A program made the position numbers and the translations under genes. The notes beneath the pieces are model-generated. The model saw only the letters and a program-made list of their open reading frames with translations. It was not told the origin of the DNA and ran no database searches. Below, in pieces: positions 1-30,521 of a DNA stretch of 30,521 nt (position 1 is the first letter of the stretch; each line of letters begins with the position of its first letter). Source of the stretch: a virus; IMG/VR virus record IMGVR_UViG_3300046012_000056, positions 1 to 30,521 of that record; one strand, 5' to 3'.

Positions 1-55
1 ATGAGAACTCCGTGCCGCAGTCGACGAAACCCGCCCGAAGCGCGACGACGATCCC

Positions 56-1522
56 GTGTTCGATCCGAGCTCGATCGAAGGCGTGCCCTGGCTGGCCGAT
101 CTCGCACCTGCGCCGCCCGATTTCAGTTGGCCGCGTTACATGACCGGACAGCATCCGCTCGCCGTCGGCAGCTACGGCGCCGACGCCGAAGCGTGGATCG
201 CGGAAGCGCACGGCGTCGAGCTGCGGCACTGGCAGCGGCTCGCGCTGCGTCGCCAGCTCGAACACGACATCGACGGGCGGCTCGTCTGGCAGACCGTGAT
301 CGAGTCGACGCCGCGCCGGGCGGGCAAGTCGATCCGGCTGCGCTGCGTGGCGCTGTACCGCATCGCGCACGCCGAGCTGTTCGGCGAGCAGCAGCTTGCG
401 CTGCACACGGGCAAAGACGCGTTCATCGCTCGCGAGATTCATCGGCGCGCCTGGAATTGGGCGAAGTCGTACGGCTGGCACGTGCGGCAGCAGAACGGCA
501 GCGAGGAGATCGAGACGACCGACGGCTCGCGCTGGCTCGTGCGTGGCACGCCGAGCGTCTACGGGTACGACGTCGGGCTCGGCATCATCGACGAAGGCTG
601 GGGCGTCGACGCGATCGTCGTCGACGACGGGCTCGAACCGGCGCTCATGGAGCGGACGAATCCGCAGCTCTGGCTGCTGTCGACGGCGCACCGTCGGGCG
701 ACGTCGCTGATGCGCAAGCGGATCGACACGGCACTCGCCGAGCTGCGCGGCGATCGGGTCGACGACGACGTCGAAGGCGACACGCTGCTGATGCTGTGGT
801 GCGCCGGGCGCGACGACGACATCGGCGACCCGGCTGTGTGGCAGGCGGCGTCGCCGTACTGGTCGGAGCAGCGGCGCAAGATGATCGCGAGCAAGTACCG
901 CCGTGCGCAGGCTGGCGAAGCCGACGCCGAAGTCGACGACCCTGATCCGATCGAAGGGTTCCGCGCGCAATACCTGAACGTCTGGCCGCCCGCGTCGCGC
1001 AAGCGGGTCGCACCTGGGCGCCCGCTCGTGACGGCGTTCGAATGGTCGGCGGTGCACGTGTCGTCGCGTGCGAGCTCGACACCCGCGTGCGTCGCGATCG
1101 AGTCGTACTTTCACGAAGGCGTCGCTGCTGCGCTCGCCTGGGTCGTCGACGGGCGGGCGCAGGTCGACGTCGCCGCGTTCGCCGACGTGCCGCAGGCTGT
1201 CGCCTGGGCGCAGACGCGCATGCCGGGCGTCGTCGTCGTCGGCAAGTCGCTGCTCGCCGCGCCCGTCTTCCGCACGATCGCCGTCGAAGCCGTCGGCATG
1301 ACAGCTCGGGCCGCTGTCGAAGAGTTCCGTCGGATGCTCGACGCCGACTCGCTGCGTGTCGGCGACGCGGCTGTGCTCGACGAGCAGGTCGGGCTGCTGC
1401 GCACGCTGCCGGGCAACGATGGCCCGCGCGTGGTCAGCAAGGCACGGAACGACGCGATCAAAGCGACCGTCTGGGCGGCTCAGCGAGCGCTGTCGGCGCC
1501 CGAGCCCGCTCGCGTGTTCTGA
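56..1522 (+). CDS. terL: Phage terminase large subunit
   Basis: ATPase and nuclease motor that packages DNA into the prohead; 488 aa, a normal length. Visible motifs: a Walker A-type P-loop STPRRAGKS at residues 84-92, and a Walker B strand GLGIIDE whose acidic pair is D179-E180. The C-terminal half (from about residue 330) should be the RNase H-like nuclease; the last helix, with NDAIKATVWAAQRAL, is typical of actinophage terminases. The GTG at 56 is the first start codon in frame after a TGA at 2-4. Its ribosome site is poor, so translation may be coupled to a gene outside the window. No small terminase is seen before it. The portal follows 92 bases later. Confidence 0.93.
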   Translation: MFDPSSIEGVPWLADLAPAPPDFSWPRYMTGQHPLAVGSYGADAEAWIAEAHGVELRHWQRLALRRQLEHDIDGRLVWQTVIESTPRRAGKSIRLRCVALYRIAHAELFGEQQLALHTGKDAFIAREIHRRAWNWAKSYGWHVRQQNGSEEIETTDGSRWLVRGTPSVYGYDVGLGIIDEGWGVDAIVVDDGLEPALMERTNPQLWLLSTAHRRATSLMRKRIDTALAELRGDRVDDDVEGDTLLMLWCAGRDDDIGDPAVWQAASPYWSEQRRKMIASKYRRAQAGEADAEVDDPDPIEGFRAQYLNVWPPASRKRVAPGRPLVTAFEWSAVHVSSRASSTPACVAIESYFHEGVAAALAWVVDGRAQVDVAAFADVPQAVAWAQTRMPGVVVVGKSLLAAPVFRTIAVEAVGMTARAAVEEFRRMLDADSLRVGDAAVLDEQVGLLRTLPGNDGPRVVSKARNDAIKATVWAAQRALSAPEPARVF

Positions 1523-1614
1523 GCGACGCGAGTAGCCTGCGCAGCAGCAACGCGAAGTGTCCGCGTTCATCAGCGCCCAGTGTCGGGCCCGGCTTCGATC
1601 AGTCAGGTTTCGAC

Positions 1615-3051
1615 ATGCCGCGACGCATCGCAGGTTTGCAGCAGCGGGCTAGGTACGCGCGATCCGGCGCGAACGACATGCTCGTGAACGATCCCGTCGG
1701 CTTCCCGAGCGCATACCCGCCGATCGCGTGGCTCGGCGGCGGCGGGTACGGCGCTTCTGACTGGTGGTTCGGGCTCGACAGCGGCGGCGGCGCGACACCG
1801 ATCGGCCCGAACGGGCCCTACACGAGCGGCGCCCAGGGTCAGGCTGTCGTCACCCGTGCGACGTCGCTGATCGTCGGGCCGCTGTGCGCGGCGCCGTACC
1901 GCGTCGTGAGCGACGGCAGCATCGGCGAGCCCGTGACGCCTACGCCGAGCTGGCTGCGCGACCCGATGCTGCTGCGACCCGATGACCGCATGGGCACGTC
2001 GGTGTATCCGAGCGTGCTGCGGCTGTCGCGCTCGTCGTTCTGGGGCGGCTTCGTCAGGTCGGCGCTCTGGTTCGGGCTGGGCGCGTTCATCGACGAGCCG
2101 AGCGCGCCCGACGTGAACGGGCGCCCAGGGCAGCCGAAGGCGGGAAGCTGCAAGCTCGTCGACCCGCGCTATCTGTCGACGGTGCGCGCCGACGACGGCT
2201 CGCTGCGATGGTCGCTCGACGCGGGCGACGGCGATGCGGCGACGTTCGATCGTGACGGCTTCCTGACGCTCGGCTCGATCACGTATCGCATCACCGTGAT
2301 GCGTAACCCGCTGTCGCCCGTCGACGTCGAAGGTATGAGCTTCGGCGTCTTCGCGATGTCGCCCGACGCCTTCCTGCTCGGCGATCAGATCACGTCGTAC
2401 ATGTCGGGCACGTTCCGCAGCGGCGTGCCCGCTGGCTACCTGAAGACGGAGACGCCCGGATTCACGCAGCAGCAGGCCGACGAGCTGAAAGCGAGCTGGA
2501 TGTTCGCGCACGGCGGCGACCGGCGCAGCATCGCGGTGCTGAACGCGACGACGTCGTTCACGCCGCTGACGTTCTCGCCCGTCGACGCCGCGATCGGCGA
2601 GTCGAAGCGGCTCGCGATCGCCGACGTCGCCTTCGCCTTCGGCGAGGACCCTGTGACGCTGAACGTGTCGCTCGCGAACAGCGCGACGTACAACAACGTG
2701 CGCGACGCCTGGGTGAATCATCGCGACTACGCGCTGTCGCCCTGGGTGACAGCGGTGCAGGACACGCTGAGCGCGCTGCTGCCGGGCACGAACGGCGTGC
2801 TCGTCTCGCTCGACAGCTTCGCCCAGCCGTCGCTGCACGAGCGGGTCGAAACAGGGAAGCTCGCCGTCGACGCTGGGCTAATCACGGTCGACGAGTGGCG
2901 CGAATCCGAAGGGCTGCCGCCGCTGCCCGAGCCCGAGCCGAAGCCGATCCCGCCGCAGTTGCAGCCGTTCGTCGGTGCTCCCGCCGAGCCGCCCGAAGGC
3001 GAGCCCGCGCCCGTGCCAGCGCGGGCCCGCCCGACGGCGCTGCGCCGATGA
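1615..3051 (+). CDS. Portal protein, HK97 type
   Basis: Forms the dodecameric ring at the capsid vertex through which DNA enters and to which the tail joins; 478 aa from the ATG at 1615. The segment GVPAGYLKTETPG, followed by a long helix and SIAVLNATTSFTPL, then IADVAFAFGEDP, is the core pattern of the HK97-type portal family. The C-terminal 60 residues are Pro/Glu-rich and probably disordered. The reading frame is open further upstream into the terminase gene, but that part is arginine-rich shadow sequence, so I start at MPRRIAG; a second Met (codon at 1678) is possible. The stop overlaps the next start as ATGA. Confidence 0.9.
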   Translation: MPRRIAGLQQRARYARSGANDMLVNDPVGFPSAYPPIAWLGGGGYGASDWWFGLDSGGGATPIGPNGPYTSGAQGQAVVTRATSLIVGPLCAAPYRVVSDGSIGEPVTPTPSWLRDPMLLRPDDRMGTSVYPSVLRLSRSSFWGGFVRSALWFGLGAFIDEPSAPDVNGRPGQPKAGSCKLVDPRYLSTVRADDGSLRWSLDAGDGDAATFDRDGFLTLGSITYRITVMRNPLSPVDVEGMSFGVFAMSPDAFLLGDQITSYMSGTFRSGVPAGYLKTETPGFTQQQADELKASWMFAHGGDRRSIAVLNATTSFTPLTFSPVDAAIGESKRLAIADVAFAFGEDPVTLNVSLANSATYNNVRDAWVNHRDYALSPWVTAVQDTLSALLPGTNGVLVSLDSFAQPSLHERVETGKLAVDAGLITVDEWRESEGLPPLPEPEPKPIPPQLQPFVGAPAEPPEGEPAPVPARARPTALRR

Positions 3052-3233
3052 GAGCCGAGCAGCGCGTCGACGAGCTCAGGTCGCACGCGCTCGCGCTGCT
3101 GATAAAACGCGGCGTGCATGCGAGCCAGCGCGGATGGTGCGCAAACACGCCGCTCATGGTCGCGCGCTGGCTGATCGCCCAGGGCGTCACCCTTCCGCCG
3201 CCGCTCGTCGACGACGAGCAGGTCGAGCCGTGA
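3048..3233 (+). CDS. Small hypothetical protein in the head operon
   Basis: 61 aa, start ATG overlapping the portal stop by four bases (ATGA). It carries an N-terminal helix rich in Arg, Glu and Leu, then WCANTPLMVARWLIAQGV, which looks like a second amphipathic helix, and a short acidic tail. I do not recognise a family. Position between portal and protease suggests a minor head factor, but that is inference. It is linked by a further GTGA overlap to the next small gene. Confidence 0.7.
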   Translation: MRAEQRVDELRSHALALLIKRGVHASQRGWCANTPLMVARWLIAQGVTLPPPLVDDEQVEP

Positions 3234-3433
3234 GGGCGCGCGCACGCAAGCGGCTGCCGCGCTCGTCGTTCGCGCTGCCGTCGAAGCGTCTCTACCCGAT
3301 CGACACGAAGGCGCGAGCTCGGGCCGCGCTGTCGTACTCAGCTCGACGGAACACGCGCGGATCACCGAAGACGGTTCGCGCCGCCGTGCTGCGCAGGTAC
3401 CCGTCCCTGAGGAAGCGAGGCAAGCGCCGATGA
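3230..3433 (+). CDS. Small basic protein, possibly DUF6582-like
   Basis: 67 aa, very basic, with a GTG start overlapping the previous stop (GTGA). The pattern SSFALPSKRLYPIDTKARARAAL, then an Arg-rich stretch and TVRAAVLRRYPSL, resembles small phage and bacterial proteins of the type F-x-x-P-x-x-R-x-YPI...A..AL...V....P that I associate with DUF6582. I am unsure of the family name. Role unknown; found here between portal and prohead protease and linked to the next gene by an ATGA overlap. Confidence 0.65.
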   Translation: MRARARKRLPRSSFALPSKRLYPIDTKARARAALSYSARRNTRGSPKTVRAAVLRRYPSLRKRGKRR

Positions 3434-3576
3434 CGAACAAGAAGCAGACGCGACGAGAGGCGCGCGTCACGAAGCCGAGCAACGCGAAGCACGCGGCGCG
3501 CGAGCCCGAGCCCGAGCCGCTCGGGCAGCAGCCCGAGCCGAAGCGGCGCAGGAAGGCGGCAGACGATGACGACTGA
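3430..3576 (+). CDS. Short charged protein of unknown function
   Basis: 48 aa, too short for most gene finders. It starts ATGA on the preceding stop and ends inside the start region of the protease gene (ATG at 3566). It has a basic N-terminal half, a run of Glu-Pro dipeptides in the middle (EPEPEPLGQQPEPK), and a terminal acidic run of four Asp. It looks intrinsically disordered. No function can be assigned; it could serve mainly to couple translation into the protease gene. Confidence 0.55.
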   Translation: MTNKKQTRREARVTKPSNAKHAAREPEPEPLGQQPEPKRRRKAADDDD

Positions 3577-4135
3577 CGTGCTCGACGGCGTGCAGGTGCG
3601 CGCTGCTGTCGTCGGCGACGTCGACGACGACGGCATCGTCGAAGTGAAGATCGTTCCGTACGAAGTCGAAGCGCAGCTCGACGCAGGGCTGCATGAAGTC
3701 TTCACCGCTGGCGCCTTCGCTGGCGCCGTCGGCAACCCGAGCCGCTGCAAGATGACCGATCAGCAGCACGGGCGCAGCGTCGTGATCGGCAACGCGGTCG
3801 AGCTGCGCGACGAGCCCGACGGGCACTACGGGCGCATGCGGATCGCCGACACCGTCGCAGGGCGCGACGTGCTCACGCTGCTGCGCGCCCAGGTGCTCGA
3901 CGAGATCAGCGTCGAATTCCTGCCCGTTCGCAAGCACATGCGCGTGACGCGCCGCGAGGGCGGGCTGCTCGTGCGGCACGACAGGGCGACGCTGCTCGGG
4001 CTGTCGCCCGTCTCGGCGGGTGCCTATGGGCGCGACGCTCGGGTGCTGTCGGTGCGCGACGCCGAAGTCGACAGGGCGCGCGAGCGTGAACTTGCGTACC
4101 TCGCGAGTCTCGACGCGGGCCCGCGTCCGGCGTAG
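3566..4135 (+). CDS. Prohead maturation protease, HK97 (U35) type
   Basis: Serine protease that cleaves the capsid protein N-terminal delta domain during head maturation; 189 aa. The N-terminal part VVGDVDDDGIVEVKIVPYEVEAQLD matches the family's first strands. H68 (in QQHGR) and S115 (in LDEISVEF) sit where the catalytic His and Ser of the HK97 protease family lie; E117 is the usual acidic neighbour. It overlaps the previous gene by 11 bases and is followed by a 169-base gap and then its substrate, the capsid gene. Confidence 0.9.
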   Translation: MTTDVLDGVQVRAAVVGDVDDDGIVEVKIVPYEVEAQLDAGLHEVFTAGAFAGAVGNPSRCKMTDQQHGRSVVIGNAVELRDEPDGHYGRMRIADTVAGRDVLTLLRAQVLDEISVEFLPVRKHMRVTRREGGLLVRHDRATLLGLSPVSAGAYGRDARVLSVRDAEVDRARERELAYLASLDAGPRPA

Positions 4136-4304
4136 CGTCAGCGGCGACAGATGGTGCGAGCTTTGCCGCCCGTGACCGCGTCAGACAGCGCACGCAGACG
4201 CGCAGCCGAACATCAGGTGCCCGTCGTGCCCGTGAGTCGGCCCGGCAATCCGCGCGAAGCACACTCCCGCCGCTCAGTTTCGAGCGCGCCTGGGAGGCAC
4301 GCAC

Positions 4305-5480
4305 ATGTCTACTGCCGTACTTGACAAGCTCTGCACCGAACGCGACGAAGCGCGAGCCGCTGCCGTCGCCATCGCTGAGTCGGAAGACTTCACACCCGAA
4401 GACAAGACGTACGCCGAGCTGCGCTCACGTGCCACCGATCTCGACGCCCGCATCGCATCGCTCGCCGAGCTGGTCGAGCAGCAGTCGCAGGGCGACCTGC
4501 TCGACGCCCGCATCGCGAAGGCGGCGCAGCAGCGACAGCAGCGCGCCGACTCGCCGAGCTCGCGCGTGCCGCAGACGCGTGAGAGCTGGGGCGACGCGTT
4601 CGTTCGCAGTGATGAGTTCCGCAACTATCGCGGGCGCGGCACGAGCGGCATGTTCGGGCTCGACGACGTCGAGACGCGCGCGCTGCCGACGGGCATCAGT
4701 GACCTGATCGCCGCAGGGCTCACGTCGGCGAAGTACAGCGTCGATCTGACGGCGCCCGTCGCGCCGACGCCGCTCATGGACAACATCACGCAGATCACGG
4801 TCAGCGGCAACGCGATCGAATACGTGAGCTGGGCGAAGGTCGCAGGCGGCGCCGCGAAGGTCGCTGAGAAGGCGCCGAAGCCGTCGGCGGAATGGGCGCC
4901 GAGCGTCACTGCCGACACGCTCGACACCTGGGCGGTTTACACGCAGCTCACGCGTCAGCTCATCGAAGATTTCGCTGCCGTCCGGTCGCTGATCGACAGC
5001 GAGCTGCGGCGCGACATCATGCGCGCTGAGGAAGCCGACGGCGTCGCGGTGCTGGCGGCGGCGTCGGGCACGATTCCCGACGTCACGAGCACCGACAGCC
5101 TGCTCGCCGCGATCCGTATGGGCATCGGCACCGTGCAGGAAGCGGGCTACTCGCCGACGGCTGTGCTGCTCAACCCTGCCGACTGGGCGGCGATGGATGT
5201 CGCCATCATGGGCGACACCCTGAACGGGCCGCGCGTGAATCAGACGTTCTGGGGGATGACGCCGATCCCTGCGTCGTCACAGCCCGAAGGCACTGCCGTC
5301 GTCGGCGACTTCCGCAGCGCGATTCATCACTACGTGCGCTCGCAGATCAGCCTGTACGTGACCGACAGTCACGCCGACACCTTCCTGAGCAACGTGTTCA
5401 CGCTGCTGGCTGAGCGGCGCGGACTGACTGCCGTCGTGCGCCCGCAGGCGCTCGTCGAAGCAAAGGGCCCGACCCCGTGA
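4305..5480 (+). CDS. Major capsid protein, HK97 fold
   Basis: 391 aa, with a strong ribosome site (GGGAGG, seven bases before the ATG). Residues 1-75 are predicted coiled coil rich in Glu, Ala and Arg, which is the delta/scaffold domain removed by the protease; cleavage is expected near the SRVPQTRESWGDAF region or just after. The rest shows the HK97 order: LMDNITQITVSG (E-loop region), TWAVYTQLTRQLIEDF (spine helix), ILLNPADW-like AVLLNPADWAAMD, and the C-terminal VVGDFRSAIHHYVRSQISLYVTD with FTLLAERRGLTAVVRPQALV. The stop is overlapped by a GTG at 5477 inside a 14-base duplication. Confidence 0.93.
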   Translation: MSTAVLDKLCTERDEARAAAVAIAESEDFTPEDKTYAELRSRATDLDARIASLAELVEQQSQGDLLDARIAKAAQQRQQRADSPSSRVPQTRESWGDAFVRSDEFRNYRGRGTSGMFGLDDVETRALPTGISDLIAAGLTSAKYSVDLTAPVAPTPLMDNITQITVSGNAIEYVSWAKVAGGAAKVAEKAPKPSAEWAPSVTADTLDTWAVYTQLTRQLIEDFAAVRSLIDSELRRDIMRAEEADGVAVLAAASGTIPDVTSTDSLLAAIRMGIGTVQEAGYSPTAVLLNPADWAAMDVAIMGDTLNGPRVNQTFWGMTPIPASSQPEGTAVVGDFRSAIHHYVRSQISLYVTDSHADTFLSNVFTLLAERRGLTAVVRPQALVEAKGPTP

Positions 5481-5498
5481 GCACGACCCCGTGAGCAC
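5471..5498 (+). repeat. 14-bp tandem duplication at the capsid stop
   Basis: The 14-mer GACCCCGTGAGCAC occurs twice in direct succession. It duplicates a GTGA stop-start overlap. The first GTG (5477) overlaps the capsid stop and opens a five-codon reading frame (MSTTP) that stops at 5492-5494. That stop in turn overlaps the second GTG (5491), the start of the connector gene. The result looks like a translational relay or simply a slippage duplication. Confidence 0.8.
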
Positions 5499-5925
5499 GA
5501 GCCCGACACAGGCACAGACCGCGCAGGGCGCTGCTGCGCGGCTGGCCGCTGTGCCTGCGTCGGGCTATGTGCCGCCGAGCGGCGTGCCGACGCTCGCCGA
5601 AGTGAAGGAATGGCTCGGGCTCGATCCCGCAGACACCGTCGACGACGAGCTGCTACAGCGGTCGCTCGACGCGGCGATCTATGCCCAGGGGCGCACGTGT
5701 TTCTACCCGCTCGACGACGGCGACCCGCCCGCGCCGTACGTCGAGCCCGACCTGTACGAAGCTCTGCTGCTGCGCACGCAGCGGTACACAGCTCGGCGCA
5801 GCTCGCCCGAAGGCGTCGTCGGCATCAGCGGCACGGGCGGCGACTTCGCTGCCGCTCGGCTGCCGTCGATCGACGCCGACATCGTGCGGCTCGAAGGGCC
5901 CTGGATGCGGACGCCCGTCGCATGA
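5491..5925 (+). CDS. Head-tail connector (adaptor) protein
   Basis: 144 aa, GTG start. After a 30-residue Ala/Pro-rich N-terminus comes TLAEVKEWLGLDPADTVDDELLQRSLDAA, the usual opening helices of gp6/gp15-like head-tail adaptor proteins, then further helices and LPSIDADIVRLEGPWMR near the end. It should sit as a ring below the portal. Position right after the capsid gene fits. The fine family is uncertain. The last codons overlap the next start (ATGA). Confidence 0.8.
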   Translation: MSTSPTQAQTAQGAAARLAAVPASGYVPPSGVPTLAEVKEWLGLDPADTVDDELLQRSLDAAIYAQGRTCFYPLDDGDPPAPYVEPDLYEALLLRTQRYTARRSSPEGVVGISGTGGDFAAARLPSIDADIVRLEGPWMRTPVA

Positions 5926-6317
5926 GCGCCACGACTGCGACGACACTCGACGTCGCCCAGGTGCTCGCCGAGATCATCGGCACCGTCGACGGGCTGCGCG
6001 TCGTCTGGTGGATCAGCGACGCGTCGCGCCCGCCCGTCGCTGTGATCGCCCAGCCCGAAATCGACTACGTCGACGCTGCCGCGCCGTTCTGTTTCGCGAG
6101 CTGGACCTTCCCTGTCGCGATCGTCGTCGAGCGGAACAACGATCGAGACGCGCAGACGAAGCTCAGCCAGTACGTGAGCGCCGTCGCCCTGGCGCTGAGC
6201 GGGCCGACGCCCGACGGCGTCTTCGACATCACGCCGCTGACCGCTCGCCCGTCGACGGTCGCTGTCGCGGGCACAGACCTGCCCGCATACGAGCTCAGGG
6301 TTCGCGTTCGCGCCTGA
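5922..6317 (+). CDS. Probable tail terminator or head-tail joining protein
   Basis: 131 aa, ATG overlapping the previous stop. It has an N-terminal helix, then a beta-rich body with WTFPVAIVVERNNDRDAQTKLSQYVSAVALAL, which is the pattern of siphovirus tail terminator (gpU-like) proteins: strands with a helix bearing N-D-R-x-A-Q-x-x-L. The order connector, terminator, tail tube supports this. It could instead be another connector; the sequence does not decide. Confidence 0.7.
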   Translation: MSATTATTLDVAQVLAEIIGTVDGLRVVWWISDASRPPVAVIAQPEIDYVDAAAPFCFASWTFPVAIVVERNNDRDAQTKLSQYVSAVALALSGPTPDGVFDITPLTARPSTVAVAGTDLPAYELRVRVRA

Positions 6318-6336
6318 GGTACAGGAGGAGACCGGC

Positions 6337-6735
6337 ATGGCAATCAATTCGATTAAGACGCTGACGCTGATGCTCGACACGGATCAGGTGGAGTGCCAGC
6401 TCACGACTGCGCAGCTCGTCGACGAGCCCGAAGGCGCCGAGACGCTGACGACGTTCTGCGGCGCCGAAGACGTCAGCGGTACGCCGAAGTACACGCTCAA
6501 CATCAGCGGCTTTCAGGATTACGGGCAGGCGCAGAGCGTCTTCGAAATGCTGCACACGGCGTACACGACCGACGCCGAGATCGCTGCCGTGTTGACCGTC
6601 GGCGGCGCGACGCGTTCCTTCGACGCGAAGCCGCAGAACGACCCGCCGTTCGGCGGCGACGCGGGTGCAGCGATGACGGGTGACGTCGCGCTCGCTGTCG
6701 TCGGCGCCGTTACTGACGGCGTCGTCACCCCTTAG
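6337..6735 (+). CDS. Tail tube protein-like, copy A (with hidden -1 extension)
   Basis: 132 aa from an ATG with a very strong ribosome site (AGGAGGAG, 6323-6330). It is beta-rich, with TLNISGFQDYGQAQSVFEMLHTAYTTDAEI in the middle and NDPPFGGDAGAAMTGDVALAVVGAV at the end. That last element, a P-P-x-G-G-D-A-G turn followed by two strands, is the usual end of actinophage major tail proteins. The next-but-one ORF (6824-7225) shows the same plan, so the two are tandem paralogues. Copy A is the likelier main tube subunit because of its strong ribosome site. The zero frame ends CCT-TAG at 6730-6735, but coding-like sequence continues in the -1 frame to 6824 (separate entry). Confidence 0.85.
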   Translation: MAINSIKTLTLMLDTDQVECQLTTAQLVDEPEGAETLTTFCGAEDVSGTPKYTLNISGFQDYGQAQSVFEMLHTAYTTDAEIAAVLTVGGATRSFDAKPQNDPPFGGDAGAAMTGDVALAVVGAVTDGVVTP

Positions 6736-6824
6736 GCGCGTCTTCGCAGGAAGCGCCGACACCCGCTGATGTCGGTAGCGAAGACGAAGCCGCCCAGGTC
6801 GACAGCGAGGAAGCGACAGGCTGA
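6732..6824 (+). CDS. -1 frame C-terminal extension of tail tube copy A
   Basis: Thirty codons in the -1 frame follow the TAG of copy A. They encode an acidic, Ala/Ser/Pro/Glu-rich tail beginning LGASSQEAPTPADVGSEDEA, with codon choice like the neighbouring genes. The frame ends with TGA at 6822-6824, whose last base is the first of the next gene's ATG (TGATG). The -1 frame has a stop at 6714-6716, so a shift must happen within 6717-6735. There the P-site CCT (6730-6732) can slip back one base to CCC with UAG in the A site. A stem (GGCGC 6735-6739 with GCGCC 6753-6757, plus an inner four pairs) lies directly downstream. Tail tube proteins extended by frameshifting are known in phages such as SPP1 and PSA. 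The extension would give about 162 aa. Confidence 0.6.
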   Translation, partial: LGASSQEAPTPADVGSEDEAAQVDSEEATG

Positions 6825-7225
6825 TGCGGTACGACGGACGGCGCCTGTCGCTCACCTTCGACGACATCGAGATCGCCTGCGACTCGACGACGGTGCTGCT
6901 CGACAACGAAGACGCCGACGCCGATCTCGTGACGTTCGGCGACGTCGTCGCGGGTAACGACAAGCGCTGGTTTTTCACCGTGAGCGGGCTTCCCGACTAC
7001 GGCGCGGGCACGTTCTGGTCGCTGCTCTGGGGCACGCCCGCGTACACGCCGATCCCCTACGTGTTCAACCCGTACGGCGTCACCACGCCGAGCGCCGCAC
7101 AGCCGACGTTCGTCGGGCAGGTGACCGTCGATCGGAAGCCGCCCGTCGGCGGCGACGCGGGCGTGCGCTGGACCTTCGACACGCGGCTGACGTGCACGGC
7201 GAACCCGGAGCGGGTGACGGCGTGA
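6824..7225 (+). CDS. Tail tube protein-like, copy B
   Basis: 133 aa. The ATG overlaps the stop of the -1 extension of copy A. It shares the layout of copy A: an N-terminal pair of strands with an acidic loop, then FFTVSGLPDYGAGTFWSLLWGTPAYT matching ISGFQDYG...MLHTAYTT, and KPPVGGDAGVRWTFDTRLTC matching NDPPFGGDAGAAMTGDVALAV. The two proteins have diverged but look homologous by eye. Copy B may be a second tube subunit, an initiator or capping ring; no ribosome site is obvious, so it probably depends on coupling to the frameshifted product or on reinitiation. Confidence 0.75.
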   Translation: MRYDGRRLSLTFDDIEIACDSTTVLLDNEDADADLVTFGDVVAGNDKRWFFTVSGLPDYGAGTFWSLLWGTPAYTPIPYVFNPYGVTTPSAAQPTFVGQVTVDRKPPVGGDAGVRWTFDTRLTCTANPERVTA

Positions 7226-7596
7226 GCGACACCCGCGTACAGGTGACGGGCGCCGACGAAGTCGCCCGTCGCCTGGGCTCGCTGTCGCGCAGCGTCGACG
7301 ATCTGCACGGCACGTACATCGACATCGCGAACCGCGTCGCTGCGCAGGCGCGCAGCTTCGCGCCGAAGGTGACGGGTCGGCTCGCGGGCGGCGTCGTCGG
7401 CAGCGCGACCCGTCGAGCGGGCGGCGTGACGATCCGGGGCGTGCCCTATGCGGGCGTCATCAATTTCGGCTGGACCCATCGACACATCGCGGCGTCGCTG
7501 TTCATGCAGCGCGCCGCCGACGACAAGGGCCCGAGCACAGCCGATCAGCTCGGCGGCGAAATCCGTCGCGACATCAGTCGGGCGCGGCTCGGATGA
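7222..7596 (+). CDS. HK97 gp10-like tail completion / virion morphogenesis protein
   Basis: 124 aa from a GTG overlapping the previous stop (GTGA). The sequence FAPKVTGRLAGGVVGSATRRAGGVTIRGVPYAGVINFGW, then an Arg/Asp/Lys-rich helix at the end, is the signature of the HK97 gp10-like family (small head-tail/tail completion factors with a G-V-P-Y-A-x-V-x-x-F-G motif). Its usual place is before the tail tube; here it lies after both tube genes and before the chaperones. It overlaps the next start by four bases. Confidence 0.75.
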   Translation: MSDTRVQVTGADEVARRLGSLSRSVDDLHGTYIDIANRVAAQARSFAPKVTGRLAGGVVGSATRRAGGVTIRGVPYAGVINFGWTHRHIAASLFMQRAADDKGPSTADQLGGEIRRDISRARLG

Positions 7597-7934
7597 GCCC
7601 GCCCAGGAAGCGAGGCGACATGCAAGCCGTACCCGAGCCCGATCCGGTCGAAGCCGTCGCGGGCGGCATCGACAGCCTGACCGCTGCGGAGACAGCGATG
7701 GCCGAACGACAGGCGGCGCAGAGCATCACGACGCTCGGCAACGAGCGGTTTCCGCAGGCGAACCTGCTCGGCGCCCTGGGCTACGTGCTGCACCGACGGA
7801 AGGAACCGCGCGCGAAATTCGACGAGTACATGAGCAGCCGCACGCTGACGCAGATCACGCGCGAGCTCGGGCTGTCGACAGCCGACGACGACGACGAAGC
7901 GGGAAAAGACGCGCCGTCGACATCGCCGAGCTGA
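7593..7934 (+). CDS. Tail assembly chaperone, short form (gpG-like)
   Basis: 113 aa in the zero frame. It lies directly before the tape measure gene, and a slippery GGGAAAA sits near its 3' end. The body is helical (TMSLTAAETA-like stretch, then NLLGALGYVLHRRKEPRAKFDEYM and LTQITRELGL). Such chaperones coat the tape measure during tail assembly and are not part of the virion. After the slippery site the zero frame adds only nine codons (from GAC at 7908) before the TGA at 7932-7934. Confidence 0.85.
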   Translation: MSPPRKRGDMQAVPEPDPVEAVAGGIDSLTAAETAMAERQAAQSITTLGNERFPQANLLGALGYVLHRRKEPRAKFDEYMSSRTLTQITRELGLSTADDDDEAGKDAPSTSPS

Positions 7935-8059
7935 GCGCCGAACGGGCGCGACGCAAAGCGTCGTTCTGTCTCGCGACAGGCATCGCGCCCAGTGAGTACG
8001 AGCGGCTGACGGGCTGGGAGATCGAAGCGTTTGTCGACCTGATAAACGAAAGGAGCTGA
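7593..8059 (+). CDS. Tail assembly chaperone, frameshifted long form (gpGT-like)
   Basis: Read through the slippery heptamer G-GGA-AAA (7901-7907): a -1 shift continues in the frame RRAVDIAELSAERARRKASF and ends at 8059, giving about 155 aa. The extension contains CLATGIAPSEYERLTGWEIEAFVDL, a motif strongly conserved in the second half of actinophage chaperone fusions (ATG-x-P-S-E-Y-x-x-L-T-x-x-E). It has no start or ribosome site of its own, so it is made only by the shift. The inverted pair GCGCC (7911-7915)/GGCGC downstream may form a stimulatory stem. Confidence 0.87.
7901..7907 (+). promoter_or_regulatory. Programmed -1 frameshift site GGGAAAA
   Basis: Canonical X-XXY-YYZ slippery heptamer in phase with the zero frame (gcG GGA AAA). 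The zero frame stops at 7934, while the -1 frame stays open to 8059 and encodes conserved chaperone sequence. Confidence 0.9.
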
Positions 8060-8063
8060 CGAC

Positions 8064-11000
8064 GTGGCCGATGCCGAAGTGAAAGTCGCGATCGTCGGCG
8101 ACAACAGCTCACTACAGCGATCGCTCAGCGAGTCGCAGTCGACGCTCGCTTCGTTCGGCAGGATCGTCGGCAAGGTCGCGATCGCCGCAGGTGTCGCAGC
8201 GGCGGGCGGGCTCGCGCTCATCACGAAGGCGTCAGTCGAAGCGGCGTCGGCGGCGCAGCAGTCGCTCGGCGGCACGCAAGCCGTCTTCGGCAAGTACGCC
8301 GATCAGGTCATCCGCGACGGCAGACGCGCGGCTGATGCGTTCGGGCTGAGCGGCAATCAGTACCGCGAATCGGCGAACATCATCGGCGCGCTGCTGCTCA
8401 ATCAGGGCGAGCAGCAAGACAAGCTCGCCGACTCGACAAAGAACCTGATTGGGCAGGCTGCCGATCTGGCGGCGACCTACGGCGGCACGACGAAGGATGC
8501 TGTCGACGCGCTCGCATCCGCGTTCAAAGGTGAGTTCGACCCGCTACAGAACTTCGGGATCACGCTGCTGCAAAGCAAGGTGAATCTCGAAGCGATGCGG
8601 CTCGCGGGCGTCAAGACGACAGCCGACTTCGGCAAGCTGAGCAGCGCCACGCAGACCGCGTACAAACGGCAAGCGACGATGTCGCTGATTACGCAGCAGA
8701 GCGGCATCGCTCAGGGTCAGTTTCAGAAGCAGCTAGGCACCGTCGCCGAGCAGTCGCAGGTGCTCGGCGCTCAATGGGAGAACCTGAAAACGAAGATCGG
8801 CAAGGCGCTGCTGCCTGTCGTCAGCGTGCTGCTCACGCGGCTGAACAATGATCTGATGCCGACGCTGCGGCAGTTGGCGAAGACGTACCTGCCCGCCGTG
8901 CAGTCGGCGCTGATCGATCTCGTGCAGAGCGACCCGTCGGAATGGCTGGGCGACGCGGGCGACAAGGCGCGCGGGTTCAGCGCCGCGCTCGGCGAAGTCG
9001 ACTGGGGCGAGCTGGGCCGCTCGGCGAGCGAGCTGATCGACACGCTGAAACAGCTCGGGCCCGCGCTGGCCGACGTGTCGATTCAGGAAGTGAACGACGG
9101 CATTCGCGTCTTCGGCACCGTCGTCGGCTTCGCGGCTGACCATCTGGACACGCTCGAAAAGCTGCTGCCGTTCATCGTCGGCGGGTTCCTCGCGCTGAAA
9201 GCCGCCCAGGTGCTCAACAGCATCGCGGGCCGCGACAGCATCGTCGGGCTCGTCGCTCAATGGGTCGCGACGCGTCGGCTTGTCGCTGCGCAGCGCGAGC
9301 TCGTCGCGATCACGCGCGAAGTCGCCGTCGCCCAGGGCGTGCAGCTCGGCAGTACCGAAGCGCTGGCGGCTGGCTCGACGACGCTCACGGGCTCGCTGTC
9401 CAAGCTCGGGCCCGCCGCGCGCACGGCGGCAGGCATCGGCGGGCTCGCGCTGCTGACCGTCGGCGCGACGTCATCGAACGACTCGCTCGCCGAGCTGTCG
9501 ACGATGGCGGGCGCCGTCGCGACCGGGTTCGCTGTCGCTGGGCCCTGGGGCGCTGCGATCGGCGCAGGCATCGCGTCGGCGCAGGCATTCGCTGCCGCGA
9601 ACGACGAGCTCAGCGACTCGCTCGCCGCCATCGACACGGCGAAGGCGAGCGGCGATCTCGACACCTACGCCGCTTCGATCGACAACGCGCAGCAGTCGCT
9701 CGACAAGTACCGCGCGAAGCAAGACGAGTCGCACCCGATCGCCGACTCGCTGCCGTTCGGGCTCGGCGCGCTCACGCAGATGGACAAGTACCGCTCGACG
9801 CTCGACGAGATCACGGGCGCGAACGATCGGGCGCAGGATGCGATCAGCGAGTCGAAGCGTGAGCTCGAAGGCTTCCGCGACGGCACGCTGCGCACGTTCA
9901 ACCCTGTGCGCGACTTCGCCGACGGCATCGGGCTCATCGTGCAGAACGCGCTCGACGAAGCCGACGCGCTCACGAAGGCGACCGACGCGATGCGCGACAA
10001 GCGTCGCGAAGCCTCACGCGGGCTCGACGCCGAGCTCGACTATCAGCAGGCGATCGACGACGCGGACGCGGCGCTGAAAGAGAACGGGCGCACCGTCAAC
10101 AAGTCGACCGAAGCGGGCCGCGCGAACCTGCGCAGCCTCACGTCGCTGGCCGACGCTTGGAACAACCAAAGCAACGCGACGAAGAACGCGCGCGGCAGCC
10201 TGTCGGCGGCGCGTAAGGGTTTCGTCGACACCGCGCAGTCAATGGGGCTCAGCGAGCAGGCAGCGAAGCGGCTCGCCGATCGGCTGTTCGAGATTCCCCC
10301 GAAGCGGCAGACGCAGATTCAGCTCGACGGCGTCGACAGTGCGACGACGAAGGCGAAGACGCTGCGCGACATCATGGCGCAGCTCAAAACGAAAGACATT
10401 TACGTCACGCTGCATTACCAGACGATCGGCAACAAGCCGAAGGCGCCGACGCCGGGCGGCACACCGCGACTCGCTTCGCCTACCGAGCAGAAGCGCGAGA
10501 CGGACAAGATGCGGCAGTACGGCGAGCGCCTGGGCGACGCGTTCGGGAAGGGTGCAGCCGACGGTGCCGACAAGCACAAGCCGTCGCTTGTCGACAAGCT
10601 GTTCGGCGACGTCAGCTCGCTCGACAAGATCAAAGCTGGGCTCGACAGCATCGCGCAGATCGTCGAGAAGACGGTCAGCCGTCGCGTCAAAGACGACAAG
10701 GCAGCGGCGCGTCGCAGCAAGGCGATTCTCGACGATCTGAGCAAGCGCGAGAAGGCGCTGCGGAAGGTCGGCGCCGCCCAGGACAAGCTGAGCTCGACGC
10801 TCGCTCAGGCGAAGCAAGACCTGCAAGACGCGAAGGAAGCCGCCGTCTCATACGCGACGGCCCTGCGCGACGCCTTCGTGAGCTTCGGCGACATCAGCCA
10901 GCTCGGCAAGACGAGCAGCGGCGGCACCTCGCTCGCGCTGCTGCTCAAACAGCTTCGGCAGCGAGCCAAGGATGCCGCCGAATTCGACCGGCTGATTCAG

Positions 11001-11483
11001 CAGCTCGCCGCAATGAATCTCAGCCAAACGCAGATCGAGCAACTGACCGCGCAGGGCCCAGAGGGCGCGCTCGCGACGGCACGCGCGATCGCCCAGGGCG
11101 GGCAGGCAGCCGTCGACGAGATCAACAAGCTGTCCTTGCAGATCGAAGGCAGCGGCAGCTCGCTCGGCGCGGCGCTGGCGGCTCGCTATAAGCAAGCGGG
11201 CATCGACAGCGCGAAGGCGTACGTCGACGAGCTCACGCGGCAGCAGAACGCGCTGAACAAGACGGCTCGGCAGATGGCGCACGCCCTAGTCGCAGCGATG
11301 CAAGCCGATCTCGCCGCCCAGCCGAAACAGAGCAAGACGCCCGACGGCGACAAGGGCGAGAACAGCAGGCAGAGCGTCACGGTCAGGCTCACGTCGCAGC
11401 AGGTGTCGCAGATCGAGCGCGGTCGCGAGATACAGGTCGATCTCGACGCCTACCGCGCCGCAGGCGGCAGGGCTCGCACATGA
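8064..11483 (+). CDS. Tape measure protein
   Basis: 1139 aa, GTG start with a good ribosome site (AAGGAG, 8049-8054). It sets tail length and is threaded inside the tube. The N-terminal 170 residues (IVGKVAIAAGVAAAGGLALI, then helices with FGKYADQVIRDGRRAADAFGLSG and ASAFKGEFDPLQNFGI) match the usual tape measure N-domain. Residues about 450-512 are strongly hydrophobic (AAGIGGLALLTVGA and AVATGFAVAGPWGAAIGAGIASA), possibly the part that inserts in the host membrane. The rest is long helices. By the usual relation of length to residues the tail would be roughly 150-200 nm. It overlaps the next gene by four bases. Confidence 0.95.
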   Translation: MADAEVKVAIVGDNSSLQRSLSESQSTLASFGRIVGKVAIAAGVAAAGGLALITKASVEAASAAQQSLGGTQAVFGKYADQVIRDGRRAADAFGLSGNQYRESANIIGALLLNQGEQQDKLADSTKNLIGQAADLAATYGGTTKDAVDALASAFKGEFDPLQNFGITLLQSKVNLEAMRLAGVKTTADFGKLSSATQTAYKRQATMSLITQQSGIAQGQFQKQLGTVAEQSQVLGAQWENLKTKIGKALLPVVSVLLTRLNNDLMPTLRQLAKTYLPAVQSALIDLVQSDPSEWLGDAGDKARGFSAALGEVDWGELGRSASELIDTLKQLGPALADVSIQEVNDGIRVFGTVVGFAADHLDTLEKLLPFIVGGFLALKAAQVLNSIAGRDSIVGLVAQWVATRRLVAAQRELVAITREVAVAQGVQLGSTEALAAGSTTLTGSLSKLGPAARTAAGIGGLALLTVGATSSNDSLAELSTMAGAVATGFAVAGPWGAAIGAGIASAQAFAAANDELSDSLAAIDTAKASGDLDTYAASIDNAQQSLDKYRAKQDESHPIADSLPFGLGALTQMDKYRSTLDEITGANDRAQDAISESKRELEGFRDGTLRTFNPVRDFADGIGLIVQNALDEADALTKATDAMRDKRREASRGLDAELDYQQAIDDADAALKENGRTVNKSTEAGRANLRSLTSLADAWNNQSNATKNARGSLSAARKGFVDTAQSMGLSEQAAKRLADRLFEIPPKRQTQIQLDGVDSATTKAKTLRDIMAQLKTKDIYVTLHYQTIGNKPKAPTPGGTPRLASPTEQKRETDKMRQYGERLGDAFGKGAADGADKHKPSLVDKLFGDVSSLDKIKAGLDSIAQIVEKTVSRRVKDDKAAARRSKAILDDLSKREKALRKVGAAQDKLSSTLAQAKQDLQDAKEAAVSYATALRDAFVSFGDISQLGKTSSGGTSLALLLKQLRQRAKDAAEFDRLIQQLAAMNLSQTQIEQLTAQGPEGALATARAIAQGGQAAVDEINKLSLQIEGSGSSLGAALAARYKQAGIDSAKAYVDELTRQQNALNKTARQMAHALVAAMQADLAAQPKQSKTPDGDKGENSRQSVTVRLTSQQVSQIERGREIQVDLDAYRAAGGRART

Positions 11484-14400
11484 GCTCGACTGTGAAGCCG
11501 CTCGGGCGTGCGCTGCGCCTAGAGGTACAGGGCGACCCGCTGCCGGGCGCGCTGGTCAATCTCGTGCCGAACCCGAGCGGTCAGCTCGGCGGCTGGGGAT
11601 GGCTGACGCCCGTCGTCGGCTCAGTGCTCGACGGGTACTTCTTTCAGCCGCCCGAGCCGACTGACCCGCCGCAGCCTGACACCTGGCTGCTGCAATTCAC
11701 GTCGGGCCCGAGCGGGGCTCAATGGTTCACGACTGAGTCAATGCCGATCATCGGCGGGCGCTACGTCGCCGCTTCCTGGGCGATCCCGCTCGCGGGCGCC
11801 TTCGTGCGGGCGCGGTTCGAATTTCTCGACGCGTCACAGGCGCCGCTCGGCTCGTCGCCGCAGTCGCCGTACGTCGGCGGGCCGGGCGTCGTCGGGCGCT
11901 TCGCGCATGGCCCGTTTCAACTGCCTGCGGCGGCTGCGTACGTGCGGCTGCGCTTCGACGTCTACGCCAACGCGGCGGGCACCGCGCCCGCAGCGGGCTC
12001 GCACGTCTACCTGACCGACGTCAGCGTCGCGCAGGCGCCGACGAGCGCCGAGCTCGGCACGAACATCACGAACCTGCTCGCCAATCCGAGCTTTGAGGGC
12101 GACCTGAGCAGTTGGGTATCGACGGGCACGACGAGCGCCGTGCGCGACACGGCGCAGCACGCGCAGGGTGCCGCGTCGGTGCGGATCGCCGACACGAACA
12201 CATCGCGTCGAATCAATCAGATCGCGAACCCGAGCGCCGAAGCCGACCTGTCGACCATCGTGTCGAGCGGCAGCTATCTCGTGCTCGCGCGACAGGCAGG
12301 CATCGGCACGAGCGGCGGCGTCGCGGTGCGTGCGAATGGCCCGACGGGCACGAGCTTCCGTCAGCGCTGGGGCGCGATCCTGTGGCAGCAGAACATCCCC
12401 GTGAACCCGAGCACCGACATCGTGCGCGTGCGGGCCGACGTGCGCGTCGACGCGGGCTGGCCGACAGGCTCTCACGTCGGCATCGGGCTGCGATGGTTCA
12501 ACAGCGGCGGCGCCGAGATCAATGAAGGCGTTTACACCGAGCTCGCGCGGGTGAACAACCCTGTCGCGACGGCTTGGTACGCGCTCGACGTGCAGACCTT
12601 CGTCACGCAGCCCGGCGCTGCCTACTGCCGCCCGTTCGTCTACGTCTACAAAGGTGGGCAGGGCGCGCTGATCCAAGACACCGACAACGTCTGGGTCGAT
12701 TCGATGATGGTCGAGCTCGGCGGGTCGGGTAAGCCAGCGGGCGGCGCCTACTTCGACGGCAGCACGGCGAACAGCGCGCTCGTCACGCACGGATGGTTCG
12801 GCACGCCGAACAGCAGCCCGAGCGCCGAAGACACCCGCGTCGCGCCCGCTGGGAATCCCGGCATCGCGAGCGCGACGGCGTCGACGTACGGCGGGCAGTA
12901 TCACACCCTGTCGGCGTACGTGCTGGGCGCAGCGGGCGCGCAGGCGGCGCCCGTTTGGTTCGGGCTCGACTGGTACGCGGGCGGCGTGCTGCTGCGTCAC
13001 GATCAGGCGCAGGTCGGCACGAGCTCGGGCGTCTGGCAGCGGCTCAATGCGACCGTGACCGCACCCGTCGAAGCCGACGGCGTCGTCGTCGCGGTTTGGT
13101 TCGGGTTCACCGACCCGCTGTCGACGTACTACGTCGACGGCGTGATGCTAGAGCTCGGCGACGTCGTGCACGACTTCGTCGAAGGCAGCGTGACGACCGT
13201 CGGGCTGCCGTTCATCCCGCCGCTGCCGTATGTGAACGTGCTCGGCACCACGCACGACATAACCGTGACCCGCGAAGGGCTGAACGTCGGCACCCTCACG
13301 GCGCACATCGTCGACAGCGCGCTCGATCCGACGCAGAGCTCGATCATCCGACCTGGGCGTGCGGTGCGGCTCAGCGCGTACGACGGCGCGAGCTGGCGCG
13401 AGCTGTTCACGGGCGCCGCGACGCACGCGTCGGTCGACTACGTGCTGCGCCGACGCGACAGCAGCAAGCGGGCCGACATCGAGCTGACCGCTGTCGACAA
13501 CGTGCAGCGGCTCGGCAATCAGCAGCGGGCCGAAGGCGTCGGCACGATCGCCGAGCTGCCGTACGTCCTAGAGGGCTGCGGCGTGCCCTGGAACGTGAAC
13601 GGCTCGGGCGCCCAGGTGCCGAGCGCGACCATCGCGTCGAGCGACGAAGGCAGAAGCGCGCTCGATCAGGTGTCGACGACCCGTGACACGCAGCTCGGGC
13701 TCGCCTGGGTGAACCGGCTCGGCGTGCTGTACGCCGTCGACAACGCGCACCGCTCGACGACGCCCGTCGGCACCATCGACGAAGACACGTACTCAGACGT
13801 CGGGCTGACCTTCGACACGGCAAGCCTTATGAACGAAATCGTCGTCAGCAATACGACGTACGACGCCGACGTCGAAGCGAACGACGTCGAGACGTATGGG
13901 CCCTTCCGCGACACCGACAGCATCGCCGAATGGGGCGTCGCGCACGTCGACTTCGTGACGCAGGGACTCGCCCAGGACGAAGCGACGATCGCCGCGTTCG
14001 CGCAGCAGGTGCTCGACGCGAATTCGACGCCCGCGATTCAGCTCGACACGGTCAGCCTGCACGTCGACGTCGCCGACGACTGGTCGGCTGTCGAATCATG
14101 GTTCGCCTGGGTCGAGCTGTACGACGTCATCGCCGTGACCTGCGCCCGAGCCGACATGAGCGACACGCCTGCGCGCATCGTGCGGATCACGCACACGATC
14201 AGCGGGCCCGACAGCAAATGGCAGATCGAGCTCGGCTGCCTGACCGACGCGACGGGCGCGGCGTCGCGTGGCAGCGACGGCGACAGCGACGGGCGAAGCA
14301 TCGGAACGATGCGCGTCGCGATCCCGACGACGAGCGGCACGTCGAGCGTCATCACGGGCGGCGGTGGCGGCGGCGGCGGCGGCGCACCGTCGGGCCCGGC

Positions 14401-17023
14401 AGGCGGCGACCTGAGCGGCAGCTATCCGAACCCTGCGATCGGCGTCGGCGCTGTCACGTCGGCGAAGATTGCCGACGGCACGATTCAGGCGCTCGACATC
14501 GCGCCGGGCGTGATCCCGGCGCCGCCGACGACGCTCCCGCCGTCGGGCCCTGCTGGCGGCGACCTGACAGGCACCTACCCGAACCCGACGCTCGCGGCTG
14601 GCGCCGTCGGGCCGACCGATCTCGCCGACGGCGCCGTCGTGCTGAGTCAGGCGAAGGTCACGGGCGTGCTGCCGATCAGCAAGGGCGGCACCGCAGGCAC
14701 CGACGTCGTGCAGGCGCGAGTCAACCTGGGCGTTCCGCCGTCGACGCGGCTGCTCACTGCTGGCGCTGGGCTCGTCGGCGGCGGCGACCTGAGCGCCGAT
14801 CGCAGCTTCGACGTCAACCCTGACGGCGTCACGGTCGAAGTCGTCGGCGATCAGGTGCGCGTCAAAGACGGCGGCATCACGTCGGCGAAGATTGCCGACG
14901 GCACCATCGTTGCCGCCGATCTCGCGCCCGGCACGATCCCGGGTGCGCTGCCGCCGAGCGGGCCCGCTGGCGGCGACCTCACGGGCAGCTATCCGAACCC
15001 GACGATCGGCGCGGGCAAGGTCACGAGCTCGCACGTCGCTGACGGCACGCTCGTCGACGCAGACGTCGCAGCCGCGAACAAGGACGGCACCGCTGCGACA
15101 CCGTCGCTGCGCACGCTGGGCACGGGCGCACAGCAGGCAGCAGCGGGCACGGACGCGCGGCTCAGCAACGCGCGCACGCCGACAGCTCACGCGACGACGC
15201 ATCAGCCGGGCGGCACGGACCCAATGACCGTCGACGCCGTGCCCGCGACGGGCTCGCTGCGCACGCTCGGTACCGGCGCACAGCAGGCAGCAGCGGGCAA
15301 CGACGCGCGGTTCGCCGACGGACGTGCACCGACCGGGCCCGCAGGCGGCGGGCTGGCGGGCACCTACCCGAACCCGACGATCGCTGCGAACGCTGTCGGC
15401 GCGGCACAGATCACCGACGGCACCGTCGGCACTGCCGAGCTCGCCGACCTGGGCGTGACGACGCCGAAGCTCGCCGACGCCGCCGTGACGGGCGTCAAGC
15501 TCGCCGCGAACAGCGTCGACAGCTCGAAGGTCGTCGACGGCAGCATCGCGAAGGCTGATCTCGCCGCAGCCGTGCAGGCGCAGCTCGACGCCGCAGCCGT
15601 CGACGCGCTCGTCGTGCACAAGGCGGGCGCCGAGACGATCACGGGCACGAAGACGCTCGACAGTCCGCTCGTGCAGACCTATCAAGGCACGACGCCGCCG
15701 ACGCCGCCCGCTGGGCACGCGACGGGCCCGTACTTCGGCGCCGACGGGCTGCCCTACTTCGAGACGCCGTCGGGCGCCGTCGTGCCGCTGGCGATCGGCA
15801 GCCCGACGGGCGCGCTGCACCTAAACCCGTCGTTTGAGAACGTCGCGGGCTCGACGCCGACCGACTGGGATTTCGGGCTCGGAAACGGCACGTTCACGAC
15901 CGAGACGAGCGACGTGCTCTCAGGGTCGCGGGCGCTCACGATGACGGCGCCCGCGCCCAGCGGCTTTCAGTACGCGATCAGCACGACGTTCGCTGTCAGC
16001 GGCGGCGACGCCGTCACGCTCGGCGTCTGGGCGCGGGCCGTCGCGGGTGCATCGAACATGGATCTCACGCTGCTGACGGCGCCGAGCGGCGTGCCGGGAT
16101 TCTTCGATCCGAACACACGGCAGCAGGGTCAGAACTTCCCGCTCACGTCGGCCTACGCGCCCTATGAGCTGACGTTCACCGTGCCGCCTGGGCACACGGT
16201 CGCGCGGATCGCGCTACGGCTCAACCTGACCATCAGCGGCACACCTGTAACGGCTCGGTTCGACCTGACGACGACGCGTCGGGTCGCGACGACGCCGTCG
16301 ATCCTGCCGCCGAACAGCTGGCCGAAGGAAGCCGTCCGCGCCGTCGACACGGGCACGAGCCTGCCGACGAGCACCGCGCCGAGCACCGTCGACGGCATCG
16401 CGCTCGCCGTCGGCGACCGGGTGCTGAAAGCGATACCGGGCGGGCACGTCAATAACGGCGTATGGCTCGTCACGACCGTCGGCACGGGCGCTAACGGCGT
16501 CTGGTCGCGAGCACCCGACGCGGCGACAGCCGCGCAGCTCGCGGGCGCTCAGGTCGCGGTCGCAGCGGGCACCCTGTACGGCGGCACCCGCTGGGGCACG
16601 TCGATCAGGTCGACCGACGTCGTCGGCGCGACCGCGCAGCTGTGGCAGGTCATCGCCCAGGGCGGCGCGGTCAAGGGCATCGCGCTCAACTACTTTGGCC
16701 CGTGGCCGACGGCAGTACCGGGCCCGACGACCGGGCAGGCGATCACGACCCCAGCGGGCACCCTGTTCGCGATGTGCTCGGCGACCGCGTACCAATCCGG
16801 CAGCGGAAACACGATAGAGGTGCGCTGTTACCTCGACGGCGTCATGGTCGCGCAAATGGGACTGCTGGCGACAGTCTCGGCCAACGTGCGCCTAACCATG
16901 CCGTCGCAGTCGTTCGCGGCGCCTGTCACGGCGGGCACCCATTACCTGTCGTTTTTCGTCATCAACGCGTCAACCGACGCGCAGGATCGCGGCGCAGTCG
17001 TCGGGTTCGTCATCGCAGCCTGA
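11480..17023 (+). CDS. Giant tail-tip / fibre protein with carbohydrate-binding-like domains
   Basis: 1847 aa, the largest gene here. Segments: residues 1-190 beta-rich, opening LVNLVPNPSGQLGGWGW; 190-560 two or three jelly-roll-like units marked by N-x-x-x-NPSFE/NPSAE openings and V-x-L-x-D-x-V-x-L-E-x-G ends, as in phage carbohydrate-binding modules; 580-950 a hub-like tail-tip part (DITVTREGLNVGTLTAHIVDS onward); a nine-Gly linker near 958; 960-1330 fibre repeats with GPAGGDLTGTYPNPT, ADGTI..DIAPG and TLGTGAQQAAAG; another jelly-roll unit near 1447 (LNPSFENVAGSTPTDWDFG); then a C-terminal beta domain from about 1733. It may combine the roles of distal tail, hub, fibre and receptor binding. 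No separate distal tail gene lies between it and the tape measure. Confidence 0.88.
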   Translation: MSSTVKPLGRALRLEVQGDPLPGALVNLVPNPSGQLGGWGWLTPVVGSVLDGYFFQPPEPTDPPQPDTWLLQFTSGPSGAQWFTTESMPIIGGRYVAASWAIPLAGAFVRARFEFLDASQAPLGSSPQSPYVGGPGVVGRFAHGPFQLPAAAAYVRLRFDVYANAAGTAPAAGSHVYLTDVSVAQAPTSAELGTNITNLLANPSFEGDLSSWVSTGTTSAVRDTAQHAQGAASVRIADTNTSRRINQIANPSAEADLSTIVSSGSYLVLARQAGIGTSGGVAVRANGPTGTSFRQRWGAILWQQNIPVNPSTDIVRVRADVRVDAGWPTGSHVGIGLRWFNSGGAEINEGVYTELARVNNPVATAWYALDVQTFVTQPGAAYCRPFVYVYKGGQGALIQDTDNVWVDSMMVELGGSGKPAGGAYFDGSTANSALVTHGWFGTPNSSPSAEDTRVAPAGNPGIASATASTYGGQYHTLSAYVLGAAGAQAAPVWFGLDWYAGGVLLRHDQAQVGTSSGVWQRLNATVTAPVEADGVVVAVWFGFTDPLSTYYVDGVMLELGDVVHDFVEGSVTTVGLPFIPPLPYVNVLGTTHDITVTREGLNVGTLTAHIVDSALDPTQSSIIRPGRAVRLSAYDGASWRELFTGAATHASVDYVLRRRDSSKRADIELTAVDNVQRLGNQQRAEGVGTIAELPYVLEGCGVPWNVNGSGAQVPSATIASSDEGRSALDQVSTTRDTQLGLAWVNRLGVLYAVDNAHRSTTPVGTIDEDTYSDVGLTFDTASLMNEIVVSNTTYDADVEANDVETYGPFRDTDSIAEWGVAHVDFVTQGLAQDEATIAAFAQQVLDANSTPAIQLDTVSLHVDVADDWSAVESWFAWVELYDVIAVTCARADMSDTPARIVRITHTISGPDSKWQIELGCLTDATGAASRGSDGDSDGRSIGTMRVAIPTTSGTSSVITGGGGGGGGGAPSGPAGGDLSGSYPNPAIGVGAVTSAKIADGTIQALDIAPGVIPAPPTTLPPSGPAGGDLTGTYPNPTLAAGAVGPTDLADGAVVLSQAKVTGVLPISKGGTAGTDVVQARVNLGVPPSTRLLTAGAGLVGGGDLSADRSFDVNPDGVTVEVVGDQVRVKDGGITSAKIADGTIVAADLAPGTIPGALPPSGPAGGDLTGSYPNPTIGAGKVTSSHVADGTLVDADVAAANKDGTAATPSLRTLGTGAQQAAAGTDARLSNARTPTAHATTHQPGGTDPMTVDAVPATGSLRTLGTGAQQAAAGNDARFADGRAPTGPAGGGLAGTYPNPTIAANAVGAAQITDGTVGTAELADLGVTTPKLADAAVTGVKLAANSVDSSKVVDGSIAKADLAAAVQAQLDAAAVDALVVHKAGAETITGTKTLDSPLVQTYQGTTPPTPPAGHATGPYFGADGLPYFETPSGAVVPLAIGSPTGALHLNPSFENVAGSTPTDWDFGLGNGTFTTETSDVLSGSRALTMTAPAPSGFQYAISTTFAVSGGDAVTLGVWARAVAGASNMDLTLLTAPSGVPGFFDPNTRQQGQNFPLTSAYAPYELTFTVPPGHTVARIALRLNLTISGTPVTARFDLTTTRRVATTPSILPPNSWPKEAVRAVDTGTSLPTSTAPSTVDGIALAVGDRVLKAIPGGHVNNGVWLVTTVGTGANGVWSRAPDAATAAQLAGAQVAVAAGTLYGGTRWGTSIRSTDVVGATAQLWQVIAQGGAVKGIALNYFGPWPTAVPGPTTGQAITTPAGTLFAMCSATAYQSGSGNTIEVRCYLDGVMVAQMGLLATVSANVRLTMPSQSFAAPVTAGTHYLSFFVINASTDAQDRGAVVGFVIAA
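14388..15380 (+). repeat. Four fibre repeats encoding PAGGDLTGTYPNPT-like units
   Basis: Imperfect direct repeats of about 50 bases begin near 14388, 14540, 14951 and 15330. Each encodes (S/T)GPAGG(D/G)L(S/T/A)G(S/T)YPNP(A/T)(I/L). They alternate with shorter ADGT(I/L) units. Such repeats are common in phage fibres and recombine easily between related phages. Confidence 0.85.
15107..15310 (+). repeat. Pair of TLGTGAQQAAAG repeats in the fibre
   Basis: Two near-identical copies of about 54 bases (15107-15160 and 15257-15310) encode LRTLGTGAQQAAAG(T/N)DAR, 150 bases apart. Between them lies an H-A-x-T-H-Q-P-G-G-T-D-P type segment, a common phage fibre motif. Confidence 0.85.
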
Positions 17024-17038
17024 GGAGAGGGAACACGC

Positions 17039-17326
17039 ATGTATGCATCAATTGTCGAAATGGTCGCGTCGCAGTCGCTGCTCGCGCGGGTCGCAGCGAG
17101 CGCAGCCGACGAAGGCTACGTCGGCGACCCGATGGAATGGGCCCGACAGAACTTGTGGGCAGTCGTCTCGGCTGCCGACTGGGTCGCCGCCTGGGACAGC
17201 GCGCTCGCGACGGCATCGAACAACGCGAACCCGAACACGGGCGCACGTGACGACGTCATCACTGACGGGATGATCCTCGCGCGCGTACAGCCGATGGTCG
17301 CTCAGCCTGAGCAGGCCGAAGGATGA
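17039..17326 (+). CDS. Conserved small actinophage protein after the tail genes
   Basis: 95 aa with a good ribosome site (GAGGAGAGGGAAC before the ATG). The pattern MYASIVEMVASQSLLARVAASAADEG, then DPMEWARQNLW, a W-x-x-AW-x-x-A segment and DDVITDGMILARVQPM, is recurrent in actinophages just after the tail genes, as I recall. The function is not known to me. Its position suggests a minor tail or early lysis-cassette protein. It overlaps the next gene by four bases. Confidence 0.8.
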   Translation: MYASIVEMVASQSLLARVAASAADEGYVGDPMEWARQNLWAVVSAADWVAAWDSALATASNNANPNTGARDDVITDGMILARVQPMVAQPEQAEG

Positions 17327-17514
17327 GCACGCCGCAGGAGTCCGACCCGCCCGACGTGCGGCTCGCGATCGCCGTGACGCTGATCCTGCTCGACGACGTC
17401 TGGGCGCACCTAGACGTCGAGACCGACGACGGGCTCGACGTCGCGAACCTGCTGCTGCGGATCGCCGCGCTGCGCAGTGTGCTGCGTCGCGTACAGCAGG
17501 CGATGACGCCGTGA
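17323..17514 (+). CDS. Small hypothetical protein before the endolysin
   Basis: 63 aa, ATG overlapping the previous stop and stop overlapped by the endolysin start (GTGA). It has an acidic first half, then helices with LAIAVTLILLDDVWAHLD and VANLLLRIAALRSVLRRVQQAM. The first is hydrophobic but broken by charges, so a membrane helix is doubtful. I do not recognise a family. Confidence 0.7.
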   Translation: MSTPQESDPPDVRLAIAVTLILLDDVWAHLDVETDDGLDVANLLLRIAALRSVLRRVQQAMTP

Positions 17515-18071
17515 GCGCCGACAGCGCCGAGCAGGCCGTCGGGAACGCGAACGGCGTGAACAGCTACGCGACGGGCTACTGCCAGAAGTACGTTCGCGAT
17601 CAGTGCTGGCGGTTGCCCAGCCTGTACGGCTCGGCAATCGAAGCGTGGAACGGCGCACGGCACAAGCATCCGGGCGACCGCACGCCGCCGCTCGGCGCAC
17701 CGTGTTTCTACAAAGGCGGGCAGTACGGGCACGTCGTCATATGGGTAGGCGACGACGACGAAATGCGCTCGACGGACTGCCCGAGCTCGGGCCGCGTCAG
17801 TGACGCCGATCTCGGCTGGCCCGAGCGTGCCTGGGGAAGCGATTACCTGGGCTGGACCGAGGACCTAAACGGGATCGACCTACCGCTGAACGGAGACGAC
17901 GACATGAATGCGGACGACTGGAACAAGCTGCGCGACATCGTGCACGACGAAGTCGAAGGCGCCTGGGAATCGCACATGACAGTGACCGCGCCCGGCACTG
18001 GGCAGGACACGGCGAAGGCGCGGCAGCAGGTGCTTCGCGAGCTGTGGCAGAAGGTCACGAAGGCGACCTGA
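17511..18071 (+). CDS. Endolysin, CHAP/NlpC-like cysteine peptidase
   Basis: 186 aa, GTG start. The N-terminal 125 residues hold C24 in GYCQKYVRDQCW and H75 in YGHVVIWVGDDD, the Cys and His of a papain-like cell-wall peptidase (CHAP/NlpC type), with the typical GAPCFYKGG strand between. Residues from 132 (MNADDWNKLRDIV) to the end form a helical tail seen in actinophage lysins as I recall; an ATG at 17904 could give this tail as a separate short product. No second enzymatic domain is present. It lies with the next two genes in a lysis cassette. Confidence 0.82.
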   Translation: MSADSAEQAVGNANGVNSYATGYCQKYVRDQCWRLPSLYGSAIEAWNGARHKHPGDRTPPLGAPCFYKGGQYGHVVIWVGDDDEMRSTDCPSSGRVSDADLGWPERAWGSDYLGWTEDLNGIDLPLNGDDDMNADDWNKLRDIVHDEVEGAWESHMTVTAPGTGQDTAKARQQVLRELWQKVTKAT

Positions 18072-18073
18072 CG

Positions 18074-18823
18074 ATGCCGACATTCCGGCATGCGCACAGC
18101 TCGTCGCTGTACAGCAACAGCCCGCAGTCGCTCGCCGATCAGGTCGAGCGCGCCGTCGAAGCCGACGACCCGAACGCGACCCTGCTCACGTTCACCGAAG
18201 TAGGCAGCGACAACCGCGCCCAGGTGCTCAAAGACGCCGACCCTGAGCACTGGGCTGCCTGGGTTCCGTCGGCGACTGACATCGGGATTATGTGGCGCAA
18301 GGCGCAGTTTTCGCCGCTCTGGAAGGAAGCGCACAAGCTCACCGACAAACAATGGGTCGACGGGCACGGGCGCACGCACGACACGTACTGCGGCACCGCG
18401 CTGCTGCGCCACGAAGACACGGGCGGGCTCGCCTTCGTGAGCGTCTGTCACCTGCCGAGCAACGTGCAGAACGGGTGCGAGCTGAACGACAACAAGCAAG
18501 CGCGCGCCTGGGCCGACGCGCTCGACGGGTGGTCGACGTACTGGAACAACAAGCGGCAGAGCGATCACCCTGACGTCGCGCTGCTCGTCGCCGACTGGAA
18601 CGTCGATCATCACAAGAGCTGCTGGATGCAGTACATCGGCGACACCTACCCGAGCATGTTCTGCACCTGGGCGGGCGACCGCGAGCCGCCCGCCGACAAG
18701 GGCACGCACGGCAGCCGTCTGATCGACGCGACCTGGGCGACGAGCAAGCCGACGAAGGCGAAGCTGCTGCACGACGACGCGAGCTCGGATCACAGACCGT
18801 ATGGCGAGGCGATCCCCTGGTGA
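18074..18823 (+). CDS. DNase I-like (EEP-fold) nuclease or phosphatase
   Basis: 249 aa. Motifs of the endonuclease/exonuclease/phosphatase fold in order: E42 in LLTFTEVGS, H126 in FVSVCHLPS, D174 and N176 in VADWNVD, D218 in SRLIDATW, and S238-D239-H240 in SSDHRPY. These are the metal and catalytic residues of DNase I-like enzymes. No signal peptide is visible. It lies two bases after the endolysin and overlaps the small membrane protein gene, so it is expressed late. It might degrade host DNA at lysis or act on another phosphoester; substrate unknown. Confidence 0.8.
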   Translation: MPTFRHAHSSSLYSNSPQSLADQVERAVEADDPNATLLTFTEVGSDNRAQVLKDADPEHWAAWVPSATDIGIMWRKAQFSPLWKEAHKLTDKQWVDGHGRTHDTYCGTALLRHEDTGGLAFVSVCHLPSNVQNGCELNDNKQARAWADALDGWSTYWNNKRQSDHPDVALLVADWNVDHHKSCWMQYIGDTYPSMFCTWAGDREPPADKGTHGSRLIDATWATSKPTKAKLLHDDASSDHRPYGEAIPW

Positions 18824-18960
18824 GCGTCGACGCCGTCACGGACGCGGGCGCCGTCATCGCGGCGGGCGTGCTGGGCATCGGGCTCGGCATCGGGCTCGTG
18901 ATCGGCGCCGTCGTCGTGCGCTGGCTGCACCGCATCCTGCGCGACGAGAGCGACGTCTAG
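18820..18960 (+). CDS. One-helix membrane protein, holin candidate
   Basis: 46 aa from a GTG overlapping the previous stop (TGGTGA). One membrane helix, about residues 13-34 (VIAAGVLGIGLGIGLVIGAVVV), precedes a basic patch RWLHRILRDE and ends in an acidic tail. A short single-helix protein with a charged C-terminus beside an endolysin fits a holin or holin-like factor, but family membership cannot be shown. It is the last gene of the late operon; the terminator hairpin follows 115 bases later. Confidence 0.65.
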   Translation: MSVDAVTDAGAVIAAGVLGIGLGIGLVIGAVVVRWLHRILRDESDV

Positions 18961-19160
18961 GGCGGCGCTGTCGCCCAGCTCGGGCCCGTGTCATGCTGGC
19001 TCACCTGGGAGGGCTCACGCAGCCCGCTGCGGCGGTCTGGGGGGATCGCCGACAAGGCTGCCGCACCCGAACAGCAACAGCCGCCCGACAACAAGTGTCG
19101 GGCGGCTGTTGTGCTTGAACGGGAAGGAACAAGCGCGCTCAGGCTAACGCAGGGCGGCGC
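18961..19160. other. Intergenic region between lysis genes and integrase; attP candidate
   Basis: About 200 bases between convergent gene sets. It holds the hairpin at 19075-19111, a GGGAAGGAAC element at 19121-19130 on the plus strand that matches the leader of leftward genes but has no start after it, and a G6 run near 19038. Its position at the 3' end of the integrase gene makes it a candidate attachment site; I see no tRNA gene or tRNA 3' end in it. Confidence 0.35.
19075..19111. terminator. Perfect 16-bp hairpin, late-operon terminator
   Basis: CAACAGCCGCCCGACA pairs perfectly with TGTCGGGCGGCTGTTG around a five-base loop (ACAAG). It lies between the convergent late operon and integrase gene, where a two-way terminator is expected. 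It has no clear T run on either side (only TTGTGCTT on the plus strand). Confidence 0.8.
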
Positions 19161-20081
19161 TCAGAAGTCGCCCAGGTCGAGCTGGCGCGCTTCGGCGATC
19201 GCGCGGCGCTCACGGTTCGCGCGCCCGTAGCGTTGCAGCATGTCGGGTTTGGCCCAGCCGTGCATCGCCATCGCGCCCTGCTCTGAGCCGCCCGCAGCGA
19301 GCCATCGATCCGTCGACGTGTGCCGGAGCATGTGCGGGTGCAGCCCGTCGATCCCGGCAGCGGCGCCGCGCTTGCTGATGAGCTTGTGCAGCCCTGAGTA
19401 AGTGAGCATCGGGCCGCTGCGATCGCCCAGCCACAGCACGCCGTTATCGGCGTGTCGGTGCAGCCGACGCACCCGCAGATACCGCGAGAGCGCCTGGGCT
19501 GCGTTCGGGCCGAACGCGACCGTACGACCCCTGCCACCCTTGCCGCGCCGGATCACTGCCGTGCGTTCGGTCAGGTCGACGTCGTCGACGCGCAGCCCGA
19601 CGCACTCGCTCGCGCGCATGCCCGTCTCGACCATGACACGCACGATCGCTTCGTCGCGCTTGTGCCGCAGCGAGGCGAGCCCGCTGCGCTCGGCGGCGGG
19701 CGGCTGGCACGCCGCGATCAGGGCCCGCAGCTCGTCGTCGGTCAGCACAGGGATCACGGGCATGTCGACCTTCGGTGCCTCCATGCGCACGAACGGGTCG
19801 GCGTCGATCTCGCCTTCGGCGGCGAGCCAGCCCGTGAACCGCTGTACGCCGTTCAGCCGCGTGCGCGCCGTCGACGGCTGCCTGCCCGACGACATCAGCT
19901 CGGCGACCCATGTCGACAGCGTGATGCGGTCGAGCGGGTCGAGCTCGGGCCGCTCGGCGCACCATGCGAGGTACGGCTTCGCGCTGTCGACGTACGCCGA
20001 GATCGTCGACTCTTGCTTGCGCTGGGCGCGCAGCGTGATGATCCAGTCAGGCAGCAGCGCCGTGAGCTCAGCCGCGTTCAT
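19161..20081 (-). CDS. int: Tyrosine integrase (site-specific recombinase)
   Basis: 306 aa from the ATG at 20081, which overlaps the upstream stop (ATGA); an earlier in-frame Met exists but is preceded by arginine-rich shadow sequence. Residues 5-90 are the SAM-like core-binding domain. The catalytic domain carries R156 (ETGMRASE), K181 (RRGKGGRGR), H250 and R253 (HPHMLRHTS), H274 (MAMHGWA) and Y285 (MLQRYGRAN), the full tyrosine-recombinase set. It should join phage attP to a host attB. No N-terminal arm-binding domain is clear. It is the last gene of a three-gene leftward operon. Confidence 0.95.
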   Translation of the reverse strand: MNAAELTALLPDWIITLRAQRKQESTISAYVDSAKPYLAWCAERPELDPLDRITLSTWVAELMSSGRQPSTARTRLNGVQRFTGWLAAEGEIDADPFVRMEAPKVDMPVIPVLTDDELRALIAACQPPAAERSGLASLRHKRDEAIVRVMVETGMRASECVGLRVDDVDLTERTAVIRRGKGGRGRTVAFGPNAAQALSRYLRVRRLHRHADNGVLWLGDRSGPMLTYSGLHKLISKRGAAAGIDGLHPHMLRHTSTDRWLAAGGSEQGAMAMHGWAKPDMLQRYGRANRERRAIAEARQLDLGDF

Positions 20082-20644
20082 CGGGCGTCGCCTGCGGTCT
20101 GCCAGCACGCCGAGCCGTCGCAGTGCCGGTAGTCGCCGACGCGCTCGCTGTAGTGCGTGGCGCGACCGCAGAACGGGCAGTGCAGCGCGACGCCGTCTTC
20201 GTCGACGTGATCGGCGTCGGGCTCGGCGCAGCCCAGGTGCCCGCCCGTGCAGACGTCGCGGTCGCAGGTGTCGCGGGCGATCTCGACGACCTGGGGCAGC
20301 TCGACGTCGTCGACGTCGCGGTCGCTGTCGAGCAGCGTCTTCGTGTCGGGCGTCGTGCCCGTCGCGAACATCGCGTCGATCTGCTCGTCGGTCACCTGGG
20401 CAAGCTCGGCGAGCACGGCGGCGTCAGCGGTGCCGGGCGAGCGCTGCGGCTTGATCTGCACGGGCGTCGTCGGTGCCCAGTCGCCGTAGGTGACGGTGCG
20501 GTGCTGCACGCCGTAGTCGGCGGCATCGTTGCCAGCGGCGACAGCTCGCCGCACGTAGTCGTCGACGTCGTCGCGGCTGGCGAACGTCTGGGCGAGATCG
20601 AGCCTGCCCTTGTAGGTGATCGCGTACTGAGCGATGCGGTTCAT
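20078..20644 (-). CDS. Unknown protein with C-terminal zinc-binding-like segment
   Basis: 188 aa. The N-terminal half (ITYKGRLDLAQTFASRDDVDDYV) looks alpha/beta; the middle is acidic. The C-terminal 60 residues have many Cys and His: CDRDVCTGGHLGC, then HCPFCGRATHYSERV and HCDGSACW, fitting one or two zinc sites. The start is preceded by the shared leader AGGGAAGGAACAC. It overlaps the integrase start by four bases, so the two are translated together. Function unknown. Confidence 0.75.
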   Translation of the reverse strand: MNRIAQYAITYKGRLDLAQTFASRDDVDDYVRRAVAAGNDAADYGVQHRTVTYGDWAPTTPVQIKPQRSPGTADAAVLAELAQVTDEQIDAMFATGTTPDTKTLLDSDRDVDDVELPQVVEIARDTCDRDVCTGGHLGCAEPDADHVDEDGVALHCPFCGRATHYSERVGDYRHCDGSACWQTAGDAR

Positions 20645-20670
20645 GCTGTGTTCCTTCCCTAGTGACTGTC

Positions 20671-20725
20671 TGATGACAGCACGTCGAGCAGGGGGCGCTG
20701 GTCCCTGCTCGACGCTCCGTCATCA
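20671..20725. repeat. Long interrupted inverted repeat between leftward genes
   Basis: Outer arms TGATGAC (20671-20677) and GTCATCA (20719-20725), and inner arms GTCGAGCAGGG (20683-20693) and CCCTGCTCGAC (20703-20713) around a nine-base loop, separated by five-base interior gaps. It spans the stop codon of the upstream gene (20725-20723) and lies just before the leader of the next. No T run follows on the minus strand, so an attenuator, processing site or protein site is as likely as a terminator. Confidence 0.8.
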
Positions 20726-21325
20726 GCGGCAGAGCTCGGCGGCGCTGTACTTCGGCAGCAGCCCGCGATGCGACGTGCACAGCGAGACGCCGTCGATGGT
20801 GTAGCGGGCGGCGGCGCCGCACTCACGGCACACGCGCCGCACCTGGGCGGCGCGGGCAGCGAACGCGCCGTCAATCTGCTCGGGCGTCCAGCCCATCGCA
20901 GCGAGCGCGTCGCGGGCAGTCTGCTCGCGCTGCTGCTCGTCGGCGTCGAGCTTCGCCAGCACGGCGACCGCGTCGAGCTCGTCGTCGGTCACGGGCCCGC
21001 CGAGCTCGGCGAGCATGTCGGCGGCAACCTGCGCGGTGCGCTCGGCGGCGGCAGCCAGCTCGACGACGGTGCCGACGCCGCCGCAGTTGGCGACGTGCCA
21101 TGCGTCGTGCGCAGCCTTCTCGGCGGCGGCTGCGGTCTGGTGACGGGTGACCGCCCAGCCGTCGTTCTGGCGCGTCTCGGGCTGGTAGCCGCCGTCGCGG
21201 TACAGGACGATGTGCGAGTAACGAGCGCCGACGGTAAGGCTCGACTTCGCGCCCGTGTCGCCTGCCAGCTCGACGGTATAGCCCTTCGCCGTCTTCGTGA
21301 CTGCGGCGATGGTGACGATCTGCAT
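20723..21325 (-). CDS. Unknown protein with C-terminal zinc ribbon-like motif
   Basis: 200 aa. The N-terminal domain (MQIVTIAAVTKTAKGYTVELAG, then strands up to HIVLYRDGGYQPE) is beta-rich; the middle (about 70-150) is Ala/Glu-rich helix, perhaps coiled coil; the C-terminus has CRECGAAARYTIDGVSLCTSH, with C-x-x-C and C-x-x-H spacing as in a treble-clef or ribbon. The start is preceded by AGGGAAGGAACAC. It is the first gene of the leftward integrase operon. I do not recognise the family. Confidence 0.75.
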   Translation of the reverse strand: MQIVTIAAVTKTAKGYTVELAGDTGAKSSLTVGARYSHIVLYRDGGYQPETRQNDGWAVTRHQTAAAAEKAAHDAWHVANCGGVGTVVELAAAAERTAQVAADMLAELGGPVTDDELDAVAVLAKLDADEQQREQTARDALAAMGWTPEQIDGAFAARAAQVRRVCRECGAAARYTIDGVSLCTSHRGLLPKYSAAELCR

Positions 21326-21412
21326 GGTGTGTTCCTTCCCTGTGCCCGTTCGCTGTTCGTTCGGGCGTAGCCCGAGCGTATCACATATCTACCCTAGGGC
21401 CGCTGTGCGGAC
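21326..21412 (-). promoter_or_regulatory. Leader and likely promoter of the leftward integrase operon
   Basis: Contains the leader motif AGGGAAGGAAC (complement of 21331-21341), a hairpin CGTTCGGGC/GCCCGAGCG (21359-21379, one mismatch, GTA loop), and an AT-richer patch near 21381-21395 whose minus strand reads TAGATATGTGATACG, a possible -10 area. No convincing -35 box is seen. The preceding terminator means these genes need their own promoter here. Confidence 0.4.
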
Positions 21413-21413
21413 G

Positions 21414-21452
21414 AAAAAAAACCGCTGAACCTGCGTCTGTGCAGGTCAGCGG
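21414..21452 (-). terminator. Rho-independent terminator, leftward
   Basis: On the minus strand a GC-rich stem (CCGCTGACCTGC with GCAGGTTCAGCGG, one bulged T, six-base loop) is followed by eight T. This is a textbook intrinsic terminator and would end leftward transcription coming from the 21,614-23,395 genes. Confidence 0.92.
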
Positions 21453-21613
21453 CTCGTGAGCGCTGTGCGCCTAGAGGAGATAAGTGCCGTATAGAGACGA
21501 CTGGGCGCTATGCGTTCACGCTCAGCAACCGTGCGATTCGTGACCGTTGTGGGCTCGAATATCCTGCCCTGAGTCGTCGCCGAGCTGAGCCGTCGCCCGC
21601 ACGAGCAGCACAG
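21453..21613. other. Non-coding segment right of the leftward terminator
   Basis: I see no gene. It contains an imperfect inverted pair, CGTGAGCGCTGTGCGC near 21455 and GCGCTATGCGTTCACG near 21506, a related CGTGACCGT near 21539, and a stretch GGGCTCGAATATCCTGCCC near 21552 loosely like a tRNA T-arm and acceptor end. The spaced CGTGA motifs could be protein (for example integrase arm) sites; this is a guess. Confidence 0.3.
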
Positions 21614-21850
21614 TCAGTCACGCCGCACCCGCCATCGCCGCATGTCGTCGGGCGCCCGCTCGCCGAAGCGCGCGAGCATCCTGTCGAGCAGCGGCGCGTC
21701 GGGCCCGAGCTCGGCGGCGACGACGCCGAACAGCACGACGCCCGCCGCGCTGTACCCGCGCACGTAGGCGAGCCGCACCCGTCGGCGGCTGACGATCAGC
21801 ACGCCAATCAGGCACAGCAGGGTGACGAGCGACAGCCCTAGGGCGATCAC
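21614..21850 (-). CDS. Small membrane protein
   Basis: 78 aa from a GTG (21850-21848) that overlaps the upstream stop as GTGA. Residues 2-21 (IALGLSLVTLLCLIGVLIVS) form a clear membrane helix, followed by the basic segment RRRVRLAYVRG, a second hydrophobic stretch AAGVVLFGVVAAEL, and a charged C-terminus. The frame is open further upstream, but that part overlaps the zinc-finger gene. It is last in its operon, before the terminator; in a lysogen it could sit in the host membrane, perhaps in exclusion or membrane signalling, which is speculation. Confidence 0.6.
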   Translation of the reverse strand: MIALGLSLVTLLCLIGVLIVSRRRVRLAYVRGYSAAGVVLFGVVAAELGPDAPLLDRMLARFGERAPDDMRRWRVRRD

Positions 21851-22044
21851 GGCGACGCTCGCCAGCGCAGCGGCTTCTGCCAGCCCGCCGACTTCGACGG
21901 GCGTCGGTGCTTCCCAGCCGTGCGCTTCGGGCAGCCGTCGCCGACGGTCAGGTGCTCGACGAGCTCGGGCTGCGTGCCGAACCGTTCCCCGCAGTACGGG
22001 CAAACGCTCGGGTTCGGGTCGCGCCGGGGCGCGGGCTCAGCCAT
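21847..22044 (-). CDS. Small C2H2-type zinc finger protein
   Basis: 65 aa. Residues 14-40 read SVCPYCGERFGTQPELVEHLTVGDGC: a C-x-x-C pair, a Phe and Leu at core spacing, a His and then Cys, like a C2H2/C2HC finger. The basic C-terminal tail (KRTAGKHRRPSKSAGWQK) could bind nucleic acid. Start overlaps the upstream gene by eight bases; stop is overlapped by the GTG of the membrane protein. Possibly a small regulator. Confidence 0.65.
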   Translation of the reverse strand: MAEPAPRRDPNPSVCPYCGERFGTQPELVEHLTVGDGCPKRTAGKHRRPSKSAGWQKPLRWRASP

Positions 22045-22255
22045 CGCTCACGAGCCGAACCGTGCGCTCGTCGACGACGACGACGCGCTCGCCTGGGCGC
22101 TGCACCCGACGGGCCGCTGCCATCACGAGCGGGTGCACCCGAGCGACCGTGACGGGCGCCCTGCGCGCCTGCTCGGCGGCGCGAGCTCGGCGGTGCCGCG
22201 TGCCGTCGACGGGCTCGCTCACGGTCACGCTCGCGACGTCGCGCACGACGCTCAT
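22037..22255 (-). CDS. Small hypothetical protein
   Basis: 72 aa. ATG overlaps the ParB-like gene's stop (ATGA). It is Arg- and Val-rich, with a basic middle (RHRRARAAEQARRAPVTVARVHPLVMAAARRVQR) and a terminal strand pair GERVVVVDERTVRLVS. Not recognised. Its place in a tightly overlapped operon is the main reason to believe it is translated. Confidence 0.6.
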   Translation of the reverse strand: MSVVRDVASVTVSEPVDGTRHRRARAAEQARRAPVTVARVHPLVMAAARRVQRPGERVVVVDERTVRLVSDG

Positions 22256-23169
22256 GCTTCGGCCCGCTCACGCTCGGCTAGCTCGGCTTCGTGGCGCATC
22301 TGGGCAGCCATGACGGCGCCCGGCTCGATCGGCTTCGGCAGCGGCGACTGCCCTAGTCGGAACACGGTTAGCTGTCGGTCGCGCCCGAGCGCGTAGTCGT
22401 TCAATGCCGTGATGACGTTCGCGATGGTGATGATCTTGCGCTGCGTGAACGGCACGATCAGATAGCCGCTGTCGCCGATCAGCCAGCGGCGTAGAGACAG
22501 GATCGGCGACCGCGCGCCGAGCAGCACGCCGTCGGTGAGCCGCGCGGCAAACTCTGTTCGGATCGTCGGCGTGATGTCTGTCTGCTGGGTCATCACGTAC
22601 AGCAGCGCCGTCGACAGCGGCGTCGTCGCACCGAACCGTGAGATCGCCTGCGCGACCCGCCCGCCGTCAGTGATCGCCTGCACGGCGGCGGCGTGCTGAT
22701 CGTCGTCGGCGAGCCAATCGAGCATGTCGCCCGTCGTCACTGCGCGGTCTATGTCTTTCCAGCGATCGCCCGTCGTGCCTGCCACAGCCTCATAGCAGAT
22801 CAGCGCCCGGATGACGGCGGCGAGGATGTTCGTATTTTTGTAGCCCGCGATCCGCAGCGAGTCGGCGGGCGTGCGGGCCGCGCCCGTGTCGATCACGCCG
22901 AACATCGCAGGATCGGCGTCGCGGGTGACGAGCATCTTCACTGGCTTGTCGGCCCGCACGATCGCCGTCAGGCGGTGCTGACCGTCGAGCACGATGTTCT
23001 CGGGCCCGAGCGCGATGCCCTGGTGGGTGACCATCCATTGATCCGACTCGATCGCGTGCGTGAGCTTCGCTATGAGCCGCTGGCGCAGCCCGCGCTGCGT
23101 GAAATCCTCGCTCGCTTCGAGCCAGCGCCGGGCCATGTTCGGCGTGACCGTCTCAACCTTCGTGCGCAT
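22252..23169 (-). CDS. ParB-like (DGQHRL-motif) protein
   Basis: 305 aa from the ATG at 23169, which follows the shared leader AGGGAAGGAACCCC; an earlier Met in frame lacks this. The N-terminal 110 residues carry ARRWLEASEDFTQRGLRQRLIAKLTHAIESDQW, then IVLDGQHRLTAIVRADKPVKMLVTRD, then VIDTGAARTPADSL: the pattern of phage ParB/Srx-fold proteins (D-G-Q-H-R-L loop). The rest is helical. Such proteins bind nucleotide or DNA; a role in lysogen maintenance, partition or regulation is possible. It is second in the leftward operon, overlapping the HTH gene by 17 bases. Confidence 0.8.
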   Translation of the reverse strand: MRTKVETVTPNMARRWLEASEDFTQRGLRQRLIAKLTHAIESDQWMVTHQGIALGPENIVLDGQHRLTAIVRADKPVKMLVTRDADPAMFGVIDTGAARTPADSLRIAGYKNTNILAAVIRALICYEAVAGTTGDRWKDIDRAVTTGDMLDWLADDDQHAAAVQAITDGGRVAQAISRFGATTPLSTALLYVMTQQTDITPTIRTEFAARLTDGVLLGARSPILSLRRWLIGDSGYLIVPFTQRKIITIANVITALNDYALGRDRQLTVFRLGQSPLPKPIEPGAVMAAQMRHEAELAERERAEA

Positions 23170-23395
23170 CTGGGGTTCCTTCCCTGGGGGGGACGCTGCT
23201 GTCGTCGTCGCGGCGCTCGACGAGCAGCCGTTCGACATCGGTGCGAGCGAACCTCACGGCCCGCGATCCCGCAACCTTGTGTGAGGGCAGCCGTCCGTCG
23301 ACTGCCATGCGGTACACCGTGCGCACGTGCAGCGACAGGTACACGGCTGCCTGTCGAGCAGTGACGTACTGGCGGTGGGTCCAGTCGTCTGCCAT
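23153..23395 (-). CDS. Small HTH protein (excisionase/MerR-like), possible repressor
   Basis: 80 aa. YVTARQAAVYLSLHVRTVYRMAVDGRLPSHKVAGSRAVRF is the classic winged helix-turn-helix of the excisionase/MerR N-terminal class: T-x-x-x-A-A-x-x-L-x-V-x-x-x-T-V-Y-R-x-x-x-x-G-x-L-P. The acidic tail runs over the start of the ParB-like gene. It is the first leftward gene from the divergent control region, the position usual for an immunity repressor, but it has only the DNA-binding part. It could be repressor, excisionase or Cro-like. Confidence 0.8.
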   Translation of the reverse strand: MADDWTHRQYVTARQAAVYLSLHVRTVYRMAVDGRLPSHKVAGSRAVRFARTDVERLLVERRDDDSSVPPREGTPDAHEG

Positions 23396-23667
23396 CGGGC
23401 CCGGCTTCAGCCTGGGCCGCTGTGTAGTCGACGACGTCGTGTCGTCTTGTGTCTACGGGTCATCCCGAGTGCTCCCTCATGCTCCCTCATGTCACTTTTG
23501 TCATGTTCATTCACTTCCATGCAGCGTCTTGAAGGTACCCGCACAAGAGGCGTAGTTGTGAGACCTACCGCGAAAAACTCACACCCTCCGGGGTATGTGA
23601 CAGGGACCGGAACAACCCGACCCGATGCGGCGTGCCTCTAAGCAGCAGGGGCGGGAAGGCGGCTCAG
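23396..23667. promoter_or_regulatory. Divergent early control region (operators and promoters)
   Basis: About 270 bases between leftward and rightward early genes, AT-richer than its surroundings in the middle. Visible elements: a 10-bp palindrome ACGACGTCGT (23431-23440); two direct copies of TGCTCCCTCA near 23470; a CATGTCAC...GTCATG pair near 23489-23507; TTGAAGG near 23530 with TAGTTG about 18 bases on, a possible rightward promoter; and TGTGAG...CTCACA arms near 23560-23585. Operators for the two flanking HTH proteins are expected here; exact sites cannot be fixed by eye. Confidence 0.65.
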
Positions 23668-23868
23668 GTGACCCCCATCACCGAACGCGATCTCGCCGAC
23701 GCACTCGACGTCGGCGAAGCGGCGAAGTTCATCGGCGTGAGCCCTTCGACGATCAACAGGATGATCGCGAACCGCGAGCTGCGCATCGTGCGGGTCGGCT
23801 CGGGTCGCGGGCGCGTCCGCATCACGAAGGCTGCCCTGCTCGAACACGTCAATCGGAAGTCGGCTTAG
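23668..23868 (+). CDS. Excisionase-like HTH protein
   Basis: 66 aa from a GTG eight bases after GGGAAGG; a longer start at 23632 (78 aa) lacks a ribosome site. ALDVGEAAKFIGVSPSTINRMIANRELRIVRVGSGRGRVRITKAALLEHV is a complete excisionase-family winged HTH. It is the first rightward gene, opposite the other HTH gene, so the pair could form the lysis-lysogeny switch or this one could be the recombination directionality factor. Confidence 0.83.
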   Translation: MTPITERDLADALDVGEAAKFIGVSPSTINRMIANRELRIVRVGSGRGRVRITKAALLEHVNRKSA

Positions 23869-23929
23869 CCCGACCCGCTCGCCCAGCCCGCCCCATCACC
23901 TACCCGTGCCGACGGAAGGTCTGACAGCC

Positions 23930-24190
23930 ATGCCCGCATCACCTGCCGAACGGCGGCTCGCCGCCCAGGTCGCAGCGCACGCATCCTGGGCGATGACGCC
24001 CGATCGCAGCGCCCGCACCGCGAACGCGCGGGCCGCGCTGATGCAGCGATTCCTAGACGAAGCCGACGGCGACGTCGCGAAGGCTGAGTCGCTGCGACGG
24101 GCTCACTTCGCCCGGCTGTCGCTGGCATCGGCCCGAGCTCGGCGGCGCCGCGCTGGAATCGGCGAGGAAGACAGCGCGGTGTCGTCGTGA
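23930..24190 (+). CDS. Conserved small actinophage early protein
   Basis: 86 aa; ATG ten bases after GGAAGG (a GTG at 23906 is also in frame). SPAERRLAAQVAAHASWAMTPDRSARTANARAALMQRFLDEA, then LRRAHFARLSLASARARRRRA, is a pattern I recall from many actinophage and actinobacterial genomes (H-x-S-W-A-x-T-x-D-R-x-A-R-T). Function unknown. It overlaps the exonuclease start (GTGA). Confidence 0.8.
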   Translation: MPASPAERRLAAQVAAHASWAMTPDRSARTANARAALMQRFLDEADGDVAKAESLRRAHFARLSLASARARRRRAGIGEEDSAVSS

Positions 24191-24969
24191 GCAGCCGTCT
24201 GGTCGTCACGGGCGGCAGGTTCCACAGGTACTCGCTCGACGGCGTCATCGTGCCGAGCGTCACGGGCATCACGGGCAAGATCGACAAGCCTGGGCTCGCG
24301 GGCGCCGCCGCTCGCGAAGTCGCGCACTGGGCGGCGACGCACGCGGGTGAGCTCGACGCCCAGGGCGAAGCCGAATGGATCGACAGCGCGAAGGGCAGCT
24401 ATCAGCGAGTGTGGAACCGCTCGCGCGACAACGGCACGGCGGTGCACGCGATCGCTCAGCAGCTCATCTTCGGCGAGCCCGTCGAGACGACCGACCCTGA
24501 CACGGGCGTGCCGTACAGCGACGACGTCGTGCGGATGGGCGCCCAGGTCGCTCAATTCATGGACCTGTGGCACGTGTCGCCCGACACGGCGCTCGTCGAG
24601 CAGCCCGTCTTTCACGACGAGCTGCGGTACGCCGGGCGCTTCGACCTGTGCGGCGTGCTGCGCGGCGGCGACCGCTGGCTGATCGACTACAAGACGAGCG
24701 CGTCGGGCGTCTACCCCGAATCGGCGCTACAGCTCACGGCGTACAGCCGAGCGACGCACGTGCAGATCGGCGACCGCGACATGCTGATGCCGCCCGTGAG
24801 CCGCTGCGCCGTGCTCTGGGTGCGCCCTGACTTCTGGGAGCTCGTGCCCGTCAAGTCGGACGACGCGACCTGGGCCGCGTTCACTCACCTGCTCGCCGTC
24901 ACGGGCTGGCTGTCACAGAAGCGCGACGACGTCGTCGGCGGCGCCCTGCCCGTTCCGGTGGGCGCATGA
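24187..24969 (+). CDS. RecB/Cas4-like PD-(D/E)XK exonuclease
   Basis: 260 aa, GTG start. Nuclease motifs in order: H87 (NGTAVHAIAQQ), E138 (LVEQPVF), D153 (YAGRFDLCGV), D167-Y-K169 (WLIDYKTSAS) and Q182/Y186 (ESALQLTAYSRA), as in the RecB/Cas4/lambda-exonuclease-like group, without the Cas4 iron-sulfur cysteines. It probably makes 3' single strands for the RecT protein encoded at 26850-28151, so the two form a recombination pair split by five other genes. It overlaps the transporter gene by four bases. Confidence 0.88.
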   Translation: MSSRLVVTGGRFHRYSLDGVIVPSVTGITGKIDKPGLAGAAAREVAHWAATHAGELDAQGEAEWIDSAKGSYQRVWNRSRDNGTAVHAIAQQLIFGEPVETTDPDTGVPYSDDVVRMGAQVAQFMDLWHVSPDTALVEQPVFHDELRYAGRFDLCGVLRGGDRWLIDYKTSASGVYPESALQLTAYSRATHVQIGDRDMLMPPVSRCAVLWVRPDFWELVPVKSDDATWAAFTHLLAVTGWLSQKRDDVVGGALPVPVGA

Positions 24970-25493
24970 TGCGCCCTCAGCTCGCCCTGCCTGCGGCGGC
25001 GGCTGGGTTCCTTGCGTGCATCGTCGCTGCCAACTGGGCGACGTCGCACTATGGGCTAGTGCCCGTGCTGTTCGGGCTGTCGGCGACGGCGGGCACCTAC
25101 TTCGCTGGCGGCACCTTCGTGCTGCGCGACACCGTGCAGGACGAAGGTGGGCGCGAGTCTGTGCTGCTGCTGATCGTCGTCGGCGCCGCCCTGTCGTTCG
25201 TCGTCGGCTCGGGTCGCATCGCGGTCGCGTCGGGCGCCGCGTTCCTGCTCTCAGAGCTCGCAGACTTCGTCGTTTACACGCCGCTGCGCCGACGCGGGTA
25301 CGTGCGCGCCGCGATCGCGAGCAACGTCGTCGGCACGCTCGTCGACACGTTCGCGTTCCTGTGGCTGGCTGGCTTCGCGATCGTCGGCGCCGTCGTCGCA
25401 GGGCAGCTCGTCGCGAAGCTCACCGTTACCGCGCTCGGCGCCGTGCTCGCGCTGGGGGTGAGCCGTGCTGTATCTCGCGAACCCGTCGACTGA
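24966..25493 (+). CDS. VUT/YhhQ-type transporter, probable preQ0 importer
   Basis: 175 aa integral membrane protein with about five or six helices (residues 5-22, 30-46, 65-85, 86-100, 118-142, 146-165). ANWATSHYGLVPVLFGLSATAGTYFAGGTFVLRDTVQD, then SGAAFLLSELADFVVYTPLRRRGYVRAAIASNVVGTLVDTFAFL, matches the VUT family (queuosine-precursor transporter YhhQ), notably S-E-x-x-D and Y-T-P-L-x-R-R. YhhQ in E. coli takes up the 7-deazaguanine precursors preQ0 and preQ1. Its stop lies 29 bases inside the transglycosylase gene, tying the two together. Confidence 0.85.
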   Translation: MMRPQLALPAAAAGFLACIVAANWATSHYGLVPVLFGLSATAGTYFAGGTFVLRDTVQDEGGRESVLLLIVVGAALSFVVGSGRIAVASGAAFLLSELADFVVYTPLRRRGYVRAAIASNVVGTLVDTFAFLWLAGFAIVGAVVAGQLVAKLTVTALGAVLALGVSRAVSREPVD

Positions 25494-26094
25494 CGCGATC
25501 ATCGCCGCGATGCACGCGGGCGTGCTCGGGCTGCTCGATCAGCCTGGGCAGCGGGCGCTGACCCGCGTCGGCGGCGTCGTGCCCTGGGCTGCCGACAATG
25601 GCTGCTTCGCGAAGCGCTGGGATGAGGCGAGCTGGTGGCGCTTCCTGTGGAACCGTCGAGCTCACGTCGGGCGCTGTTTGTTCGCCGCCGTGCCCGACGT
25701 GCTCGGCGACGCGGCTGCGACGCGGGTGCTGTTCGCTGAGTACGCCGTCGCGGTGCGCGGGCTCGGCTTCCCTGTCGCCTACGTCGCCCAGGACGGCTCA
25801 GACGTCGTGGCGCCGCCCTGGGATCAGCTCGACGTGCTGTTTGTCGGCGGGTCGACGATTTTCAAGCTCGGGCCCGTCGCGCGGGCGCTGATCTCGCAGG
25901 CACACGGGCGCGGCAAACGGGTGCACTTCGGGCGCGTCAACAGCGGCAAGCGATTCGAGTACGCGCGGGCGCTCGGCGCTCACACCTGCGACGGCACGTT
26001 TATGACCATCGCGCCCGACACGAACCTGCCGCGCCTGCTGCGCTGGCTCGACAAGTCGCAGCCCGTGCTTTTCAACCTGGGAGGGAACGAATAA
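25465..26094 (+). CDS. DpdA-like guanine transglycosylase (7-deazaguanine insertion)
   Basis: 209 aa, GTG start inside the transporter gene after GGGGTGAG. It resembles phage proteins of the tRNA-guanine transglycosylase (TGT)/DpdA group. In order: VPWAADNGCF (D44-N45), LFAAVPDVLGDAAAT (D78), VAYVAQDGS, VLFVGGSTIFKLG, KRVHFGRVNSGKRFEYA (H154 to S160) and THTCDGT-like HTCDGTF (D176). By analogy with TGT, D44 (ADNG, compare DSGG), the VGGS loop and D176 would be base-exchange residues; that mapping is my inference. It lacks the Cys-rich TGT zinc site and is short, so DNA rather than tRNA is the likelier substrate. The stop overlaps the next start (TAATG). Confidence 0.78.
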   Translation: MLYLANPSTDAIIAAMHAGVLGLLDQPGQRALTRVGGVVPWAADNGCFAKRWDEASWWRFLWNRRAHVGRCLFAAVPDVLGDAAATRVLFAEYAVAVRGLGFPVAYVAQDGSDVVAPPWDQLDVLFVGGSTIFKLGPVARALISQAHGRGKRVHFGRVNSGKRFEYARALGAHTCDGTFMTIAPDTNLPRLLRWLDKSQPVLFNLGGNE

Positions 26095-26285
26095 TGAGAG
26101 TCGAGCACTTCACCCGCGATCACGCGATTGTCACGCAGGCGGCGTACGCGCTGCGCGACGATCTGCCGCTGTACTCGAACACGCTGCTCGCCGAAGCCGA
26201 CGACCCGCTGCGTGCGGCGATCGAGCTCGTCGGGCTGCTGATGCAGGAGCGCGCCGAGCGCATCGCCGAAGGGGCGAAGCCGTGA
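26094..26285 (+). CDS. Small hypothetical protein after the transglycosylase
   Basis: 63 aa, ATG overlapping the previous TAA, with GGGAGGG upstream. FTRDHAIVTQAAYALRDDLPLYSNTLLAEADDPLRAAIELVGLLMQERAERIAEG is fully helical, with an even mix of acidic and basic residues. No family recognised. It could be a partner of the modification pair or just an early operon passenger. Confidence 0.65.
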   Translation: MRVEHFTRDHAIVTQAAYALRDDLPLYSNTLLAEADDPLRAAIELVGLLMQERAERIAEGAKP

Positions 26286-26443
26286 GCGCGCCGAGCGTCG
26301 TCGACGACTGGCCCGACTGGTACCTGTCGAGCGTCGTGCGTGCGCTCGCCGAGCTCGTCGAGCTGGGCGTCGATGACGACGTCATCTTCGCCGCGTGGCG
26401 CGGGTACTGCGTCGCCGCGCCTGCTGCGGAAGTCGACGCGTGA
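26282..26443 (+). CDS. Very small acidic protein
   Basis: 53 aa, GTG start overlapping the previous stop and stop overlapping the next GTG. Reads SVVDDWPDWYLSSVVRALAELVELGVDDDVIFAAWRGYCV, acidic and helical with several aromatics. The two GTGA overlaps and usual codon choice support translation. Unknown function; acidic mini-proteins in phage early operons are sometimes inhibitors of host enzymes, but nothing here shows that. Confidence 0.6.
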   Translation: MSAPSVVDDWPDWYLSSVVRALAELVELGVDDDVIFAAWRGYCVAAPAAEVDA

Positions 26444-26853
26444 ACGCGGTTCGGGCGGCGTACGTCGCGGGCGTGCTCGACGCCGTCGGGCGGGTTCGGG
26501 TGCGTGAGCTCGACAACGGCACGCGGCTCGCCGTCGTCGCAGTCAGCTCGCCGAACCTGCCGCTGCTGCGCTCGCTCGCCGAGCTGACGGGCGTGCGCGT
26601 CGTGCGGGTGCGGCGTCGGTACGACCGCGTCGGCTGTGAGACGCACTGCGACAAGCGGCACCTGCACGTCGTCTCGGATACGGGCCGCTGGGAGCTCGTC
26701 GGCGCCCGCGCTGCCGTCGTGCTGCGCAACGTGCGCCCGTACGTGATGCGCCTGGGCGCCGAGGTCGACGGCGTCCTCGCCGTGACGGCTGGCGCACCGT
26801 CGAAGCCTGCGACCGCTCGCAAGATGGTCGAGCTCGGCTGGGCAGCGGCATGA
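26440..26853 (+). CDS. LAGLIDADG-like protein with a degenerate active motif
   Basis: 137 aa. It begins VRAAYVAGVLDAVGRVRV, which lines up with the LAGLIDADG helix (Y-L-A-G-L-x-D-A-D-G) but has Val in place of the second, catalytic Asp. It goes on with LAVVAVSSPNLPLLRSLAELTGV, then CETHCDKRHLHVVSDTGRWELV, giving C-x-x-x-C and His residues that could hold zinc, and RAAVVLRNVRPYV. The fold is probably that of a single-motif homing endonuclease, but without metal-binding acid it may only bind DNA. It overlaps RecT by four bases. Confidence 0.65.
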   Translation: MNAVRAAYVAGVLDAVGRVRVRELDNGTRLAVVAVSSPNLPLLRSLAELTGVRVVRVRRRYDRVGCETHCDKRHLHVVSDTGRWELVGARAAVVLRNVRPYVMRLGAEVDGVLAVTAGAPSKPATARKMVELGWAAA

Positions 26854-28151
26854 GCGCCGAGCTCGCCGTCGTCGAGCAGCAGCAGGGCATCGACGTCGGG
26901 CGCTGGGCCGAAACTCTCGTGTTCGCCGCCCAGCTCGCCGAGAAAGTGCACGACACCGAATTCGTGCCGAAGGCGCTGCGCGGTCGACCCGAAGCCGTCG
27001 CCGCGACAATCATGTACGGCGCCGAAGTCGGCGTCACGCCGATGCAGGCACTCTCCGGCATTCACATCGTCGACGGGCGCCCGTCGCCGAGCGCCGAGCT
27101 GATGCGGGCGATGATCCTGCGCGCCGGGCACACGTTCACCATTCACGAAATGACGGGCACGCGGGTGCGCGTCTCTGGGCTGCGTCGCGGGCGCCCTGAG
27201 CCCGAGCGCGTCACCGTCGAATGGTCGGTCGACATGGCCCGCGCCGCTGGGCTGCTCGGGAAACAAAACTGGCGCAACTACCCGCGCGCGATGCTCACGG
27301 CTCGGGCGTTCGGCGATCTCGCGCGGGTGCTGTTCCCCGACGTCGTCAAAGGGCTCGGGTACGTCGCCGAAGACGTCAGCGTCGACGAGCTGCAACGCTG
27401 GCCCGTCGACGGGCCCGACACGGCACCTGAGCCGCCCAGGAAGCGCCTACAGCGACAGCAGCGGCGCAAGGTGGCACAGTCAGTCACAGACGAGCCCAGC
27501 GAGCCGCAGGATGCCGCCACACCCGCCGCTGAGCTCCCGCCCGTGGCGCCGCCGCATGATCCCCCTGCGGCGGTGTCACCTGGGCTAACGGTCGAAGACG
27601 AGTCGCGTTACGACGTCGACACGCCCGACGCGATCCGAGCGAAGCACGACGCGCTGAGCGACGAAGGCGGCTGGACCGTCAGCGAGCCCGACGAGCCGCC
27701 CGAGCCCGAGCCGCTGACGACCGAGCAGGAAGCCGACAGGCTCGCGGCTCGCCGAGCCGAGATCGCCGCACGGCACAACCCGAATGATCCGTACGACCCG
27801 AGCGACGTGACGCTGCCCGACATGCCCGACGACCCGCAGCCCGAGCAGACGCCGCCCGAGCCGCCCGCGCCGGGCGTCAAGACGATCGCGCCTGGGCCGC
27901 TGCGTGCCCTGCACGCAGGTCTGACGCGCGAGCTCGGCACGGTCGCGACGCGGCAGGAGAAGCACGCGCTCGTCGCCGCGATCCTGGGTCACCCGATCGA
28001 GTCGACGAAGGAGCTGACGCGCGAGCAGGGCTATGCGGTGCTCGACATGCTGACGCGGTTCGTCGACGGCTCGGCGCGCTGGCGGCTCGATCTCGCCACA
28101 GGCGGCATGACGGTCGAGCGCATCGAGCCCGAAGGCGGCGAGCAGTCGTGA
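26850..28151 (+). CDS. RecT-family single-strand annealing protein
   Basis: 433 aa. Residues 1-190 carry the RecT core: AVAATIMYGAEVGVTPMQALSGIHIVDGRPSPSAELM, VEWSVDMARAAGLLGKQNWRNYPRAMLTARAFGDLARVLFPDVVKG. Residues 195-340 are a Pro/Glu/Asp-rich linker. Residues about 345-420 (LRALHAGLTRELGTVATRQEKHALVAAILGHP, STKELTREQGYAVLDML) form a small helical domain often found at the end of phage recombination proteins. It anneals strands made by the 24187-24969 exonuclease. Confidence 0.88.
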   Translation: MSAELAVVEQQQGIDVGRWAETLVFAAQLAEKVHDTEFVPKALRGRPEAVAATIMYGAEVGVTPMQALSGIHIVDGRPSPSAELMRAMILRAGHTFTIHEMTGTRVRVSGLRRGRPEPERVTVEWSVDMARAAGLLGKQNWRNYPRAMLTARAFGDLARVLFPDVVKGLGYVAEDVSVDELQRWPVDGPDTAPEPPRKRLQRQQRRKVAQSVTDEPSEPQDAATPAAELPPVAPPHDPPAAVSPGLTVEDESRYDVDTPDAIRAKHDALSDEGGWTVSEPDEPPEPEPLTTEQEADRLAARRAEIAARHNPNDPYDPSDVTLPDMPDDPQPEQTPPEPPAPGVKTIAPGPLRALHAGLTRELGTVATRQEKHALVAAILGHPIESTKELTREQGYAVLDMLTRFVDGSARWRLDLATGGMTVERIEPEGGEQS

Positions 28152-28354
28152 CCATCGCGAACAGCGTCGACAAGCGGTTCGCGAGTCGCATCGCTGCCGA
28201 CCTGCGCGAGTGTGCCGAGATCGACGCCGCCGTCGACGAAGTCGCTGCCGTGCTCGTGTTCGGCACGAACGAGCGCGAGAAGACACGCGACGGGCTGCGC
28301 AAGCTGGCTGACGCGCTCGACTTCGGCGTCGACACCGAAGGCGATCCGCCGTGA
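28148..28354 (+). CDS. Small hypothetical protein after RecT
   Basis: 68 aa, GTG overlapping the RecT stop. KRFASRIAADLRECAEIDAAVDEVAAVLVFGTNEREKTRDGLRKLADALDFGVDTE is helical and acidic, with no recognised domain. Its stop overlaps the next GTG. Function unknown. Confidence 0.65.
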   Translation: MTIANSVDKRFASRIAADLRECAEIDAAVDEVAAVLVFGTNEREKTRDGLRKLADALDFGVDTEGDPP

Positions 28355-28671
28355 CCGCGACGCGCGGCGACGAGCTGAAAGACGAAGGCATGTCGCTCGC
28401 CGCTGCCGCTGCCGCCGAATGGTCGGCGATGGCGCGCGACTGTCTGGAATACCTCGCCGCGCGCGGTACGCCGTTCACGTCTGAGGACTTGGTCCGGCTG
28501 GTCGGGCTGCCGCGCGGGAAGGTCGGCAGCAACCGGAACAACGCTGTCGGCGCCGCCATATCGGGCGCAGCTCGACGCGGGCTGATCGTCGAAGTCGGGC
28601 GCGTGAACGCACGCCGCAGCCCGTCGCATTCGGCGCGGCTGACGATCTGGCAGGGCGTGCCCGATGCCTAA
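28351..28671 (+). CDS. Winged-helix-like phage protein
   Basis: 106 aa, GTG start. After an Ala-rich helix comes CLEYLAARGTPFTSEDLVRLVGLP, NAVGAAISGAARRGLIVEVGRVNARRSPSHSARLTIWQGV: helix, helix, then a G-L-I-x-x-V-G-x-x-x-x-x-R-x-x-x-x-H wing. I recall the same pattern in proteins next to phage resolvase genes. It may bind DNA in replication or recombination. Overlaps the resolvase gene by eight bases. Confidence 0.75.
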   Translation: MTATRGDELKDEGMSLAAAAAAEWSAMARDCLEYLAARGTPFTSEDLVRLVGLPRGKVGSNRNNAVGAAISGAARRGLIVEVGRVNARRSPSHSARLTIWQGVPDA

Positions 28672-29038
28672 CGCGAACCGGCAGCGCGGCGACTACTTCG
28701 AGCGCGTCACGAAGGCGGCGCTCGAAGGCGTCGGGTTCTGGGTCGTCCGCGCGGCTGGCTCGCTCGGCGTCGCCGACGTCGTCGCGCTGCGTCACGGCGG
28801 TGCGCCGCTGCTGATCGCCTGCAAGACGAACGGCGTGCTGCCTCGCGGCGAACGGATCGCGCTCGTCGAAGCGGCGCACAAGGCAGGCGCGCGACCGATC
28901 CTCGCGACCCGCACGCGGCGCGGGTGGATCGACCTGTACAGCGCCGACGTGCACGGCTGCAAGCCGTTCGGCGCACCGATCAGAGTGCCGAAGCGCGGCG
29001 CCCAGGTCGACGACAAGGAAGGCGACGACGATGGGTAA
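28664..29038 (+). CDS. Holliday junction resolvase-like nuclease (Hjc type)
   Basis: 124 aa. RQRGDYFERVTKAALEGVGFWVVRAAGSLGVADVVAL...LLIACKTNG is the Hjc/archaeal-resolvase pattern: E13, a Ser loop, D38 and K54. The usual acid two residues before the Lys (E-x-K) is A52 here, so the metal site lacks one ligand or uses a variant. It should resolve junctions made by the exonuclease/RecT pair. It overlaps the zinc-finger gene. Confidence 0.8.
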   Translation: MPNANRQRGDYFERVTKAALEGVGFWVVRAAGSLGVADVVALRHGGAPLLIACKTNGVLPRGERIALVEAAHKAGARPILATRTRRGWIDLYSADVHGCKPFGAPIRVPKRGAQVDDKEGDDDG

Positions 29039-29297
29039 ACAGCGGGCTGCGTGGCGCGCCGTGTTCCTGGGCTATGAGTGCCCGCGCTGCGGTGCGAAGC
29101 CGAACGAAGACTGCCGATCCGAAGGCGGGAAGCGGCAGACGATGGTGCATGCAGCACGCACCCGCACGGCTGACCGCTGCCCGCGCTGCGGCGTGCACGT
29201 CGGCATCGACGGCGAACCCGGCACGTACTGCCAGCGGTGCGCCCTGCTGCGTGCCCTAGAGATCGAGCGCGTTACGAAGCATCGGCGCGTGACATGA
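29031..29297 (+). CDS. Double zinc-finger protein
   Basis: 88 aa. First site C17, C20, C28, H40 (ECPRCGAKPNEDCRSEGG... then VHAART), a pattern I know from actinobacterial and phage zinc-finger proteins (C-P-x-C-G-A, then C, then H-x-x-R). Second site C50, C53, C67, C70. It ends in a basic tail. Probably binds nucleic acid. The stop is overlapped by the next ATG (ATGA). Confidence 0.8.
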   Translation: MGKQRAAWRAVFLGYECPRCGAKPNEDCRSEGGKRQTMVHAARTRTADRCPRCGVHVGIDGEPGTYCQRCALLRALEIERVTKHRRVT

Positions 29298-29473
29298 GCG
29301 ACAAGCACGGGCCCGAGCTGAGCGCCCAGGACGGATCGTTCCGGGGCGGCTGTCAGGTCTGCACCTGGCTCGGGCCGCACCGTGACGACGTACGCGACGC
29401 CGTCACCGATGCCCAGCAGCACGCGCTGCATGTGCAGCTCTACCCCGTGCCCGACAGCCACAGGAAGGGGTGA
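29294..29473 (+). CDS. Small zinc-finger-like protein
   Basis: 59 aa. GGCQVCTWLGPHRDDVRDAVTDAQQHALHVQ contains C-x-x-C followed by a helix with H-x-x-x-H spacing, as in a C2H2 finger, and a short tail. The start overlaps the previous stop. Role unknown; third zinc-binding-like protein in the early region. Confidence 0.68.
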   Translation: MSDKHGPELSAQDGSFRGGCQVCTWLGPHRDDVRDAVTDAQQHALHVQLYPVPDSHRKG

Positions 29474-29475
29474 CG

Positions 29476-29895
29476 ATGGCTCAGCTCTGGGTGCGGATCG
29501 ACAGCACGATCGCATCGAACGACAAGATTCTGAACCTGATTCACGACGCATCTGTGCCTGCTGCTCGCAGGTGGCAGTCGTTTGCGTCGTACATCTGCGC
29601 GATTGGCTGGTCGGCACAGCAAGCGACCGACGGACTGATCCCGCGTAACGCGCTGCCATTCGTGCACGGAAGCAAGGCGATCGCCGACCTGCTCGTCGCA
29701 CATCGACTGTGGGAACCCGTGCTGAATGGCTGGGTTATTCACAACTACGCGCAGCGACAAGAGCTGTCCGTCACGAGCGAGGCACGTCGAGCGCTGGCAT
29801 CGGAGACAGCACGGCGTGCAGCCTGCGCACGCTGGCACGGCGTCGACTGCTGGGGTCCGAAGGGTTGCAGCCGCGATCAGGGCGACGGCGACTGA
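29476..29895 (+). CDS. Replication-type HTH protein
   Basis: 139 aa from the ATG at 29476, with AGGAAGGGG upstream; a GTG at 29470 would add two residues. AQLWVRIDSTIASNDKILNLI, FASYICAIGWSAQQATDGLIPRNALPFVHG, ADLLVAHRLWEPVLNGWVIHNYAQRQ is the phage replication-initiator N-domain pattern (winged helix with W-x-x-H-x-Y/W). Codon use is a little less GC-rich than upstream. Directly after its stop lie TGCACAG repeats, fitting an initiator with its origin. Confidence 0.8.
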   Translation: MAQLWVRIDSTIASNDKILNLIHDASVPAARRWQSFASYICAIGWSAQQATDGLIPRNALPFVHGSKAIADLLVAHRLWEPVLNGWVIHNYAQRQELSVTSEARRALASETARRAACARWHGVDCWGPKGCSRDQGDGD

Positions 29896-30173
29896 TGCAC
29901 AGCCGCATGCACAGCTCATGCACAGGACAGTGCACAGCATCGGTGCATGCACGTGAGCACTGCACGACGCACCTGCTCGGCAGACATGCACGACGCACAT
30001 GCGCTCGGCTATGCCACAGACAGACAGACAGACGTACATACAGACATCCCCATTACGTAACGCAACCTGAGGCGAGTCTCGTAACGCACGACGCGCGCAC
30101 ACGAACGCAGGTGTCATCGGGTCGGATCGAGCAGCGAAACAGCGCGCCGATCGCCAGCGATCGAGAGCGCTGA
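29895..30173 (+). CDS. Doubtful ORF across the TGCACAG repeat region
   Basis: 92 codons (MHSRMHSSCTGQCTASV...). It starts TGATG on the previous stop and ends TGATG on the HNH start, which fits the tight style of the operon. The composition is odd: rich in His, Cys, Thr and Arg, imposed by the repeats, and the other two frames are also partly open. I favour a non-coding repeat region but cannot exclude translation. Confidence 0.25.
   Translation: MHSRMHSSCTGQCTASVHAREHCTTHLLGRHARRTCARLCHRQTDRRTYRHPHYVTQPEASLVTHDARTRTQVSSGRIEQRNSAPIASDRER
29896..29992. repeat. Iteron-like TGCACAG repeats, candidate replication origin
   Basis: Four TGCACAG copies at 29896, 29908, 29919 and 29931, spaced 12, 11 and 12 bases (about one helical turn), then weaker TGCATGCAC (29944-29952), TGCACGACGCAC (29961 on) and TGCACGACGCAC again (29988 on). 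A CAGA-type simple repeat follows (30015-30033) and two CGTAACGCA copies near 30056 and 30080. The stretch is less GC-rich than its neighbours and follows a replication-type gene. Confidence 0.6.
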
Positions 30174-30521
30174 TGCCACGCGGCGATAGCTGGGGCGGCG
30201 AGCTGAGCCGACGAGCACGGGCATACCTGCGACCGCAGCTACCGATGCCGTGCACCGAATGCGGTCAGCTCGTCGACGCTTCCGAGCCCTGGGTCGTCGC
30301 CCACATCGAAGCGCGATGGAAGCGACCAGACCTGATCGCCGAGCCGAGCAACTGGGCAGCAAGTCATCGAGTGTGCAGCGATCGAACAGCACGAAGCGAA
30401 CAGCTCGCTGCGAAGCGTGCACGCGGCAATCCCGTCGGTCGACAGCGCGGACTGTCGAAGCGCGGAAAAGTTGACTTCGCGTTTTCTGGGGAGGGCCCTG
30501 CTCGCAGTCTCCGTGCCGTCT
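30173..30521 (+). CDS. HNH endonuclease (runs off the window)
   Basis: 116 codons with no stop before the window ends. C27-x-x-C30 (PCTECG), H44 (VVAHIEARW), N60 (AEPSNWAASH), H65 and C68 (HRVCSDR) give a complete HNH site with zinc-holding cysteines. In HK97-like phages an HNH protein beside the terminase genes helps cut packaging ends, so the window edges probably lie near the natural packaging region. The tail after residue 98 (KVDFAFSGEGPARSLRAV) is not typical, and the true end is unseen. Confidence 0.88.
   Translation, partial: MPRGDSWGGELSRRARAYLRPQLPMPCTECGQLVDASEPWVVAHIEARWKRPDLIAEPSNWAASHRVCSDRTARSEQLAAKRARGNPVGRQRGLSKRGKVDFAFSGEGPARSLRAV

Follow-up and report, generated by a model that had tools for sequence, protein, structure and literature searches.

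Two overlapping genes in IMG/VR record IMGVR_UViG_3300046012_000056 probably form a salvage-type module for the modification of DNA with 7-deazaguanine, in which a VUT/YhhQ-type transporter is paired with a member of a compact subfamily of the DpdA transglycosylases. The record is a linear virus fragment of 30.5 kb, and this whole stretch is referred to here as the window. During infection the transporter would import a 7-deazaguanine base, of which preQ0 is the most likely, and the compact enzyme, for which the name DpdS is used here, would exchange guanine in the phage DNA for the imported base. The modified base would probably mask sites from restriction.

The GC content of the window is ~70%. 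Genes for portal, major head, tape-measure and tail proteins are followed by a block in the order exonuclease, VUT, enzyme, HNH and RecT. A megablast search with the initial 25 kb of the window did not find a close named relative. The gene pair and its context are as follows.

24187..24969, plus strand: context gene, PDDEXK-type phage exonuclease (PHROG_298 exonuclease, 2e-40)
24966..25493, plus strand: Vut_1/YhhQ-type transporter, ATG start, 175 aa, six membrane helices predicted
25465..25493, plus strand: overlap of the transporter and enzyme genes, 29 nt, seen in the sequence
25465..26094, plus strand: predicted compact DpdA-type guanine transglycosylase (DpdS), GTG start, 209 aa
26850..28151, plus strand: context gene in the same DNA-metabolism block, RecT-like annealing protein (PHROG_4171, 1.5e-39)

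The preliminary description had placed two overlapping genes at 24966-26094, and both ORFs are found there, together with every motif that had been quoted for them. The GTG start of the enzyme lies within the transporter gene and is preceded by the purine-rich GGGGGTGAG; at ~30 loci the overlap is conserved, with ~26 nt common to the transporter and enzyme matches. The stop codon of the exonuclease likewise overlaps the transporter start (ATGA). Profile searches for folE, queD, queE and queC, and the Pfam QueC and PTPS models, identified none of these genes in the 30.5 kb fragment, in agreement with the preliminary description, and a long dpdA was not detected in the window. A gene for a DGQHR/ParB-like protein (PHROG_5931), which resembles DndB/DpdB proteins, lies 2 kb from the module on the minus strand (22252-23238). 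It was considered as a DpdB-like partner and rejected, since its relatives are absent near the enzyme at other loci.

The transporter ORF matches Pfam Vut_1 with an E-value of 2.5e-10 and 41.3 bits, above the curated cut-off of 27.2, and in this it is like the known YhhQ/Vut_1 queuosine-precursor transporters. It is shorter than these (175 aa as against ~220 aa), with the Vut_1 match in the C-terminal half. The match to TIGR00697, "queuosine precursor transporter", scored 46 bits (5e-12; the equivalog cut-off is 50.95), and PHROG_4899 was matched at 3e-39. The AF2 model of the transporter (pLDDT 93.1) has six helices (7-29, 44-61, 63-80, 83-108, 112-135 and 141-169), and residues N23, R54, D55, E97, D100, D127 and K151 are invariant among 25 relatives. 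The assignment to the VUT/YhhQ type is upheld by the Vut_1 match. Comparison of the model with solved structures in the PDB gave no significant match, only a weak likeness to six-helix ECF S-components. The VUT family name rests partly on inference, and the family may have other substrates.

The enzyme ORF belongs to no family in Pfam or NCBIfam; it matches PHROG_15826, a family of unknown function, with an E-value of 1e-64. Relatives were found in 22 named phage records, 316 IMG/VR stretches and 25 bacterial genomes, and its occurrence is thus far above chance. The IMG/VR relatives were found with a profile built from seven sequences; a scan of IMG/VR using a single protein sequence found nothing. 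In close relatives dN/dS is ~0.03-0.16 for most phage pairs, and 0.25 in one near-identical pair. Mycobacterium phage Bhagsy gp55, Arthrobacter phage Aoka gp40 and Sonali gp81, all three annotated "DpdA-like tRNA-guanine transglycosylase", and ReqiPine5 gp03 are 47-51% identical to the window enzyme. Bhagsy, Aoka and ReqiPine5 have the same transporter neighbour, which Sonali lacks; the "DpdA-like" names of these actinophage proteins are annotation only.

Direct comparison of the enzyme sequence with PDB chains, and likewise with Pfam, gave chance matches only, and none of 74 enzyme relatives matched the TGT profile PF01702. The AF2 model, built with the 74 relatives, has a mean pLDDT of 94.8 and shows alternating strands and helices, with eight strands in all; the 209 residues are thus predicted to form a complete (beta/alpha)8 barrel, the chain stopping one helix past strand 8. 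TGT entries dominate the structural comparison (Z ~14, rmsd 3.0-3.2 Å, ~196 residues), with Zymomonas TGT at Z 14.4 and rmsd 3.0 Å over 196 residues. Pyruvate kinases equal TGT in Z, the top pyruvate kinase chain being at rmsd 5.3 Å, and the better matches among viral models include phage "queuine tRNA-ribosyltransferase" proteins such as Sonali gp87. Absence of a TGT-type barrel would have counted against the preliminary description; structure prediction and fold search found a complete one. Foldseek by itself placed transaldolases and other barrels above TGT, and the fold alone was therefore not accepted as proof. Since the barrel alone proves little, we turned to profile comparison.

HHalign comparison of the compact family to 71 phage DpdA1 sequences gave a probability of 96.2, an E-value of 2.3e-9 and a score of 68; the maximum for column-shuffled controls was 21, and the reversed target scored 18. 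Against the group of CP220 and immuto, which we take to be the one called DpdA3, the E-value was 2.5e-5 and the score 42 (null maximum 27), the significant part of the alignment spanning ~57 columns. DpdA1 and DpdA3 compared with each other scored 57. Because the scores of the compact family to DpdA1 and DpdA3 are comparable to this one, these profiles indicate that it is a separate DpdA lineage, about as distant from DpdA1 as DpdA3 is. The comparison with genuine TGT scored 18.1, inside the range of the shuffled controls; this is not significant, and we therefore make no claim that the enzyme belongs to the tRNA enzyme family. The description of the enzyme as TGT/DpdA-like stands in the sense that its predicted barrel is near TGT in fold and its profile homology is to phage DpdA1 and DpdA3.

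The compact enzyme and phage DpdA1 (CAjan, 9g, Rosebush; PMC6884629) share the D-N/S-G, D-V-x-G-D, GG and C-terminal Asp motifs. They differ in length (~205 aa and ~230-310 aa, respectively), in the VxQDG and HxGRVNS..R motifs of the compact enzyme, which were not seen in the aligned DpdA1 proteins, and in that the compact enzyme, unlike DpdA1, usually occurs without biosynthesis genes. The DpdA3-type proteins of Campylobacter phage CP220 and Flavobacterium phage immuto have DN, VPDxxGD and VxQG motifs in common with the compact enzyme; they are 263 aa long and are found in large myophages, and the immuto relatives are annotated as DNA guanine transglycosylase. Bacterial TGT resembles the compact enzyme in its barrel and in the order of its active-site residues, but is ~370 aa long with a zinc subdomain, and the sequence similarity is non-significant. 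The preliminary description had called the enzyme, here 209 aa, much shorter than bacterial TGT or DpdA.

Twelve residues are invariant in all 74 relatives (Asp44, Pro77, Asp78, Gln109, Phe126, Gly129, His154, Gly156, Arg157, Arg163, Asp176 and Gly177), and these lie mostly at the ends of the predicted barrel strands. The codons of the putative active site are the following.

25594..25596, plus strand: Asp44 (ADNGCF), end of strand 3, 74/74, aligns with DSGA of DpdA1
25696..25698, plus strand: Asp78 (PDVLGD), end of strand 4, 74/74, aligns with LDVIGD of DpdA1
25789..25791, plus strand: Gln109 (VAQDG), end of strand 5, 74/74, aligns with VxQG of TGT
25846..25851, plus strand: Gly128-Gly129 (VGGST), end of strand 6, 73/74 and 74/74
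25990..25992, plus strand: Asp176 (TCDGT), end of strand 8, 74/74, aligns with FD of TGT

The local HHalign alignment with TGT, itself non-significant, places VAQDG on VxQG, VGG on IGG and TCD on FD. The invariant residues presumably follow the order of the catalytic and base-reading residues of TGT: we take Asp44 to be the equivalent of the DSGG aspartate, Asp176 that of the nucleophilic Asp, and Gln109 to be a TGT-like base-reading Gln. In the model, strand 3 ends at Asp44 and strand 8 at Asp176, and these two are the putative catalytic aspartates. The exchange would be a TGT-like double displacement, in which Asp176 would attack the sugar and guanine would depart; the imported base would then be placed, with Asp44 as the general acid/base. 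The 209 residues leave no zinc subdomain after the barrel, and CxCxxC is absent from the window protein. In three relatives (L040:2090-2782, L058 and L070), and partly in a fourth (L062), the GG of strand 6 is immediately followed by a zinc-ribbon-like insertion (CxxC...CPxC). A protein of 499 aa from an uncultured marine virus (BFVD A0A0F7L9Z1) aligns with the compact enzyme at 27% identity across 208 columns, and a further domain may be fused to it.

The barrel fold, the several TGT-like motif positions and Gln109, for which the alignment of five DpdA1 proteins showed no equivalent, could also be read as signs of a small TGT that restores or alters the wobble modification of host tRNA during infection, with the transporter importing preQ0, preQ1 or queuine. 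We consider this unlikely, given that the profile homology is with DpdA1 and DpdA3 and not with TGT, and that the protein has neither the zinc site nor an extra TGT domain. Some hosts of the VUT-enzyme pair (G031, G032, G033, G035 and G037) are moreover without a TGT gene, and the neighbours of the enzyme are DNA recombination and replication genes, including DNA polymerase in phiG7 and R29Z, as well as cytosine methylases.

The genomic partners of the enzyme link it to the supply of preQ0. Among 113 enzyme-bearing loci, 69 have VUT, within 430 nt of the enzyme in 65 of the 69 and within 531 nt in 68. Thirteen others have QueC, QueD, QueE or FolE within 3.3 kb, mostly adjoining the enzyme; four have both VUT and Que-type genes and the remainder have neither. 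When redundancy is removed, 58 of 80 relatives have VUT and/or Que genes (QueC/D/E) within 10 kb (VUT in 45, Que in 12, both in 1, neither in 22). VUT and Que genes avoid each other in this set of 80 used for the tree (p 8e-5 by Fisher's test, which ignores kinship), and partners switch on the family tree with 20 changes, compared to 30.8 with shuffled labels; support is poor for many branches of this tree. The next most common neighbour on the sense strand is a DNA cytosine methylase (~14/105). A search of 21 VUT contigs, the window among them, with the Pfam QueC and PTPS models found neither gene in any, while the positive controls were detected. The compact enzyme adjoins QueC/D/E on seven contigs without a long DpdA1 (L012, L027, L030, L033, L037, L040 and L041), and L040, which is 65 kb in length and has no long DpdA, shows a clean operon of QueC, QueD, QueE and the enzyme. 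In L012 (positions 1-4956) the compact enzyme is present in three tandem copies, between which lie two QueC-like genes; QueE and QueD follow.

VUT is a partner of DpdA1 as well, in five unrelated phages. Pectobacterium phage PEAT2, Rhizobium phages N3_2 and X2_30, Pseudanabaena phage Pam5 and Sinorhizobium phage phiLM21 have VUT with a different enzyme, a DpdA1-family protein (hmmsearch E-values from 3.5e-22 to 2.8e-7) that adjoins VUT or lies within ~600 nt of it; in the PEAT2 record VUT is annotated next to a queuine tRNA-ribosyltransferase. The link of transporter and enzyme that the preliminary description drew from one locus is thus seen in most relatives, as VUT or preQ0 synthesis genes beside the enzyme, and in these five phages with a DpdA1-type protein. 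CAjan has VUT although this phage makes preQ0 itself; import is not obviously needed there, and need not be the sole role of VUT. Mycobacterium phage Techage, which is related to the Bhagsy group, has a VUT truncated to 110 aa (gp52; L232) and lacks the enzyme gene; it looks as if the module was deleted jointly.

In some genomes the compact enzyme occurs alongside both a long DpdA and genes for preQ0 synthesis (Sonali, R29Z, phiG7/SHIN8, L020 and L077), and there it might be an accessory to another transglycosylase, acting on a second motif, in proofreading or in base removal, and not the main inserter. As a general account this is improbable: a long DpdA was not seen on most of the carrier contigs, some of which are 57-130 kb long, and in several operons the compact enzyme is the sole transglycosylase beside QueC/D/E. 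Arthrobacter phage Sonali (L010/L005) has the compact enzyme as gp81 and the long DpdA as gp87, along with ParB-like, QueC, QueD, QueE and FolE genes. In two Seuratvirus isolates, Escherichia phage phiG7 (L004:7941-8533) and SHIN8 (L231:2941-3533), the compact gene lies next to DNA polymerase and is broken at an identical position into two frames that overlap; both genomes encode the long DpdA and preQ0 synthesis as well. Such a gene was not seen in CAjan.

Chromosomal copies of the enzyme form a clade in Streptosporangiaceae (L101, L105, L106, L108-L111 and L113), in the genera Nonomuraea, Planotetraspora, Thermocatellispora and Sphaerimonospora. VUT, TGT and a convincing QueC were not found in these carrier genomes. 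Some copies adjoin a C5 cytosine methylase, that of L105 lying directly behind one, and their dN/dS of 0.26-0.34 is above the phage values. These copies may have some other role. Their genomes, without a visible source of preQ0, and the fact that VUT substrate specificity is not readable from sequence would suit an enzyme that uses a different base or nucleoside, with VUT carrying another vitamin-like compound, but the repeated exchange of VUT and QueC, QueD or QueE beside the same enzyme indicates a 7-deazaguanine, and this alternative is improbable.

Part of the salvage explanation is known already. Hutinet et al. (2019; PMC6884629) listed 76 phages that have DpdA without preQ0 genes and proposed the host or the medium as the source; they noted YhhQ in some phages, uncorrelated with any phage group, and did not settle if phages with DpdA alone have modified DNA. 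The DNA of Orion, a DpdA-only mycobacteriophage, was unmodified after growth on M. smegmatis (PMC6884629); this speaks against the module, but would also fit a requirement for external preQ0, without proving it. As the idea of uptake by DpdA-only phages has been published (PMC6884629), and close relatives of the enzyme bear SEA-PHAGES "DpdA-like" names in GenBank, it would overstate the case to call the module a new system. What is added here is the test of relationship, the recognition that hundreds of phage contigs carry a compact lineage of DpdA, and the rule of import or synthesis along with its generality.

Among the DNA guanine transglycosylase lineages compared here, the compact one would be the smallest. 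We suggest, tentatively, that this subfamily of ~205 residues acts alone and that, in hosts without queuosine metabolism, phages with it modify their DNA only if they can scavenge a 7-deazaguanine from the environment. The genetic rule, an enzyme accompanied by an importer or by a synthesis operon, predicts 7-deazaguanine DNA in phages that have no synthesis pathway, and the pairing predicts that DpdA-only phages are modified only when preQ0 is supplied, for which the collection isolates Bhagsy, Aoka and ReqiPine5 are suitable. If this is true, the protection of phage DNA would depend on an environmental micronutrient acquired through an importer that the virus itself encodes.
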